Shown one piece after another: positions 1 to 64,000 of a stretch of 64,000 nucleotides of DNA. Under the pieces are notes generated by a model. It was not told the origin of the DNA, searched no databases, and saw nothing but the letters and a program-made list of their open reading frames with translations. Location: the NCBI RefSeq assembly GCF_021605415.1, contig NZ_WKEQ01000017.1:1-64000 (forward strand), in the 5' to 3' direction. Within the stretch, counting starts at the first letter, position 1. Each line of letters opens with the position of its first letter. The stretch comes from Pseudomonas syringae (lineage in GTDB: Bacteria > Pseudomonadota > Gammaproteobacteria > Pseudomonadales > Pseudomonadaceae). The position numbers were made by a program, and so were the translations under genes.

Positions 1-82
1 GCATACGGATCAGGTGTTGGAGGGGTTGGGGTTTGGGGCGCAGCGGATTGCTGAACTGCGGCGGGCCAAGGTGATTCTTTAG
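1..82 (+). CDS. CaiB/BaiF (family III) CoA-transferase, C-terminal end only
   Basis: The window opens inside a gene whose last 26 codons are visible, ending in TAG at 80-82. The visible tail starts HTDQVLEGLGFG and continues AQRIAELRRAKVIL. This HT(D/E)-VL-x-LG-x7-IA-x-LR pattern is the usual C-terminus of family III CoA-transferases, which move CoA between carboxylic acids. Substrate and start lie outside the window. It converges on the SprT-like gene with a gap of about 29 bp. Confidence 0.7.
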   Translation, partial: HTDQVLEGLGFGAQRIAELRRAKVIL

Positions 83-111
83 TGTCTGGAGTGGCGCCAT
101 CGCAAATCCGG

Positions 112-606
112 CTACTCGACCCGCATCTCACCGCTGAATACCAGGGTGTTGCGGCACCGCCGACAAAAATACCGCCGCCCCTGCCGCACCAGACTATGGC
201 GCTGTGTCGAGAAGGGAAAGTCGCTGTCCGGGCACGGGCATTTATAGATGTAGCGGGTTACGCGGCGGCGCTGTACTTCATAGGTGTGACAGCGATCAGG
301 CGGTAACTCGTACACGCCACGCATGATCAACTGCCACTCTTCGCCGTGCGGCTGGATTCGGTCGCCGAACAGTTGATGGGCGATCAGGTGCGCGACTTCG
401 TGAGCCACGGTCTGTTTGAGGAAATGATCGGTGTTTTCCCGGTACAGCTGCGGATTGAAGCGCAGCAGGTTCTCATGCAAATGCGCGACACCGGCTTTTT
501 GCCCGCGCAGCTTGAGGCTCACGACCGGGCGCTTGAAAGTACGTTTGAAAAAGGATTCAGCGAGTTGGTAACAATCTTCGACGCGGGTGTTGAGTTGCTC
601 GGGCAT
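112..606 (-). CDS. sprT: SprT-like zinc metalloprotease-fold protein
   Basis: This 164-aa protein has the SprT layout. A zincin motif HEVAH (residues 69-73) sits in the N-terminal half, and a C-terminal zinc ribbon has cysteine pairs at about 123/125 (CPC) and 148/151 (CRRC). Length fits bacterial SprT. The eukaryotic relatives (Spartan) cleave DNA-protein crosslinks; the role of bacterial SprT is poorly defined, so protease activity is inferred from HExxH. It appears to be a single-gene transcript and converges with the CoA-transferase end upstream of base 112. Confidence 0.88.
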   Translation of the reverse strand: MPEQLNTRVEDCYQLAESFFKRTFKRPVVSLKLRGQKAGVAHLHENLLRFNPQLYRENTDHFLKQTVAHEVAHLIAHQLFGDRIQPHGEEWQLIMRGVYELPPDRCHTYEVQRRRVTRYIYKCPCPDSDFPFSTQRHSLVRQGRRYFCRRCRNTLVFSGEMRVE

Positions 607-689
607 GCTTGACGGATCTCCAGAGGCCCCGAGTATGCCGCAACCCTGCAGGCTTGCGAACGGCCAAAGTGCCGAATGGTCGTGCGGAG

Positions 690-716
690 CATGAAAAGGC
701 CGCCTCGCGGCGGCCT
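690..716 (-). terminator. Intrinsic terminator of the Yip1-family gene
   Basis: A perfect GC-rich hairpin (arms AGGCCGCC / GGCGGCCT, loop TCGC, 697-716) is followed on the minus strand by a short T run. It lies 20 bp past the stop codon of the Yip1-family gene. Confidence 0.8.
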
Positions 717-736
717 GATTAATGGATCGCGCTGTT

Positions 737-1339
737 CTAGTTGGTATAGACCGGGCCCACGCCCAACCCCCAGACGATCACGGTGAACGCCATGATGGCG
801 ACGAGCACCACCAGACCTACCGCCAGCACCGAACTGGAAAACAGGAAACCTTCGTCCGGCGGAATGTTCATGAAGGTCGGCAGGCCGACATACAACAGGT
901 AAACCGTGTAGCAGATGGCTGCCGTGCCGACGATCATCCCCAGCCACATGTGCGGATACAGCGCCGCCAGTCCACCGACAAATAACGGCGTCGCGGTATA
1001 CGTGGCGAAGGCGACGCAGCGGGCCAGGCTCGGATTGGCATCATAGGTGCGTGCCATCCAGTGCACGAAGGCACCCATGACCGCGACACCGCCCAGCATC
1101 GCCAGGTACGACATGACCGTCATCCAGATCGCGCTTTCGACGGTGAGCATCACCGGCGCACGATTGCCGATCACCCAGCCGACCTGCGTCGTGCCGATGA
1201 AGGCGGAAACGGCCGGAATCGCTGCCAGAATCAGCGTATGGGTCAGGTACATGTGGCTGATGCTTTCTTCTTGGTCGCCACGGATTTCTTTCCATTCCTG
1301 GTCAGGGTGGGTGAAGAGTCCCACTACGTGATGGATCAT
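737..1339 (-). CDS. Yip1-family multi-pass inner-membrane protein
   Basis: The 200-aa product starts MIHHVVGLFTHPDQEWKEI, the conserved entry of bacterial Yip1-domain proteins, and has five hydrophobic spans from about residue 35 to the C-terminus. I chose the ATG at 1339 because AGAGGAG lies 7 bases before it. The in-frame ATG nine codons upstream (1366) has no ribosome binding site and would place the Shine-Dalgarno inside the gene. Function is unknown. An AATAACAA tract just 5' of the Shine-Dalgarno resembles an Hfq/Crc target. The gene stands alone, divergent from ttcA. Confidence 0.85.
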   Translation of the reverse strand: MIHHVVGLFTHPDQEWKEIRGDQEESISHMYLTHTLILAAIPAVSAFIGTTQVGWVIGNRAPVMLTVESAIWMTVMSYLAMLGGVAVMGAFVHWMARTYDANPSLARCVAFATYTATPLFVGGLAALYPHMWLGMIVGTAAICYTVYLLYVGLPTFMNIPPDEGFLFSSSVLAVGLVVLVAIMAFTVIVWGLGVGPVYTN

Positions 1340-1353
1340 GCCAGTCACTCCTC

Positions 1354-1361
1354 TTGTTATT
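1354..1361 (-). promoter_or_regulatory. Candidate Hfq/Crc CA motif before the Yip1-family gene
   Basis: The minus strand reads AATAACAA immediately before AGAGGAG and the start codon at 1339. It fits the AAnAAnAA pattern bound by Hfq with Crc in Pseudomonas catabolite repression. The call rests on motif and position only. Confidence 0.45.
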
Positions 1362-1651
1362 GCCATCGCCCCCCAGCGGAGCGCTTACGGGCCAAGGTGG
1401 CCGAGCAAATACAGGTCTTTGGATGAATGCGACCTTATGTCGCAGTATAGAAAGGACTTAACCGCACGGGTCATAAGGGCTTAGAGCAAATTGCGCTGTA
1501 AACCCCGTGCGTAATCGCCTCCAGGTCTTGTGCAGCCCACTTTGTAGGAGCGATCCATGGTGCTGACGTGTGTTCTGTCAGTGACGCTTCGCCCATGCCC
1601 GGTTTTTGCGTAAAATGCCGGCCTTTCGTCACACCTCACGGATTTCGCGTC

Positions 1652-2476
1652 ATGGGCACTCTTACGGTCAACCAGAACAAACTGCAAAAGCGCCTGCGCC
1701 GCCTGGCCGGCGAAGCAGTCGCCGACTTCAACATGATCGAAGACGGTGACAAAGTCATGGTCTGCCTGTCCGGCGGAAAAGACAGCTACACCATGCTCGA
1801 CGTGCTGATGCATCTGCAGAAGGTTGCGCCGATCAAGTTCGAGATCGTCGCCGTGAACATGGATCAGAAGCAGCCGGGCTTTCCTGAGCACGTGCTGCCG
1901 GCCTATCTGAAAGCACTGGGCGTCGAGTACCACATCGTCGAGAAAGACACGTACTCGGTGGTCAAGGAACTGATCCCGGAAGGCAAAACCACGTGTTCGC
2001 TGTGCTCGCGCCTGCGTCGCGGCACGCTGTACACCTTCGCCGATGAAATCGGTGCGACCAAAATGGCCCTCGGTCATCACCGCGATGACATCGTCGAAAC
2101 GTTCTTCCTCAACATGTTCTTCAACGGCAGCCTCAAGGCCATGCCGCCCAAACTGCGTGCCGATGACGGCCGCAACGTGGTGATCCGTCCATTGGCCTAC
2201 TGCAACGAGAAAGACATCCAGGCTTACTCGGATTTGAAACAGTTCCCGATCATTCCGTGCAACCTGTGCGGCTCCCAGGAAAACCTGCAGCGTCAGGTGG
2301 TCAAGGACATGCTTCAGGACTGGGATCGCAAAACGCCGGGCCGTACCGAAAGCATCTTCCGCAGTCTGCAGAACGTGATTCCGTCGCAACTGGCGGATCG
2401 CAACCTGTTCGACTTCACCAGCCTCAAGATCGACGAAAGTGCCGCTTCGCGCTTCGTCAACATCGTTAACCTCTAA
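1652..2476 (+). CDS. ttcA: tRNA 2-thiocytidine(32) synthetase TtcA
   Basis: TtcA uses ATP, an iron-sulfur cluster and a sulfur donor to thiolate cytidine 32 of certain tRNAs. The 274-aa product has the PP-loop SGGKDS at residues 40-45 and cysteine pairs CSLC and CNLC that could bind a cluster. The start [10 protein letters not shown] at 1652 matches known Pseudomonas TtcA; the open frame runs 28 codons further up, but that part looks non-coding. A TAAAAT -10-like hexamer lies at 1611-1616, about 36 bp before the start. A REP pair separates it from the next gene. Confidence 0.95.
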
Positions 2477-2483
2477 TTAAAAC

Positions 2484-2572
2484 TGTAGGAGTGAGCCTGC
2501 TCGCGATAGCGGTCTGTCAGACACTTCAGTGTTGACTGATAGGACGCCATCGCGAGCAGGCTCACTCCTACA
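2484..2572. repeat. REPIN (paired inverted REP, GTAGGAG family)
   Basis: Two REP copies in inverted orientation (2484-2510 and 2551-2572) share TGTAGGAGTGAGCCTGCTCG and enclose about 40 bp. They fill most of the gap between ttcA and the glycosylase gene. REPINs are non-autonomous elements mobilised by RAYT transposases; none is in this window. Confidence 0.9.
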
Positions 2573-2604
2573 ATGGTTTTTCGTTTCAATTCCCAGGAGA
2601 GGGC

Positions 2605-3279
2605 ATGCGCGACTACAAGTGGCTGCACGAATACTGTCTGAACCGCTTCGGTTCGGCCGCCAAGCTCGAAGCCCATCTGCCCGACCCGAAGTCCCCCGCG
2701 CAACTGCGCAAAATCAGTGATGACCGCTACCTTTCGACCATGGCGCTGCGCGTCTTCCGCGCAGGGCTCAAGCACAGTCTGGTCGACGCCAAATGGCCGG
2801 CTTTCGAAGAAGTGTTCTTCAAGTTCGACCCGGAAAAAGTCGTGCTGATGAGCGCCGAACACCTTGAGCGATTGATGCAGGACGCGCGGATCATCCGCCA
2901 CCTCGGCAAGCTCAAGAGCGTGCCACGCAATGCGCAGTTCATTCTGGATGTCGAGCAGGAGCAAGGCAGTTTCGGTGCGCTGATCGCCGATTGGCCGGTG
3001 ACCGATATTGTCGGGTTGTGGACGTACCTGAAAAAGCATGGCCATCAATTGGGCGGGCTGTCGGCGCCACGCTTTTTGCGCATGGTCGGCAAAGACACGT
3101 TTGTACCGAGCTACGACGTGGTCGCCGCGCTGAATGCACAGAAGATCGTCGACAAGGCGCCGACCAGTCAGCGCGATCTGGCTGCGGTGCAAGGCGTGTT
3201 CAATCAGTGGCACGAAGAAAGCGGCGGCCGGCCGATGAGCCAGCTATCGATGATGCTGGCCTATACCGTGAATCATTGA
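2605..3279 (+). CDS. DNA-3-methyladenine glycosylase I family (Tag-like) protein
   Basis: This 224-aa protein is a member of the helix-hairpin-helix 3-methyladenine glycosylase family (COG2818 type), which removes alkylated adenine in base excision repair. Recognisable stretches are the N-terminal RDYKWLHEYC and the middle HLGKLKSVPRNAQFI. It is longer than E. coli Tag (about 187 aa), and I cannot identify all four zinc ligands of Tag, so it may be a divergent paralogue. AGGAG lies 6 bases before the ATG at 2605. It follows ttcA across a REPIN. Confidence 0.75.
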   Translation: MRDYKWLHEYCLNRFGSAAKLEAHLPDPKSPAQLRKISDDRYLSTMALRVFRAGLKHSLVDAKWPAFEEVFFKFDPEKVVLMSAEHLERLMQDARIIRHLGKLKSVPRNAQFILDVEQEQGSFGALIADWPVTDIVGLWTYLKKHGHQLGGLSAPRFLRMVGKDTFVPSYDVVAALNAQKIVDKAPTSQRDLAAVQGVFNQWHEESGGRPMSQLSMMLAYTVNH

Positions 3280-3295
3280 GACCGAGTTGACCCAA

Positions 3296-3456
3296 TCGCT
3301 GGCAAGCCAGCTCCCACAGGATCTGTGTTGAAGCACCATATTGTAATGAACACAAAAACCTGGGGGAGCTGGCTTGCCAGCTTCCTACAGGGCATGTGTC
3401 GGAACACACCATTGGAATTAACACAAAAACCTGGGGGAGCTGGCTTGCCAGCGATA
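3296..3456. repeat. Cluster of three REP copies (GTGGGAGC family)
   Basis: Three copies of the GGGGGAGCTGGCTTGCCAGC core or its complement lie at 3296-3319, 3351-3381 and 3422-3456. Copies two and three are direct repeats spaced 71 bp and share the flank CACAAAAACC. The cluster fills the gap between the convergent Tag-like and DUF2069 genes. Confidence 0.9.
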
Positions 3457-3464
3457 GCGGTCCG

Positions 3465-3890
3465 TCAGACGACGGAAATTTCGCCCTCGCCAGCCAGTTT
3501 GCGATTCAACTGATACCGCCACCGCACATACAGCAGCGCCGAACAGAACACCGCGAGGCTGACGATCATCTCCAGCACGCCGAACAGTTGCCGGCTCGGG
3601 TCATACGCCGCCAGTGCGCCCTTGATGAAATACAGATTCACCACAAAACACATCCATGAATGCCCACGGGCACTGCCGAGGATCATCGCCGGTGCGAGGA
3701 CGATCCACGGGATCAGCTCGATCAGCAGAATCACCCATGGGCGAGCGCCGTGCAGGTCGGCGAACAGCAGATAGTAGGCCACGAGCAATCCGGCGAGGCT
3801 GAAAAAGCACAGCAGGCTGATGATGCGCATCGCCTTCACGCGGGGGGCCAGCCACTCGACCGAGGGCAGGACTTTTGGCTTTTTCGCCAC
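3465..3890 (-). CDS. DUF2069 inner-membrane protein
   Basis: The product is 141 aa and starts at a GTG (3888-3890), written MAKKPKVLPSVEWLAPRV. GGAGAG lies just upstream, overlapping the end of wrbA, whose TGA is one base away. Four hydrophobic spans enclose the conserved LHGARPWVILLIELIP and FVVNLYFIKG, the DUF2069 hallmarks. Function is unknown. The wrbA coupling and the arsC-wrbA-DUF2069 order suggest one transcript. The longer upstream frame lies within wrbA and is not used. Confidence 0.85.
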   Translation of the reverse strand: MAKKPKVLPSVEWLAPRVKAMRIISLLCFFSLAGLLVAYYLLFADLHGARPWVILLIELIPWIVLAPAMILGSARGHSWMCFVVNLYFIKGALAAYDPSRQLFGVLEMIVSLAVFCSALLYVRWRYQLNRKLAGEGEISVV

Positions 3891-3891
3891 G

Positions 3892-4838
<947 letters not shown>

Positions 4839-4951
4839 GTCGGGTCGCTTCTGGCGTAAAGTGGCGGCTATTCTAACCGTGCAGCGCGCAATCCAGAACC
4901 GTGGGAGGCGATGGGTCGCAGACGCATTTCATTTTTGACAAGGAATACACC

Positions 4952-5419
4952 ATGACCAGGCGATTGGCAGCGGCATTGGCGATCATCGGAACGTTGATGC
5001 TGGGGGGCTGCGGGAATGACTATGGCATCGACCAGAACGGCCAGAAGGTGGCGTCAGAGCGACTGGACAAGCAATGGGTGGTGCTCAATTACTGGGCCGA
5101 ATGGTGCGGGCCATGCCGCACGGAAATCCCGGAACTTAACCATTTGGCCGATGAACTCAAGGGTAAGAACATCGGGGTGTTCGGGGTCAACTTTGACAAC
5201 GTGCAAGGTGAGGAACTGAAAAGTGCCAGCGAAAAGCTCGGGATCAAGTTCACCGTGCTGGCGCAGGATCCGGCGGAGTTGTTCGAACTGCCGCGCAGCG
5301 AGGCGCTACCGGTGACGTACATCATCGACAACAAGGGCAAGGTGCGCGAGCAGATGATGGGCGAGCAGACGGCGGCGGGGGTGATGGCCAAGCTTGAGGC
5401 GTTGCAGGCGACGAAATGA
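4952..5419 (+). CDS. TlpA-type thioredoxin-like lipoprotein
   Basis: The 155-aa product has a lipoprotein signal ending in LGGC and then a thioredoxin-like domain with the redox motif WCGPC (about residues 51-55) and the cis-proline region EALPVTYIID. TlpA-like proteins are membrane-tethered periplasmic disulfide reductases serving cytochrome c maturation or oxidative-stress repair. AAGGAA lies 6 bases before the ATG at 4952. It is divergent from arsC and monocistronic; a REP hairpin follows. Confidence 0.88.
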   Translation: MTRRLAAALAIIGTLMLGGCGNDYGIDQNGQKVASERLDKQWVVLNYWAEWCGPCRTEIPELNHLADELKGKNIGVFGVNFDNVQGEELKSASEKLGIKFTVLAQDPAELFELPRSEALPVTYIIDNKGKVREQMMGEQTAAGVMAKLEALQATK

Positions 5420-5429
5420 GTCGTTTGTA

Positions 5430-5506
5430 AAAAGATCGCAGCCTGCAGTAGCTCCTACAGGGGATTGCATTGCATCTGTAGGAGCTACCGCAGGCTGCGA
5501 TCTTTT
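5430..5506. repeat. REPIN (GATCGCAGCCTGC family), likely bidirectional terminator
   Basis: Inverted copies of AAAAGATCGCAGCCTGC with inner GTAGCTCCTACAG elements form a long imperfect palindrome between two convergent lipoprotein genes. A-runs and T-runs at its ends suggest it can end transcripts from both sides. Confidence 0.85.
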
Positions 5507-5519
5507 CAGGGCTAGCGAA

Positions 5520-5924
5520 TCAACCCTCTTCCAGCCACAACCGCAGCGGCTTGCCTTCAGCCGGCCAGAAGCGCATCTGATCGATCGGCGAAACATCCCA
5601 GCGCTCGACATGCTCCAGCGCTTCAATGAAACGTTGTTCCTGCTCCATCAACGCCGGAGCGCACAGTTTGCGCGTGCGGCCGATCTTGCCGAAGCTCAGC
5701 GTGTCGCCCTTCAGCGTGTACGGCGCAAACCAGTGATTGCAGCCGCCGTTGCCATACGCCCGGCCATCTTCACCGAGCGTGACGGTCAGGTGGCTGTAAT
5801 CCATCAGCGGTCGTTCGCCGATCCATTCCAGAATGTAGCTGCGGTTCTGTTGCAACTGCACCGGCTCTGCGGCGCAGCCAACCAGACCGACACCGATGAG
5901 TGCGGCCAGGACAAGGCGTTTCAT
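5520..5924 (-). CDS. META-domain lipoprotein
   Basis: The 134-aa protein starts MKRLVLAALIGVGLVGCAAE, a signal peptide with lipobox LVGC. It is followed by one META domain with the typical YGNGGCNHWFAPY and LEHVERWDV segments. META-domain proteins (E. coli HslJ) are heat-induced and linked to novobiocin resistance; the exact role is unknown. Its ATG overlaps the stop of the upstream gene by one base (TGATG), so the two are translationally coupled. Confidence 0.87.
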   Translation of the reverse strand: MKRLVLAALIGVGLVGCAAEPVQLQQNRSYILEWIGERPLMDYSHLTVTLGEDGRAYGNGGCNHWFAPYTLKGDTLSFGKIGRTRKLCAPALMEQEQRFIEALEHVERWDVSPIDQMRFWPAEGKPLRLWLEEG

Positions 5925-6358
5925 CACGCTGGCTCCTGGCATTTCGCGCACAGGTGCTTTTCACCGACGTTTTTCCAGCCCAGTTCAGCGATGCGCGCGG
6001 TGGCGGCGGTTTTTTCCGCAGCCTTGCCGAGCTTGCTGTCTACTGCGAATTCGAAGCTCAATTCTTTGGCGCAGCTGTCGCAATTGACCTGCCAGGTGTG
6101 GATCGCCAGTTCGCCGAATACCGGGCCGCTGGCCATCGCTGTCCATTGGCCGGGCGGGTTGATCAGGTGGCGAACGGTTTCGACGGTCAGGCGCATGGAC
6201 AAGTCCTTGCTGCCTTTGAGGGTCACGACCAGCACATCACCGTTGCGGATCGAGCCACCGTTGCCGGTGACCTGATAGCGGCCCGGTACGAGTGCGCGGC
6301 ATTCGGTGAGGGTGTGTTGCGGGTTCATCAGGGTGTAGCGGAAATCGTGTTCGACCAT
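5924..6358 (-). CDS. Conserved hypothetical protein with two CxxC pairs
   Basis: The start is the ATG at 6358 (MVEHDFRYTLMNPQHTL), preceded by a GGAG-like site; the frame stays open further upstream, but that part is low-complexity shadow. The 144-aa product has no signal or membrane span. CDSC (near residue 94) and CAKC (near the C-terminus) are spaced like a zinc ribbon. I do not recognise a catalytic family. It is the first gene of a two-gene unit with the META lipoprotein. Confidence 0.75.
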   Translation of the reverse strand: MVEHDFRYTLMNPQHTLTECRALVPGRYQVTGNGGSIRNGDVLVVTLKGSKDLSMRLTVETVRHLINPPGQWTAMASGPVFGELAIHTWQVNCDSCAKELSFEFAVDSKLGKAAEKTAATARIAELGWKNVGEKHLCAKCQEPA

Positions 6359-6605
6359 GGAGCCTCCAAATATGCGCGGTATGCTAGCACGGGCTTGATG
6401 ACAGAATGGCGCGGGCTTGTAACCTTCGATCCGGTTCAATATGCACGCTGGCGCAGGGCAAATTGCCGCTACATCTCCAGAGAACGGAACAAGGTGCCGT
6501 CGCACATCTTGGCGCAGGTGACACCTGGGCCAGGGGTGACAAAGGGTTGGCGTCGGCTGGCTGGGTCTGTTGATCCTGCGCGCAAAACAGTGAGCCGCTG
6601 ACTCG

Positions 6606-7595
6606 TCAGCCTTCGACCTGGTTCTGTGGTGCGCCTGCCGCCCAGGTCGAAATGTTGTGCAGGGTGGTCGCGGCAATCGCGCCCAAGGCTTCGCGGGTCA
6701 GAAAGGCCTGGTGTGCGGTGACGATCACGTTGGGAAAGGTCAGTAGCCGTGCCAGTACGTCGTCCTGCAAGGGCAGGTCGGAGCGATCCTCGAAAAACAG
6801 CTGCGCCTCTTCTTCATAGACGTCCAGCCCCAGATAACCCAGTTGGCCGTCCTTCAGCGCGTCGATCAGCGCCGGCGTATCCACCAGACCGCCGCGCCCG
6901 GTATTGATCAGCATCGCTCCCGGTTGCATGTGCGCCAAAGACTTCCGGTTGATCAGGTGTTTGCTCTGTTCGTTGAGCGGGCAATGCAGGCTGATGATGC
7001 GTGATTGCGCGAGCAACTCGGGCAGGCCCACATAATGGGCGCCCAAGGCTTGTACGGCAGGGTTCGGATACGGATCGTAAGCGAGCAATTGGCAACCGAA
7101 ACCGTGCATGATTTTCGCGAATGTCGCGCCGATCTGCCCGGTGCCGACGATGCCGACAGTCTTACCAACCAGGTCGAAACCGGTCAGGCCATGCAGGGTG
7201 AAGTCGCCTTCGCGGGTGCGGTTATAGGCGCGATGCAGACGCCGGTTGAGGGCGAGGATCAGCGCCACCGCATGTTCGGCCACTGCGTGGGGCGAGTAGG
7301 CCGGAACGCGCACGACTGGCAAGTTCAGGCGTTTCGCCGCGTTCAGGTCGACATGGTTGTAGCCGGCCGAGCGCAGCGCAATCAGTCGCGTACCGCCGGC
7401 CGCCAGCCGTTCGAGCACCGGCGCGCTGAGATCGTCGTTGATGAAGGCGCAAACCACCTCGTGATGTTCGGCCAGCGCGGCAGTGTCGAGACTGAGCCGG
7501 GCTGGCTGGAAGTGCAATTCGATGCCCGCCGGGCAATCCGCACCAAGAAAGCTGTCGCGGTCGTAGGTCTGGCTGCTGAAAACGAGGGTGCGCAT
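6606..7595 (-). CDS. ldhA: Fermentative D-lactate dehydrogenase / 2-hydroxyacid dehydrogenase
   Basis: The 329-aa NAD-dependent enzyme reduces pyruvate to D-lactate. The Rossmann loop GIVGTGQIG, the catalytic Arg/Glu regions NTGRGGLVD and GYLGLDVYEEE, and the active-site His in VTAHQAFLT are all present. The start MRTLVFSSQTYDRDSF (7595) is chosen over an ATG 20 codons upstream because it matches family starts and has GGAG before it. As in P. aeruginosa, it lies directly downstream of gacS on the same strand, 84 bp away. Confidence 0.92.
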   Translation of the reverse strand: MRTLVFSSQTYDRDSFLGADCPAGIELHFQPARLSLDTAALAEHHEVVCAFINDDLSAPVLERLAAGGTRLIALRSAGYNHVDLNAAKRLNLPVVRVPAYSPHAVAEHAVALILALNRRLHRAYNRTREGDFTLHGLTGFDLVGKTVGIVGTGQIGATFAKIMHGFGCQLLAYDPYPNPAVQALGAHYVGLPELLAQSRIISLHCPLNEQSKHLINRKSLAHMQPGAMLINTGRGGLVDTPALIDALKDGQLGYLGLDVYEEEAQLFFEDRSDLPLQDDVLARLLTFPNVIVTAHQAFLTREALGAIAATTLHNISTWAAGAPQNQVEG

Positions 7596-7679
7596 GCTGT
7601 CCTCCTGGAACGTCGTCGCGGGCCCGGGTTGGCCCACGACAACTTTAGTTCGCATCGGTGACGTCGGTATTGTCGTGGA

Positions 7680-10433
7680 TCAGGCGCTGATCCGTGCTTG
7701 CGCCGCCAACCGGTTCATCGCTCGCTCAAGTTCATCCAGCGCCTGCGCCGCTTTCGGGTCGTCCTGCTTGAGCAAGGTTTCGCTGCGCTGACACGCGCCG
7801 CGCAATTGCGGCACGCCACAATAACGGGTAGCGCCATGCAGACGATGCACTCGTTCCAGCAGGGCGTTGTGATCCTGACTGTCGCGGGCAATGCGGATCG
7901 CTTCGCGGTCGGCCTCCAGTGACGCCAGCAGCATCGCCAGCATGTCGGCGGCCAGATCGGCCTTGCCGGCGGCCAGGCGCAAACCCTCTTCATGGTCGAT
8001 CACCGGCAGCTCATAATGGTTTGCCGCGGTTTCGGTGACGTGTTCCGGTAACTGGTTACGCAAGGCCAGGCCGGTCCACTTGAGCACCACCTGCGCCAGT
8101 TGTCGTTCGCTGATGGGTTTGGTCAGGTAATCGTCCATGCCACTTTGCAGCAGGGCGCGTTTTTCATTGGCCATGGCGTGCGCGGTCAGCGCCACGATCG
8201 GCAACGGCGTGCAGTGCCGTTCGCTTTCCCATTGGCGAATGGTTTCCGTGCTCTGACGACCATCCATGCCGGGCATTTGCACATCCATCAGCACCAGATC
8301 GAACGATTCGGTCTGAACTGCCTTGACGGCGGCGTAGCCACTTTCCACCGCGAGCACCTTGGCACCCATGTCTTCGAGCAGCGTCTGCACCAGCAGCAGA
8401 TTGGCCGGGTTGTCGTCGACACACAAAACTTTCGGTGCACGGCTCGACAGCGGTTCACCCGGTTCGTTGCGCGGCTGGCGCGGGTTGACCAGATCCGACA
8501 GCGCCCGGCGCAGCTTGCGTGTGCAGGCCGGTTTGGCCTGGAGCTGGCTGTGCGGATTGGGCACGGACAGATGGAACAGCGTCTGTTCGGTGGTCGGGCA
8601 CAACACCAGCACCTTGCAGCCCAGGTGTTCGAGATCCCAGATTTGTTGGTTCAACCGCTCCGGCAGCATGTCGCTGCTGGTGATGCCGATCACCGCCAGG
8701 TCAATCGCCTGTTCGGTCTGATGCGCTCCGGTGACGCCATTGGCCAGGCTCTCCAGGGTATTGAACGGTGTGACTTCGAGCCCGCAATCTTCCAATTGGT
8801 GCTGCAACGCCTGGCGGGCCAGTTCGTGGTTCTCCAGCACTGCCACGCGACGACCGAGCAGCGGCGCACCCGGCAAGTCTTCAGCGTCATCGCGAGTCTT
8901 CGGCAGGTTGAGACTGATCCAGAATTCCGAGCCTTCCCCCGGCGTGCTATCGACGCCTATTTCGCCGCCCATCTGCTCGATCAGGCGCTTGGAAATCACC
9001 AGCCCCAGACCGGTGCCGCCGGGTTGGCGAGACAGCGAATTGTCGGCCTGACTGAAAGCCTGGAACAGCGCGCGCACATCCTGGCTCGACAGGCCGATGC
9101 CGGTGTCCTGAATGCTGATGCGCAGTTGCACGCTGTCTTCCTGTTCGTCTTCAAGCATGGCGCGGGCGACAATCGTGCCTTCGCGGGTGAACTTGATCGC
9201 GTTGCTCACCAGATTGGTCAGGATTTGCTTGAGTCGCAGCGGGTCGCCCACCAGTGACAATGGCGTGTCGCGATAGACCAGGCTGACCAGTTCCAGCTGC
9301 TTGGCGTGAGCGGCGGGGGCGAGGATGGTCAGGGTGTCCTGCAGCAGATCGCGCAGGTTGAACGGAATGTGGTCGAGCACCAGTTTGCCGGCCTCGATCT
9401 TCGAAAAGTCGAGGATCTCGTTGATGATCCCCAGCAAACTGTCGGCGGACTTTTCGATGGTGCCCAGATAGTCGAGCTGGCGCGGGGTCAGTTCGCTTTT
9501 TTGCAAAAGGTGGGTGAAGCCGAGGATGCCGTTGAGCGGCGTGCGAATTTCGTGGCTCATGTTAGCGAGGAATTCGGACTTGATCCGGCTCGCTTCCAGA
9601 GCTTCCTTGCGCGCCAGATCCAGCTCGATGTTCTGGATTTCGATCGTTTCCAGATTTTGCCGAACGTCTTCAGTGGCCTGATCGACACTGTGTTGCAATT
9701 CTTCCTGAGCATTTTGCAGCGTGCCGGCCATGCGATTGATGCCGGACGCGAGCTCATCGAGTTCCTGGCTGCCGAGCGGCGGCAGGCGGGTTTCCAGGTG
9801 GCCGTCCTTGAGTTGCGCGACTGCTTGCTTGATCTGGCTCAGCGGCCGATTGATCGTGCGACCCATGCGCAAGGCCAGCAACGCGGCACCGGCCAATCCC
9901 GCGCCGATCAACAGCAGGCTGGCGAACAAGCTTCTATAGCCGCGCAACAGCATGCCGTTATGGGACAGCTCTAGCTCGACCCAGCCGAGCAGGCGATTGC
10001 TTTCTTCGGGAATCAATTCGCCGGCGAGGTTTCGGTGTTTGCCGAACACCGGCATTAAATAGCGTGTGGCATCGTTACCGCTGCGCCGCAGCAACTGCGC
10101 GCTGTCACCGTTCGGCGCCTGGTTGAGCATGCTCGGGCCAGCGTGGGCCAGCGGCGTGCGGTCGGGCGCGAGGAAGGTCACCGCGCGCACGTCCGGCTGT
10201 TCGAGGGACTGGGTGGCGATGCGCTCCAGCAGTTCGCTGTCGCCACGGCCCATGGCAGGTGCCACCAGCGGGGCAAGTTGCTCGGCGATCATTTCGCCGC
10301 GCTGCATCAATTGGGTCTGCAGGTCCGCTTGCTGCATCCAGGTGAAGTAGCCACCCAGCACCAGCGCCATCAGGCTGGTCGGCAACAGGGTCAGCAACAG
10401 CACGCGACCTTTGATTCCCAGTTTCTTGAGCAC
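7680..10433 (-). CDS. gacS: Global regulator hybrid sensor histidine kinase GacS
   Basis: GacS activates GacA, which drives small RNAs that titrate RsmA/CsrA, controlling secondary metabolism and biofilm. The 917-aa product has a membrane span at about 11-33, a periplasmic segment to about 165, a second span, a HAMP domain, the H box [11 protein letters not shown] with His294, an ATPase domain, a receiver with [12 protein letters not shown], and a C-terminal Hpt domain with [14 protein letters not shown] chose the GTG at 10433 ([14 protein letters not shown]) because GGAG precedes it and known GacS proteins start there; an ATG five codons upstream has a poorer site. Confidence 0.96.
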
Positions 10434-10628
10434 GCCTATCTCCTGCATCCCGCTGATCTGTTATCCCGCACGTGCTTCCAGCACAGGGTGTTGGCGCAGT
10501 GTAGCGATTTGCTTGTGGGCAATCTCCGTAAAAATGATTCGCCATCCGTCCTGGGCGGCGGCGGTCATTTGTCCGAGACGTCATCCATCGGTTGCCGCAA
10601 CGCCGGCAATCTTGAATAATCCGCCAAC

Positions 10629-10643
10629 TGAGAATTATTTGCA
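10629..10643 (+). promoter_or_regulatory. Fur-box-like inverted repeat before the PirR-like gene
   Basis: TGAGAATTATTTGCA matches the 7-1-7 Fur pattern TGATAATNATTATCA at 11 of 14 positions and ends 7 bp before the regulator's ATG. Iron control is plausible because the pair occupies the position of pirRS, but this is a by-eye match. Confidence 0.4.
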
Positions 10644-10650
10644 GATAGTC

Positions 10651-11373
10651 ATGACTCCTGTCTCTGTTGGCCAGCCACGCATTCTTTCCATCGAAGACGA
10701 CCCCGTACTCGGCGCCTATGTTCACGAACATCTGGGCCGTAGCGGCTTTCAGGTGACCTGGTGCCAGAACGGCCAGGACGGCCTGAGCATCGCTCGCCAT
10801 CAACCCTTCGATGTGGTGTTGATGGACGTCCTGCTGCCGGGACTGGACGGGTTGAACGTCTTGACCCAATTGCGCCATAGCCATTCCACGCCGGTATTGC
10901 TGATGTCGGCACTGGGCGCCGAAGCTGATCGCATCAGCGGTTTTCGGCTTGGCGCCGATGATTATCTGCCCAAACCGTTCAGCATGGCCGAGTTGCACGT
11001 GCGCATCGAGGCGATCCTTCGCCGCGTAGCGCTTGACCGCCGGCCCGCGCCCATAGCGATTGCCGTGACGGCGCAAGGCTTGCGCTTTGATGACGAATGC
11101 TGCGACGTCTTCTATCGCGAGCAACCGGCGGGCCTGACCCGCAGCGAATATCGCTTGCTGGAAACCCTCAATCGCAACGACGAAGAAGTGCTGAGTAAAG
11201 CTTTCCTTTATCAGCATGTGCTGCAGCGCGGTTTTGCGGCCCACGATCGCAGCCTCGACATGCACGTCAGCCAGATTCGCCGCAAGCTCAAGGCCATCGA
11301 TTACTCCGAGCGCGAAGTGCGCACCGTGTGGGGCAAGGGATACGTGTTGAGTGCCTGCGATGAAATGGTCTGA
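10651..11373 (+). CDS. OmpR-family response regulator, PirR-like
   Basis: The 240-aa protein has an N-terminal receiver (acidic pair in SIEDDP, phosphoacceptor in VVLMDVLLPG, Lys in YLPKPFS) and a C-terminal winged-helix DNA-binding domain ending VRTVWGKGYVLSA. It lies between gacS and cysM, where P. aeruginosa has pirR (PA0929). PirRS there senses ferric enterobactin, but the receptor gene pirA is absent here. The kinase gene starts inside its last codons. Function is inferred from position and domains. Confidence 0.85.
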   Translation: MTPVSVGQPRILSIEDDPVLGAYVHEHLGRSGFQVTWCQNGQDGLSIARHQPFDVVLMDVLLPGLDGLNVLTQLRHSHSTPVLLMSALGAEADRISGFRLGADDYLPKPFSMAELHVRIEAILRRVALDRRPAPIAIAVTAQGLRFDDECCDVFYREQPAGLTRSEYRLLETLNRNDEEVLSKAFLYQHVLQRGFAAHDRSLDMHVSQIRRKLKAIDYSEREVRTVWGKGYVLSACDEMV

Positions 11374-12784
11374 TCTGCCCGGTCGGCATTCGTTGTTCTG
11401 GAAACTCGCTTGTCTGCTGGTGGCCTTCTGCTTGCTGATGATCTGGTTGAGCTGGTCGTGGGGGCGTTATATGGAAGAGCGCAACCAGTACCTGTCGGAC
11501 GAGGCGCGTGGAACGTTGACGCGGTATGCCGCCGAAGCCGAACGGGCCTGGCAGCAGCGCGGACGCGCCGGCGTCGATAGCTGGCTGCAAAGCATGCAAT
11601 TGCGCGAAACAGGATGGGTGGGCGTCATCGGCGGCGACTTGCAGTCCTTGAGTAGTGAGTTGTTGAGCGAAAAAGAGATCGAGCGGCTGACGTTTTTGCG
11701 TGGGCTCGACTGGCCAATCCACAAAAAAGGCCTGCCGTGGCTGCGTGTTCCGTTCCCGGACAATCCGTCCGCCGGCAGCGTGGTGATTGAACTGCCGCCG
11801 CGGTTTTTGCCGGGGCACTATCGCGTGTTCTGGCGCGTCATCACCAACGGCGTGATTCCCGGCGTGTTCACCTTGTTGCTGTGCGTCGGCCTGTATCGGT
11901 TGCTGGTGGTGCCGCTTAACAATCTGCGTGAACAGGCCAATGCCTGGCGTGCCGATCAATTGAATGTGCGTCTTTCCAGTCGCACCACTGAGCGACCGGA
12001 CGAACTCGGCGAATTGGCTTGCGCTTTTGACTCAATGTCCGAGCGCCTGCAATCCACCGTCGCCTTGCAGCAGCAATTGCTGCGCGACCTGTCCCATGAA
12101 CTGCGCACGCCATTGAGTCGACTGCGCGTTGCCAGCGAGAGCGAGCAAGACCTGTTGGCTCTGCGCGCGCGCATCGGCCGGGAAGTCGACGGCATGCAAC
12201 GCTTGGTCGATGACAGTCTGCAACTGGCCTGGCTCGACACCGAGCGCGCACCGCTACCAGACGAGGCGATCCAGATTCAGGCGTTGTGGGAAATGCTCAC
12301 CGAGAATGCCTGCTATGAAAGCGGCTGGCCAAGCCTGCAATTGCAATGCACGGTGGAGGCATCCTGCTGGGTGCGCGGCAATCTCAACGCCTTGGCCCAG
12401 GCCTTGGAAAACATTCTTCGCAACGCTATCCGCCATTCTCCCGAGGGCGGTGTCGTGCGGCTCAACGGTCAACGTGACGGCGATTATTGGCATTTGTGGA
12501 TCGAGGATCAGGGCGGCGGCGTGAACGGGCAGGATCTGGAACGTATCTTCGACCCGTTTATCCGGCTCGACGGCTCGCGTCCGGGGGACGGTGGCTTTGG
12601 ATTGGGCTTGAGCATCGCGCGCAACGCCGTGCAGCGTCAGGGCGGGACGATGTGGGCGCAGAACGTGAGGGGTGGGTTGCGGTTGAACATGCGGTTGGTG
12701 GCTGATGATGCAGTTGCGTCGACTGACGCCGTCGCGAGCAGGCTCGCTCCTGCACTGGATTTGCGGTCGCCTCAAATTATTTGA
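11360..12784 (+). CDS. Sensor histidine kinase, PirS-like, partner of the preceding regulator
   Basis: The 474-aa kinase has membrane spans at about 14-36 and 160-180, a periplasmic loop between them, HAMP, the H box LSHELRTPLSRLR and an ATPase domain with N box NILRNAIRHSP and G box GGFGLGLSIA. It starts at ATG 11360, overlapping the regulator gene by 14 bases; a GTG at 11351 is possible. The family fold ends near GGLRLNMRL. The last 16 or so residues and the stop codon are encoded by a REP element. The ligand is unknown. Confidence 0.85.
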   Translation: MKWSDLPGRHSLFWKLACLLVAFCLLMIWLSWSWGRYMEERNQYLSDEARGTLTRYAAEAERAWQQRGRAGVDSWLQSMQLRETGWVGVIGGDLQSLSSELLSEKEIERLTFLRGLDWPIHKKGLPWLRVPFPDNPSAGSVVIELPPRFLPGHYRVFWRVITNGVIPGVFTLLLCVGLYRLLVVPLNNLREQANAWRADQLNVRLSSRTTERPDELGELACAFDSMSERLQSTVALQQQLLRDLSHELRTPLSRLRVASESEQDLLALRARIGREVDGMQRLVDDSLQLAWLDTERAPLPDEAIQIQALWEMLTENACYESGWPSLQLQCTVEASCWVRGNLNALAQALENILRNAIRHSPEGGVVRLNGQRDGDYWHLWIEDQGGGVNGQDLERIFDPFIRLDGSRPGDGGFGLGLSIARNAVQRQGGTMWAQNVRGGLRLNMRLVADDAVASTDAVASRLAPALDLRSPQII

Positions 12785-12820
12785 ACAGCGCAAAGCCTTG
12801 TAGGAGCGAGCCGGCTCGCG
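12733..12820. repeat. REPIN overlapping the 3' end of the PirS-like gene
   Basis: REP copies in inverted orientation at 12733-12754 and 12798-12820 share the GTAGGAGCGAGC / GCTCGCTCCTGC core. The stop codon of the kinase gene (12782-12784) lies in the loop, so one arm is translated as the end of the kinase. Confidence 0.88.
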
Positions 12821-12849
12821 AAAAGGCGATCACAATCGCTGAAGATTGA

Positions 12850-12873
12850 AAAAAGTCGCACCACTGGTGCGAC
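12850..12873 (-). terminator. Strong minus-strand intrinsic terminator without an assigned gene
   Basis: The hairpin GTCGCACCA / TGGTGCGAC is followed on the minus strand by six T residues. No recognised minus-strand gene ends here. Upstream on that strand (about 12875-13000) an AAGGAG site precedes a very short ORF. It may end a small RNA or act on antisense transcription from cysM. Confidence 0.55.
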
Positions 12874-13012
12874 ACTCCCTCAAAGGTAAACAGATCAGCA
12901 TCAATAAACTCCTTATTCCCATAAGCCATAAGCACCGCACTTTGCGTGATATGGCCTGCGCGGGTTTGCCGGTATGATAGGCGCCCCCGCACGTCTGGAT
13001 TGCGAATACGCC

Positions 13013-13915
13013 ATGACCCTGCAGTACCCAACCATCGCCGATTGCGTCGGCAACACTCCGCTGGTTCGTTTGCAGCGCCTGCCCGGCGAAACCAGCAACA
13101 CCTTATTGCTCAAGCTCGAAGGGAATAACCCGGCGGGTTCGGTCAAGGATCGGCCGGCGCTGTCGATGATCACCCGTGCCGAGTTGCGCGGGCAGATCCA
13201 CGCTGGCGATACGCTGATCGAAGCGACTTCCGGCAATACCGGTATCGCGTTGGCGATGGCGGCTGCGATCAAGGGTTACAAGATGATCCTGATCATGCCG
13301 GACAACTCCAGCGCCGAACGCAAGGCGGCCATGACCGCCTACGGCGCCGAGTTGATTCTGGTCACTCAGGAAGAGGGCATGGAAGGCGCTCGCGATCTGG
13401 CCCAGCGGATGGAAGCCGAAGGTCGCGGCAAGGTGCTGGATCAGTTCGCCAACGGTGACAATCCCGAAGCGCATTACACCACCACCGGCCCTGAAATCTG
13501 GCGTCAGACTCAGGGCAGCATCACCCATTTCGTCAGTTCGATGGGCACCACCGGCACCATCATGGGGGTGTCGCGCTACTTGAAAGAGCAGAGTGCAACT
13601 GTGCAGATCGTCGGATTGCAACCGATGGAAGGCTCGGCCATTCCCGGTATCCGCCGCTGGCCGCAAGAATACCTGCCGAAGATTTATCAGGCCGACCGCG
13701 TCGACCGCATCGTCGACATGGCGCAAAGCGAAGCCGAGGACGTCACCCGTCGTCTGGCCCGTGAAGAAGGCATCTTCTGTGGCGTGTCATCGGGCGGTGC
13801 GGTGGCAGCGATGCTGCGCCTGTCCAAAGAAGTTGAAAACGCGGTGATCGTTGCGATCATCTGCGACCGTGGCGACCGTTACCTGTCGACCGGCATTTTC
13901 GACGCGCCCAACTGA
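13013..13915 (+). CDS. cysM: Cysteine synthase B (O-acetylserine sulfhydrylase)
   Basis: CysM is a PLP enzyme that makes cysteine from O-acetylserine and sulfide or thiosulfate. The 300-aa product shows the PLP lysine in [12 protein letters not shown] (Lys45), the substrate loop [11 protein letters not shown] and the phosphate-binding region [10 protein letters not shown]. The start [16 protein letters not shown] at 13013 matches Pseudomonas CysM; the upstream ATG at 12974 has no site. The TGA overlaps the ATG of rlmD by one base. Confidence 0.96.
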
Positions 13916-15267
13916 TGGCCAGGCATGAAAGAGGCCTGCGCTTCCAGCCCACCGGCGGCAGCAAGGCCCCGCAAATCCCGACCGGCAAAAAGCAGCGCCT
14001 GACCATCGAGCGCCTGGCAAACGACGGTCGCGGTATCGCCTTTTTCGAGGGCCGTACCTGGTTCGTCCTCGGCGCACTCGCGGGTGAAGAAGTCGAGGCG
14101 CGGGTGCTTGGCGCTCATGGCAAAGTGGTCGAGGCGCGCACCGAGCGGGTATTCGCATCGAGCGCGCTGCGCCGTCCGGCGCCATGTCAGCATGCCGGCC
14201 GCTGTGGCGGTTGCAGCGTGCAGCATTTGCCTCATACCGAACAACTTGCCCTGAAACAGCGCATGCTCGCCGAGCAGTTGTCGCGGGTCGCGGGTGTCGA
14301 GCCTGATGAATGGGCCGCGCCTTTGAGCGGGCCGGAATTCGCTTATCGCCGCCGCGCACGGATCGCGGTGCGTTGGGACATGAAGACGAAGAAGCTCGAA
14401 GTCGGCTTCCGCGCCGCCGGCAGTCAGGACATCGTCGCGATCAGCGAGTGCCCAGTGCTGGTACAGCCCTTGCAACCGATCATGACCGGTCTGCCGGAGA
14501 TGCTCCGTCGTTTGAGCAAACCTCAGGCGCTGGGGCATGTTGAATTGTTCAGTGGTTCGTCTTTAGCGGTATTGCTGCGGCACATGGCGCCGCTGTCCGA
14601 AGCTGATCTGACGATCCTCAGGGATTTCTGCGCATTCCATGAAGCTCAATTATGGCTACATGGCGAAGGCGAGCCGCAACCGATGGACGCCGGTCAAACG
14701 CTTGGATATCGCCTGGAACAGTGGGATCTCGATCTGGCTTATCGGCCGGGCGATTTCATCCAGGTCAACGCCGGGGTCAACGAAGCGATGGTTGCCCAAG
14801 CACTGGACTGGCTGAAGCCGACCGCCAACGAGCGCGTGCTGGATCTGTTCTGCGGGCTGGGCAACTTTGCCTTGCCGCTGGCTAAAACCGTACGTGAAGT
14901 GGTGGCAGTCGAAGGGGTGCAGACGATGGTTGATCGTGCGGCAGCCAATGCGACGAGTAACAATTTGCATAACACTCGGTTTTTTCAGGCCGATTTATCC
15001 CAGCCTTTGGCCGACGCCGAATGGATCGCAAACGGCTTTTCTGCGGTACTCTTGGATCCACCGCGTGACGGTGCTTTCGAGGTGGTTCGCAAGCTCTCGG
15101 CGCTGGGCGCTGAACGGTTGGTTTATGTGTCGTGCAACCCTGCAACTCTGGCGCGCGATACGGTCGAATTGATCAAGCAGGGCTACCGGTTAAAACGTGC
15201 CGGGATTCTCGATATGTTTCCTCAGACGGCACATGTCGAGGCCATGGCGTTATTTGAAGCGAGCTAG
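13915..15267 (+). CDS. rlmD: 23S rRNA (uracil-1939-C5)-methyltransferase RlmD
   Basis: The 450-aa enzyme methylates U1939 of 23S rRNA with S-adenosylmethionine. It has an N-terminal TRAM domain (about 25-80), an iron-sulfur cluster motif (Cys91, Cys97, Cys100 in [10 protein letters not shown], and Cys179 in SECPVL), a Rossmann domain with [15 protein letters not shown], and the catalytic cysteine in [12 protein letters not shown]. It is coupled to cysM by a TGATG overlap, and relA follows 124 bp later, as in other pseudomonads. Confidence 0.95.
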
Positions 15268-15391
15268 GATGGCTCGTCTGATCCGACTGACTCGCCCGTA
15301 CAGCGTTCGACGTGGCCCCACGAACGCGAACAGGCAATGAAGGTCAGCGATTTGACGCATTGAATCTGCGTCGTAGGGAAGGTAAAGCAAC

Positions 15392-17635
15392 ATGGTACAG
15401 GTGAGAGCACACCAGCCGATCAACACTGACGGCAGTATCAACCTCGAGGCCTGGCTCGATCATGCGGTCAGTGTCGATCTGGCACTGGATCGCGAAGCCT
15501 TGAAAGATGCCTGCGAGTTCGCTCGCCAGGCCGAGCAACAATCCAACGCAGCGAAGAATTTGTGGGCCGAAGGCTCCGGCAGTTTCAGCACTGGCCTCGA
15601 GATCGCCGAGATCCTTGCCGACCTGAAACTCGACCAGGACTCGCTGGTCGCCGCCGTGCTGTATCGCGGCGTACGCGAAGGCCAGATCGAACTGGCGGCG
15701 GTCAGTCAACGCTTCGGGCCGGTGGTCGGCAAACTGATCGACGGCGTGCTGCGGATGGCGGCGATCAGCGCCAGCCTCAGTCCCCGCCAATCGTTGGTGC
15801 TGGGCACTCAGGGGCAGGTCGAAAACCTGCGCAAGATGCTCGTGGCGATGGTCGACGACGTGCGCGTCGCATTGATCAAACTTGCCGAGCGCACCTGCGC
15901 GATCCGCGCGGTGAAAACCGCTGACGACGAGAAACGCAACCGTGTCGCCCGGGAAGTCTTTGACATCTACGCGCCGCTTGCCCACCGACTCGGCATCGGC
16001 CACATCAAGTGGGAACTGGAGGATTTGTCCTTCCGTTACCTCGAACCCGACCAATACAAGCAGATCGCCAAGTTGCTCCATGAGCGACGGCTGGATCGCG
16101 AGCGCTTCATCAGCGATGTGATGACCCAGCTCAAGGACGAACTGCAGGCTACCGGTGTCGATGCCGACATCAGCGGCCGCGCCAAACACATCTATTCGAT
16201 CTGGCGCAAAATGCAGCGCAAGGGTCTGGAGTTCAGTCAGATCTACGACGTGCGCGCGGTACGTGTGCTGGTGCCGGAAATGCGCGACTGCTATACCGCG
16301 CTCGGCATCGTTCACACGCTGTGGCGGCACATCCCGAAAGAATTCGACGACTACATCGCCAACCCGAAAGAGAACGGCTACCGCTCGCTGCACACCGCCG
16401 TGATCGGGCCGGAAGGCAAAGTGCTTGAGGTGCAAATCCGCACCCATTCGATGCACGAAGAAGCCGAGCTCGGCGTCTGCGCGCATTGGCGCTACAAGGG
16501 CACCGACGTCAAATCCGGTTCGAACCACTACGAAGAAAAAATCTCCTGGCTGCGTCAGGTGCTTGAGTGGCACGAAGAGCTGGGTGACATCGGTGGTCTG
16601 GCCGAACAGTTGCGCGTCGATATCGAGCCGGATCGGGTCTATATCTTCACCCCCGACGGTCACGCGATCGACTTGCCCAAAGGCTCGACGCCGCTGGACT
16701 TCGCCTATCGTGTGCACACCGAGATCGGCCACAACTGCCGTGGCGCGAAGATCAACGGGCGCATCGTCCCGCTCAACTACAGCCTGCAAACCGGTGAACA
16801 GGTCGAGATCATCACCAGCAAGCACGGCACCCCGAGCCGCGACTGGCTGAACGCCAACCTGGGCTACGTGACTACGTCCCGGGCGCGGGCGAAGATTGTT
16901 CACTGGTTCAAATTGCAGGCCCGTGACCAGAACGTCGCGGCGGGTAAAACCTTGCTCGAACGCGAGCTCAATCGCCTCGGTCTGCCGGCGGTGGATTTCG
17001 ACAAGCTGGCCGACAAGGCCAACATGAAAACCGCCGAAGACATGTTCGCCGCCCTCGGTGCCGGCGATTTGCGTCAGGCGCACCTGGTCAACCTGGCGCA
17101 GCAACTGGTCGAGCCGGAACGCGGCAATGAGCAGTTGGAACTGATCCCGCGCAAAGCCACCGGTTACAAACCGGGCAAGCGCGGCGACATTCAGATTCAG
17201 GGCGTCGGCAACCTGATGACGCAAATGGCCGGTTGTTGCCAGCCGTTGCCGGGCGATGCAATTGTCGGTTACATCACCCAGGGTCGCGGGGTCAGCATCC
17301 ACCGTCAGGACTGCGCTTCGGTGCTGCAACTGGGCGGTCGCGAGCCGGAGCGGATCATCCAGGTCAGTTGGGGGCCGGTGCCGGTGCTCACGTATCCGGT
17401 GGACATCATCATCCGTGCGTACGACCGTTCCGGACTGCTGCGCGATGTCTCGCAGGTGCTGCTCAACGAGCGGATCAACGTGCTCGCGGTCAACACCCGC
17501 TCGAACAAGGAAGACAACACGGCGCTGATGTCCCTGACCATCGAGATCCCGGGTCTGGACGCGTTGGGGCGGTTGCTGGGGCGAATCTCGCAATTGCCGA
17601 ACATCATCGAGACGCGGCGCAACCGCACCCCATGA
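15392..17635 (+). CDS. relA: (p)ppGpp synthetase I RelA
   Basis: RelA makes the alarmone (p)ppGpp on stalled ribosomes during amino-acid starvation. The 747-aa protein has an N-terminal HD-type hydrolase domain in which the catalytic His-Asp is replaced (YRGVRE at 91-96), so hydrolase activity should be lost. A synthetase domain follows (GYRSLHTAVIGP, LEVQIRT), then TGS (about 405-465), a Cys-rich region (AGCCQPLPGD) and a C-terminal ACT domain. It starts at ATG 15392. A perfect GTGGGAGC hairpin follows before mazG. Confidence 0.97.
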   Translation: MVQVRAHQPINTDGSINLEAWLDHAVSVDLALDREALKDACEFARQAEQQSNAAKNLWAEGSGSFSTGLEIAEILADLKLDQDSLVAAVLYRGVREGQIELAAVSQRFGPVVGKLIDGVLRMAAISASLSPRQSLVLGTQGQVENLRKMLVAMVDDVRVALIKLAERTCAIRAVKTADDEKRNRVAREVFDIYAPLAHRLGIGHIKWELEDLSFRYLEPDQYKQIAKLLHERRLDRERFISDVMTQLKDELQATGVDADISGRAKHIYSIWRKMQRKGLEFSQIYDVRAVRVLVPEMRDCYTALGIVHTLWRHIPKEFDDYIANPKENGYRSLHTAVIGPEGKVLEVQIRTHSMHEEAELGVCAHWRYKGTDVKSGSNHYEEKISWLRQVLEWHEELGDIGGLAEQLRVDIEPDRVYIFTPDGHAIDLPKGSTPLDFAYRVHTEIGHNCRGAKINGRIVPLNYSLQTGEQVEIITSKHGTPSRDWLNANLGYVTTSRARAKIVHWFKLQARDQNVAAGKTLLERELNRLGLPAVDFDKLADKANMKTAEDMFAALGAGDLRQAHLVNLAQQLVEPERGNEQLELIPRKATGYKPGKRGDIQIQGVGNLMTQMAGCCQPLPGDAIVGYITQGRGVSIHRQDCASVLQLGGREPERIIQVSWGPVPVLTYPVDIIIRAYDRSGLLRDVSQVLLNERINVLAVNTRSNKEDNTALMSLTIEIPGLDALGRLLGRISQLPNIIETRRNRTP

Positions 17636-17652
17636 AGATGCCCCTCGATCTA

Positions 17653-17682
17653 CTGTGGGAGCTGGCAAGCCAGCTCCCACAG
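17653..17682. repeat. Single palindromic REP (GTGGGAGC family) between relA and mazG
   Basis: A near-perfect 30-bp palindrome with 14-bp arms beginning CTGTGGGAGCTGGC sits in the 68-bp gap between relA and mazG. It may stabilise or attenuate the relA message. Confidence 0.85.
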
Positions 17683-17703
17683 GTTCTTGTAGAGAACTGA
17701 CAG

Positions 17704-18537
17704 ATGTATTCACTGGAAGACCTGCTGCACCTCATGAACCGCCTGCGCGACCCGCAGTTCGGCTGCCCATGGGACATCAAGCAAACCTACGCGACCATCG
17801 TCCCGCACACCCTTGAAGAAGCGTACGAAGTCGCCGACGCCATCGAGCGTGGCGATTTCGATCACTTGCAGGGCGAGCTGGGCGATCTATTGTTTCAGGT
17901 CGTCTATTACAGCCAGTTGGCCCGGGAAGAAGGGCGTTTCGAATTCGCCGGGGTCATCGACAGCATCACGCGCAAACTGATTCGCCGTCACCCGCACGTA
18001 TTTCCTGCCGGCGATCTGTACGCGCCGCTGGACGTGCCGCGCCTCAATGAAGAACAGGTCAAGCAGCGCTGGGAGGAGATCAAGGCTGAAGAACGCGCCG
18101 AGAAATCCGCCGAGCCGCAGCAATTGTCGTTGCTCGATGATGTGCCCGCCGCGCTGCCGGCGCTGTCCCGTGCCGCCAAGTTACAGAAGCGTGCAGGGCA
18201 GGTCGGTTTCGACTGGCCGGATGCTCTGCCGGTGCTGGACAAGGTGCGCGAAGAGCTCGATGAGGTGCTCGAAGCGATGTCCGAAAATGATCCGGCGGCG
18301 GTGGCCGACGAGATGGGTGACCTGCTGTTTTCCGTGGTCAATCTGGCCCGGCATCTGAAGGTTGATCCGGAAACGGCTCTGCGCAGCGCCAACGGCAAGT
18401 TCGAACGACGCTTCCGATTTATCGAACAGGCATTGCGCGACACCCGTCGTCCCATGGAAGATTGCACCCTCGAAGAGTTGGACGCCCTGTGGGGTGAAGC
18501 CAAACGCCAGGAAAAGAATTTGCCCAGCTGCGGTTGA
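17704..18537 (+). CDS. mazG: Nucleoside triphosphate pyrophosphohydrolase MazG
   Basis: MazG hydrolyses NTPs and dNTPs to monophosphates and can lower (p)ppGpp after starvation in E. coli. The 277-aa product carries two MazG repeats: the first with EEAYEVADAIERGDF...ELGDLLFQV, the second with EELDEVLEAM...DEMGDLLFSVVN, both showing the metal-binding acidic pairs. Placement behind relA fits alarmone control. It starts at ATG 17704. Confidence 0.95.
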   Translation: MYSLEDLLHLMNRLRDPQFGCPWDIKQTYATIVPHTLEEAYEVADAIERGDFDHLQGELGDLLFQVVYYSQLAREEGRFEFAGVIDSITRKLIRRHPHVFPAGDLYAPLDVPRLNEEQVKQRWEEIKAEERAEKSAEPQQLSLLDDVPAALPALSRAAKLQKRAGQVGFDWPDALPVLDKVREELDEVLEAMSENDPAAVADEMGDLLFSVVNLARHLKVDPETALRSANGKFERRFRFIEQALRDTRRPMEDCTLEELDALWGEAKRQEKNLPSCG

Positions 18538-18565
18538 GCAGTTGCCTAAGTGAGAAATAAGCACC

Positions 18566-19108
18566 ATGAGCATTTCCCTTCGCGACCAGTTGCTTAAAGC
18601 AGGGCTGGTCAACCAGAAGCAGGCCAAGCAGGTCAGCAAAGACAAACAGAAACAACAGCGCCTGGCCCACAAGGGGCAGGCTGAACTGGACGACTCCCAG
18701 CAGCGTGCCGCCCAGGAGGCCCAGGCCGAAAAGGTCAAGCGCGACCAGGAACTGAACCGTCAGCAGAAAGAGAAGGCTGAAGCCAAGGCGCGCGCAGCGC
18801 AGGTCAAGCAATTGATCGAAGTCTCGCGTCTGCCGAAGCTGACCACCGAGGACTACTACAATTTCGTCGATGACAAGAAGGTCAAGCGGATCTCGGTCAA
18901 CACGTTGATGCGCAACAAGCTCAGCAGCGGTTCGCTGGCGATCGTTCACCATGCCGGTGGTTACGAAGTGATTCCTCGTGAAGCGGCCCTGAAAATCCAG
19001 GAGCGCGATCCGCAACGCATCGTGCAGCTCAATGTGAAGACCGAAGAGGTCAGCACCGAGGACGATCCGTACGCGGCCTACCAGATCCCTGACGATCTGA
19101 TGTGGTAA
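18566..19108 (+). CDS. DUF2058 (YaiL-type) cytoplasmic protein
   Basis: The 180-aa protein starts MSISLRDQLLKAGLVNQKQ, followed by a highly charged Lys/Gln/Ala-rich coiled coil (about 20-85) and a conserved C-terminal half (DYYNFVDDKKVKRI, GGYEVIPREAA). This is the DUF2058 layout, a family annotated as nucleoprotein or polynucleotide-associated; its function is unproven. It follows mazG by 28 bp and ends at a strong terminator. Confidence 0.85.
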   Translation: MSISLRDQLLKAGLVNQKQAKQVSKDKQKQQRLAHKGQAELDDSQQRAAQEAQAEKVKRDQELNRQQKEKAEAKARAAQVKQLIEVSRLPKLTTEDYYNFVDDKKVKRISVNTLMRNKLSSGSLAIVHHAGGYEVIPREAALKIQERDPQRIVQLNVKTEEVSTEDDPYAAYQIPDDLMW

Positions 19109-19124
19109 ACGCCCGGACGCTGTA

Positions 19125-19160
19125 ACGACAAACCCCGCTCATGGCGGGGTTTGTCGTTTT
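19125..19160 (+). terminator. Strong intrinsic terminator after the mazG-DUF2058 unit
   Basis: A 14-bp perfect stem (ACGACAAACCCCGC with its complement) and a TCAT loop are followed by TTTT, 16 bp past the DUF2058 stop. Confidence 0.9.
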
Positions 19161-19178
19161 CAATGCTGTGTGTTTGAT

Positions 19179-19367
19179 TCAGGCAGAGCGGGCGTCACGT
19201 TGTTGCTCAAGTACTTCCAGTTCGGCCTTGTAATTGTGAGCGTCGATCTCGTTGTGGAACATCCCGACCAGCAAGTCTTGTTGGTGCACGTCCCAGATTC
19301 GGACACCGGCGGCTACGCCTTCGTGGGACATGTGTGAATCGTCGCGTTCAGTTACTTTTACAGTCAT
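19179..19367 (-). CDS. Small conserved hypothetical protein (62 aa)
   Basis: A small ORF starts MTVKVTERDDSHMSHEGV. GGAG lies 8 bases before the ATG, and a TATAAA -10-like element lies about 55 bp upstream on the minus strand. The product is soluble, acidic to neutral, with a predicted helix at the C-terminal half (IDAHNYKAELEVLEQQ). Family and function are not recognised. A proper ribosome site, promoter-like sequence and isolated position support a real gene. Confidence 0.6.
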   Translation of the reverse strand: MTVKVTERDDSHMSHEGVAAGVRIWDVHQQDLLVGMFHNEIDAHNYKAELEVLEQQRDARSA

Positions 19368-19698
19368 CTGCTAGCTCCAAATCTCAAGTTATCTGCAGCA
19401 AGGCGTGTGCAGGACTCTTTTATAAGTTTGGTTAGCTTGCTAGGTAAATGCTTGATTTGCGCAAGGTGTTGTTGCGTTTTTTGCAACAGTGCTGCAGCCC
19501 GCGTAATCCGCGACATTCGGTCGCAGGTCAGTAAGTTTCATGACAGAAGTTTCATTTTAAGGGCATGCGTAAACCCCTGTGGGAGCTGGCTTGCCAGCGA
19601 TTGCGGAGTGTCAGGCCACATAGATGCAGGCTGTGCTGACGTCATCGCTGGCAAGCCAGCTCCCACAGTTTTTGTCAGGCTGGAGTTTTCTTCAGGCG
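19368..19698. other. Intergenic stretch between the 62-aa gene and fabB
   Basis: About 330 bp without a convincing ORF. The first 180 bp hold the promoter region of the 62-aa gene and AT-rich sequence with GTTGCGTTTTTTGCAAC, a small hairpin. The rest is a REPIN (listed separately). Confidence 0.6.
19577..19668. repeat. REPIN (GTGGGAGC family)
   Basis: Inverted copies of CTGTGGGAGCTGGCTTGCCA at 19577-19601 and 19644-19668 flank a 42-bp loop. Confidence 0.9.
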
Positions 19699-19731
19699 AA
19701 AAAAAACGCCCCGAACCAGTCGGGGCGTTTT
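19699..19731 (-). terminator. Intrinsic terminator of fabAB
   Basis: The stem AAAACGCCCCGA / TCGGGGCGTTTT is followed by a run of T residues on the minus strand, 25 bp beyond the fabB stop. Confidence 0.9.
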
Positions 19732-19755
19732 CGCGTGTTGCTCAGCAGCGGGGAA

Positions 19756-20976
19756 TTACTTGCCTTCCCAACGCTTCATGACCAGGGTGGCGTTGGTGCC
19801 ACCGAAGCCGAAGCTGTTGCTCATCACGGTGTTGATGGTCGCGTTCTCGCGAGTCTTGGTCAGGATCGGCATATCGGCCACTTCCGGATCAAGCTCGTCG
19901 ATGTTGGCCGAACCGGCAATGAAGTTGCCTTCCATCATCAGCATGCAGTAGATCGCTTCGTGAACGCCGGCGGCGCCCAGGGAGTGACCCGACAGGCTCT
20001 TGGTGGAGCTGATGGCCGGAGCCTTGTCGCCGAACACTTCACGTACACCTTTCATTTCCGCGACGTCGCCGACCGGAGTCGAAGTGCCATGGGTGTTCAG
20101 GTAGTCGATCGGGGTGTCGACGGTGGACAGCGCCTGCTGCATGCAGCGGATCGCGCCTTCACCACTCGGGGCCACCATGTCGTAGCCGTCGGACGTCGCG
20201 CCGTAACCAACGATTTCCGCGTAGATTTTCGCGCCACGGGCCAGAGCGTGTTCCAGCTCTTCAACCACGACCATGCCGCCACCGCCAGCAATGACGAAAC
20301 CGTCACGGTCTTTGTCGTAGGCGCGGGAGGCTTCCAGCGGGGTCTCGTTACGTTTGCTGGACAGCGCGCCCATGGCGTCGAACAGGAACGACTGGCTCCA
20401 GTGTTCTTCTTCACCGCCACCGGCGAAAACGATGTCCTGCTTGCCCATCTGGATCTGTTCCATGGCCGTACCGATGCAGTGAGCACTGGTGGCGCAGGCA
20501 GATGCGATGGAGTAGTTCAGGCCCTTGATCTTGAACGGAGTGGCCAGGCAAGCGGAAACGGTGCTGCTCATGGTCCGCGTTACGCGGTATGGGCCGACGC
20601 GCTTGACGCCTTTTTCGCGCAGGATGTCCAGCGCTTCCATCTGGTTCAGCGTCGAGGCGCCGCCGGAACCGGCGATCAGGCCAGTGCGCGGGTTGGACAC
20701 TTGCTCTTCGGTCAGGCCCGAGTCAGTGATCGCGTCTTTCATGGCCAGGTAGGCATAAGCCGCTGCGTGGCCGACGAAGCGATAGATCTTGCGATCGATC
20801 AGTTCTTCAAGGTTGAGGTCGATGGAGCCGGAAACCTGGCTACGCAGACCCATTTCGGCATATTCCGGGTTGAACCGGATGCCAGGGCGGCTTGCACGCA
20901 GGTTAGCGGAGACGGTCTCTTTGTCATTGCCCAGGCACGAAACGATGCCCAGACCAGTGATAACGACGCGGCGCAT
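19756..20976 (-). CDS. fabB: 3-oxoacyl-[acyl-carrier-protein] synthase I FabB
   Basis: FabB elongates acyl-ACPs and is required for unsaturated fatty acid synthesis. The 406-aa condensing enzyme has the catalytic cysteine in [11 protein letters not shown] (Cys161) and the two histidines in [11 protein letters not shown] and [11 protein letters not shown]. It starts at ATG 20976, 11 bp after fabA, forming the classic fabAB operon. Confidence 0.97.
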
Positions 20977-20987
20977 GCGGATAACCC

Positions 20988-21503
20988 TTAGAAGTTGTCA
21001 GTGGAGGTGAACACGCCGACGCGAAGGCCTTCGGCGGTGTAGATTTCGCGACCGTCGACAGTGACCGAACCGTCGGCGATGGCCAGGTTCAGCTTGCCCT
21101 TGAGGACGCGCTTGATATGAATGTTGTAAGTGACTTTCTTGGCGGTCGGCAGCACTTGACCGAAGAATTTCACTTCGCCCGAACCCAGTGCACGGCCACG
21201 GCCCGGAAGACCCTGCCAGCCCAGGAAGAAGCCGACCAGTTGCCACATGGCATCAAGGCCCAGGCAGCCGGGCATTACCGGGTCGCCTTCGAAGTGGCAA
21301 GCGAAGAACCACAGGTCTGGATTGATATCCAGCTCGGCGACCAATTCACCTTTGCCGTACTTGCCGCCTTCTTCGCTGATCAGGGTGATGCGATCCACCA
21401 TCAGCATGTTCGGGGCGGGCAGTTGCGCGTTACCTGGGCCGAACAGCTCACCGCGACTGCAGCGCAGCAGGTCTTCCCGGGTAAAGGCGTTTTGTTTGGT
21501 CAT
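20988..21503 (-). CDS. fabA: 3-hydroxydecanoyl-[ACP] dehydratase/isomerase FabA
   Basis: FabA dehydrates 3-hydroxydecanoyl-ACP and isomerises trans-2 to cis-3-decenoyl-ACP, the branch point to unsaturated fatty acids. The 171-aa hotdog protein has catalytic His70 ([12 protein letters not shown]) and Asp84 (LGLDAMWQ). GGAG precedes the ATG at 21503. It is first gene of fabAB, and a DesT/FabR-like operator lies about 130 bp upstream. Confidence 0.97.
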
Positions 21504-21634
21504 GCGAGCTCCTCAATAATCCCATGCGGCAGGTGGGGCAAATCTTCCCGGCCGATCGATGCGTACACGCCTCGTACCGGCAGCCTACTCATAGACTATT
21601 GCGTTGTGGTGAAAGTCACAGCGCCAAGGACATG

Positions 21635-21652
21635 AAAGTACACTTGTGCACT
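21635..21652 (-). promoter_or_regulatory. DesT/FabR-like operator upstream of fabAB
   Basis: On the minus strand the 18-mer AGTGCACAAGTGTACTTT forms an imperfect palindrome and matches the E. coli FabR-type site, as I recall it, at about 12 of 18 positions. DesT is the Pseudomonas counterpart that binds the fabAB promoter. The regulator gene is not in the window. Confidence 0.5.
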
Positions 21653-21666
21653 GAAATTTTTAATCA

Positions 21667-21682
21667 AGCCTCTTTTGAGGCT
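21667..21682 (-). terminator. Possible weak terminator after the hybrid kinase
   Basis: The hairpin AGCCTC / GAGGCT with loop AAAA is followed on the minus strand by an AT-rich stretch but not by a pure T run. It lies about 70 bp past the kinase stop and could separate it from fabAB. Confidence 0.4.
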
Positions 21683-21750
21683 CGTTCGGGTGCCTAAGAC
21701 TGCCGCACTTTCGCTTTTCATGCCAGTCACAGATGGTCGAAAGGCCTTCA

Positions 21751-23655
21751 TTACTGCACCCAGCGCTGCAGAATCTGCTGTAGGTCATGACGTTTGAACG
21801 GCTTGGCCAGATAATCGTTCATACCCGCCGACAGACAGGTCTCGCGGTCGCCCTGTAAGGCGTTGGCGGTCAACGCGATGATCGGCACGTTCATGCGCTC
21901 GGGCAACTGACGAATCTGTCGGGTCGCTTCGTAGCCGTCGATGATCGGCAGGCGGCAGTCCATCAGGATCGCCTCGAATTCGCGATTGGCAGCGCTGCTC
22001 ACTGCTTGCGCACCATCGGTGGCGACACTCACCGTGAAGCCCAGACTGCGCAGCATGGCTTCGATAACCGTTTGATTGACCGGATTGTCTTCCACCAGCA
22101 ACACATGACGTCCCTCACCCGGGCCGTCGCCATTCGCAACACGCGGCGCCGCCATGGCCGGCAATTGCTCCTTATTCAGGGCCAATGGAATTTCAAGCGT
22201 GAAGACCGATCCCCGACCTTCCTCACTCTGCGCGCGCAACGTACCGCCCATGCGCTCGGCCAGCGTTCGAGCAATTGGCAAACCGAGACCGGTGCCGCCG
22301 TACCGTCTCGAAATGGAACTGTCGGCCTGCTGGAACGCGTTGAACATCAACTCAAGGCTTTCAGACGAAATACCGATGCCGCTGTCGCGCACCGAGCAGG
22401 TGAACCACAACAGTTCGTGATCCAGCGACTGCCATTGCGCTTCGATGCTGACTCGCCCCTGTTCGGTGAACTTCAACGCGTTCCCGACCAGATTGACCAG
22501 GATCTGCCGAATCCGCGTCGGGTCACCCTTCACTTGCAAGCGGCGCATGTCATCGGGAATTCGCAGTTGAAGTGCCAGGCCGCGTTGCGCTGCGCTGTGC
22601 TGGAACGACTGCGCGCAAGTTCCAATCACGTCGGCGAGATTGAACGGGATGTGCTCCAGTTCAAGCTCCGAACGTTCGATGCGCGAAAAATCGAGAATAT
22701 CGTTGATGACCTTGAGCAAGTGCTCGGTGGATTCCGACGCCAGCGCTGCGTATTCGATCTGTTCCTCAGTCATGTCGGTGGTTTCGAGCAATTGCAGCAT
22801 GCCCAGTACGCCGTTCATTGGCGTGCGCAGTTCATGGCTCATCATCGCCAGGAAATCCGATTTGGCGTTGTTGGCCTTTTCCGCTTCTTCGCGGGTCTGG
22901 ATCAGCTGCGCCATGGCCTGATGCTGCTCGCGGCTGGCTTGCTCCAGTGCCTGGGCGAGGTTGTTGATGTGCTGCGACAGCGCCCCCAGTTCGGTGTCGT
23001 CGACAATCGGCAGTGGGGTTTTATAATCGCCGTCCTGAATCGCCTTCACTGCAACGCCGATATCGCGGATCGGTTGCGCCAGACTGCCGGCCAGCCGTCG
23101 GGCCAATACAAAGGTGAACAGCAGGGCGAACAGCGCAAGAATCCCGGCCTTGAGCACAATGCCCTGCTGGCGTTGGCTGAACGCGTCGTTGGACAGGCCG
23201 ACAATCACCCGGCCCAGATAGTCCTCACCGACGGCGCCGGTACTGACGTGGGACTCCTGGAAAAAATCATTGTTGAGAGCGATGCGCTGCAAGCGCACCG
23301 GTGCCTGAAACACTTCAACCTGATGTGGATGGCTTTCGATGGAAGTGGGCTGTTCGACGTACACCAGGATCCGGTTGGTGCTGTCCTGCACTTCGAGAAA
23401 ACGCACATTCGGCGTGGCCAGCGTTGCCTTGAGCAGGCTTTCCAACACGTCGTTGTTGCCGGAAATCACGCCGTATTCGGCTGCCGGCGCCAGTTGGTTG
23501 GCAATCAATTGGCCAGTGTGGTTGAGCTCTTGACGCAAATCCTGAATGCGCACGAAAGTAAAAAAGCTGATCAGCAGCAGCGTCAGCAGCAGCGCGGGCC
23601 CGAGGCTGATGAGTTGGGTGCGGGTATTGATGTCCCAACGACGACGGAAAATCAT
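21751..23655 (-). CDS. Hybrid sensor histidine kinase, PA1611-like
   Basis: The 634-aa kinase has membrane spans at about 15-35 and 168-186 with a periplasmic domain between them, HAMP, the H box MSHELRTPMNG (His274), an ATPase domain (GTGLGLPIA) and a C-terminal receiver with the phosphoacceptor in AILMDCRLP (Asp566). There is no Hpt domain, so it needs an external one. Its place next to fabA matches P. aeruginosa PA1611, which signals through HptB and binds RetS. Its ATG overlaps the stop of the binding-protein gene by 4 bases. Confidence 0.9.
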   Translation of the reverse strand: MIFRRRWDINTRTQLISLGPALLLTLLLISFFTFVRIQDLRQELNHTGQLIANQLAPAAEYGVISGNNDVLESLLKATLATPNVRFLEVQDSTNRILVYVEQPTSIESHPHQVEVFQAPVRLQRIALNNDFFQESHVSTGAVGEDYLGRVIVGLSNDAFSQRQQGIVLKAGILALFALLFTFVLARRLAGSLAQPIRDIGVAVKAIQDGDYKTPLPIVDDTELGALSQHINNLAQALEQASREQHQAMAQLIQTREEAEKANNAKSDFLAMMSHELRTPMNGVLGMLQLLETTDMTEEQIEYAALASESTEHLLKVINDILDFSRIERSELELEHIPFNLADVIGTCAQSFQHSAAQRGLALQLRIPDDMRRLQVKGDPTRIRQILVNLVGNALKFTEQGRVSIEAQWQSLDHELLWFTCSVRDSGIGISSESLELMFNAFQQADSSISRRYGGTGLGLPIARTLAERMGGTLRAQSEEGRGSVFTLEIPLALNKEQLPAMAAPRVANGDGPGEGRHVLLVEDNPVNQTVIEAMLRSLGFTVSVATDGAQAVSSAANREFEAILMDCRLPIIDGYEATRQIRQLPERMNVPIIALTANALQGDRETCLSAGMNDYLAKPFKRHDLQQILQRWVQ

Positions 23656-24584
23656 GGGCGGCGTTCTCCTTCGGCCAACTGTCGGGCGACCAACGCTTCG
23701 TTCATCGACTCGATCCCCAGGGAGCGAGCCACTTGCGTATTACTTGAAACTTTGAAACGTGAGGGATAGAGCGTGCGCGGCCACTCAGCGGGTGGGCGGT
23801 CGAGCAGCCCGTCGAGTTCCGCCAGCCAGTCTTGCTGATCGCTATAAGTGCTGGCCAGGCTGCCGGCGCGGACGAACGCAGCGTTCGGTCCGATCAACGC
23901 CAGTTGCCGTGAATAACTGCTCAACAGCAAGTTTTTCGCGGTTTTCGGGTTGTACAGATCCGGGTCGTCGAGGCCCAGCAATACGTCGCTGTTTTTCAGC
24001 AGATTTTGCAGCGGACGGCTGTCGCGGATGTTGTCCCAGCGCTCACTGACAATGTCCAGGCTCAGCGGTTGCGCCGCCAGGTGCAGCTCTTTAATGAGGA
24101 ATTCGCTGTGCTGGTCGAACAAAACGCCGACCCGCTGAGCTTGCGGCAAAATGTGCCGGATCAGTTGCAGCTGTCGGTTCAGCGGCGGGTCACTCCACAA
24201 CAGACTGAGGCGCGGCGGCAGTTGGGTTCCAAAGCGCTGCTGCCCTTGCAGTCGACTGATGCGCAACACCAGGGTCGCCGGCCCTTGCGCGTCTTGCAGG
24301 CGCCAGTCCAGGCTTGGCATGTCGAGCAGGATCAGACGCAAATTCGACGGCAGTTTGCCCGGCGCCGGCAGGCTGGCCAGCGGTTGGAATCGTACATGGT
24401 CGGCAGGGCGCAATTCACTCAGGGCCTGGACGAAGGACTGCACACCGGGGCTTTCTTCGGCGCTGGTCAGCAGGATGTCGGCGGCCTGCACGCCCACGCC
24501 GTGCAGCCAGGCCGTCAGGAACAGAAACAGGCCGGCCAGCCATTGGCCAACCGTCGGCGTTTTCCGTAACAGGCCGTAACCCAT
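23652..24584 (-). CDS. Periplasmic ABC substrate-binding-like protein without a transporter
   Basis: The 310-aa product starts MGYGLLRKTPTVGQ, followed by a hydrophobic span with a likely signal cleavage after GVGVQA. The mature part (ILLTSAEESPGVQSFV, VGVLFDQHSEF, DVLLGLDDPDLYN, LIGPNAAFVRAGSLAS) resembles the ABC_sub_bind family of two-lobed periplasmic binding proteins. There is no permease or ATPase gene nearby. It starts one base after the receptor's TAG and overlaps the kinase start, so a role as periplasmic adaptor or ligand-binding subunit of the kinase is likely but inferred. Confidence 0.75.
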   Translation of the reverse strand: MGYGLLRKTPTVGQWLAGLFLFLTAWLHGVGVQAADILLTSAEESPGVQSFVQALSELRPADHVRFQPLASLPAPGKLPSNLRLILLDMPSLDWRLQDAQGPATLVLRISRLQGQQRFGTQLPPRLSLLWSDPPLNRQLQLIRHILPQAQRVGVLFDQHSEFLIKELHLAAQPLSLDIVSERWDNIRDSRPLQNLLKNSDVLLGLDDPDLYNPKTAKNLLLSSYSRQLALIGPNAAFVRAGSLASTYSDQQDWLAELDGLLDRPPAEWPRTLYPSRFKVSSNTQVARSLGIESMNEALVARQLAEGERRP

Positions 24585-24585
24585 C

Positions 24586-26709
24586 CTAGAGTTCCAGGCC
24601 AGCGCTGAAATACAGCACGCGGCGCTCGTCGTAATGGTTGTCGACGAAGGTGGTCGGTTGCTGGTCGAGGCGCTGTTGCAGGACGCCAGCCAATTCCAGT
24701 CGGGCCGTGCCCAGCGCAATGCGTTTGGCGATGCGTGTGTCGACCCGTTCAAAGCGGTAGCCATTGAGGGCGTTGTCGCCGTAATAGAAGAGGGCGCTGC
24801 TCCAGCCTTTGCCCCAGTCGCGCAGCCAACCGGTCGAGCCGCTGTTGCGCGAAGTGAATTGTTGATCCAGCGGATTGCTCGCCTGCGCATCGACGTACGC
24901 GTAGGTCAGGCGCAAGCGGTCGGCCCGGCTCAGGCGCCAGTCCAGTTGCGTTTCCGTGCCGCGAAAGCGGGCACTGTTGGCATTGCTGGCGATGTACTGA
25001 TTGTTGCGTAACGGCTCGCTGATCATTCCGGTGATTTCGTCGTAGAACAGCTTGATGTCGACCGCCAGCCCGACTTCGGTGAAAAAACCGTTGTAGCCCA
25101 GTTCGCGCGAGCGCATATGTTCCTGGTCGAGGTCGCCGGGGCCGCGGGTCTTGACGAAATAACGGGCGGAAGACTGGCCATAGGCAAGCGGCCGCAAATG
25201 AGTGACGTTGTAGCTCCAGTTGACGTTGTTCTCAAACATGTCCGGCGAACGGATCGCCTCGGAGTACACCGCGCGCAAGCCGTGGCGCGGGTTGATCAGG
25301 TAGTTGACGGCAATGCGTGGCGTCAGCGAACTGCCGATCAGACGGGTATCTTCAAACATCGCGCCGCCCTGCAACAACCAACGCTCGCTGGCACGCCATT
25401 CGAGCTGGCCGAAGGTGCGCCAGGACGTGTCGTCGAGGGTGCCATTAAAGTACGTTTCGGAATGGGCCCGGTCGTAACGGTAGTTGACGCCACTGACCAG
25501 TCGAAGGCTGTCGGACAGGCTGAGGGTGTCCTGCATTTCGACGTCGTAACGCGACTCCCGGGCGCTCTGGTCGATGTCACCGCACAGCGTCTGACTGGCG
25601 CCGTTGCGCCACTGATCAAGGGCCTGATTGGCCAGCGCCATTTGTTGCGGGGGCCCGGGGGGCGCTCCAGGGCCAGTGAAGCGGGTGATGTTGCGCGCCA
25701 GCCGCTCGGTGTAGTTCGGGTCAAGTTGCCAGAGTTCGGCCAACTGCGGACTGAACGACAACTCGGCATCGCAGGCGCGCCAGGTCTGCTGACGATCCCA
25801 GTGTTGCGCGGAACCTTGAACATAAAGGCTGTGATCGGGATTGATGTCGAGGTTCCAGCGCACCGATCCGGCGTAATCCTTGGCGATCACGTCGGAATTG
25901 TTCCCGGCAGCGGTAATCCCGGAAAACACCGGACGGTAAGTGTAGGGACGCTGGTTGCTGCCGTCCTTGGCGTTCAGTTGCCAGTCGAGGCTCTGGTTGT
26001 CGCTGAGCGTCTGGCTGACGGCGAGACCGAGTCGATTCAATCGGCGGCTGTCGCGGTAGTCGGCACCGGTGCGGTCGCTGTCAAAGCCGTCATCTTCCTG
26101 ACCGGACAACGAGAGGCGCAGATCGCCGCTGCTCCATCCGGTGCTTTGGCTGGCATAAAAATCATTGATCCCGCGCTGGCCACGGGTGACTTTCAGCCGC
26201 GTGCCGTGACTCTCCGCCGGGTTGCGCGTGATGATGTTGACCACCGCCATCAGTGCGTTGGCGCCGTAGCTCACCGTGTTCGGGCCGCGAAAAACCTCGA
26301 TACGCTCGATGTCTTCCATCGCGACGGGAATGTCGCTCCAGTCCACCGTGGCCAGGCCTGCGCGGTACACCGAGCGCCCATCGATCAGCACCTGCATGCG
26401 CCGCGCTTCGGTAGCGTTGGTGCCGTGGTAATTCACCGCCGCCTGATTGCCGCTGATGTTGCCGACCATCATACCCGGCACCAGACGCAGCAACTCGCTG
26501 ATGTCGCGGGCGCCGCTGGCACCGATCAGTTCGTTATCCAGCACAGTCATGCTTCCCGGCACCTGCGCCGGCGTCTGTTTCAGGCGCGTAGCCGTCAGCA
26601 CCGGCGGCAGGGTTTCACTGTCGAGAAACAGGTCGTCCGCCTGCAATGCCGGGCTGAACAGCAAGGCCAGCAGCAGGGGCGAACGCGGGGAGGGCGGGGC
26701 GAGAGACAC
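24586..26709 (-). CDS. TonB-dependent outer-membrane receptor
   Basis: The 707-aa protein starts at a GTG (26709) and has a signal peptide ending near ALQA. A plug domain follows (LPPVLTATRLKQTPAQVPGS, VLIDGRSVYRAG, IERIEVFRGPNTVSYGANA, with NIITR), then a beta-barrel ending RVLYFSAGLEL with a terminal aromatic-x-Leu type motif. The ligand cannot be read from sequence; there is no N-terminal FecA-type signalling domain and no sigma/anti-sigma gene. It is first gene of the receptor-binding protein-kinase operon. Confidence 0.85.
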   Translation of the reverse strand: MSLAPPSPRSPLLLALLFSPALQADDLFLDSETLPPVLTATRLKQTPAQVPGSMTVLDNELIGASGARDISELLRLVPGMMVGNISGNQAAVNYHGTNATEARRMQVLIDGRSVYRAGLATVDWSDIPVAMEDIERIEVFRGPNTVSYGANALMAVVNIITRNPAESHGTRLKVTRGQRGINDFYASQSTGWSSGDLRLSLSGQEDDGFDSDRTGADYRDSRRLNRLGLAVSQTLSDNQSLDWQLNAKDGSNQRPYTYRPVFSGITAAGNNSDVIAKDYAGSVRWNLDINPDHSLYVQGSAQHWDRQQTWRACDAELSFSPQLAELWQLDPNYTERLARNITRFTGPGAPPGPPQQMALANQALDQWRNGASQTLCGDIDQSARESRYDVEMQDTLSLSDSLRLVSGVNYRYDRAHSETYFNGTLDDTSWRTFGQLEWRASERWLLQGGAMFEDTRLIGSSLTPRIAVNYLINPRHGLRAVYSEAIRSPDMFENNVNWSYNVTHLRPLAYGQSSARYFVKTRGPGDLDQEHMRSRELGYNGFFTEVGLAVDIKLFYDEITGMISEPLRNNQYIASNANSARFRGTETQLDWRLSRADRLRLTYAYVDAQASNPLDQQFTSRNSGSTGWLRDWGKGWSSALFYYGDNALNGYRFERVDTRIAKRIALGTARLELAGVLQQRLDQQPTTFVDNHYDERRVLYFSAGLEL

Positions 26710-26862
26710 GACACAGCCTGGATAGCGATAAGTTGGCGCGCATGTTAACCGACGGCTGCGAGTTTTCCAGTCACGTTATGGGCATTTTCCTCGGTTTTAT
26801 TGGTCTTCTTCCTACAGGTGTCGGTAATTGACGCAGGGGCTGTCCGTGACCGGGACGCTCCG

Positions 26863-26868
26863 TATAAT
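26863..26868 (+). promoter_or_regulatory. gpsA promoter -10 element
   Basis: A consensus TATAAT lies 37 bp before the gpsA start in the divergent region; the matching -35 (TGTCCG, 16-bp spacing) is weak. Confidence 0.5.
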
Positions 26869-26905
26869 GCCGGCATCGCCACTGGTATGGATTAACGGAT
26901 TGCAT

Positions 26906-27931
26906 ATGACTGAACAGCGCCCGATTGCCGTCCTGGGAGGCGGAAGTTTCGGCACCGCCGTGGCCAATCTTCTGGCCGAGAACGGCCATCAAGTCCGGCA
27001 GTGGATGCGTGACCCCGAGCAGGCTGAGGCCATCCGGGTCAATCGCGAAAACCCGCGTTACCTCAAAGGCATCAAGATTTTGCCAGGCGTGACCGCCGTC
27101 ACCGACCTGCAAGCGACGCTGGATGCCTGCGATTTGTGCTTTGTCGCCTTGCCCTCCAGCGCGTTGCGTTCGGTGCTGGCCAGCCACGCCGAGCGCTTGA
27201 GCGGCAAGATGCTGGTGAGTCTGACCAAAGGCATCGAAGCCAAGACCTTCAAATTGATGAGCCAGATCCTCGAAGACATCGCCCCCAAGGCACGCATCGG
27301 CGTGCTGTCCGGGCCGAATCTGGCCCGGGAAATCGCCGAACACGCACTGACCGCCACGGTGGTCGCCAGTGAAGACGAAGACCTCTGCACGCAAGTGCAG
27401 GCCGCGCTGCATGGCCGCACGTTCCGCGTCTATGCCAGCGCGGACCGGTTTGGTGTCGAATTGGGCGGGGCGTTGAAGAACGTTTACGCGATCATTGCCG
27501 GCATGGCGGTAGCGCTGGAAATGGGCGAGAACACCAAGAGTATGTTGATCACCCGGGCCTTGGCCGAGATGACCCGGTTTGCAGTGAACCAGGGCGCCAA
27601 CCCGATGACCTTCCTTGGCCTGGCCGGTGTCGGCGATTTGATCGTCACCTGTTCGTCGCCGAAGAGCCGCAACTATCAGGTCGGCTTTGCCCTCGGTCAG
27701 GGTTTGAGTCTCGATGAAGCGGTGTCGCGCCTTGGCGAAGTCGCCGAAGGGGTCAACACTTTGAAGGTACTCAAGGCTAAATCCCAGGAAGTCGGCGTCT
27801 ACATGCCGCTGGTCGCCGGACTGCACGCGATTTTGTTCGAGGGGCGCACGCTTGAGCAGGTTATTGGTCTGTTGATGCGTGGCGAGCCGAAAACCGATGT
27901 CGACTTTATTTCCACCAGTGGTTTTAACTGA
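26906..27931 (+). CDS. gpsA: Glycerol-3-phosphate dehydrogenase [NAD(P)+]
   Basis: GpsA reduces dihydroxyacetone phosphate to sn-glycerol-3-phosphate for phospholipid synthesis. The 341-aa product has the Rossmann motif [10 protein letters not shown] at the N-terminus, the catalytic lysine region [13 protein letters not shown] and the substrate-binding [20 protein letters not shown]. It starts at ATG 26906. A small membrane-protein gene and sixA follow closely, suggesting one transcript. Confidence 0.96.
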
Positions 27932-27949
27932 TTGAGCAGGGAGCGAGCC

Positions 27950-28297
27950 ATGAACGATCCAAAGAATGAAACCCGATACGAGTCGATCCTGTTGCGGGTC
28001 TTATGGATGGTTGTTTACCTGATGGTCTGGCAGGTGGCGCAATTCATTCTCGGCGCCGTCGTGCTGGTGCAATTGATCTATCGTTTGATCTATGGCGCGC
28101 CGAACGCGGGACTGATGAATTTCGGCGACAGCCTGAGTCAGTTTCTGGCGCAGATCGGCCGTTTCGGCAGTTTCCACAGCGACCAGAAACCCTGGCCGTT
28201 CGCCGATTGGCCGGCGCCGCGGACACCGGAAGGTGAGGCGCCGCATGCTGTCGCGCCAGCACCGCATCCGGTTCGTGATGAGGAGCCCAAACTATGA
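27950..28297 (+). CDS. DUF4389-type small membrane protein
   Basis: The 115-aa product starts MNDPKNETRYESILLR and has two hydrophobic spans (about 15-45) carrying WMVVYLMVWQVAQFILG, then a C-terminal Pro/Ala-rich tail. This matches the DUF4389 pattern found between gpsA and sixA in pseudomonads. GGGAGCGAGCC before the ATG at 27950 supplies the ribosome site. Its end overlaps the start of sixA by 4 bases. Function is unknown. Confidence 0.8.
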   Translation: MNDPKNETRYESILLRVLWMVVYLMVWQVAQFILGAVVLVQLIYRLIYGAPNAGLMNFGDSLSQFLAQIGRFGSFHSDQKPWPFADWPAPRTPEGEAPHAVAPAPHPVRDEEPKL

Positions 28298-28746
28298 AAA
28301 TCTGGGTATTGCGACATGGTGAGGCGGTGCCTCATGGTTCCAAGCCTGATCCTGAGCGGGAGTTGACGGCTCAGGGTTGCAATGAAGTGTTGAGTACAGC
28401 GACCGAGCTGGTTGGGCAGCCATTGACGGCGATTTATTCCAGTCCTTATCTGCGTGCTCAGCAGACGGCGCAACTGGTGCGTGAGGCGTTGGGCTTTGAA
28501 CCTGAAATTCGTACGGTTGATTGGCTGACGCCTGAAGTTGATCCGGACAAGGTGGCTGAGCAATTGGTCGCGGTCAGCGATGTTTTGTTGGTCAGTCATA
28601 ATCCTCTGGTCGGGAATCTGTTGAGTTACTTGCAGCATGGCCTGGGTTTTCCGCCGGTGAGGGTTTCTACGGCCGGATTGGCGGAAGTTGAGGGGGATGA
28701 GTTGGTGGTGGGGGCCATGCGGCTTAATAGCCTCAAACATCCTTGA
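28294..28746 (+). CDS. sixA: Phosphohistidine phosphatase SixA
   Basis: The 150-aa histidine-phosphatase-superfamily protein has the RHG motif (LRHGEAVPHG) near the N-terminus and the second catalytic His in LLVSHNPLVG. E. coli SixA removes phosphate from the phosphohistidine of ArcB and PTS-Ntr proteins. It is translationally coupled to the preceding membrane-protein gene. Confidence 0.9.
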   Translation: MKIWVLRHGEAVPHGSKPDPERELTAQGCNEVLSTATELVGQPLTAIYSSPYLRAQQTAQLVREALGFEPEIRTVDWLTPEVDPDKVAEQLVAVSDVLLVSHNPLVGNLLSYLQHGLGFPPVRVSTAGLAEVEGDELVVGAMRLNSLKHP

Positions 28747-28764
28747 GTCGGGTATGCCAGTCCC

Positions 28765-28800
28765 CCTGTAGGCGCTGCTGTGGCTGCGATCTTTTGATCT
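28765..28800. repeat. Partial REP-like sequence
   Basis: A degenerate half of the GTAGGAGCT / GGCTGCGATCTTTTGATC type repeat lies just past sixA; no intact partner arm is visible. Confidence 0.5.
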
Positions 28801-28820
28801 TGTTTCTTCTTGTTAAAAAC

Positions 28821-28844
28821 TCAACCAAGCACTTGCTTGGTTGA
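28821..28844. promoter_or_regulatory. Perfect palindromic operator, TetR-type, before the acyl-CoA synthetase
   Basis: Ten-base arms TCAACCAAGC / GCTTGGTTGA around ACTT form a perfect inverted repeat 39 bp upstream of the synthetase start. No T run follows, so it does not look like a terminator. Size and symmetry suit a TetR-family fatty-acid regulator; none is encoded here. Confidence 0.65.
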
Positions 28845-28883
28845 CTACGCTTGCTCCAGACCAAAAAAACAGGAGCGAGTCGC

Positions 28884-30551
28884 ATGTCTGCCGCATTCCG
28901 TTTGCCGCTGGACGTGTTTTATGAACGTGAATCCCGTCATCCGCGCCAGCGCTTTCTGGTGCAACCGGTTGGCGGTGGGCAGGTCGAGACGTTGACCTGG
29001 GCGGATGTCGGTCATCAGGCCCGTTGTGCGGCGCACTGGTTGCGCGCTCGGGAATTGCCGCAAGGCAGCCACATTGCGTTGATTTCGAAAAACTGCGCGC
29101 ACTGGATCATCGCCGACCTGGCGATCTGGATGGCCGGGCATGTGTCGGTGCCGCTGTATCCCAATCTCACGGCTGAGTCCATGAACCAAGTGCTGACTCA
29201 CTCTGAGAGTGTGTTGGCGATTATCGGCAAACTTGATGATTGGGCGGGTATGTCCCGGGGGCTGCCGGCAGGGTTGCCGACAATCAGTCTGCCGCTGCAT
29301 CCGCCCGGCGATTTTGATTTCACCTGGGATGATTTGCAGCGCAGTTCGCCGATTCAGGACGATCCGCGTCCGGGCGCCGACCAATTGGCGACCATTATTT
29401 ACACCTCCGGCACTACTGGCCTGCCCAAAGGGGTTATGCACAGTTTCGCCAATCTTGGATTTGCCACGACGCACGGAACCGAGCTGTTCGGACTCAACGA
29501 GAGCGACCGGCTGCTCTCTTATCTGCCGCTGTGCCATGTCGCCGAACGGATGTTTGTCGAGATGGCGTCAATCTATACCGGGCAAACGGTGTTTTTTGCC
29601 GAGAGCCTCGACACCTTTCTTACTGATTTGCAACGGGCGCGGCCAACCGCGATGTTTGGCGTGCCGCGGATCTGGACGAAGTTTCAAATGGGGGTCTACA
29701 GCAAAATCCCGGCGAAGCGTCTGGATTTCCTCCTCGGTTTGCCGATCATCGGCAAGCGTGTCGGTCACAAGGTTCTGGCGGGGCTTGGGCTGGATGCATT
29801 GCGGGTGGCGTTGTCCGGTGCAGCGCCGGTGCCGCAGACGTTGTTGCGCTGGTATCAGAAGCTCGGCCTGGATGTGCTGGAGGTGTACGGCATGACCGAG
29901 AGCTGCGGTTATTCGCACATTTGTTTGCCGGGCGAATACAAGGAGGGGTGGATCGGCAAGCCGTGCCCGGAGGTTGAGGTGCGCATCGATGAGTCCGGCG
30001 AAGTTCGGGTGCGCAGTCAGGCGAACATGCTGGGTTACTTCAAGGAACCACAGAAGACGGCTGAAACCCTGACCGGAGACGGTTTTTTGCGCACTGGCGA
30101 CAAGGGTGAGCAGGACGCCGAAGGTCGCTTGCGTCTGACTGGACGACTCAAGGAAATTTTCAAGACCAGCAAAGGCAAGTACGTGGCGCCAGCACCGATT
30201 GAAAACCGTTTGGCGGTGCATGCCCGGATCGAGCAAGTGTGTGTGGTGGGCGACGGACTCAGCGCGCCGTTGGGATTGTGTGTGCTGTCGGCGGCGGGTA
30301 TGCAGGACGCCGTGGGTGCGGCGCGGGCGGGTTTGCAGGCGAGCCTGGAAAAACTGCTGGAGGACGTCAACGCCGCGCTCGACAAGCACGAGCGCCTGCG
30401 TCGGTTGGTGGTGGTCAAGGACAGTTGGGCTGTGGAAAACGGCTTTCTTACGCCGACATTGAAGATCAAGCGCAATGTGATCGAGGACGCTTATGGCGCA
30501 CGCTTCGAAGAATGGAGCGAGCGTAGCGAGGCGGTGCTGTGGCAGGATTGA
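28884..30551 (+). CDS. AMP-dependent acyl-CoA synthetase (long-chain type)
   Basis: The 555-aa enzyme activates a carboxylic acid with ATP and CoA. The signature IIYTSGTTGLPKGVMHS, the adenylate-binding VYGMTESCGY and the hinge TGDKGEQDAEGRLRLTGRLKE are all present. The start MSAAFRLPLDVFYERE at 28884 has CAGGAG upstream. It is the likely orthologue of P. aeruginosa PA1617. A thioesterase follows 31 bp later, and a TetR-like operator precedes it, pointing to control by an acyl-CoA or related ligand. The exact acid is unknown. Confidence 0.88.
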   Translation: MSAAFRLPLDVFYERESRHPRQRFLVQPVGGGQVETLTWADVGHQARCAAHWLRARELPQGSHIALISKNCAHWIIADLAIWMAGHVSVPLYPNLTAESMNQVLTHSESVLAIIGKLDDWAGMSRGLPAGLPTISLPLHPPGDFDFTWDDLQRSSPIQDDPRPGADQLATIIYTSGTTGLPKGVMHSFANLGFATTHGTELFGLNESDRLLSYLPLCHVAERMFVEMASIYTGQTVFFAESLDTFLTDLQRARPTAMFGVPRIWTKFQMGVYSKIPAKRLDFLLGLPIIGKRVGHKVLAGLGLDALRVALSGAAPVPQTLLRWYQKLGLDVLEVYGMTESCGYSHICLPGEYKEGWIGKPCPEVEVRIDESGEVRVRSQANMLGYFKEPQKTAETLTGDGFLRTGDKGEQDAEGRLRLTGRLKEIFKTSKGKYVAPAPIENRLAVHARIEQVCVVGDGLSAPLGLCVLSAAGMQDAVGAARAGLQASLEKLLEDVNAALDKHERLRRLVVVKDSWAVENGFLTPTLKIKRNVIEDAYGARFEEWSERSEAVLWQD

Positions 30552-30560
30552 GCGACGATC

Positions 30561-30570
30561 AAAACAACAA
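30561..30570 (+). promoter_or_regulatory. Candidate Hfq/Crc CA motif before the thioesterase
   Basis: AAAACAACAA, containing AACAACAA, directly abuts the Shine-Dalgarno AGGAAG. It is the position and pattern (AAnAAnAA) through which Hfq/Crc block translation in Pseudomonas. Confidence 0.5.
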
Positions 30571-30582
30571 AGGAAGTTTGCG

Positions 30583-31026
30583 ATGACCTTGTGGCGTACC
30601 ACTCCCGACATCGAGCAATTGAACGCAATCCAGAAAAACACCATCGGTGAAGTGCTGGACATCCGTTTCGAATCCTTCGACGCAGAGTCTCTGACCGCGA
30701 GCATGGTCATCGACCACCGCACACATCAGCCGTATGGCCTGTTGCACGGCGGCGCCTCTGTGGTACTGGCGGAAACCGTCGGCTCAATGGCCAGTTATCT
30801 ATGCATCGATGCCAGCAAGTTCTATTGCGTGGGGCTGGAGATCAACGCCAACCATTTGCGAGGTTTGCGCAAAGGACGGGTGACGGCGGTGGCAAAGCCG
30901 ATTCACATTGGTCGCACCACCCATGTCTGGGATATTCGTTTGACCAGTGACGAAGGCAAGGCCAGTTGCGTATCGCGGTTGACCATGGCGGTGGTGCCGT
31001 TGGGTGAGCAGCCGCCGGCGCGATGA
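30583..31026 (+). CDS. Hotdog-fold thioesterase (PaaI/YbdB-like)
   Basis: The 147-aa protein shows the hotdog core HQPYGLLHGGASVVLAETVGSMASY, in which the Gly-Leu-Leu-His-Gly-Gly turn and Glu bind and attack the acyl-CoA thioester. AGGAAG lies 6 bases before the ATG at 30583. It is PA1618-like; the P. aeruginosa homologue acts on aromatic acyl-CoAs as I recall. It probably forms a two-gene unit with the synthetase. Confidence 0.9.
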   Translation: MTLWRTTPDIEQLNAIQKNTIGEVLDIRFESFDAESLTASMVIDHRTHQPYGLLHGGASVVLAETVGSMASYLCIDASKFYCVGLEINANHLRGLRKGRVTAVAKPIHIGRTTHVWDIRLTSDEGKASCVSRLTMAVVPLGEQPPAR

Positions 31027-31161
31027 GTTTCGTGAGGCGCGGGGCAGTGAACACCATAGCTCTGACCGGACTGTCATCATTCCTGGCAGTTACGGTCATT
31101 GCTGATTGACGCGGCGTTGCCGACAATCAACGCCTGTTTCCCCGCCCACGGATTGACCGGT

Positions 31162-31968
31162 ATGTCGCAACCCATTTTTTTCGCCCACGCCAACGGCTTC
31201 CCCTCGGGCACCTATGGCAAGTTGTTCGCGGCGCTGGCGCCGGAATATCGGGTCGCGCATCTGGAGCAGCATGCCCATGACCCGCGCTTTCCGGCGGACG
31301 ACAACTGGTACAACCTCGTCGACGAGTTGATTCATCACCTTAAACAACAGGACGAACCTGTGTGGGGCGTCGGCCATTCGTTCGGCGGGGTGCTCCACCA
31401 GCACGCGGCGATGCGTTGCCCTGAACTGTATCGCGGCGTGGTCATGCTCGATTCGCCAGTGCTGACGCGCGCCGATCAATGGGTGATTCGAGCGGCCAAG
31501 CGTTTTGGTTTCATCGACAAACTCACGCCCGCAGGCCGCACTTTGGGTCGCCGCGAAGAGTTTGCCGACATCGACAGTGCGCGCAGTTACTTTGCCGGAA
31601 AGACGCTGTTTCGCAGCTTTGATCCGGAATGCTTCGACGCCTACCTGCAACACGGTTTGTACAAAGTCGGCGATTCGCTGCGGCTGCGGTTCGATCCGGC
31701 CACCGAAATCAGCATTTACCGAGGCGTGCCCCACACCAGTCCTGGTCGCACCGGGCATTTGAAGGTGCCGCTGGCGGTGGTGCGCGGGCACAAGAGCCGC
31801 GTGGTCATGCGACATCACGCCAGCTCGGTAGGGCGCCTGCCCCAGGGCGAATCCTTGACCGTGCCCGGCGGGCACATGTTTCCGCTCGAACGTCCGCAGG
31901 ACACGGCGCAGTTGCTGAAAAGCCTGTTCAGTCGCTGGGACAGCCGCCAGCAACAGGATTGCGCATGA
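31162..31968 (+). CDS. Alpha/beta hydrolase (PA1621-like)
   Basis: The 268-aa protein starts MSQPIFFAHANGFPSGTYG, with the oxyanion HANG region, then the nucleophile elbow GVGHSFGGVL and a C-terminal His in VPGGHMFPLE. Together with an acidic residue, these make a Ser-Asp-His triad. An upstream ATG at 31099 is open but lacks a ribosome site. Substrate is unknown. It overlaps the next hydrolase by 4 bases (ATGA). Confidence 0.85.
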   Translation: MSQPIFFAHANGFPSGTYGKLFAALAPEYRVAHLEQHAHDPRFPADDNWYNLVDELIHHLKQQDEPVWGVGHSFGGVLHQHAAMRCPELYRGVVMLDSPVLTRADQWVIRAAKRFGFIDKLTPAGRTLGRREEFADIDSARSYFAGKTLFRSFDPECFDAYLQHGLYKVGDSLRLRFDPATEISIYRGVPHTSPGRTGHLKVPLAVVRGHKSRVVMRHHASSVGRLPQGESLTVPGGHMFPLERPQDTAQLLKSLFSRWDSRQQQDCA

Positions 31969-32819
31969 GCCCGACCTTTGAAGAAGTGCGTCTGAGCCTG
32001 CCGCATATCGAACTCGCGGCGCATTTGTTCGGCCCCCAGGATGGTTTGCCGGTCATTGCGCTGCACGGCTGGCTGGATAACGCCAACAGCTTTGCGCGGC
32101 TGGCGCCGAAGCTCGAAGGATTGCGCATCGTTGCACTGGACATGGCCGGCCACGGGCATTCCGGGCATCGTCCGATCGGCGCCGGGTATGCCTTGTGGGA
32201 TTACGCTCATGACGTGCTGCAAGTGGCGGAGCAATTGGGCTGGAAACGTTTTGGCCTGCTCGGCCACTCGATGGGCGCCATTGTGTCGCTGGTGCTTGCC
32301 GGTTCGTTTCCGGAAAGGATCAGCCATTTGGCGCTGATCGATGGTGTGATTCCTCCTACCGACAAAGGCGAAAACGCCGCCGAGCGCATGGGCATGGCCT
32401 TACAGGCGCAACTGGATCTGCGCGACAAGCGTAAACCGGTCCATCCCACGGTTGATCGCGCTATCGAAGCGCGAATGAAAGGCTTGGTGGCGGTCAGTCG
32501 CGAAGCCGCCGAGCTGTTGGCTCAGCGTGGTCTGATGCCGGTGCCGGGCGGCTACACGTGGCGCACCGACAATCGACTGACCCTGCCATCGCCGCTGCGA
32601 CTGACTCAGGAGCAGGCGATGGCTTTCGTGCAGCGCCTCACGTGTCCTGCACATTTGGTGGTGGCGGCTGACGGCATGTTGGCTAAACACCCTGAGTTGC
32701 TGGAGCGTCTACCCTTCAGTCATGAGCAACTGTCCGGTGGGCACCATTTGCATCTCAACGATGAAGCTGGCGCTGATCTTGTCGCACGCTGTTTCAATCG
32801 GTTTTTCGCGATTCCTTGA
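31965..32819 (+). CDS. Alpha/beta hydrolase (PA1622-like)
   Basis: The 284-aa hydrolase has HGWLDNANSFARLAP near the N-terminus, the nucleophile elbow LLGHSMGAIVS and the catalytic His region LSGGHHLHLND. The fold is that of lipases, esterases and haloalkane-type hydrolases; the substrate is unknown. It is translationally coupled to the preceding hydrolase. Confidence 0.87.
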   Translation: MSPTFEEVRLSLPHIELAAHLFGPQDGLPVIALHGWLDNANSFARLAPKLEGLRIVALDMAGHGHSGHRPIGAGYALWDYAHDVLQVAEQLGWKRFGLLGHSMGAIVSLVLAGSFPERISHLALIDGVIPPTDKGENAAERMGMALQAQLDLRDKRKPVHPTVDRAIEARMKGLVAVSREAAELLAQRGLMPVPGGYTWRTDNRLTLPSPLRLTQEQAMAFVQRLTCPAHLVVAADGMLAKHPELLERLPFSHEQLSGGHHLHLNDEAGADLVARCFNRFFAIP

Positions 32820-32869
32820 CTTGCGCAGGTCAACTGTCGAGGCTGGGCGGGTTGAAATGGGAGACGACC

Positions 32870-32980
32870 ATGATGGATCTCTACACCGCTGCGCCCCCGA
32901 ATGGCCACCAGGTCTCTATCGTGTTTGAAAAAAAGGAAGAAACGACCGTGCAAACCCTCCAGGCATTGCCCATCCAATGA
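32870..32980 (+). pseudogene. Glutathione S-transferase remnant (N-terminal fragment)
   Basis: An ATG with GGAG 8 bases before it opens a 36-codon frame starting MMDLYTAAPPNGHQVSIVFE. This closely resembles the first strand-helix of YfcG/YghU-type glutathione transferases (IDLYTAxTPNGxKVSI). After residue 20 the similarity ends in KKEETTVQ and a stop, so the remaining 180 or so residues of the family are gone. It is best read as a decayed gene; it could still be translated, as it keeps a good start. Confidence 0.6.
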
Positions 32981-32988
32981 GGCGGCCT

Positions 32989-33795
32989 ATGCGATCAATC
33001 GGTTTGCTGGCGCTGTGCTTGTTCAGCCCCTTGTCTTTTGCCGCTGACGTCCCGGGCAGTCAGGATTTGTCGATCGTGCCGCGTCTGGCCGATGCGCAAA
33101 TCGTTGACTATCGCGCGCGGACGGAAATGGAACGGATCTACCCGATGGGCTCGATCCGAAAGATCAGCGGCCAGTTACGCTTCGACGGTCAGGTCAGTGC
33201 CCGGGGGCAAACGACGTCGGTGACTTACGAACTGCCGCCGGAGCATGCCGCCACCGAAGCGTTCACTGCCGCCCGCGAAGCTTTGCAAGACCAAGACGCC
33301 GAGCTGTTGTTCTGGTGTCAGGCCAGGGATTGCGGCGAAAGCAGCCTGTGGGCCAACGAAGTGTTCAGCAATGCCAAGCTGTTCGGCGCCGACGAACAAC
33401 AAGCGTATCTGCTGTTGCGTCTCGCGGCTCCTCAGGACAACACATTGGTGGCGCTCTACAGCATCACTCGTGGCAATCGCAAAGCCTATTTGCATGTGGA
33501 ACAGTTCGAAGCGAGTGCGCCGCTGGGCGAACTGCTGCCGACTTCGGCGACGTTGCTGCGACAACTCAGAAGCACCGGTGAGCTGGAATTCCCGAAACTT
33601 TCCGGTGATCCCGATGACACTTGGCTGCGCCTGTTGTCCCGGGGGCTGAATCTCGATACCTCGTTGCGGGTGGCGGTGTCCGGCGCCAAGGCTGAAGCCT
33701 GGCGACAAGCCCTGATCGGTGCCGGCGTGCGGGCCGCGCGCCTGGAAGGCGGCAATACCGAAACTTCAGGCCTTCGCATCGATCTGTTGCGCTAG
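32989..33795 (+). CDS. DUF4892 exported protein
   Basis: The 268-aa product starts MRSIGLLALCLFSPLSFAAD, a clear signal peptide cleaved after SFA. The mature protein contains SIVPRLADAQIVDYR, LLFWCQARDCGESSLWANEVF and a C-terminal OmpA-like stretch (LRVAVSGAKAEAWRQALIGAGVRAARL reduced), matching DUF4892. I chose ATG 32989, which has GAGG 8 bases upstream; an ATG at 32977 overlaps the GST remnant. Function is unknown. Confidence 0.8.
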   Translation: MRSIGLLALCLFSPLSFAADVPGSQDLSIVPRLADAQIVDYRARTEMERIYPMGSIRKISGQLRFDGQVSARGQTTSVTYELPPEHAATEAFTAAREALQDQDAELLFWCQARDCGESSLWANEVFSNAKLFGADEQQAYLLLRLAAPQDNTLVALYSITRGNRKAYLHVEQFEASAPLGELLPTSATLLRQLRSTGELEFPKLSGDPDDTWLRLLSRGLNLDTSLRVAVSGAKAEAWRQALIGAGVRAARLEGGNTETSGLRIDLLR

Positions 33796-33864
33796 GTTTT
33801 TTTTGGCGAGCGCGCATGGCGCGTTCGCCTACGCTTTGGCTGACTGACTTTTTCGAGATTTTTC

Positions 33865-34905
33865 ATGCTCAATAACGATCGGCTGTTGGTGCAGATCCTG
33901 CTGCTGGTGCTGTTCGGCGCCAGCCTGTGGGTGATGGCGCCGTTCTGGTCGGCTCTGTTCTGGGGCGCAGTGCTGGCATTCGCCAGTTGGCCGCTGATGC
34001 GTTTGCTGACGCGTTGGCTCAATGGCCGCGAATCCTTGGCGGCACTGATCCTGACCGTGTGCTGGATGTTGCTGGTCGCGGCGCCGCTGGTGTGGCTGGG
34101 CTTCAATCTGGCGGATCATGTGCGCGATGCCACGGCGTTCATCAAGGACGTGCAGGTCGACGGTTTGCCGGAGGCGCCTGCGTGGCTGGGCTCGATTCCT
34201 TTTGTGGGCGAGCGTCTGGTTAATCTCTGGGACAGCATCGATCAGCAAGGTGCGGCGATGATGCTGGCGATCAAGCCTTACCTGGGGCAGGTCGGCAATT
34301 GGCTGCTGGCGCGCAGTGCGCAAATCGGTGGCGGGATCCTTGAGCTGACCCTGAGCATTGTATTCGTGTTCTTTTTCTATCGTGACGGGCCGCGTCTTGC
34401 GCACTTCGTTCACCGTTTGCTTGAGCGATTGATTGGTGATCGTGCCGGGTATTACATCGAGTTGGTGGCCGGGACGGTGCAGCGGGTGGTCAACGGCGTG
34501 ATCGGTACGGCAGCGGCGCAGGCGATTCTGGCGTTGATCGGTTTTCTGATCGCCGGGGTTCCGGGTGCGCTGGTGCTAGGGATCACGACGTTTTTGCTGA
34601 GTCTGATTCCGATGGGGCCACCGCTGGTCTGGGTGCCTGCCACCGCTTGGCTTGCCTGGAAGGGTGAATACGGGATGGCGGTGTTTCTCGGAATATGGGG
34701 GACGTTTGTCATCAGTGGCGTGGATAACGTGCTCAAGCCGTATCTGATCAGCCGGGGCGGGAATTTGCCGTTGGTGATTGTGTTGCTCGGGGTGTTTGGC
34801 GGGTTGATTGCGTTTGGGTTTATCGGGTTGTTTATCGGCCCTACGTTGTTGGCGGTGGCTTATAGCCTCTTGACGGATTGGAGTAAGAGTCAGGCTCGGG
34901 TTTGA
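33865..34905 (+). CDS. AI-2E family transporter (PerM/YdiK-type permease)
   Basis: The 346-aa inner-membrane protein has about seven hydrophobic segments: an N-terminal pair (about 8-65), a soluble loop with PAWLGSIPFVGERL, and a C-terminal block with FFFYRDGPRL, GVPGALVLGITTFLLSLIPMGPPLVW and DNVLKPYLISRGGNLP. These are the family hallmarks. Family members export autoinducer-2 or act as sodium/proton antiporters; the substrate here is unknown. It ends convergent to a two-component system. Confidence 0.88.
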   Translation: MLNNDRLLVQILLLVLFGASLWVMAPFWSALFWGAVLAFASWPLMRLLTRWLNGRESLAALILTVCWMLLVAAPLVWLGFNLADHVRDATAFIKDVQVDGLPEAPAWLGSIPFVGERLVNLWDSIDQQGAAMMLAIKPYLGQVGNWLLARSAQIGGGILELTLSIVFVFFFYRDGPRLAHFVHRLLERLIGDRAGYYIELVAGTVQRVVNGVIGTAAAQAILALIGFLIAGVPGALVLGITTFLLSLIPMGPPLVWVPATAWLAWKGEYGMAVFLGIWGTFVISGVDNVLKPYLISRGGNLPLVIVLLGVFGGLIAFGFIGLFIGPTLLAVAYSLLTDWSKSQARV

Positions 34906-34932
34906 TGTTTCGGGCTTGGCGGCCTGCTTTTC

Positions 34933-34961
34933 TGTAGGAGTGAGCCTGCTCGCGATAGTGG
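34933..34961. repeat. Single REP (GTAGGAG family)
   Basis: One copy of TGTAGGAGTGAGCCTGCTCG lies in the 212-bp gap between the AI-2E permease and the kinase. A truncated CTGTGGGAGCGAGCA at about 35080 may be the remains of a second. I see no ORF in this gap. Confidence 0.8.
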
Positions 34962-35117
34962 CTTGGCCGCCGACCAGTCCCTCCCGGTTGCCCCTCTGTA
35001 AGCGCAGCCTCAAGCGACAAGTTGTCCCAAATGTGTGAAGTTTGTACCGGCTGAAACACATACATGAAAACGTCCGAGTCCTGTGGGAGCGAGCACTGCA
35101 TTTGGACGGTGGAGACT

Positions 35118-36167
35118 TCAGGGGCGGGGCAGGCGAATGACGGCGGTCAGGCCGCCACCGGGCGTTTCTTCCAGGGTCAATTGGCCGCCCAGGCGTATCG
35201 CCGCTTCCCGGGCAATGGTCATGCCCAGGCCGACACCGCCGGAGTTGCGGTTGCGCGAGCCTTCGAGGCGAAAGAACGGCTCGAACACCGCTTCGCGTTT
35301 GTCGGCCGCAATGCCCGGGCCATGGTCGATCACGCGGATCAGCAACTGTTCGCGGTGATCCTCCAGGGCAAGGTGCGCATCACCGGCATAACGCAGCGCA
35401 TTGTCGAGCAGGTTGTTGAGGCACGAACGCAACGCCATCGGTTGCACTTGCATTGGCGCGCAATGCCCGCTGACTTGTATGTCGGCGCCTTGATCCTGGG
35501 CGTTTTCGCACAGTGATTCAGCCAGCGCCTGCACGTCCATCCACTGCAAGGCTTCGCTGGTGCGTTGTTCGTGCAGGTAGGTGAGGGTGGCGTCAAGCAT
35601 GCCGATCATGTCGTCGAGATCCTGGCGCATCTGGCCCTGCAATTTGTCGTCATCAATCTGTTCGAGGCGCAGTTTCAGCCGCGACAGCGGTGTGCGCAGG
35701 TCGTGGGAGACGGCGCCGAGCATCCGTGCGCGCTGCTGCACTTGTTCGCGGATGCGTTGCTGCATCACGTTGAACGTGTGCGCGGCACGGCGGGCCTCGC
35801 GCGGGCCGGATTCATCGAGTGGCGGGCTGTCGAGGTCTTCACTCAGGCGTTCGGCGGCATTGCTCAGGCGATGAATCGGTCGGGTGAGCAGTTTGGCACC
35901 GTACCACGCGGCGATGATCAGCGAGATGAACTGAAAGGTCAGCGGCACCAGCGGCCCGCCGAACCACGGACGGGGTGGCCGTGGTTCGAAGCGTGGATTT
36001 TGTAGTGATGGCCGCCCGTCGATCGTTTCAGAAAATTCCGCTGGAGGGGGCGGCGGTGGCGGGCCGTAATGTTTGAACCAGGCAAAGGCCAGCAGGTGCG
36101 CCAGGACGATCGCCGCGAACAACACACCGAAGAGGCGGCCGAACAGCGTGTCGAAGCGCGCTCGCAT
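35118..36167 (-). CDS. Sensor histidine kinase with proline-rich periplasmic region
   Basis: The 349-aa EnvZ-type kinase has a first membrane span at about 11-30 and a short periplasmic region that begins YGPPPPPPPAEF and also contains PRPPRPWFGG. A second span (about 75-93) and HAMP follow, then the H box VSHDLRTPLSRLK, an N box LNNLLDNALRYA and a G box GVGLGMTIA. Its ATG directly abuts the regulator's stop. The stimulus is unknown. The small Pro- and aromatic-rich sensor region is unlike the PAS or Cache folds. Confidence 0.88.
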   Translation of the reverse strand: MRARFDTLFGRLFGVLFAAIVLAHLLAFAWFKHYGPPPPPPPAEFSETIDGRPSLQNPRFEPRPPRPWFGGPLVPLTFQFISLIIAAWYGAKLLTRPIHRLSNAAERLSEDLDSPPLDESGPREARRAAHTFNVMQQRIREQVQQRARMLGAVSHDLRTPLSRLKLRLEQIDDDKLQGQMRQDLDDMIGMLDATLTYLHEQRTSEALQWMDVQALAESLCENAQDQGADIQVSGHCAPMQVQPMALRSCLNNLLDNALRYAGDAHLALEDHREQLLIRVIDHGPGIAADKREAVFEPFFRLEGSRNRNSGGVGLGMTIAREAAIRLGGQLTLEETPGGGLTAVIRLPRP

Positions 36168-36916
36168 CAGCCAATGTCCCGGGCGTCGAACAGATAACCT
36201 TCGCCGCGCACGGTTTTGATCAGTTGCGGTGCTTTCGGGTCGTCGCCGAGTTTTTGCCGCAGGCGGGAGACCAGCAAGTCGATGCTGCGGTCGAAGGCTT
36301 CGATCGAGCGCCCACGGGCGGCATCCAGCAGTTGTTCACGGCTGAGCACCCGACGCGGGCGTTCGATGAACACCCACAACAGGCGAAACTCGGCGTTGGA
36401 CAGCGGCACCACGAGGCCATCATCGGCGACCAGTTGGCGCAGGACGCTGTTCAGGCGCCAGTTGTCGAAGCGAATATTCGCACGCTGTTCGGTACGGTCG
36501 TCGCGCACGCGGCGCAGGATGGTCTGAATCCGCGCGACCAGTTCCCGAGGTTCGAACGGTTTGGCCATGTAGTCATCGGCGCCCAGTTCCAGGCCGATGA
36601 TGCGGTCGGTGGGTTCGCAGCGGGCGGTGAGCATCAGGATCGGAATGTCCGACTCGGCGCGCAGCCAGCGGCACAGCGACAATCCGTCTTCGCCGGGCAA
36701 CATCAGGTCGAGCACCACCACGTCGAAATGTTCAGCCTGCATCGCCTGGCGCATCGCCGCGCCATCGGTCACACCGCTGGCGTGGATGTTGAAGCGGGCG
36801 AGGTAGTCGATCATCAGGTCGCGGATCGGCACGTCATCGTCGACGATCAGCGCGCGGATGCTCCAGCGCTTGTCGTCTTTCGGGTCTTCGTTCACGGACG
36901 CTTGAGTGTTGTGCAT
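36167..36916 (-). CDS. OmpR-family response regulator
   Basis: The 249-aa protein has a receiver (ALIVDDDVPIRD, phosphoacceptor in VVVLDLMLPGEDG, Lys in YMAKPFEP) and a winged-helix domain ending TVRGEGYLFDARD. It is a partner of the following kinase: stop and start share one base. The start MHNTQASVNEDPKDD (36916) leaves a 23-residue N-terminal extension before the receiver. The target genes are not evident from the neighbours. Confidence 0.9.
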   Translation of the reverse strand: MHNTQASVNEDPKDDKRWSIRALIVDDDVPIRDLMIDYLARFNIHASGVTDGAAMRQAMQAEHFDVVVLDLMLPGEDGLSLCRWLRAESDIPILMLTARCEPTDRIIGLELGADDYMAKPFEPRELVARIQTILRRVRDDRTEQRANIRFDNWRLNSVLRQLVADDGLVVPLSNAEFRLLWVFIERPRRVLSREQLLDAARGRSIEAFDRSIDLLVSRLRQKLGDDPKAPQLIKTVRGEGYLFDARDIG

Positions 36917-37215
36917 GGGGGCTGTTCATCTGCCATTCAGGCTGCCAACCACAAAGATGGGCTGCGAGGTTTTGGTTTTCAGCATAGGCGTCCGGCCGCG
37001 AGGCGGGAAGGGCTGCTGTAAGGATGTGTTGCGGTCGGCGAGGGTAGCCGGGGCACATGTTGGCGGCGTGTCGTCTGTGTATCGGGTTCGACACAATGGC
37101 CGTGAGCGCTATGCTGCCCATGGCCGGCGACACGATTTACCGATCATCGGGTGCCGCGACGCCGCCGGTTCCGCTACAATGCCGCGCCGATTTCATCCTG
37201 TTCGAGAGCCCATCC

Positions 37216-37914
37216 ATGTCCGCCTGCCAGACTCCTATCATCGTCGCCCTGGATTTCCCCACCCGTGACGCCGCGCTGAAGCTGGCCGACCAGTTGGACC
37301 CGAAGTTGTGCCGGGTCAAAGTGGGCAAGGAGCTGTTCACCAGTTGCGCCGCAGAAATCGTCGGCACCCTGCGTGACAAAGGGTTCGAAGTATTTCTCGA
37401 CCTGAAATTCCATGACATTCCGAACACCACGGCGATGGCGGTCAAGGCTGCCGCCGAGATGGGCGTGTGGATGGTCAACGTGCACTGCTCCGGCGGTCTG
37501 CGCATGATGGCCGCCTGCCGCGAAGTGCTGGACAAGCGCAGCGGCCCGCAACCACTGTTGATTGGCGTGACCGTGCTGACCAGCATGGAGCGCGAAGATC
37601 TGGCGGGCATTGGTCTGGACATCGAGCCCCAGGAACAGGTTCTGCGTCTGGCGGCACTGGCCGAGAAGGCCGGGATGGACGGTCTGGTGTGCTCGGCCCT
37701 GGAAGCCCAGGCCCTGAAAACCGCGCACCCGTCGCTGCAACTGGTGACCCCGGGGATTCGTCCGGCGGGCAGCGCCCAGGACGATCAGCGCCGTATCTTG
37801 ACGCCGCGTCAGGCACTGGATGCCGGCTCCGATTATCTGGTGATCGGTCGTCCGATCAGCCAGGCTGCCGATCCGGCGCAGGCACTGGCCTCAGTCGTCG
37901 CTGAAATCGCCTGA
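37216..37914 (+). CDS. pyrF: Orotidine 5'-phosphate decarboxylase
   Basis: PyrF decarboxylates OMP to UMP, the last step of de novo pyrimidine synthesis. The 232-aa TIM-barrel enzyme has [14 protein letters not shown] at the N-terminus, the catalytic Lys-Asp cluster [10 protein letters not shown], and phosphate-binding [14 protein letters not shown] plus YLVIGRPIS. The start [12 protein letters not shown] at 37216 is chosen over ATGs in the 150 bp upstream. A TACAAT -10-like hexamer lies at 37175. Confidence 0.96.
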
Positions 37915-37923
37915 GCACCACTA

Positions 37924-37964
37924 AACCTGTAGGAGCGAGCAGGCTCGCCCCTACAGGTTTTTTT
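37924..37964 (+). terminator. REP palindrome serving as pyrF terminator
   Basis: The inverted repeat AACCTGTAGGAGCGAG / CTCGCCCCTACAGGTT is followed by a T7 tract. It is a REP of the GTAGGAG family placed 10 bp past pyrF. Confidence 0.8.
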
Positions 37965-37982
37965 GTGATCCTCAGTCGTGCT

Positions 37983-38987
37983 CTAAACCTTTAACACCAA
38001 CTTGCCGAAGTTCTCGCCGTTGAACAGTTTCATCAACGTTTCCGGGAACGTCTCCAGACCCTCCACGATGTCTTCTTTGCTCTTGAGCTGCCCCTTGGCC
38101 ATCCACCCGGCCATTTCCTGAGCGGCGCTGGCGTACTGCGCGGCGTAGTCCATCACCACGAAGCCTTCCATCCGCGCACGATTGACCAGCAGCGACAGGT
38201 AGTTGGCCGGACCTTTGACGGCTTCCTTGTTGTTGTATTGGCTGATGGCGCCGCAGATGACTACTCGCGCTTTCATGTTAAGGCGACTCAACACCGCGTC
38301 GAGAATGTCGCCGCCGACGTTATCGAAATATACGTCGACGCCTTTCGGGCATTCGCGCTTGAGGCCTGTGATGACGTCTTCGCTCTTGTAATCAATGGCG
38401 CCGTCGAAACCCAGTTCCTCGATCAGGAACTTGCACTTGTCCGCACCGCCGGCAATCCCGATCACCCGGCAACCCTTTAGCTTGGCGATCTGCCCGGCAA
38501 TGCTGCCCACCGCACCGGCAGCGCCGGACAGCACCACGGTGTCGCCTTCTTTTGGCACGCCGACATCAAGCAGGGCAAAGTAGGCGGTCATGCCAGTCAT
38601 GCCCAATGCAGACAGATAACGCGGCAATGGCGCCAGTTTCGGATCGACTTTGTAGAAACCTCTGGGTTCGCCGAGGAAATAATCCTGCACGCCGATGGCA
38701 CCATTGACGTAGTCCCCGACGGCATACGCGGGGTTGTTCGAGGCAACGACTTTGCCTACGCCCAACGCGCGCATGACCTCACCGATGCCGACCGGTGGAA
38801 TGTAGGACTTGCCCTCGTTCATCCAGCCTCGCATCGCCGGGTCGAGGGACAGATATTCGTTCTTGACCAGAATCTGCCCGGCCGACGGTTCGCCCACCGG
38901 CACTTCCTGATAGGTAAAGGTCTCGCGGGTGGCGGCGCCCACCGGGCGTTTGGCGAGCAGGAACTGGCGATTGGTCTGGGTAGTCAT
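37983..38987 (-). CDS. NADP-dependent oxidoreductase (CurA / leukotriene B4 dehydrogenase type)
   Basis: The 334-aa MDR-family enzyme starts MTTQTNRQFLLAKRPVG and has the Rossmann NADP site VVLSGAAGAVGSIAGQIAKL plus the conserved MTAYFALLDVG and YFDNVGGDILDAVL. Relatives reduce alkenals, curcumin or leukotriene B4 with NADPH. It lacks the zinc sites of alcohol dehydrogenases. I chose ATG 38987 over 38996 by family alignment. It converges with pyrF. Confidence 0.88.
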   Translation of the reverse strand: MTTQTNRQFLLAKRPVGAATRETFTYQEVPVGEPSAGQILVKNEYLSLDPAMRGWMNEGKSYIPPVGIGEVMRALGVGKVVASNNPAYAVGDYVNGAIGVQDYFLGEPRGFYKVDPKLAPLPRYLSALGMTGMTAYFALLDVGVPKEGDTVVLSGAAGAVGSIAGQIAKLKGCRVIGIAGGADKCKFLIEELGFDGAIDYKSEDVITGLKRECPKGVDVYFDNVGGDILDAVLSRLNMKARVVICGAISQYNNKEAVKGPANYLSLLVNRARMEGFVVMDYAAQYASAAQEMAGWMAKGQLKSKEDIVEGLETFPETLMKLFNGENFGKLVLKV

Positions 38988-39223
38988 GACAGGCACTCAA
39001 ATGAATGAAGTCTTGTTGATAGCCCCTCCCGGGCGATGTCGCAAGGTTGGCTGATGCGGCGAATACGGTTTGATCCAGTGCAGTGATAGTCGGCGCCATG
39101 GCTTTATCACCCGAATTCATAAGCCAATAAACGGCCATCTGATAGTGCTGACGCCGCGCCGTGCGGTATGACTATGCTGCCAGACTGTATTTCCCCCGCA
39201 TTCATCCGTTCGAGGACACAACA

Positions 39224-39985
39224 ATGAGCATGACGTTTTCCGGTCAGGTCGCCGTAGTGACGGGGGCTGCCAACGGTATTGGTCGCGCGACTGCCGTGGC
39301 GTTCGCCGCTGAAGGTTTGAAAGTGGTGGTGGCTGACCTGGATGCAGCAGGTGGCGAGGGCACCGTGGCGCTGATTCGTACGGCCGGTGGCGAAGCGACC
39401 TTCGTGCGTTGCAACGTCACCGTGGAAAGCGATGTGAAACATCTGATGGACGAGGTCATCAATACCTACGGCCGACTCGACTATGCCTTCAATAACGCTG
39501 GCATCGAGATCGAAAAAGGCAAATTGCCGGAAGGCACCATGGACGAGTTTGACGCGATCATGGGCGTCAATGTCAAAGGCGTCTGGTTGTGCATGAAGTA
39601 CCAGTTGCCGTTGCTGGTGGCCCAGGGCGCAGGCGCGATCGTCAACACGGCATCGGTCGCGGCGTTGGGTGCGGCGCCGAAGATGAGCATTTATGCGGCG
39701 TCCAAGCATGCGGTGATCGGGCTGACTAAATCGGCGGCCATCGAGTTCGCCAAAAAGAAAATCCGCGTCAACGCCGTGTGCCCGGCGGTGATCGACACCG
39801 ACATGTTTCGTCGTGCCTACGAGGCTGATCCGAAGAAAGGCGAATTCGCCAACGCGATGCATCCGGTTGGCCGTATCGGCAAGGTCGAGGAGATTGCCAG
39901 CGCCGTGCTTTACCTGTGCAGTGATGGCGCAGCGTTCACCACTGGGCATTCGCTGGCTGTGGACGGTGGCGTGACGGCGTTCTGA
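39224..39985 (+). CDS. Short-chain dehydrogenase/reductase (SDR)
   Basis: The 253-aa classical SDR has the cofactor motif TGAANGIGRA, NNAG (FNNAGIE), the catalytic Ser/Tyr/Lys set (NTASVAALG, YAASKHA) and a C-terminal GHSLAVDGGVTAF. An Asp after the second strand (VVVADLD) suggests NAD preference. It starts MSMTFSGQVAVV at 39224. Substrate is unknown. It is divergent from the oxidoreductase and ends at a clear terminator. Confidence 0.88.
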   Translation: MSMTFSGQVAVVTGAANGIGRATAVAFAAEGLKVVVADLDAAGGEGTVALIRTAGGEATFVRCNVTVESDVKHLMDEVINTYGRLDYAFNNAGIEIEKGKLPEGTMDEFDAIMGVNVKGVWLCMKYQLPLLVAQGAGAIVNTASVAALGAAPKMSIYAASKHAVIGLTKSAAIEFAKKKIRVNAVCPAVIDTDMFRRAYEADPKKGEFANAMHPVGRIGKVEEIASAVLYLCSDGAAFTTGHSLAVDGGVTAF

Positions 39986-40014
39986 AAAGGGCTCAGTGCT
40001 TTGCGTGAAAAAGA

Positions 40015-40048
40015 CCTGCATCGACGCGGAATCGATGCGGGTTTTTTT
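40015..40048 (+). terminator. Intrinsic terminator of the SDR gene
   Basis: The stem CCTGCATCGA / TCGATGCGGG around CGCGGAA is followed by TTTTTTT, 30 bp after the SDR stop. Confidence 0.88.
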
Positions 40049-40187
40049 CTATCCGTTTCAATGCCCCTTAAACCCGATAAACAATGTGTTTCAAATAGTT
40101 AGACAAGGCACTTTTGACGGTTTTATCGCACAGCCGAATCGACGTTCCTGTGATTTACTGCCGCCAGCAAAACGGACAGGAGTTTGC

Positions 40188-41591
40188 GTGCTCATGGAAT
40201 TGAGAATTGATCGACAGGCGATGGTGCCTGTCGTGCAGCAGATTGTGGAAGGACTGACTGACTGGATCCAACAGGGCGAAGTGCCCCCGGCCACGCGCCT
40301 GCCTTCCGTGCGGCACATCGCGCGTTGCAATTTGCTCAGTCAATCGTGTGTGGTGGAGGCATGCGAACGTCTGGTCGCACAGGGCATTCTGGCGTCCCGC
40401 CAGGGTGCCGGATTCATGGTCGCCGCAGCGGCGGGGCATCGCCAACACGCCATTCAGCCGGACTGTACAACGGCGCAACCCTGGTGCCCCGAAGCCTGCG
40501 AACTGGCTGCCGGGTTGCGATTGGGCAGCGGCAACTTGCCTGAGAGTTGGCGCGAGTCCGACGACCTGAGCTACGCGATTCGTCAGGTGGCACGCACCGA
40601 TATGGCCGGTCTGTTCAACTACGGCTCACCGTTGGGATTGCCCGTATTGCGCGAGCAAATAGCCCGGCGTCTGAGCTCACTGAGCATCGATGTCGGCAAC
40701 TTACAGATTCTGACTACAGCCGGGGCCAGTCATGGGCTGGATCTGATCGTGCGTACCTTGTTCAAGGCCGGAGATTGTGTGGTAGTGGAAACCCCTGGGT
40801 ACACGCCACTGTTCGAGCTTCTGCGCCTGCACGGTGTGCGAATGCTGGAAGTGCGTCGGACGCCGAAAGGGCCGGATCTCGAGGCGCTCGAAGCCGTGTT
40901 GCGCCAATACCGGCCGAAGGCGTTATTCATCAACAGTCATCACCACAATCCAACCGGCAGTTGCCTGACCCCGACGGTGGCGCAACGGTTGCTGCAATTG
41001 AGCCGGACTTACGAGGTGCGACTGATCGAGGACGATGTCTACGCCGATCTGCACAATGGCAGCGGCGTGCGTCTGGCCGCGCTGGATGATGAAGGCCGGG
41101 TAATTTACGTCGGCAGTTTTTCGAAAACCCTCAGCAGTTCGTTGCGGGTCGGTTTTGTGGCGGCCGACAGTGAGTTAGTGGCGCGTCTGGCCCGGGTCAA
41201 GATGATCAGCAGTCTGGGTACTTCAAGTTTTAACGAGGCTGTATTGGCATCACTGCTGACCAGCGGAGCATACCGCAAACTGGTGCAGCGACTGCGGCAA
41301 CGGTTGAACACTGAACGCGCGGCAGCCTTGCAGGCACTGGAGGATGCCGATTGGGAAGTGTTCGGTAAACCCACGGGGGGGCTGTTCATCTGGGCGCGTT
41401 CACCCCAGGCCGATCAGGCACGCCTGCAACGGCATGCCCAAGTGTGCGGTGTATTGCTTTCACCGTCGGCGGCGTTCAGTCCCAGCGGAGAAAGTTGTGA
41501 CTGGCAGCGTATCAATGTCGCTTATGCATGCGATGCGCGAGCGCGGCGTTTTTTTCGGGCCAGTCTTGCAGATCGACCTCGGCCATCCTGA
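40188..41591 (+). CDS. MocR-type transcriptional regulator (GntR HTH plus aminotransferase domain)
   Basis: The product of 467 aa combines an N-terminal GntR winged helix (about 5-75, TRLPSVRHIARCNLLSQS) with a fold-type I aminotransferase domain. That domain carries FINSHHHNPTGS, LIEDDVYADL and the PLP lysine in GSFSKTLSSSLRVGF. MocR regulators sense PLP or amino-group compounds. AGGAG is 5 bases from the GTG at 40188; an ATG at 40194 gives the same protein less two residues. There is no obvious divergent target gene, as it shares orientation with the SDR. Confidence 0.88.
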   Translation: MLMELRIDRQAMVPVVQQIVEGLTDWIQQGEVPPATRLPSVRHIARCNLLSQSCVVEACERLVAQGILASRQGAGFMVAAAAGHRQHAIQPDCTTAQPWCPEACELAAGLRLGSGNLPESWRESDDLSYAIRQVARTDMAGLFNYGSPLGLPVLREQIARRLSSLSIDVGNLQILTTAGASHGLDLIVRTLFKAGDCVVVETPGYTPLFELLRLHGVRMLEVRRTPKGPDLEALEAVLRQYRPKALFINSHHHNPTGSCLTPTVAQRLLQLSRTYEVRLIEDDVYADLHNGSGVRLAALDDEGRVIYVGSFSKTLSSSLRVGFVAADSELVARLARVKMISSLGTSSFNEAVLASLLTSGAYRKLVQRLRQRLNTERAAALQALEDADWEVFGKPTGGLFIWARSPQADQARLQRHAQVCGVLLSPSAAFSPSGESCDWQRINVAYACDARARRFFRASLADRPRPS

Positions 41592-41699
41592 AAACGACGT
41601 GAGCGTAGCTTTTTGCCATTATTCCGACGCCGGAGACTTGTGCTGGTTCCTGGCCGTTGCGAATCTCCGTACACAAACTTTGGCAGGGGACTAGGCGCA

Positions 41700-43667
41700 A
41701 TGATTTCAGCCGTGCAAGGACGTTTTGCCAACCTCGGTATGGCGAAAAAACTGGGTGTCGGGTTTGTGCTCGTTTTACTGTTGACCGCATTGGTGGCAGC
41801 CATTGGCGTCTGGTCGCTGCAGGCCATCAGTCAGCGATTCGATGGACTCAAACAGATGTCATTTCTGCACAGCGACCTTCTCAAGGTGCGGTTGCTGGAA
41901 CAGGACTACGCGTTGCACGGTAATCCGAAAACCGTCGATGCCTTGCGTGAAGGCGTCGACGGCCTGATCGCGCAAGCCAGTCTGCTCAAAACTCGATCGC
42001 CGGCTAATGTGCCGGTGATGAGTGACGTCGAACAGTCCCTTGCCGCCTACCGTAAGGCATTCGACGAGTTTGTTTCCCTGACGCAAGCCAAGGATCTGGC
42101 TCTGGAAATGGCCAGTTGGTCGGTGTCCAGCGTGGCCAACAATCTCGATGTATTGCAGGCCGGGCTGGCCGATGATGGTGCCTACACCTTGAAAGAAACC
42201 GAGGGCAAGGACGGCTCGCAATTCGTCGAGCAGGCCAGCCAGGTCAGTCAGGTTTCGCAATTGATGCTGCAAGCCATGAATGAAGCGCGGATGCGTCTGG
42301 ATCAGAGTCGCAAGGGCAATGCCGACGAGTCCGCCAAGGGCGAAATTGAACAGGCAGCCCAGGCCAAGTCCGGGGCCGAAGCGCTCAAAGGCGTGGTCAA
42401 GGACGAAGGCTATCTGACCGTGCTCAATGAAGTGTCCGGGCACATCGCGGGGTTCAACGACAAACTCGCCGAGTACACCGGGCTGCTCGCGCAGGAAAAA
42501 ACCGTCTACGAACAACTGCATCAGCGCGCGGCCCAAGTGGTCGAGCGGGTCGATCAGGCTTACGTCGCCGAAGATGCTGCCATGCAAGTGGAGTTGAAGA
42601 AAAACTCGGTGCTGATCATTGGTTCTTCGGCTCTGGCGTTATTGGTCGGGTTGGCGGCGGCGTGGGTGATTACCCGCTTGGTCGTCGCGCCGCTGCGCCG
42701 TGTGATCGAGGTCGCGCGGCAAATTGCTGCCGGTGACTTGAGTGGCACCATTGAGGTGACGCGCCGGGACGAAATCGGCCAGTTGATGCTGGCCATGCAG
42801 CAGATGGGCGCAGGGCTGAGCAGTATCGTCAGCGGACTGCAGGCGGGTATCGAGCAACTGGCGAGTTCGGCGCAGTCGCTGTCGGCGGTGACGGAGCAGA
42901 CCAATCTTGAGGTCAGCAGCCAGAAAGAAGAAACCGAGCAGGTCGCCACGGCGATGAATCAGATGACCGCCACCGTTCACGACGTGGCGCGCAATGCTGA
43001 AGAGGCTGCGCTGGCGGCGCAGACGGCTGACGGAAAAGTCGAGAGCGGTCAGCAAGTGGTGCGCCAGAGCATGGCACGCATTGAGCAATTGGCGGATTCG
43101 GCGACATCGGCCAGTTCGAGCATTGAAAGCCTGAGTGCGGAAATCCAGAACATCGGTACGGTGCTTGAGGTGATCAAGAGCGTTGCCGAGCAAACCAACC
43201 TGTTGGCGCTCAATGCCGCGATTGAAGCCGCCCGGGCGGGGGAGCAGGGCAGAGGCTTTGCTGTGGTGGCCGACGAGGTGCGGGCGTTGGCGCGACGTAC
43301 GCAGCAATCGACCGAGGAAATCGAGCGGTTGGTCAGCGCTTTGCGTTCGGCGGCGCATTCGTCGGTGCAGCAGATCAAAGGCAGCGGTGAGTTGGTGAAG
43401 CTGGCGGTGGCTGATGCGTTGCAGACGGAAAGTGCGCTGGGGAGTATTGCAGCGGCGGTTTCGTTGATTCAGCAGATGAATCAGCAGATTGCTGCGGCTG
43501 CCGAGGAGCAGAGTTCGGTGGCCGAGGAGATTAATCGCAGCGTGACGAGTATTCGGGCGAGTGCGGATCAGTCTTCTGTTGCGATGCGGGGGAATGCGGC
43601 GTCGAGTATTGAGTTGGCACAGTTGGGAGGGGAGTTGCGGGGGATGGTTGGGCATTTTCGCATTTGA
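41700..43667 (+). CDS. Methyl-accepting chemotaxis protein
   Basis: The 655-aa receptor has membrane spans at about 17-37 and 302-325 enclosing a large helical periplasmic ligand domain of 265 or so residues. HAMP follows, then a signalling domain with the hairpin-tip signature [21 protein letters not shown] reduced to the core [19 protein letters not shown]. It ends [13 protein letters not shown] without a CheR-binding pentapeptide. The start is ATG 41700; the frame above it is non-coding. The ligand is unknown. The large four-helix-bundle-like sensor resembles helical bimodular types. Confidence 0.9.
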
Positions 43668-43754
43668 TTTTTTTCTTTGACCTTGGCCGCCTCTGGGCCG
43701 ACCAGGTTCTGGTTCGATGGCGGCCTTACAATCGACCGAATTAATTTCGGGTGT

Positions 43755-43861
43755 ACTTGATCGTTCCCACGCTCGGCGTGGGGATGCAGCCGGGACGCTC
43801 TGCGTTCCGGGCCCGGCGAAACCTCCTGTTGGAGCTGCCGCAGGCTGCGATCCTTTGATCT
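43755..43861. repeat. Composite Pseudomonas intergenic repeat
   Basis: The element combines GATCGTTCCCACGCTC...GCGTGGGGATG and GGACGCTCTGCGTTCCGGG palindromic blocks with a half copy of the GAGCTGCCGCAGGCTGCGATC repeat. Blocks of this type occur in many copies in fluorescent pseudomonads. It fills most of the gap between two convergent genes. Confidence 0.65.
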
Positions 43862-43884
43862 TCGGTTCTGGCGATTCAGGCAAT

Positions 43885-43906
43885 AAAAAACCACCTCTCG
43901 GTGGCT
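43885..43906 (-). terminator. Intrinsic terminator of the membrane-anchored hypothetical gene
   Basis: The hairpin GCCACC / GGTGG is followed by six T residues on the minus strand, 21 bp past the stop. Confidence 0.85.
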
Positions 43907-43926
43907 TCTCATCGCAACACTATCAA

Positions 43927-44697
43927 TCAGTCGTAAATCACCCGTTTCTTCCAGTCCGCGTCTGCCTCGACATCTTTGAGGCCGCTGGTCAGTTGATTTT
44001 CTTCGCCTTCGACCGGGGCGATTTTGTCCATCACTTGGGCGTTCGCGCGGGCGAGGAGTTTTTCCAGGTATTCCAGTTGTTCGGCGTAGATCTGCGGCTC
44101 CTGCTGTTTGCGCAGGTATTGCACGCCGCGCTCGAAGGCGAGGCGGGCCTGGCCGGGTTGGTTTTGTTGCAGGGCGTGCTGGCCGAGGTTGTTGAAGAAC
44201 TCGATGTGCAGCAGCACCAGGATGTGGCGGACTTCGCGTATCCAGTGTTTGGCTTCGTTCGGGGGCAGGAAACCATCCTGGGCGGCGCGGGTGATTTGGC
44301 CGTGCAAGGCTTCGAGGAGGAAGCGCACGTCCTTGGCTTTGGCTTCGGTCTGGATCGGTGCCGGCGGGTTATTGACCGGGATCGACTCGCCCTGGGCAAC
44401 CAGTGCGCTCAGTTCGGTAATGCGAGCCTTGGTCATGGCGCTGGTTTTTTCCAGGTTGAGCAGGCGCTGGCAGACATTCAGTTCCAGGCGTGTGAGCAGC
44501 AGCTTCAGCCCCGGGGTCATGAACTGGCCGGGGAAGGTTTCGGTGAGTTCACCGCAGCGGCGCAGCCGGTCGTTAAGTTCGACCTTGGTGCGGGTCTTCT
44601 CCAGTTTGTTGTTTTCCACCACATGGTTCATGTAGCCAATGGCGATCAGTAGTGCGATCCCGACTATAACCAGCAGGGTGATCATGAGTGGTGTCAC
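43927..44697 (-). CDS. Membrane-anchored hypothetical protein with helical cytoplasmic domain
   Basis: The start is the GTG at 44697 (MTPLMITLLVIVGIALL); GAGG lies 8 bases upstream, whereas the longer frame upstream lacks a site. The 256-aa product has one N-terminal membrane span (about 4-22) followed by an almost wholly helical, charged domain (VELNDRLRRCGELTE, RVLLALHGQITRAAQDGF-like stretches, LEYLEKLLARANAQVMD). I do not recognise the family. Isolated gene near the tRNA cluster. Confidence 0.7.
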   Translation of the reverse strand: MTPLMITLLVIVGIALLIAIGYMNHVVENNKLEKTRTKVELNDRLRRCGELTETFPGQFMTPGLKLLLTRLELNVCQRLLNLEKTSAMTKARITELSALVAQGESIPVNNPPAPIQTEAKAKDVRFLLEALHGQITRAAQDGFLPPNEAKHWIREVRHILVLLHIEFFNNLGQHALQQNQPGQARLAFERGVQYLRKQQEPQIYAEQLEYLEKLLARANAQVMDKIAPVEGEENQLTSGLKDVEADADWKKRVIYD

Positions 44698-44981
44698 CGG
44701 TAAGACCTCTTTATAGGGTTCGCGTACGAGTTCAGTCGCGAGGCAATTCAAGCGCCTGGCGTTTGCTCGACGTGTTGGATCGGCGTGTACATCTGTATCG
44801 GCCATCGATCCGTATATCTAAATAGTGGCGTTGGTAGTTCAAACTGCCATCACCGTGTGCGCGACTATAACGCCTTGGCGTGTGTCGGAATATAGGCGTC
44901 AAAGCCCGGACGGCGGAAAACCTCGATCCGCGCCGTAAAGCAGGGCGAAGTCATTGATTTAAATAAATTTATAACTGGGGG
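44698..44981. other. Upstream region of the tRNA cluster and hypothetical gene
   Basis: About 280 bp with no supported ORF. The last 40 bp are AT-rich (TTGATTTAAATAAATTTATAA), consistent with an UP element for the tRNA promoter. Confidence 0.5.
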
Positions 44982-45010
44982 TTGACGACTTCTCAAACCA
45001 TCCATAGAAT
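44982..45010 (+). promoter_or_regulatory. Sigma-70 promoter of the tRNA-Glu/Gly cluster
   Basis: TTGACG and TAGAAT are separated by exactly 17 bp. The discriminator GCGCGCC that follows is GC-rich, the mark of promoters under stringent (ppGpp) control, and AT-rich DNA lies upstream. Confidence 0.85.
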
Positions 45011-45071
45011 GCGCGCCACTTGCAGCGTAAAGCACACAGCGAAACGCGGCAGGGAGTGAATGTTGTAGCGT

Positions 45072-45147
45072 GTCCCCTTCGTCTAGTGGCCTAGGACACC
45101 GCCCTTTCACGGCGGTAACAGGGGTTCGAGTCCCCTAGGGGACGCCA
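45072..45147 (+). tRNA. tRNA-Glu (TTC), copy 1
   Basis: The 76-nt cloverleaf starts GTCCCCTTCGTC, has anticodon TTC in CCTTTCACG, a T loop GGTTCGAGTCC, and an encoded CCA end (45145-45147). It is identical to copy 2. Confidence 0.97.
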
Positions 45148-45151
45148 ATAT

Positions 45152-45227
<76 letters not shown>

Positions 45228-45331
45228 ATTTTAAACAGCACTGCTTTCGGGCGGGGCTGAGTGAAACCAGAAACAAGTCTTCGGGCGCGGTTCTGGACAC
45301 CGAAACACACACCATGTGTTCCGGGTAGCGT

Positions 45332-45407
45332 GTCCCCTTCGTCTAGTGGCCTAGGACACCGCCCTTTCACGGCGGTAACAGGGGTTCGAGTCCCCTAGGG
45401 GACGCCA
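45332..45407 (+). tRNA. tRNA-Glu (TTC), copy 2
   Basis: Exact repeat of the tRNA-Glu at 45072, with the same TAGCGT leader bases; part of a tandem duplication of the Glu-Gly pair. Confidence 0.97.
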
Positions 45408-45410
45408 TTT

Positions 45411-45486
<76 letters not shown>

Positions 45487-45493
45487 ATTTCAC

Positions 45494-45524
45494 AAAAACG
45501 CCGCTCATTGAGCGGCGTTTTTGT
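45494..45524 (+). terminator. Terminator of the tRNA cluster
   Basis: The stem AAAAACGCCGCTC / GAGCGGCGTTTTT with a short loop, ending in a T tract, directly follows the last tRNA. Confidence 0.92.
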
Positions 45525-45548
45525 TTGTGCGTTATTTGTCACGCAATA

Positions 45549-45575
45549 AAAAAGGATCCGAAAAGGATCCTTTTT
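45549..45575 (-). terminator. Terminator of the M20 dipeptidase gene
   Basis: AAAAAGGATCC / GGATCCTTTTT around GAAAA forms a symmetric hairpin with a T5 tail on the minus strand, 20 bp past the dipeptidase stop. It could work in both directions. Confidence 0.85.
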
Positions 45576-45595
45576 CGTGGCTGGCGGAAATTGGC

Positions 45596-47335
45596 TCAGA
45601 GCCTCGGCAATTGCCCGATACGACCAAACATTTCCGTCACGATCTGCAGATCCAGCAGAAACTGATCAACCGTCTTGAACTCGTTGTCGGTGTGCCCGGT
45701 GTACTTGACCTCTGGTCGCGCCAGGCCAAATTGTACCCCGTTGGGCAGTTCATGAACCGAGGTCGCGCCGGCAGAGGTGCCGAACTCATGCTTCATGCCC
45801 AGGTTTTCGCTGGCGACGGCGAGCAGAGCCTTGACCCATTCGCCTTCAGGATTGCGATACATCGGCTCGGCAATCGAGAGATCGAATGTCGATGCGATGT
45901 GGCTTGTCTTGCTCCAGGCCGCGAGTTTTTCGCTGATTTGAGATTTGAGCGCTTCGGGCGACTTGCCCTTCGGCACTCGCAGGTTGACCGCGAGCTTGAG
46001 GGTCTTGTCATCCATGCCCACGAACGTCAGTGACGCGGTCAACGGGCCCATGAAGTCATCGGCAAAACCGATACCCAATTTTTTACCCAGATAATCCAGT
46101 CCCCAGTTGTCGGCGGCATAGCGTGCGGCATCGGTGATCTGGTTGTGTTTCAGTGCGACGTTGCCGTCGAGGCTGTTGATCAACTCAAGCATTCTGGCGA
46201 CCGGGTTGACGCCTGATTGCGGTTCGGAGGAGTGCGCCGATACCCCCGTAATGGTCAGTTTGACGTCCTTGCCGTCGACCTTGGCGTTCACCTCGAAGTC
46301 ACCGCCATTGCGCTTGGCATACTCGTCGCCGACCTTTTGCAGGCTGGCAGCCACTTCGGAAGGTTTATCCGTGACGAATGTGGCGGCGGATGCGGACGGA
46401 ATCTGGTTGGTCGCCTTGCCACCGGTCAGTGAAACGATTTCAGCACCTTGGCCTTCACCCTTGCGGACGGGGAAGTTCGCCATCACCGTGCCGTAGCCTT
46501 TCTCGGCAATCACCACCGGATAGCCGCCATCCAGCGCCAAATTGTACTCAGGCGTCGGGTTGTGTTCGAAGTAGTAGGGGATCGCGTCGCCGCTGGTTTC
46601 TTCGGTGGTATCGATCAGCAGTTTGAAGTTTCTCGCCAGCGGCAGTTTTTCTTCCTTAACGATTTTCATGGCGTATAGCGCAACCACGATGCCGTTTTTG
46701 TCATCCTCGGTGCCTCGGCCATACATGCGGTCACCGATCAGGGTGACTTTGAACGGGTCGAGGCGAGTGCCATCCTTCAACACCCAGTTTTCCGGTGTGA
46801 CGGGCACCACGTCGGCATGCGCATGAATACCCACCACTTCCTTGCCGCTGCCCTCCAGGGAGATTTCATACACGCGGTTGTCGACGTTGCGGAAGTTCAG
46901 GTTGAAGGCATGGGCGAGGCTTTTGATCTTGTCGGCGATTTTGATGAATTCAGGGTTGTCGTGCTGGGCGACGCCTTCGACCTGGAATGTCGGAATTTCG
47001 ACCAGTTCGCGCAGGGTCTCGGTGGCGGCTGCGCCGTATTTCACCCGTGCATAAATGCCGAGCAGGCGATGAATTTCGTTCTGCTGTTCAGCCGACAACG
47101 TTTTGTTGTCGAGAAAACCACTGATGGCCGGGCCGAGGTTGGCGCTTTTGGCCAGATCGTTCTTGGCCACGCCGCCCAGGAACTGCCTGAAATCGGTGAC
47201 TGACGTGTCGCTGAATGTTTTGACAATGGCCGCGCTCTGTTGCTCGGTAATATTGGCTTGCGCGGACGTGGTAATCGACGAAAGTGTGGCCAGAATCACA
47301 GTAGTGGTGGCCAATTGCTTGAATGAAAAATCCAT
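45596..47335 (-). CDS. Exported M20-family dipeptidase
   Basis: The 579-aa product starts MDFSFKQLATTTVILATLSS and has a signal peptide ending near SAQA. The metallopeptidase core shows the first metal site GIHAHADVVPV, the bridging GRGTEDDKNG, the catalytic Glu pair IDTTEETSGD, and the late His in TGHTDNEF. It is PepV/Xaa-His-dipeptidase-like and probably periplasmic. An ATG four codons upstream (47347) is alternative, but the AAAGGA site abuts it too closely. It converges with the tRNA cluster. Confidence 0.87.
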   Translation of the reverse strand: MDFSFKQLATTTVILATLSSITTSAQANITEQQSAAIVKTFSDTSVTDFRQFLGGVAKNDLAKSANLGPAISGFLDNKTLSAEQQNEIHRLLGIYARVKYGAAATETLRELVEIPTFQVEGVAQHDNPEFIKIADKIKSLAHAFNLNFRNVDNRVYEISLEGSGKEVVGIHAHADVVPVTPENWVLKDGTRLDPFKVTLIGDRMYGRGTEDDKNGIVVALYAMKIVKEEKLPLARNFKLLIDTTEETSGDAIPYYFEHNPTPEYNLALDGGYPVVIAEKGYGTVMANFPVRKGEGQGAEIVSLTGGKATNQIPSASAATFVTDKPSEVAASLQKVGDEYAKRNGGDFEVNAKVDGKDVKLTITGVSAHSSEPQSGVNPVARMLELINSLDGNVALKHNQITDAARYAADNWGLDYLGKKLGIGFADDFMGPLTASLTFVGMDDKTLKLAVNLRVPKGKSPEALKSQISEKLAAWSKTSHIASTFDLSIAEPMYRNPEGEWVKALLAVASENLGMKHEFGTSAGATSVHELPNGVQFGLARPEVKYTGHTDNEFKTVDQFLLDLQIVTEMFGRIGQLPRL

Positions 47336-47485
47336 TGCGGAAGGCATTCCTTTGCAGGCGGTGAGTGGGAAGTGTCTGATGGAGCAGACAGAAACATTTT
47401 CAAACTAACACCATGGGACAGCGATCCGGGAGCCCCGCATGTGAGATCTGTCGCACAGAAACGCAAAAGCGGCGCACAAACGAAA

Positions 47486-47516
47486 AAGGCCTTCTCGTTC
47501 ATTCGGGCAGGCCTTT
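47486..47516 (-). terminator. Terminator of the alaX-oxygenase-lysE operon
   Basis: The stem AAAGGCC / GGCCTTT closes a larger hairpin, with a T5 tail on the minus strand, 16 bp past the LysE gene. Confidence 0.8.
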
Positions 47517-47532
47517 CGTTTGGGCGATGGTT

Positions 47533-48171
47533 TTACATCGACAACATCAAGCGACCTGCGAACAGGATCAGAATCACCCCCATGCTGCGTTCGAACCAGT
47601 GGCCCATGCGCATGAACAGCGCGCGCACTTTACTGCTGGAGAAAAACAGGGCGACGATCACAAACCACAGTGCGTTCACCGCGCACATCCACAAACCATA
47701 CAGCGCCTGAATTTTCAGCGGCGTGGTGGCGCTGACAATGGTGGTGAAAATCGCGAGGAAGAACAGCGTCGCCTTAGGGTTGGTAGCGTTGGTGAAAAAA
47801 CCGGTGCTGAAGGCCTTGAACAACGACTGCTCGACCGCGACGTCGTCCGGGTTCTTTTCACCTTCCAGCGCGGACTTGGGTTTGCTGCGAATCAGGCTGA
47901 CACCCAGATACAAAATGTAGGCGCCGCCGACGACCTTGGCCACGGTCAGCAACCACGGCGTGGTATGCATCAATGCACCGACACCGAGCAAGGTGTACAA
48001 AACGTGCACGGAAATCCCCGTACCGATGCCCAGCGCTGTGCAGATTCCCACCAAACGTCCAAAGCGCACGCTCTGGCGAATGGTCACGGCGAAGTCCGGG
48101 CCGGGAGCGACCACGGCCAGAAAATGGATGGTGGCCAATGCCAGAAACTCGCCCAGGTAATTCGAAAACAT
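47533..48171 (-). CDS. LysE-family amino-acid exporter
   Basis: The 212-aa inner-membrane protein has six hydrophobic spans and the family entry HFLAVVAPGPDFAVTIRQS with the APGPD motif, plus GIGTGISVHVLYTLLGVG. LysE/RhtB proteins export amino acids or derivatives such as homoserine, threonine or lysine. It begins 1 bp after the oxygenase stop, so the two are coupled. The cargo is unknown; the neighbours suggest a modified amino acid. Confidence 0.9.
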   Translation of the reverse strand: MFSNYLGEFLALATIHFLAVVAPGPDFAVTIRQSVRFGRLVGICTALGIGTGISVHVLYTLLGVGALMHTTPWLLTVAKVVGGAYILYLGVSLIRSKPKSALEGEKNPDDVAVEQSLFKAFSTGFFTNATNPKATLFFLAIFTTIVSATTPLKIQALYGLWMCAVNALWFVIVALFFSSSKVRALFMRMGHWFERSMGVILILFAGRLMLSM

Positions 48172-48172
48172 C

Positions 48173-48943
48173 TCAGCTCCAGAAAGTCAGGGGTGAAGCG
48201 TTGCCGCGATAGCCGACAAAGAAGGAAAGACTCAACCGTGGATCTGCCACGCCCGGTGTCACCGAGTGCATGCGGCGCGAATTGAACATGATGAAATCCC
48301 CCGGATCCGGACGAACCTCCAAGGCTGGAGGGCCGAGTAAGGTCGGGTCAATGCCATAGCTGTCGCCGCGCATTTCATCGAACTGATCCGGTGAAATGTC
48401 GTCGTTCCACATTTGCAACGCGCCGCCCTCGGTCGGCATGTTCAGGTACACGTTGCAGGCGAATTGCGCCTCCAGGCTGCGCGCCTGAAAACTGTCCGGG
48501 GCGTCCTTGGCGAAAATGTCGTGGTGGGCGAGGAAGCACACGTCGGGTTTCACCACGCGCGAAAGCCCGACATACATTTTGCGTCCGTACAGATTCTCTA
48601 GATGGGCGCCGGCCGGCCAGGACTCGTCGAGCATGCAGCGCAAGGTATCGACCGGTGATGAATAAGGCGCACAACGGTTACGCAATTCAGCGATGTTGCG
48701 AGTGGCGCGCTCGAAGTAATCCTCGATCAGCAGTGGCTGGTTTTCCGCCTCGTAAAACGCCATGCCGATGCGACCGATACTCGGTGCATTGATATAGCCT
48801 TCAAAGCCCGGCGCGAGGATCTTGTCGCCCAACTGGATCGCTTGCGTCGGGGGCAAGAAGCCTTTGACGCGAATGGCGAGGATTTCATCGTTGGCGAGTT
48901 TTTTTATGCACGTCTCATCGAGACGCTCGACATCCAGCATCAT
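48173..48943 (-). CDS. 2-oxoglutarate/Fe(II)-dependent oxygenase, probable amino-acid hydroxylase
   Basis: The 256-aa protein has a jelly-roll iron triad: His140-x-Asp142 (CFLAHHDIF) and distal His226 (RRMHSVTPG). Arg236 (PRLSLSFFVGYRG), ten residues later, should bind 2-oxoglutarate. General shape and the GGALQMWND strand recall the BesD group that acts on free amino acids. The carboxylate of Asp142 is intact, so hydroxylation rather than halogenation is expected. The gene sits between an AlaX-like gene and a LysE exporter in one operon. The substrate is unknown. Confidence 0.8.
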   Translation of the reverse strand: MMLDVERLDETCIKKLANDEILAIRVKGFLPPTQAIQLGDKILAPGFEGYINAPSIGRIGMAFYEAENQPLLIEDYFERATRNIAELRNRCAPYSSPVDTLRCMLDESWPAGAHLENLYGRKMYVGLSRVVKPDVCFLAHHDIFAKDAPDSFQARSLEAQFACNVYLNMPTEGGALQMWNDDISPDQFDEMRGDSYGIDPTLLGPPALEVRPDPGDFIMFNSRRMHSVTPGVADPRLSLSFFVGYRGNASPLTFWS

Positions 48944-49032
48944 GGTGTTAGATCCATCTATCGATTAGTCAACGGAGTCGACGAGTCCGGCTCCCTGGCA
49001 TTGGACGATGCGCGAGGCACCGGCCGAAATCT

Positions 49033-49659
49033 TCAATCCACGTTGTAGTGGACGGATAGCGTGCCTTTCTTCTGCGAAAGGGATGCGATCGTGACGCTGC
49101 CCAGATCCTTGAGACTGCGTACATGAGTGCCGCCGCAACCATAGGCCGGCAACTCTCCAAAACCGACTTCCCGCGAGCCTTCGCGATGGGAAATCAGGCG
49201 TGGCAGATCGTGCTCGATCCATTGTCCGATACCGTACTGCACGGTTTGCGCATCAATTTCCTGGGCGGCATCCCCCGGTTTGAACTGCACCCGGCCTTCG
49301 TCTGGCCAGTGGTGTGCCTTGATCGGCGTCCAGCCCATGGCTTGCACGAAATGGCCGATCAAGTGCCCTGCCGAATGCATGCGGGTATTGAAACGGCGAC
49401 GTGCTTCGTCAACACGGATCTGGGTCATGCCCAGCGGCACCGGTTTATCGACGTAGTGAATAATTCGTTCCGGCTCTTGCACTACGCGCTGCACTTGGCT
49501 GTCGCCAATCCACCCGGTGTCGCACGGCTGGCCGCCTCCTTGGGGATGAAACAACGTAGCGCGCAAAACGATGGCGAATTCGTTTTCGAAGGGCGTGCAG
49601 TCGAGGACTTCCACATCGGCCTTGAGGTCATCGCTATGGAAAAACAGGCGAAGTGTCAT
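49033..49659 (-). CDS. Alanyl-tRNA editing protein, AlaX-like
   Basis: The 208-aa product starts MTLRLFFHSDDLKADVEV (ATG 49659); the upstream frame belongs to the divergent promoter region. It has the AlaRS-type editing domain with zinc ligands in NTRMHSAGHLIGH (HxxxH) and YGCGGTHVRSL (CxxxH), and the GGGQPCDTG loop. AlaX proteins hydrolyse wrongly charged aminoacyl-tRNA, classically Ser-tRNA-Ala. It is first gene of the operon with the oxygenase (89 bp downstream) and lysE, divergent from the LysR gene by 89 bp. Confidence 0.87.
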   Translation of the reverse strand: MTLRLFFHSDDLKADVEVLDCTPFENEFAIVLRATLFHPQGGGQPCDTGWIGDSQVQRVVQEPERIIHYVDKPVPLGMTQIRVDEARRRFNTRMHSAGHLIGHFVQAMGWTPIKAHHWPDEGRVQFKPGDAAQEIDAQTVQYGIGQWIEHDLPRLISHREGSREVGFGELPAYGCGGTHVRSLKDLGSVTIASLSQKKGTLSVHYNVD

Positions 49660-49748
49660 ATTCCAGGCCTTATTAAAGTTTCTATTTTTATTATATGAAT
49701 CGTGCAATAACGTGATAATCCGTTCGAACATCAAAGGACTGTTGCGCT
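49660..49748. promoter_or_regulatory. Divergent promoter region between alaX and lysR
   Basis: The 89-bp gap is unusually AT-rich (TTATTAAAGTTTC, TATTTTTATTATATGAA) for this genome. It contains the partial dyad ATCGTGCAATAACGTGAT, a possible LysR operator. The layout is that of a LysR gene controlling its divergent neighbour. Confidence 0.55.
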
Positions 49749-50747
49749 GTGAGCATAAATCTACCGCTGCCACTGCTGGGTGAAATGGCGATTTTCGTCA
49801 AGGTTGTCGAGACCGGCAGTTTCTCTGAAGCGGCACGCCAACTCGGTTCGTCGCCTTCCGCGGTCAGCCGCAGCATTTCCCGGCTGGAGAAAGCCCTCGC
49901 CACCCGTCTGTTGCAACGCACGACGCGTAAATTGCGCTTGAGTGATGGCGGCGAAGAGGTATTCAAGCGTTGTCAGGAAATGGTCAGCGCCGCTAAGTCA
50001 GTCATGGAGATCAGCGGTCAGTTCACGCACGAAGCGGAGGGCTTGGTGCGGGTCAGCGTACCCAAGGCTGTCGGGCGTTTTGTAGTGCATCCGCACATGA
50101 CGGAGTTTTTGCGTCGCTACCCCAAAGTCGATGTGGAGTTGCTGCTGGAAGACCGGCAAGTGGATCTGATCGATGACCATGTCGACCTGGCAATCCGCAT
50201 CACCGACCGTCCGCCGGCCGGATTGATCGGACGTCAGTTGCTCACTATCGACCATTTGCTCTGCGCCACGCCGGAGTATCTGGCGGAGCACGGTACGCCA
50301 TCCCATCCTCACGACTTGCTCAACCACAGTTGTATTTATCTGGGAGAAACCCCGAGCGATGCGCGCTGGAAATTCAAGAAGGGCAGCAAAGCCGTAACGG
50401 TCAGCGTGCGCGGACGCTATGCCGCCAACCACACCGGCGTGCGCCTTGGTGCAGTGTTGCAGCACATCGGCATCGGCAGCTTGCCGTACTTCACGGCGCG
50501 GTATGCCTTGGAACAGGGGAGGGTGGTGCAGGTGTTGCCGGACTGGACGTTTCTGGCGTCGTATCACGGCGGATTGTGGCTGCTGCATTCGCCGACGCGG
50601 TATCTGCCGCCGAAGTTGCGGGTGTTTATTGATTATCTGGTGGAGTGCCTGGAGCAGGAGCCAACGTTGGGTAAGCCGGGGAAATCAAATGATTCGAGTA
50701 CGGTAGCGATGGAATATGAGCTGCCGGAGAGTGAGGGGTTGCTTTAA
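49749..50747 (+). CDS. LysR-family transcriptional regulator
   Basis: The 332-aa protein starts at a GTG (49749). An N-terminal winged helix (about 8-66, GSFSEAARQLGSSPSAVSRSISRLE) is followed by a substrate-binding domain (RVSVPKAVGRFVVHPHM, VDLAIRITDRPPAGLIGRQL). This is the AaeR/DsdC-like class of LysR proteins. It is divergent from the alaX-oxygenase-lysE operon, which it probably controls with a substrate-related co-inducer. Its C-terminal 25 residues are low-complexity. Confidence 0.9.
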   Translation: MSINLPLPLLGEMAIFVKVVETGSFSEAARQLGSSPSAVSRSISRLEKALATRLLQRTTRKLRLSDGGEEVFKRCQEMVSAAKSVMEISGQFTHEAEGLVRVSVPKAVGRFVVHPHMTEFLRRYPKVDVELLLEDRQVDLIDDHVDLAIRITDRPPAGLIGRQLLTIDHLLCATPEYLAEHGTPSHPHDLLNHSCIYLGETPSDARWKFKKGSKAVTVSVRGRYAANHTGVRLGAVLQHIGIGSLPYFTARYALEQGRVVQVLPDWTFLASYHGGLWLLHSPTRYLPPKLRVFIDYLVECLEQEPTLGKPGKSNDSSTVAMEYELPESEGLL

Positions 50748-50759
50748 CGTTACGGCAAA

Positions 50760-50790
50760 ATCAAAAGATCGCAGCCTGCGATCTTTTGAT
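50760..50790. terminator. Bidirectional terminator / REP palindrome
   Basis: ATCAAAAGATCGCAG and its complement around CC make a perfect 14-bp stem between convergent genes. The same GATCGCAG core is part of the repeat at 5430-5506. Confidence 0.75.
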
Positions 50791-50807
50791 CGTTTATCGG
50801 GTACGAA

Positions 50808-51215
50808 TCAGTGCTTGCTGTCTTGATCCGACATCGCCAGCAGCTGTTTTTCCTGGTTCCAGTCAAACGGCTCGTCGTTCTGTTCGGCTTCGTAGCGACG
50901 CTCTTCGAGAGCCTGGTACATGTTGATTTCTTCGTCCGCCAGGTAATGCAGGCAGTCGCCGGCGAAGTACCACAGCAGATCCCGCGGAATCAGGTGCGCG
51001 ATTTGCGGATAACGGGTGATGACCTGGCACAGGATGTCCTGGCCCAGGTACTGGCTTTCGATCGGATCGATCGGCAGCGAAGCCAGCAGTTCGTCGAAGC
51101 GCTCCAGGAACAGGGCATGGCTTTCTTCGGGAACCTGTTCGGCCTCACCTACGGCGACCAGAATGCTGCGCAGGTGGTCGAGTAACACAAGATGGTCGGC
51201 AACGACGTTGGACAC
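50808..51215 (-). CDS. PA2817-family protein
   Basis: The 135-aa product starts at GTG 51215 (MSNVVADHLVLLDHLRS), with GAGG 9 bases upstream; a TTG seven codons up is less likely. It is soluble, helical and acidic, with conserved LLWYFAGDCLHYLADEEI. The family is known from pseudomonads next to the FadE-like dehydrogenase; no function is known. It follows the dehydrogenase gene by 84 bp. Confidence 0.82.
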   Translation of the reverse strand: MSNVVADHLVLLDHLRSILVAVGEAEQVPEESHALFLERFDELLASLPIDPIESQYLGQDILCQVITRYPQIAHLIPRDLLWYFAGDCLHYLADEEINMYQALEERRYEAEQNDEPFDWNQEKQLLAMSDQDSKH

Positions 51216-51299
51216 GAGATAAGTCCTCAAGAGCAAAACGGGCGCGGGAGTATAAAGCTCCCGCGCCGGTTTTTCACTGATAGAACACGCCGGAAGGGA

Positions 51300-53747
51300 T
51301 CAGCGGACTTTTCCCTCCGACGGCGTCAGTTCTTCTTTGTCGAAATCATCGACATCGATCACTTTGCGCCGTGCTGCTTCGGCATCGCGCAGGGTCTGCG
51401 CCTCTACCGGTTGCAGCACTCCAGCCTCCAGCGCTGCGTCGATAGCGTGTTCGCCGGCGACCGGGTTTACCTGGCCGCTCTTCAGCGCGACGTGGAGTTT
51501 TTTATGCAGCGGTTGCGCAGCGTTGAGCAAGTCGCTGGCATGTTGCAGAGCACCCACCGCATCGTCTGCCGATTGCGGGCGGTAGCAACCGGCGAGCAAT
51601 TCTTCCAGCGCCGGATCGCCCTTGGCGCGACCGATGACGGCAGCCACTTCGGCGCCGAGTTTGTCGGACGGGCCTTTATGGCGTCGACCGAACGGGAACA
51701 CGATCACCCGCAGCAGGCAGCCAAACACCCGATTCGGAAAGTTGGTCAGTAGTTCATCCAGCGCCCGCTCCGACTGACCGAGGCTTTCTTCCATGGCCCA
51801 AGTGAACAACGGTTCCAGATACTCGGGTGAATCAAGATCGTGATAGCGCTTGAGCGCGGCGGAGGCCAGATAAAGGTTACTCAAGACGTCGCCGAGTCGA
51901 GCGGACAGGCGTTCGCGACGTTTCAATTCACCGCCCAGCAGCATCATGCTCAGATCGGCGAGCATCGCGAACGCCGCGGCCTGACGATTGAGCGCGCGGA
52001 AGTAGCCCTGACTGAGACTGTTCCCCGGCGCACGTTCGAAGTGACCCAAGCCGAGATTGAGCACCAGGGTGCTGGCGGCATTGCTGACGGCAAAACCGAT
52101 GTGCTTTAGCAGCAAACCATCGAATTCCTTCAGCGCCTGGTCCTTGTCTTCGCGGCCGGCGAGGGCCATTTCCTTAAGCACGAACGGGTGGCAACGGATG
52201 GCGCCCTGGCCGAAGATCATCAGGTTGCGCGAAAGAATGTTCGCGCCTTCCACGGTGATAAAGATCGGCGCACCGTTCCAGCTGCGGCCCAGATAATTGT
52301 TCGGCCCCATGATGATGGCTTTGCCGCCGTGCACGTCCATGGCGTGGCTGATGCATTCACGACCGCGTTCGGTCAGGTGATATTTAAGGATCGCCGAGAG
52401 CACTGACGGTTTTTCGCCCAGATCGACCGCATTGGCCGTGAGCATCCGCGCCGCGTCCATCATCCATGCGTTGCCGCCGATGCGCGCCATGGCTTCCTGA
52501 ATGCCTTCGAATGCCGAGAGCGGCACGTTGAATTGTTCACGAATCTGCGCGTATTGCCCGGTCACCAGACTGGTGAACTTGGCGGCGCCGGTTCCAACGG
52601 CAGGCAGCGAGATCGAACGGCCGACCGACAGGCAATTCATCAGCATCATCCAGCCTTTGCCAAGCATGTCCTGGCCGCCGATGAGGAATTCCAGCGGAAT
52701 GAACACGTCCTTGCCCGAGTTCGGGCCGTTCATGAACGCCGCGCCCAGAGGCAGGTGACGGCGGCCGATTTCTACACCGGCGGTGTCGGTCGGAATAAGT
52801 GCAAGGCTGATGCCCAGGTCGGTTTTGTCGCCCAGCAGGTGATCAGGGTCATAGGCCTTGAATGCCAGACCAAGCAGCGTGGCAACCGGGCCGAGGGTGA
52901 TGTAGCGCTTCTCCCAGTTCAGCCGCAGGCCGAGGGTTTCCTGACCCTTCCATTCACCCTTACAGATAATCCCGGTATCGGGCATCGCGCCGGCGTCGGA
53001 ACCGGCGAGCGGGCCGGTGAGGGCAAAACACGGGATGTCGTCACCACGGGCCAGGCGCGGCAGGTAATGGTTGCGTTGTTCGTCGGTTCCGTAATGCAGC
53101 AGCAGTTCGGCCGGGCCCAGTGAGTTGGGCACCATGACCGTGGAGGCGAGGTCGCCGCTGCGGGTCGCCAGTTTCATTGCGACCTGTGAGTGGGCATAGG
53201 CCGAGAAGCCTTTACCGCCGAATTCCTTTGGAATGATCAGGGCGAAGAAGCCATGTTCCTTGATGTGCGTCCAGGCTTCGGCGGGCAGATCCATGTCCTG
53301 GCCGATTTGCCAGTCCGTGACCATGGCGCACAGCTCTTCTGTCGGGCCATCAATGAACGCCTGCTCTTCTTCGCTCAATTGAACCTTGGGATAGGAGAGC
53401 AGTTTGTCCCAGTCCGGACGACCGCTGAACAGTTCACCGTCCCACCACACCGTACCCGCGTCGATGGCATCACGTTCGGTTTGAGACATGGGCGGCAGGG
53501 TTTTCTGGAACCAACTGAACAGCGGCGCGCTGAAATACTTGCGGCGCAGGTCGGGCAGCAACAGCGGCGCGGCCACGACGGCCAGCATCACCCAGAACAC
53601 CAGCAACAGCCAGCCCGGCGCGCGACTGAAAATACCCATGGCCAGCAGGTAAACGGCGACGATGCCAAGCGCCGGTAACGGGGCGATGCGCCTATGGGCC
53701 AGCCAGGCCACCCCGATGATCAGAACCAGTATCCACAACAACAGCAT
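51300..53747 (-). CDS. fadE: Acyl-CoA dehydrogenase, FadE-type
   Basis: FadE proteins catalyse the first oxidation step of fatty-acid beta-oxidation. The 815-aa protein has an N-terminal membrane region (about 1-75, two to three hydrophobic spans) and a FAD/acyl-CoA dehydrogenase core (FALTGPLAGSDAG, FITVEGANILSRNLMIFGQG). A long C-terminal DUF1974-type extension (LGGELKRRERLSARLGDVLSNLYL) completes the layout of E. coli FadE. GGAGG precedes the ATG at 53747. It is PA2815-like and possibly paralogous to other FadE copies elsewhere in the genome. Confidence 0.9.
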   Translation of the reverse strand: MLLLWILVLIIGVAWLAHRRIAPLPALGIVAVYLLAMGIFSRAPGWLLLVFWVMLAVVAAPLLLPDLRRKYFSAPLFSWFQKTLPPMSQTERDAIDAGTVWWDGELFSGRPDWDKLLSYPKVQLSEEEQAFIDGPTEELCAMVTDWQIGQDMDLPAEAWTHIKEHGFFALIIPKEFGGKGFSAYAHSQVAMKLATRSGDLASTVMVPNSLGPAELLLHYGTDEQRNHYLPRLARGDDIPCFALTGPLAGSDAGAMPDTGIICKGEWKGQETLGLRLNWEKRYITLGPVATLLGLAFKAYDPDHLLGDKTDLGISLALIPTDTAGVEIGRRHLPLGAAFMNGPNSGKDVFIPLEFLIGGQDMLGKGWMMLMNCLSVGRSISLPAVGTGAAKFTSLVTGQYAQIREQFNVPLSAFEGIQEAMARIGGNAWMMDAARMLTANAVDLGEKPSVLSAILKYHLTERGRECISHAMDVHGGKAIIMGPNNYLGRSWNGAPIFITVEGANILSRNLMIFGQGAIRCHPFVLKEMALAGREDKDQALKEFDGLLLKHIGFAVSNAASTLVLNLGLGHFERAPGNSLSQGYFRALNRQAAAFAMLADLSMMLLGGELKRRERLSARLGDVLSNLYLASAALKRYHDLDSPEYLEPLFTWAMEESLGQSERALDELLTNFPNRVFGCLLRVIVFPFGRRHKGPSDKLGAEVAAVIGRAKGDPALEELLAGCYRPQSADDAVGALQHASDLLNAAQPLHKKLHVALKSGQVNPVAGEHAIDAALEAGVLQPVEAQTLRDAEAARRKVIDVDDFDKEELTPSEGKVR

Positions 53748-53994
53748 ATTTAATCCTCCGTGAACCAGGGCAAACCGACCCCCGAAGCTTAGACGGCATC
53801 GGCAAAACAGGGAGGTCAGAACGAGGTGATTGAATTCGTGGGAAACCCCGGATGGGTTTTGTAGTTTCGGTGGGCAACACGCGTGGGAAATCGTTCGCTC
53901 ATACCGCCGCTTTACGTCCAAGTTTGGCCGAAACGCCGTTAGGTCTGTGCTGAACCTGTCGCTAGACTCGGGACTCACCCAGGAGAACGTCGTC

Positions 53995-54666
53995 ATGCGC
54001 GAATATCTGAGCCCCGGCCGCTTCATCGATAGTGACCACCCTGCGGTGATGGAGTTCGCCGAGCAGCACCGAGGCGCCAGCCGCGATCCGCGTGCGCAGG
54101 CGATCAGCCTTTATTACGCGGTGCGTGAATCGGTGCGCTACAACCCGTATACCTTCAGTCGCGACCCGCAAACCCTGTGCGGCAGCTATGCCTTGGCGAC
54201 CGGCGAGAGTTATTGCGTGCCCAAAGCCACGTTGCTGGCCGGTTGCGCCCGGCACTGTGGAATCCCGGCACGCATCGGTCTGGCTGACGTGCGCAATCAC
54301 CTGTCGACTCCCCGTTTACTGGCGTTGCTCAAAAGCGATGTGTTTGCCATGCACGGTTACACGGAAATGTTTCTTGACGGTCGCTGGGTCAAGGCCACGC
54401 CCGCGTTCAACCAACAGTTGTGTGAGTTGTTCAACGTTGCGCCACTGGCGTTCGACGGCATCAACGACAGCGTTTTTCACCCGTTCAATCGCGACGGCGA
54501 GCAGTTGATGGAGTACTTGGTGGATCACGGCCAATTCACCGATGTGCCGGAAGTCTTCTTCTACGAACATTTACGAAAGTGCTACCCGCATTTGTTCAAC
54601 GATCAGCAGCCGTTGTTGTTGGGCGACATGCAAAGCGACCTGTCGCGTGATGTCAGCCGCGCCTGA
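53995..54666 (+). CDS. Transglutaminase-like protease-fold protein
   Basis: The 223-aa protein starts MREYLSPGRFIDSDHPAVM, with AGGAG 9 bases upstream of ATG 53995. It has a transglutaminase-core fold with the candidate nucleophile Cys74 (ATGESYCVPKATLLAGCARH) and His120 in FAMHGYTEMFLDGRW. Cytosolic, no signal peptide. The bacterial group probably comprises peptidases or amidases; the substrate is unknown. It is divergent from fadE. Confidence 0.83.
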   Translation: MREYLSPGRFIDSDHPAVMEFAEQHRGASRDPRAQAISLYYAVRESVRYNPYTFSRDPQTLCGSYALATGESYCVPKATLLAGCARHCGIPARIGLADVRNHLSTPRLLALLKSDVFAMHGYTEMFLDGRWVKATPAFNQQLCELFNVAPLAFDGINDSVFHPFNRDGEQLMEYLVDHGQFTDVPEVFFYEHLRKCYPHLFNDQQPLLLGDMQSDLSRDVSRA

Positions 54667-54710
54667 TCCGGCGTATGCTTCTGGGCCACTTCAACTGAAT
54701 AGAGGCGGTC

Positions 54711-55334
54711 ATGCTGAAAATCTGGGGTCGAAAAAACTCGTCGAATGTCAGGAAACCATTGTGGGCCGCCGAGGAGTTGGGGCTGGCCTACGAGGCGATC
54801 GACGCCGGTGGCGCGTTCGGGGTTGTCGATACGCCGCAGTACCGGGCGATGAACCCCAATGGCCGGGTGCCGGTGATCGAGGATGGCGGTTTCGTGTTGT
54901 GGGAATCCAATGCCATCGTGCGTTATCTGATGGCTAAATATGCCGGCGGCACGTCGTGGTATTCCGAAGATCTGCAAGCACGGGCCACCGCAGACAAGTG
55001 GATGGACTGGACGACGTCGAGTTTTGCCGGGCCGTTTCGCACCGTGTTCTGGGGCGTTTTACGCACTCCAGCGGACAAGCAGGACTGGCCGGCGATTCAT
55101 GCCGCCATCAAGGAGTGCGATGAGTTGCTCGCGATGGCCAATGAGGCATTGAAGAGCCAGCCGTACTTGTCCGGAAATGAAATCGGCATGGGCGATATTC
55201 CGCTGGGCAGTTTCATTTATGCCTGGTTCGAAATGCCTATCGAGCGTGCGCCGCAACCGCACCTTGAGGCCTGGTACGCCCGGCTGAAACAGCGCCCGGC
55301 TTATCAAACAGCAGTGATGACCGCGTTGACTTAA
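54711..55334 (+). CDS. Glutathione S-transferase family protein
   Basis: The 207-aa protein has an N-terminal thioredoxin-like domain (MLKIWGRKNSSNVRKPLWAAEE, cis-Pro in NGRVPVIEDG, glutathione-binding LWESNAIVRYL) and a helical C-terminal domain (YLSGNEIGMGDIPLGSFIY). PA2813-like. Physiological substrate is unknown. It follows the transglutaminase-like gene by 44 bp on the same strand. Confidence 0.9.
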   Translation: MLKIWGRKNSSNVRKPLWAAEELGLAYEAIDAGGAFGVVDTPQYRAMNPNGRVPVIEDGGFVLWESNAIVRYLMAKYAGGTSWYSEDLQARATADKWMDWTTSSFAGPFRTVFWGVLRTPADKQDWPAIHAAIKECDELLAMANEALKSQPYLSGNEIGMGDIPLGSFIYAWFEMPIERAPQPHLEAWYARLKQRPAYQTAVMTALT

Positions 55335-55467
55335 TACTGACTATCAACACGCGTGACTGTACTTGTGCGGCGTCGGCACGCACCATTGCGTCCCTGCGCC
55401 GCGGTTGCAATGCACGCCGCCCGGCCCTATTTATTCTTTTCATTCCTTCTTGGTGCGTAAATCAGAT

Positions 55468-56400
55468 ATGAGTTCCGCTCTGTCCATCCGGCAGCTAACC
55501 AAAACCTACGGCAACGGGTTCCAGGCCTTGAGTGGTATCGATCTGGACGTCGCCGAAGGTGATTTTTTCGCCCTGCTCGGCCCCAACGGTGCCGGCAAAT
55601 CCACGACCATCGGCATTCTTTCGACCCTGGTGAACAAGACCAGCGGCACGGTGAATATTTTCGGAAATGACCTGGACAAGAACCCGGCGGCGCTCAAGCG
55701 CTCGATCGGTGTCGTGCCCCAGGAATTCAATTTCAATCAGTTCGAAAAGACCTTCGACATCGTCGTGACGCAGGCCGGTTACTACGGCATTCCGGCGAAA
55801 ATCGCCAAGGAACGCGCCGAGCAATACCTGACCCAACTCGGCCTGTGGGACAAGCGTGACGTGCCATCGCGTTCGCTGTCCGGCGGCATGAAGCGTCGCT
55901 TGATGATCGCCCGCGCACTGGTTCATGAGCCGCGTCTGCTGATCCTCGACGAGCCGACTGCCGGCGTCGACATCGAGTTGCGCCGGTCGATGTGGACGTT
56001 CCTCACCGAGCTGAACCAGAAGGGCATCACCATCATCCTCACCACGCATTATCTGGAAGAGGCTGAGCAGTTGTGCCGCAACATCGGCATCATCGACCAC
56101 GGCATCATTGTCGAAAACACCAGCATGAAACAGCTGCTGGGTCAGTTGCATGTGGAAACCTTTCTCTTGGACTTGAAGGACAACCTGAGCGCCGCGCCGC
56201 AACTGGTCGGTTATCCGTCCCGTCTGGTCGATGCGCATACCCTGGAAGTCCAGGTCGACAAATCCATGGGCATTACGGCGCTGTTCGGCCAACTCGCTTT
56301 GCAGAACATTGAAGTGCTCAGCCTGCGCAATAAAACCAATCGCCTTGAGGAGCTGTTCGTGTCCCTGGTGGAGAAAAATCTGTCGAAGGTGGCGGTATGA
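55468..56400 (+). CDS. ABC transporter ATP-binding protein (YadG-like)
   Basis: The 310-aa ATPase shows Walker A GPNGAGKST, signature LSGGMKRRL, Walker B LLILDEP, and the switch His in TTHYLEEAE. It belongs to the DrrA/CcmA-type ABC-2 exporter class. ATG 55468 is chosen for the family start MSSALSIRQLTK; the frame upstream is non-coding. It overlaps the permease gene by 4 bases. The exported substrate is unknown. Confidence 0.92.
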   Translation: MSSALSIRQLTKTYGNGFQALSGIDLDVAEGDFFALLGPNGAGKSTTIGILSTLVNKTSGTVNIFGNDLDKNPAALKRSIGVVPQEFNFNQFEKTFDIVVTQAGYYGIPAKIAKERAEQYLTQLGLWDKRDVPSRSLSGGMKRRLMIARALVHEPRLLILDEPTAGVDIELRRSMWTFLTELNQKGITIILTTHYLEEAEQLCRNIGIIDHGIIVENTSMKQLLGQLHVETFLLDLKDNLSAAPQLVGYPSRLVDAHTLEVQVDKSMGITALFGQLALQNIEVLSLRNKTNRLEELFVSLVEKNLSKVAV

Positions 56401-57176
56401 GTTCCGAGCTGCAACCCAACCTCGTTGCCCTCAATACCATCGTTTATCGTGAAGTCAGACGCTTCACCCGGATCTGGCCGCAGACCTTGCTGCCCCCGGC
56501 GATCACCATGGTTCTGTACTTTGTGATCTTCGGCAATCTGATCGGCCGGCAGATCGGCGACATGGGTGGCTTCACCTACATGCAGTACATCGTGCCGGGG
56601 CTGATCATGATGTCGGTGATCACCAACTCGTACGGCAACGTGGTGTCGAGTTTCTTCGGCAGCAAGTTCCAGCGCTCCATCGAAGAGTTGATGGTCTCGC
56701 CGGTCTCGCCGCACACGATCCTGATCGGGTACACCCTGGGCGGTGTGCTGCGCGGCTTGATGGTCGGCTTCATCGTGACCATGCTGTCGATGTTCTTCAC
56801 TGATTTGCAGGTGCATCATCTGGGCGTGACGATTCTGGTGGTGGTACTGACGGCGACGATTTTCTCGCTGCTGGGCTTCATCAACGCTGTGTTTGCACGC
56901 AACTTCGATGACATCTCGATCATCCCGACATTTGTCCTGACGCCGCTGACGTACCTTGGCGGGGTGTTCTACTCGATCAGCCTGTTGCCGCCGTTCTGGC
57001 AGACCGTGTCGCTGGCCAACCCGGTGCTGCACATGGTCAACGCCTTCCGTTACGGCATTCTGGGTGTGTCGGATATTCGTATCGGCATCGCGATCACCTT
57101 CATGCTGGTGGCGACGGTTGTGCTGTATGTCGGCTGTGCGCGGTTGCTGGTGAGTGGGCGCGGGATGCGTACCTGA
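56397..57176 (+). CDS. ABC-2 type transporter permease (YadH-like)
   Basis: The 259-aa membrane protein has six hydrophobic spans and the ABC-2 signature around MVSPVSPHTILIGYTLGGVLRG and LTPLTYLGGVFYSISLLPPFWQ. It pairs with the preceding ATPase (ATGA overlap) as PA2812/PA2811-like exporter. A short non-coding gap with a terminator follows. Confidence 0.92.
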   Translation: MSSELQPNLVALNTIVYREVRRFTRIWPQTLLPPAITMVLYFVIFGNLIGRQIGDMGGFTYMQYIVPGLIMMSVITNSYGNVVSSFFGSKFQRSIEELMVSPVSPHTILIGYTLGGVLRGLMVGFIVTMLSMFFTDLQVHHLGVTILVVVLTATIFSLLGFINAVFARNFDDISIIPTFVLTPLTYLGGVFYSISLLPPFWQTVSLANPVLHMVNAFRYGILGVSDIRIGIAITFMLVATVVLYVGCARLLVSGRGMRT

Positions 57177-57216
57177 CGCCAGATTGCGTCAGCTTCTTCG
57201 CGAGCCCGGTCCCCAC

Positions 57217-57248
57217 AAAAAAGCGGCCTCCACATCGGAGGCCGTTTT
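57217..57248. terminator. Bidirectional terminator between the ABC permease and DUF2062 genes
   Basis: AAAAAAGCGGCCTCC / GGAGGCCGTTTT around ACATC has A-rich and T-rich flanks, so it can serve both convergent genes. Confidence 0.85.
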
Positions 57249-57252
57249 GCAT

Positions 57253-57771
57253 TCAGGACTTTCTGTTTTTCTTGCGCCGCGCCCACTGCCGCGCGACCCA
57301 CCAGCGCCAATACATCATCACCAGGCAATAGGCGAGGGCGCCGAGTACCAATCCGACCACGACCGAGCCAAGCAGAAAGGGTTGCCACAACGTCGACAAC
57401 TCGCCGCTGATCCACTCCCAAGTCAATTCATCCGGCAGATGCCGTGCTGGAACATCCATCAGCCAGGCGCCGGTCTGATAGGTGCAAAAAAACACCGCCG
57501 GCATGGTGATCGGGTTGGTCAGCCAGACCAGACTGACCGCAATCGGCATGTTGCCACGCACCATGATCGCCAGCATGGCCGCCACCAGCATCTGCAACGG
57601 AATTGGCAAGAACGCCGCGAACAAACCGACCGCCATCGCCCGGGCCACTGAATGGCGATTGAGGTGCCAGAGGTTCGGGTCATGCAGCAACTTGCCGAGA
57701 AAGCGTAAGGATTTGTGTTCCTTGATGCTCGTCGGATCGGGCATGTAACGTTTGAATAAGCGCCGGGGCAT
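57253..57771 (-). CDS. DUF2062 membrane protein
   Basis: The 172-aa product starts MPRRLFKRYMPDPTSIKE and has three hydrophobic spans: AMAVGLFAAFLPIPLQMLVA, the VSLVWLTNPITMPAVFFC segment and a C-terminal span before RKKNRKS. The NPITMP motif is the DUF2062 hallmark. Function is unknown. ATG 57771 is chosen; the open frame extends upstream but does not look coding. It is divergent from comEC. Confidence 0.85.
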   Translation of the reverse strand: MPRRLFKRYMPDPTSIKEHKSLRFLGKLLHDPNLWHLNRHSVARAMAVGLFAAFLPIPLQMLVAAMLAIMVRGNMPIAVSLVWLTNPITMPAVFFCTYQTGAWLMDVPARHLPDELTWEWISGELSTLWQPFLLGSVVVGLVLGALAYCLVMMYWRWWVARQWARRKKNRKS

Positions 57772-57907
57772 AAGGCTTCTCGGTCGGTTAAGGCGGCAAG
57801 TATGTCTGGATTCGATGAACTGCCCATTCAGACTTTGTGACAATTGATAACGACGTCCGTGCGTAATCAACGCTATGCCTAGTGAGTGAACTCTCAAGGA
57901 CGGGCGT

Positions 57908-60142
57908 ATGCGCACAGGGATGGTGGCGCTGGCAGTCGGTCTGCTGCTTGCGGTTTTTTTGCCGGCGTTGCCACCGGTCGGGTTGATCGTGGTTTTGCCG
58001 GTATTGGGATTGATGCTGTTGCCGTTTCGCAGCTATCCGCTGGCGTTTTTCCTGTTCGGCTTTAGCTGGGCCTGCGTCAGCGCGCAATCTGCGTTGAACG
58101 ATCGGCTGCCGGCGAAACTGGGTGGCGAAACTCGCTGGGTCGAAGGGCGCGTGGTCGGTTTGCCGCAGAACAGTGATGGAGTGGCGCGGTTCGAATTGGC
58201 GGACGCTCGCTCGCGTCATGAAAAACTGCCGCCGTTAATGCGCCTCGCCTGGTATGGCGGGCCAGCGATCAACAGCGGCGAGCGTTGGCGTCTGGCGGTG
58301 AAACTGAAAAGCCCCGGCGGCCTGCTCAATCCTGATGCATTCGATTATGAAGCGTGGCTACTGGCGCAGCGCATCGGCGCCACCGGCACCGTAAAAGACG
58401 GCCGGCGCCTGGCTGCGGCGCAGTGGGCGTGGCGCGACAGCATCCGTCAGCGGTTGCTCGAAGTGGATGCCCAGGGTCGGAGCGGCGCCCTGGCGGCACT
58501 CGTGCTGGGCGATGGATCCGGGCTCAGCCGCGAGGACTGGCAAGCCTTGCAGGACACCGGCACCGTGCACCTGCTGGTGATTTCCGGCCAGCACATCGGA
58601 TTGTTGGCGGGGGTGGTTTATCTGCTGATCGCCGGTCTGGCGCGTTATGGATTGTGGCCGCTGCGCTGGCCTTGGCTACCGTGGGCCTGTGGTTTGTCGC
58701 TGGGCACCGCGCTGGGTTACGGCATGCTCGCAGGCTTCGATGTGCCGGTTCAGCGAGCATGTGTGATGGTCGCCCTGGTGTTGTTGTGGCGATTGCGCTT
58801 TCGTCATCTCGGCGCCTGGTGGCCGCTGCTGCTGGCGCTGGATGGCGTGCTGTTGCTGGATCCGTTGGCAAGCTTGCGACCAGGTTTCTGGTTGTCCTTC
58901 GCGGCGGTGGCGGTGCTGATTTTCACTTTCGGCGGTCGTCTCGGCCCCTGGCGTTGGTGGCAGGCGTGGACGCGGGCGCAATGGCTGATCGCGCTCGGGC
59001 TGTGTCCGGTGCTGCTGGGGCTGGGCCTGCCGATCAGCGTCAGCGGGCCGCTGGTCAATCTGTTCGCGGTGCCCTGGATCAGTCTGGTGGTGTTGCCGCC
59101 GGCGTTGCTCGGCACGTTGCTGTTGCCGGTGCCCTCTGTTGGCGAAGGGCTGTTGTGGCTGGCCGGTGGATTGATCGATTGGCTATTCCGCGTGCTCACC
59201 ATTATTGCCGGGCAATGGCCAGCGTGGATCCCGGTGGCAATACCGTGGTGGGCGTTGTGCTTGGGCGGTCTCGGAGCATTTCTGTTGCTGTTGCCCCGAG
59301 GCGTTCCGCTTCGTCCTTTAGGCTGGCCACTGATGTTGCTGTTGCTAATGCCGCCTCGGGATCGGGTTCCCGAAGGCGTCGCCGACATCTGGCAACTGGA
59401 CGTAGGGCAGGGCCTCGCCATCCTGGTTCGCACTCGCCATTACACGTTGCTGTATGACACCGGGCCGCGCTTCGGTGATTTCGACATGGGCGAGCGCGTG
59501 GTGCTGCCGGCCCTGCGCAAACTGGGCGTGGAGCGTGTCGATCTGATGCTGCTCAGCCACGCCGATGCCGATCACGCGGGAGGTGCGTTGGCGGTTACCC
59601 GGCGATTGCCGGTCACGCGAGTTTCCAGCGGCGATCCGCTGCCACTGCCCGCCGAGTTGCAGGCCGGAGGCTGTGAAAACGGTCGGCAATGGCGATGGGA
59701 CGAGGTCAGTTTCCACCTCTGGCAATGGTCGGGTGCGAAGGAAAGCAACCAGCGCTCGTGCGTCCTGCAAATAGAAGCCAACGGCGAGCGGATACTGCTG
59801 ACCGGCGACATCGACATCCACGCCGAACAGGCATTGCTGGAGAGTCCGCTGGCCGTCACCACCCATTGGCTGCAATCGCCGCACCATGGCAGCCGCAGTT
59901 CTTCTTCAATGGCATTGGTCAAGGGGCTTAATCCACACTCCGTGCTGATATCCCGTGGGCAGGGCAATTCATTCGGTCACCCGCATCCGACCGTGCTGGC
60001 CCGGTATCGCAAGCAGGGGCTGCGCATTTACGACAGTGCCGATGAAGGTGCCATTCATCTGCAACTGGGCACATTTCGCCCGCCCCGGACAATGCGCCAG
60101 CAGCGGCGTTTCTGGCGTGAACAGCCGCCGCAAGCGCCCTGA
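57908..60142 (+). CDS. comEC: DNA internalization protein ComEC/Rec2
   Basis: ComEC forms the inner-membrane channel for single-stranded DNA uptake during transformation. The 744-aa protein has N-terminal hydrophobic spans, an OB-like domain (about 60-160), the Competence membrane domain (LLVISGQHIGLLAGVVY), further spans, and a C-terminal metallo-beta-lactamase-like domain (LLSHADADHAGG, SPHHGSRSSS). Presence does not prove natural competence. It is PA2984-like, upstream of exbB by 97 bp. Confidence 0.92.
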   Translation: MRTGMVALAVGLLLAVFLPALPPVGLIVVLPVLGLMLLPFRSYPLAFFLFGFSWACVSAQSALNDRLPAKLGGETRWVEGRVVGLPQNSDGVARFELADARSRHEKLPPLMRLAWYGGPAINSGERWRLAVKLKSPGGLLNPDAFDYEAWLLAQRIGATGTVKDGRRLAAAQWAWRDSIRQRLLEVDAQGRSGALAALVLGDGSGLSREDWQALQDTGTVHLLVISGQHIGLLAGVVYLLIAGLARYGLWPLRWPWLPWACGLSLGTALGYGMLAGFDVPVQRACVMVALVLLWRLRFRHLGAWWPLLLALDGVLLLDPLASLRPGFWLSFAAVAVLIFTFGGRLGPWRWWQAWTRAQWLIALGLCPVLLGLGLPISVSGPLVNLFAVPWISLVVLPPALLGTLLLPVPSVGEGLLWLAGGLIDWLFRVLTIIAGQWPAWIPVAIPWWALCLGGLGAFLLLLPRGVPLRPLGWPLMLLLLMPPRDRVPEGVADIWQLDVGQGLAILVRTRHYTLLYDTGPRFGDFDMGERVVLPALRKLGVERVDLMLLSHADADHAGGALAVTRRLPVTRVSSGDPLPLPAELQAGGCENGRQWRWDEVSFHLWQWSGAKESNQRSCVLQIEANGERILLTGDIDIHAEQALLESPLAVTTHWLQSPHHGSRSSSSMALVKGLNPHSVLISRGQGNSFGHPHPTVLARYRKQGLRIYDSADEGAIHLQLGTFRPPRTMRQQRRFWREQPPQAP

Positions 60143-60239
60143 GCGCTGCCGACGGGCGCGATCACGGTCGTCGGGGCGGCGGGTCTCTATCGCCAGTCGG
60201 TATGCTAAAGTGGCGCACTTTTTCGAGGGGACTGTCACT

Positions 60240-60875
60240 GTGTGGGAATTGGTCAAATCCGGCGGCTGGATGATGCTGCCGATCATTTTGAGTTCCGTCG
60301 CCGCCATGGCGATCGTCGCCGAACGCCTGTGGACGTTGCGCGCCAGCCGTGTCACCCCTGAGCACCTGCTCGGTCAGGTCTGGGTGTGGATCAAGGACAA
60401 ACAGCTCAACAAGGAAAAGCTCAAGGAATTGCGCGCCAACTCGCCGTTGGGCGAAATCCTGGCCGCTGGCCTGGCCAACTCCAAACATGGTCGCGAGATC
60501 ATGAAAGAGTGCATCGAAGAGGCGGCTGCCCGAGTCATTCACGAACTCGAGCGCTACATCAATGCGCTCGGCACCATCGCTGCCATGGCGCCGCTGTTGG
60601 GGTTGCTGGGCACGGTGCTGGGCATGATCGATATTTTCAGTGCCTTTACCGGCAGCGGTATGACCACTAATGCGTCGGTGCTGGCCGGTGGTATTTCCAA
60701 AGCACTGATCACCACGGCGGCGGGCCTGATGGTCGGCATTCCGGCGGTGTTCTTCCACCGTTTCCTGCAGCGACGCATCGATGAACTGGTGGTCGGCATG
60801 GAGCAGGAAGCGATCAAGCTGGTCGAAGTGGTGCAGGGCGACCGTGACGTCGATCTGTCCGAGGGCAAAGCGTGA
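60240..60875 (+). CDS. exbB: ExbB/TolQ-family proton channel protein
   Basis: The 211-aa inner-membrane protein starts at GTG 60240 (MWELVKSGGWMMLPIILSS), with GAGGGG 9 bases upstream. It has three spans: the N-terminal one, and the pair around GTIAAMAPLLGLLGTVLGMIDI and ALITTAAGLMVGIPAVFF. Family members form the proton-driven motor with ExbD/TolR that energises TonB or Tol systems. It is followed at once by exbD (ATGA-type overlap). There is no tonB gene here, so which partner it serves is uncertain. Confidence 0.9.
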   Translation: MWELVKSGGWMMLPIILSSVAAMAIVAERLWTLRASRVTPEHLLGQVWVWIKDKQLNKEKLKELRANSPLGEILAAGLANSKHGREIMKECIEEAAARVIHELERYINALGTIAAMAPLLGLLGTVLGMIDIFSAFTGSGMTTNASVLAGGISKALITTAAGLMVGIPAVFFHRFLQRRIDELVVGMEQEAIKLVEVVQGDRDVDLSEGKA

Positions 60876-61300
60876 AATTCCGTCGCAAACCTCGGGAGAC
60901 CGTGGATATCAACCTCGCTTCGTTGATCGACGTGGTGTTTATCCTGCTGCTGTTTTTCGTCGTGACCACAACGTTTACCCGTGAAACCCAATTGCGTGTC
61001 GATCTGCCGGAGTCGGTCAGCGGTTCGCCCGCCGAAGACCAGCAGGCCAAGCAAGTGGACGTGGCCATTAGTGCCGAGGGCGTGTTCTCGGTGAATAACC
61101 AGATCTTGCCAAAAAATGATCTGGCGACCCTGATGGAAGCCATGCAGCGCGAATCCAACGGTGATACCAACTTGCCATTGTCGATCAGTGCCGACGGCAA
61201 GACCCAGCACCAATCGGTGATCACTGCCATGGACGCGGCTGGCAAGCTCGGTTTCAGTCATTTGCGCATGACCACGGTCGAGGCGGCGCCGAAGCCCTGA
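60872..61300 (+). CDS. exbD: ExbD/TolR-family biopolymer transport protein
   Basis: The 142-aa protein has a single N-terminal span ([18 protein letters not shown]) with the proton-carrying Asp in SLIDVV, then a periplasmic domain. It is a partner of the preceding ExbB; their genes overlap by 4 bases and its stop overlaps the lpxK start by one base. This lipid A-linked setting (lpxK, kdsB downstream) is conserved in gamma-proteobacteria. Confidence 0.9.
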
Positions 61301-62310
61301 TGGCCATGTCCGATCGTTTGCTCGCCGCGTGGTATCAGGGACATCCGGCCCTGATGTTGTTGCGGCCGCTGGAATGGTTATACCGCCGTGTCGCGGTCGC
61401 CAAGCGCCAGCGCTTCCTGAACGGCGAAGGTGAGATTTACCAGCCGCCAGTGCCGCTGATCGTCGTCGGCAATATCACCGTGGGTGGCACTGGCAAGACG
61501 CCGATGATCCTGTGGTTGATCGAACACTGCCGGCGTCGCGGTTTGCGGGTCGGCGTGGTCAGTCGTGGCTACGGCGCCAAGCCGCCGCAGTTGCCATGGC
61601 GGGTCGAGGCCGATCAAAGCGCTGACGTTGCCGGTGACGAACCGCTGCTGATCGTGCAGCGTACCGAGGTGCCGCTGATGATCGACCCGGATCGCAGCGC
61701 CGCCGTCAAAGCCCTGGTGGACAGCGAGCCGCTGGATCTGATTCTGTCCGATGACGGCATGCAGCATTACCGCCTGGCCCGGGATCTGGAGTTGCTGCTG
61801 ATCGACGCCGCTCGTGGTCTGGGCAATAAACGTTGCCTGCCCGCCGGTCCGTTGCGCGAGCCGGTCGAGCGGTTGCAGAGTGTCGATGGCGTGCTGTTCA
61901 ACGGTGCCTTTGATGATCGTGACGACGGTTTTGCGTTTCGCCTGCAGCCGTCGGCGCTGGTCAATCTACGCAGTGGCGAACGCAGGGCGCTTGATCATTT
62001 CCCGGCGGGCCAGAAGCTGCATGCGGTCGCCGGGATCGGCAATCCGCAACGTTTCTTCAATACCCTCGAAGCGCTAGACTGGCGGCCCGTGCCCCACGCA
62101 TTTGCCGACCACGCCGAATACAGCGAGCAGGCCTTGAATTTCATGCCGTCATTGCCATTGGTGATGACCGAAAAGGACGCGGTGAAGTGCCGTGCCTTTG
62201 CCGCTGGCGACTGGTGGTATCTGGCGGTCGATGCCGTGCCGTCACCGGCCTTCGTGGCCTGGTTCGACACCCAGTTGATGCGCCTGTTGCCGAATCGTCT
62301 TTTGCCTTAA
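61300..62310 (+). CDS. lpxK: Tetraacyldisaccharide 4'-kinase LpxK
   Basis: LpxK phosphorylates the disaccharide precursor at the 4' position, the sixth step of lipid A synthesis, at the inner membrane. The 336-aa product has a hydrophobic N-terminus and the P-loop [14 protein letters not shown] (about 56-69), plus [17 protein letters not shown]. It starts at ATG 61300 ([14 protein letters not shown]), overlapping the exbD stop; ATG 61306 is alternative. Confidence 0.95.
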
Positions 62311-62334
62311 ACCATTTTTATCCAGGGAATGTTC

Positions 62335-62520
62335 ATGGACACCAAATTGCTCGATATCCTCGCATGCCCGGTCTGCAAAGGCCCGCTCAAGCTCAGCGCC
62401 GACAAGACCGAACTGATCAGCAAGGGAGCAGGCCTGGCCTATCCGATCCGCGACGGCATCCCGGTGATGCTCGAAAGCGAAGCGCGCACCCTGACCACCG
62501 ACGAGCGTCTGGATAAATGA
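62335..62520 (+). CDS. ycaR: Trm112-family small protein YcaR
   Basis: The 61-aa protein starts [20 protein letters not shown] (after CAGGGA and ATGTTC). One CxxC pair and the [19 protein letters not shown] segment are typical of the UPF0434/Trm112-like YcaR family. Eukaryotic Trm112 activates methyltransferases; the bacterial role is unclear. It lies between lpxK and kdsB, as usual, and overlaps kdsB by 4 bases. Confidence 0.93.
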
Positions 62521-63281
62521 GCACCGCGTTCACCGTTGTTATTCCATCGCGTTTCGCCTCGACCCGTCTGCCAGGCAAGCCGCTGTTGGCGATTGCCGGC
62601 AAGCCGATGATCCAGCACGTCTGGGAACAGGCGAGCAAAAGTAGCGCCGCCCGTGTAGTGGTCGCGACCGATGATCCGCGCATCGTCGAGGCCTGCAAAG
62701 GTTTCGGCGCTGAAGTGGTGCTGACCCGTGAAGATCACAACTCCGGCACCGACCGATTGGCCGAAGTCGCTGTGAAACTGGGTCTGGCCGCCGATGCCAT
62801 CGTGGTCAACGTTCAGGGTGACGAGCCGCTGATTCCGCCGAGCGTGATCGATCAGGTCGCCGCCAACCTCGCGGCCCACACCGAAGCGCGCATGGCCACG
62901 CTGGCCGAGCCGATTGAGGACGTGCAAACCCTGTTCAATCCCAATGTGGTCAAGGTGGTCAGCGACCTCAATGGCCTGGCGCTGACGTTCAGTCGCGCAA
63001 CGTTGCCGTGGGCGCGTGATGCCTTCGGCACAAGCCAGGACGTATTGCCCGAAGGCGTGCCGTATCGCCGTCACATCGGCATCTACGCCTATCGCGCCGG
63101 ATTCCTGCAAGATTTCGTCAGATGGGGGCCGTGCTGGCTGGAAAACACTGAATCCCTCGAGCAATTGCGTGCCCTGTGGCACGGCGTGCGGATCCATGTG
63201 GCCGATGCATTGATCGCACCGCCAACCGGTGTCGACACCCCGGAAGACCTCGAACGCGTTCGTCGCCTGCTGGAGGCCTGA
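62517..63281 (+). CDS. kdsB: 3-deoxy-manno-octulosonate cytidylyltransferase
   Basis: KdsB activates KDO as CMP-KDO for the inner core of lipopolysaccharide. The 254-aa enzyme has the nucleotide-binding [15 protein letters not shown] at the N-terminus, [13 protein letters not shown] and the [17 protein letters not shown] segment. It overlaps ycaR and ptpA at its ends, so the run from exbB to murB reads as one transcript. Confidence 0.96.
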
Positions 63282-63745
63282 TGCGCGTTTTGTTCGTGTG
63301 CCTGGGGAACATCTGCCGTTCGCCCACCGCTGAAGGTGTGTTGCGCCACAAACTGGGCGCCGCCGGGCTGCTTGAGCAGGTTGAAGTGGCCTCCGCCGGC
63401 ACAGGCGACTGGCACGTCGGCAATGCCCCGGACAAGCGCAGCCAGGCCGCCGCGAAACTGCGCGGCTATGACCTGTCGGCCCAGCGGGCGCAACAGGTCA
63501 GCCGTGCCGATTTCGCCAGTTACGACCTGATCCTGGCCATGGACAACAGCAACCTGCGCAATCTCAAGGCGCTGCAACCGTCCACCGGCAAGGCCGAGCT
63601 GGATCTGTTCCTGCGTCGTTACGCAGGGCTGGTCGACGAAGTGCCGGATCCGTATTACGACGGCGATCAGGGTTTTGAGCAGGTGCTGGACCTGATCGAG
63701 CGGGCCTGTGATCAGTTGGTCATCGAAGTGAAAGGACGGTTATGA
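63281..63745 (+). CDS. ptpA: Low-molecular-weight protein tyrosine phosphatase
   Basis: The 154-aa enzyme has the P-loop VCLGNICRSP with nucleophile Cys7 and Arg13, and the catalytic Asp in EVPDPYYDG. It dephosphorylates phosphotyrosine or small phosphates; exact targets are unknown. Start ATG 63281 overlaps the kdsB stop by one base; murB overlaps its end by 4 bases. Confidence 0.93.
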   Translation: MRVLFVCLGNICRSPTAEGVLRHKLGAAGLLEQVEVASAGTGDWHVGNAPDKRSQAAAKLRGYDLSAQRAQQVSRADFASYDLILAMDNSNLRNLKALQPSTGKAELDLFLRRYAGLVDEVPDPYYDGDQGFEQVLDLIERACDQLVIEVKGRL

Positions 63746-64000
63746 GTTTGCAGGTGCAGTCGCAGGTTTCCCTGAAACCGTTTAACAGCTTTGGCGTGGA
63801 TGTGCAGGCGCAGTTGTTTGCCGAGGCCCATAACGATGAAGACGTGCGTGAAGCGCTGGCCTATTGCGCCGCTCATGATTTGCCGTTGCTGGTGATTGGC
63901 GGCGGCAGCAATCTGTTGCTGACCGCTGACATTCAGGCGCTCGTGTTGCGCATGGCCAGCCATGGTATCCGTGTCATCAGTGACGACGGCAACCGCGTGG
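63742..64000 (+). CDS. murB: UDP-N-acetylenolpyruvoylglucosamine reductase MurB, 5' part
   Basis: MurB reduces UDP-GlcNAc-enolpyruvate with NADPH and FAD, the second committed step of peptidoglycan precursor synthesis. Only the first 86 codons are present: VSLKPFNSFGVDVQAQLF and the FAD-binding LLVIGGGSNLLLTAD identify it. The gene continues beyond base 64000. Confidence 0.93.
   Translation, partial: MSLQVQSQVSLKPFNSFGVDVQAQLFAEAHNDEDVREALAYCAAHDLPLLVIGGGSNLLLTADIQALVLRMASHGIRVISDDGNRV

Follow-up and report, generated by a model that had tools for sequence, protein, structure and literature searches.

A conserved LysR–AlaX–oxygenase–LysE gene set in Pseudomonas syringae, a candidate system to produce, withstand, and release a non-protein amino acid

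Organization and conservation of the operon

The window analysed, a 64,000-nucleotide stretch of Pseudomonas syringae DNA (contig NZ_WKEQ01000017.1), contains three co-directional genes that, as judged from the sequence, are one minus-strand operon, with a divergent lysR. In particular, the operon's first gene, alaX (49033..49659, minus strand), encodes a 208-aa predicted AlaX-M-like stand-alone aminoacyl-tRNA deacylase; the second (48173..48943, minus strand) encodes a 256-aa 2-oxoglutarate (2OG)/Fe(II) oxygenase of PF13640, the proposed "make" enzyme, with a hydroxylase-type HxD...H iron site and R236; and lysE (47533..48171, minus strand) encodes a 212-aa RhtC/RhtB-like member of the LysE superfamily (PF01810), the proposed export step. 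The divergent lysR (49749..50747, plus strand, GTG start) encodes a 332-aa protein with PF00126 and PF03466, the proposed sensor and activator. The oxygenase gene and lysE are separated by 1 bp, and alaX and lysR by an 89-bp intergenic region (49660..49748). The latter holds a predicted alaX promoter, TTATCA-17-TATAAT (49718-49690, facing alaX), within a conserved block, GGATTATCAC-N16-TATAAT (49721-49690, minus strand). A rho-independent terminator-like hairpin lies 3′ of lysE (47478..47530, minus strand; −16.5 kcal/mol, z −2.7). The gene positions, co-direction, both gaps, divergent lysR, and terminator agree with a preliminary description of the locus.

Oxygenase relatives were scanned in 84,980 species genomes, and the best 80 loci were examined for context. 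All of these best relatives (80/80) have the order LysR–AlaX–oxygenase–LysE, and the full four-gene order occurs in Pseudomonas, Halomonas/Vreelandella, and Comamonadaceae. The alaX–oxygenase–lysE triad is also present on a 6.4-kb mobilizable Acinetobacter plasmid, in Photobacterium, and in two more genomes (L061 and L239; oxygenase identity 63–69%). The lysR–alaX gap measures 87–92 bp in 182 of 185 loci, and the promoter block is recognizable in Halomonas, other genera, and alaX-only genomes. The 80/80 loci and the independent contexts indicate, at the level of sequence, that chance falls far short of explaining the gene order, and linkage across distant genera rules out a strain-local coincidence. 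The preliminary description had staked its reading on conservation of the three-gene order beyond close strains, and such conservation was found. The window operon occupies a stable chromosomal site.

Predicted properties of the encoded proteins

AlaX contains all four zinc ligands (H95, H99, C175, and H179) and the GGGQ motif. T35 is conserved and GGGQ is invariant in the aligned copies, while H95/H99 and C175/H179 are intact in every oxygenase-linked copy and in 76 of the 79 oxygenase-free copies. The predicted structure (pLDDT 90) has as its best PDB matches AlaX-M 2e1b/9iuw and 3kew, with TM 0.83–0.86. Against the curated AlaXM equivalog NF040865, AlaX scores 66 bits and does not pass the cut-off of 300, indicating a divergent AlaX-M subfamily. 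No free-standing AlaX match beyond the window alaX was found in the source genome, the other matches being AlaRS- and ThrRS-sized proteins; the AlaRS-sized protein has its own editing-domain match. One oxygenase-bearing genome (G034) has a frameshifted alaX, possibly an assembly error.

The oxygenase has the HxD...H ligands and the Arg for 2-oxoglutarate that define the 2OG/Fe(II) superfamily PF13640. Specifically, the residues singled out by the preliminary description, H140-x-D142, H226, and R236, are present and, together with R129 and R58, identical in 113/113 module copies compared. Because HxD is retained, in place of the halogenase HxG, the enzyme appears to be hydroxylase-type and should hydroxylate. 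A profile search matched WelO5 structures (E 6e-15), and PF22814 (WelO5) matches 18 of 19 aligned module members (best 1.3e-7), the window oxygenase itself having no match at E<=0.01. By profile and by fold, the nearest solved relatives are the carrier-independent halogenases WelO5 and Wi-WelO15 (PDB 5iqs, 5j4r, 6gem, and 8aut; PF22814), which differ in sharing ~15% identity with the oxygenase, in having no iron-binding aspartate, and in halogenating hapalindole-type alkaloids. BesD chains were found neither by profile at E<=0.1 nor among the 50 best folds of the predicted oxygenase model, which is of low confidence (pLDDT 63). These profile and model comparisons place the oxygenase closer to the WelO5 clade than to BesD. 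The earlier assignment to the BesD type was rejected on the HxD iron site (113/113 copies) and on WelO5 being nearest, and the proposed structural comparison with the BesD group likewise turned out against it.

Relatives of the oxygenase at the 34% level sit with cyclodipeptide synthase or NRPS genes. In Pseudomonas, the 34% paralogues, where read, lie beside cyclodipeptide synthase, NRPS, or MFS/EamA exporter genes; neither AlaX nor LysE accompanies them, and they were ruled out as the same system. Since WelO5 acts on an alkaloid and the 34% relatives are beside cyclodipeptide synthase or NRPS genes, the oxygenase may act on something other than a free amino acid.

The exporter matches the PF01810 LysE translocator family (E 1.4e-35). 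The model for homoserine/threonine efflux, TIGR00949, is its best match, at 152 bits and thus below the cut-off of 184; RhtC gives 97 bits and LysE proper 28 bits. Its earlier naming as a LysE exporter is thus correct for the superfamily, but by sequence the protein is closer to threonine/homoserine efflux proteins of the RhtC/RhtB type than to LysE proper.

Nested distribution and related systems

We scored 299 Pseudomonas genomes for the oxygenase and AlaX. Oxygenase and AlaX occur together in 63/63 oxygenase-bearing genomes (oxygenase without AlaX, 0/63), whereas AlaX occurs without the oxygenase in 79 of 142, mostly as lysR–alaX. LysR–AlaX stands alone at 62 Pseudomonas loci, and also in Klebsiella and Chimaeribacter; LysR–AlaX–LysE without the oxygenase is present at 11 Pseudomonas loci and on one Acinetobacter plasmid; and at 73 oxygenase-free Pseudomonas loci lysR and alaX are inherited together, at the same site. 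Strict co-dependence of the four genes is ruled out, since lysR–alaX is often alone. In most Pseudomonas that carry this AlaX without the oxygenase, lysR–alaX is all that is left, which suggests that the protective pair is widespread and that it is the oxygenase that varies. An oxygenase that is never without AlaX, with AlaX often without the oxygenase, fits immunity better than detoxification.

Distant oxygenases adjoin AlaX in Undibacterium, Caballeronia, Embleya, and two further genomes, and in Embleya, an actinomycete, an MFS exporter lies next to the oxygenase and AlaX. The minimal recurring unit is the oxygenase and AlaX, without an exporter. A cassette on Salmonella enterica plasmid pSA20021456.1 comprises an AMP-binding (adenylation) domain, a PCP, a TIGR01762 chlorinating enzyme, AlaX, an EamA transporter, and a thioesterase. 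Like the window operon, it has a maker, AlaX, and an exporter in one co-directional set; unlike the window operon, it has carrier-bound SyrB2-type chlorination, and its maker and exporter families are unrelated. Its adenylation signature, read by hand, is that for threonine, and its gene content marks the cassette as plainly biosynthetic.

The make, protect, and export idea has precedents in FthB/FthC, the Hil and IDO operons, and CtdA. In the 4-fluorothreonine pathway of Streptomyces cattleya and Streptomyces sp. MA37, FthB/FthC pair a stand-alone deacylase of aminoacyl-tRNA with a dedicated exporter and so protect a strain that produces a free antimetabolite resembling threonine (PMC7408626, PMC7162832). 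There, in contrast, a fluorinase and a transaldolase make the amino acid, with no 2OG oxygenase, and FthB is described as ProXp-ST1-related, not AlaX (PMC11295145). For an AlaX encoded on the S. cattleya megaplasmid, identity with FthB was not established, as the record is unannotated there. The linkage and the nested distribution support a set of the FthB/FthC type, in which the deacylase would be specific for tRNA carrying the maker's product. The Hil operon (Pantoea/Pseudomonas) and the IDO operon (Bacillus thuringiensis) resemble the window operon in having LysR, a PF13640 oxygenase (HilA, which there hydroxylates free L-isoleucine, within a LysR/exporter operon), and, in some, an amino-acid exporter (RhtA); their proposed role is antimicrobial or signal (PMC3684760). 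They differ in being without a tRNA deacylase and in having an extra dioxygenase (PF10014), a dehydrogenase, and a ligase (PMC3684760). No PF10014 protein, solute-binding protein, or dehydrogenase is encoded within the window operon, and the NCBIfam HilA model gives its oxygenase just 22 bits against a cut-off of 500. The operon was rejected as a Hil/IDO member, the HilR–HilP–HilA–HilB–HilC core being absent and LysR and a PF13640 protein alone being shared. CtdA, a canavanyl-tRNA deacylase of Pseudomonas canavaninivorans, is likewise a stand-alone editing protein encoded with genes for one non-protein amino acid; it differs in being B3/4-type, not AlaX, and in its catabolic setting beside canavanine degradation, with no oxygenase (PMC10018355). 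The preliminary description knew of no such set. This holds for the alaX–oxygenase–lysE linkage, of which we found no description in the open-licence literature, but not for the concept.

Proposed function and alternative explanations

We favour, with guarded confidence, the interpretation that the four genes together serve to produce, tolerate, and release a non-protein amino acid, and that oxygenase-free relatives keep the sensor and deacylase as immunity. The oxygenase would hydroxylate or otherwise oxidize a free small amino acid; the resulting analogue, probably a threonine-like amino acid, would still be accepted by an aminoacyl-tRNA synthetase; AlaX would hydrolyse it off the wrongly charged tRNA, keeping it out of proteins; the RhtC-like LysE protein would export it; and LysR would sense it and turn on the alaX promoter. 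Outside the cell, the product may harm or signal to neighbours, and relatives without the oxygenase would retain LysR and AlaX as immunity. Direct support comes from gene order and its conservation, intact catalytic residues, the AlaX fold, the conserved promoter, the nested distribution, and the analogous cassettes; we infer the substrate, product, deacylation target, transport direction, and ecological role. The proximity of the exporter to threonine/homoserine efflux families counts in favour of the model. AlaX-M enzymes usually clear Ser/Gly from tRNA-Ala, an activity that needs no new product and counts against it. The make, protect, and export reading of the preliminary description is supported in part, by conserved linkage, nested distribution, and comparable sets whose makers and exporters differ, but without its BesD link and its lack of precedent, and with the oxygenase as the variable element.

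More tentatively, the locus may belong to a widespread antimetabolite economy not yet described, in which a one-enzyme pathway yields an exported threonine-like amino acid, a dedicated AlaX is the hallmark, many non-producers keep LysR and AlaX as immunity, and stand-alone bacterial AlaX marks makers or resisters. Stand-alone AlaX in bacteria with an already-editing AlaRS would gain a concrete job, self-protection or immunity against a specific non-protein amino acid. If so, AlaX beside an oxygenase or halogenase would serve genome mining as a marker of small amino-acid antibiotics missed by standard cluster tools, the producer/immune pattern in Pseudomonas would be testable in rhizosphere competition, and the oxygenase would be a new one-step catalyst of amino-acid C–H oxidation.

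A less probable, though not negligible, alternative is that the operon confers resistance to a toxic amino acid from outside, made by plants or microbes for example: LysR would sense the compound, AlaX deacylate the mischarged tRNA, LysE expel the compound, and the oxygenase inactivate it. A LysR-controlled deacylase, with or without the exporter, in the absence of the oxygenase is also compatible with defence against such a compound; carriage on a small mobilizable plasmid is typical of resistance cargo; and CtdA is a Pseudomonas example of an editing protein beside degradation genes (PMC10018355). However, a degrading enzyme would be expected sometimes without the deacylase, yet both are present in 63/63 genomes; the oxygenase relatives accompany biosynthetic, not catabolic, genes; and the Salmonella cassette is biosynthetic. 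Ordinary quality control, with stress-induced AlaX acting on Ser/Gly-tRNA-Ala and the oxygenase and LysE having a separate metabolic role under a regulator shared by chance, would explain the retained AlaX-M fold, zinc, and GGGQ motifs and the loci with LysR and AlaX alone, but is improbable given the AlaRS-sized protein with an editing-domain match and the recurrence of oxygenase–AlaX adjacency in unrelated contexts, including an actinomycete.

We give very little credence to tRNA-templated biosynthesis, in which the oxygenase would modify an aminoacyl-tRNA and AlaX release the modified amino acid: cyclodipeptide synthase, linked to oxygenase relatives, is also an aminoacyl-tRNA user, and the minimal recurring unit lacks an exporter, but AlaX without the oxygenase is common, and we know of no 2OG oxygenase of this clade that acts on aminoacyl-tRNA. 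It is equally unlikely that the distant exporterless pairs are conflict or toxin–antitoxin-like modules, with the oxygenase poisoning translation via a mischarged analogue and AlaX as antidote. At L062 the pair adjoins a GmrSD type IV restriction enzyme and an integrase, at L064 trypsin and AAA genes, and at L035 a PLD-domain protein; however, these are just three loci, mobile islands hold many unrelated cargo genes, and the window operon includes an exporter and occupies a stable site on the chromosome. For the window operon, a defence role was set aside, with no evidence for it beyond a match to a single generic 2OG PADLOC model.

Operon anatomy and conservation

The operon comprises three minus-strand genes, alaX (49659-49033), the oxygenase gene (48943-48173), and lysE (48171-47533), and is flanked by a divergent plus-strand lysR gene (49749-50747), all with intact reading frames. 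The four genes lie where the preliminary description placed them, as do the 1-bp gap between the oxygenase gene and lysE, the 89-bp divergent region between lysR and alaX, and the terminator, a hairpin with a U tract at the operon end. The alaX and oxygenase genes are separated by 89 bp. The divergent region, 87-92 bp long in 182/185 loci, contains a promoter directed toward alaX; its core, GGATTATCAC...TATAAT, is discernible in Halomonas and in oxygenase-free genomes. Downstream of the operon, a tRNA-Glu/tRNA-Gly pair occurs twice in tandem at 45072-45486, just past an M20 peptidase gene.

Oxygenase relatives numbered 122 in a scan covering 84,980 species genomes. Among the best 80 of the 122, all 80 have LysR-AlaX-oxygenase-LysE in identical order and orientation, and 66 have the 1-bp oxygenase-lysE spacing. 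In the P. fluorescens, P. koreensis, and P. chlororaphis groups, the module occupies a single chromosomal site adjoining fadE. Modules with other surroundings occur in the P. oryzihabitans group (AlaX/oxygenase/LysE identities of about 50/62/73%), in Halomonas/Vreelandella (44/65/66%), and in a Comamonadaceae MAG (40/64/63%), all three without the fadE-site flanking genes. Triads without this LysR nearby are carried by a 6.4-kb mobilizable plasmid of Acinetobacter johnsonii and a megaplasmid of Photobacterium sp. GJ3. Conservation of the three-gene linkage, the check proposed initially, extends well beyond close strains. Genome sampling yielded two further loci with oxygenases at 63-69% identity, L061 (triad plus LysR) and L239 (triad, no LysR within 3.8 kb of sequence); the oxygenase is otherwise rare, being found in 4/369 genomes of the class, window genome counted. 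Photobacterium sp. GJ3 has two triad near-copies with frame breaks (L032, L033), on the megaplasmid and a 16-kb record, which may reflect duplication in the assembly.

AlaX with and without the oxygenase

In a sample of 299 Pseudomonas genomes, AlaX is present in 142 and a close oxygenase in 63. No oxygenase genome lacks AlaX, whereas 79 genomes have AlaX without the oxygenase; the Fisher value for this association takes no account of relatedness among the genomes and is not read as a probability. Zinc ligands are whole in 76 of these 79 AlaX proteins. The 78 oxygenase-free loci read comprise LysR-AlaX only (62), LysR-AlaX-LysE (11), and AlaX elsewhere (5), with the fadE site common to the first 73. 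Outside Pseudomonas, Klebsiella and Chimaeribacter have LysR-AlaX pairs (LysR 57-65%), and a second Acinetobacter plasmid carries LysR-AlaX-LysE. One oxygenase-positive genome (G034; L234 5524-6150) has an alaX frameshift in a G-rich run near residue 40, either an assembly error or a broken protector. In two loci at another Pseudomonas site (L172, L173), AlaX (42-43%) adjoins a different LysE (30%), with an AraC-like frame upstream, read by eye, in L172.

A LysR tree (FastTree), which has long outgroup branches and numerous weakly supported forks, nests the oxygenase-free rows among those with the complete module. The outgroups also have the module in full, and the tree implies at least 6 changes. 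The simplest story is that the oxygenase was lost repeatedly while sensor and deacylase were kept; regain by transfer is a possible alternative. A maker never without its protector, and a protector often without the maker, is the asymmetry that producer/immune logic predicts; a stand-alone detoxifying oxygenase would not be expected to produce it. The observed anatomy and distribution are consistent with a proposed scheme in which the oxygenase would make a non-protein amino acid, AlaX would clear it from tRNA, and LysE would export it, its substrate, product, and biological effect being proposals.

Protein families and related sets

AlaX retains the zinc ligands and GGGQ, resembles Pyrococcus AlaX-M in fold (TM 0.83-0.86), and scores well under the AlaXM equivalog cut-off, which makes it a divergent AlaX-M-like member. 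The oxygenase is a PF13640 protein, and matches to the WelO5 family extend to most members of the module. The BesD-type label considered initially is not supported: the family profile finds WelO5 structures (E 6e-15), a low-confidence structure model matches WelO5 best, followed by the N-substituted amino-acid dioxygenase 3w20, and BesD is absent from both match lists. Unlike halogenases, the oxygenase retains the iron-binding aspartate. LysR is closest to YafC/TtdR, attaining no family cut-off, and the exporter to RhtC/RhtB-type threonine/homoserine efflux proteins.

Other makers and exporters surround the same kind of deacylase, as expected if the logic, beyond ancestry, is make-protect-export. 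Specifically, distant oxygenases (about 27-35%) directly precede AlaX in Undibacterium, Caballeronia, and two further genomes. The same adjacency is present in an actinomycete, Embleya, with an MFS exporter as the next gene. A Salmonella enterica plasmid (L243 2173-7252) encodes in one run an adenylation domain, a PCP, a TIGR01762 chlorinating enzyme, AlaX, an EamA transporter, and a thioesterase. The adenylation signature, read manually against the published code, is DFWNIGMVH, which we take to be that for threonine, making a free 4-chlorothreonine pathway a reasonable guess. This analogue and the exporter type both point to a putative threonine-like product for the operon.

The preliminary description knew of no such set. 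The protect/export concept is already known: deacylation and export by FthB and FthC shield a 4-fluorothreonine producer (PMC7408626, PMC7162832), the Hil operon combines LysR and an exporter with a PF13640 hydroxylase of free isoleucine (PMC3684760), and the canavanyl-tRNA deacylase CtdA adjoins canavanine genes in Pseudomonas (PMC10018355). AlaX is joined to a free-standing oxygenase in none of the three, and this pairing is new relative to them in the open-licence literature.

Exporterless oxygenase-AlaX pairs adjoin a GmrSD restriction enzyme with an integrase (L062), trypsin-AAA genes (L064), and a PLD-domain gene (L035); distant pairs near restriction/conflict genes at these three loci may be island cargo. 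A 34-36% oxygenase paralogue occurs in L036, L042, L043, L054, and similar Pseudomonas loci, ahead of a cyclodipeptide synthase (PF16715, as read in L036) and, in L036 and L043, with an MFS exporter, apparently a small uncharacterised diketopiperazine cluster. A further paralogue, in L044 and L046, accompanies an A-T-C-reductase NRPS, a short-chain dehydrogenase, and an EamA exporter (read in L044). A 30% relative (L063, genome G302) lies with LysR, aromatic amino-acid lyase, and AMP-binding enzyme genes, neighbours that suggest amino-acid chemistry.
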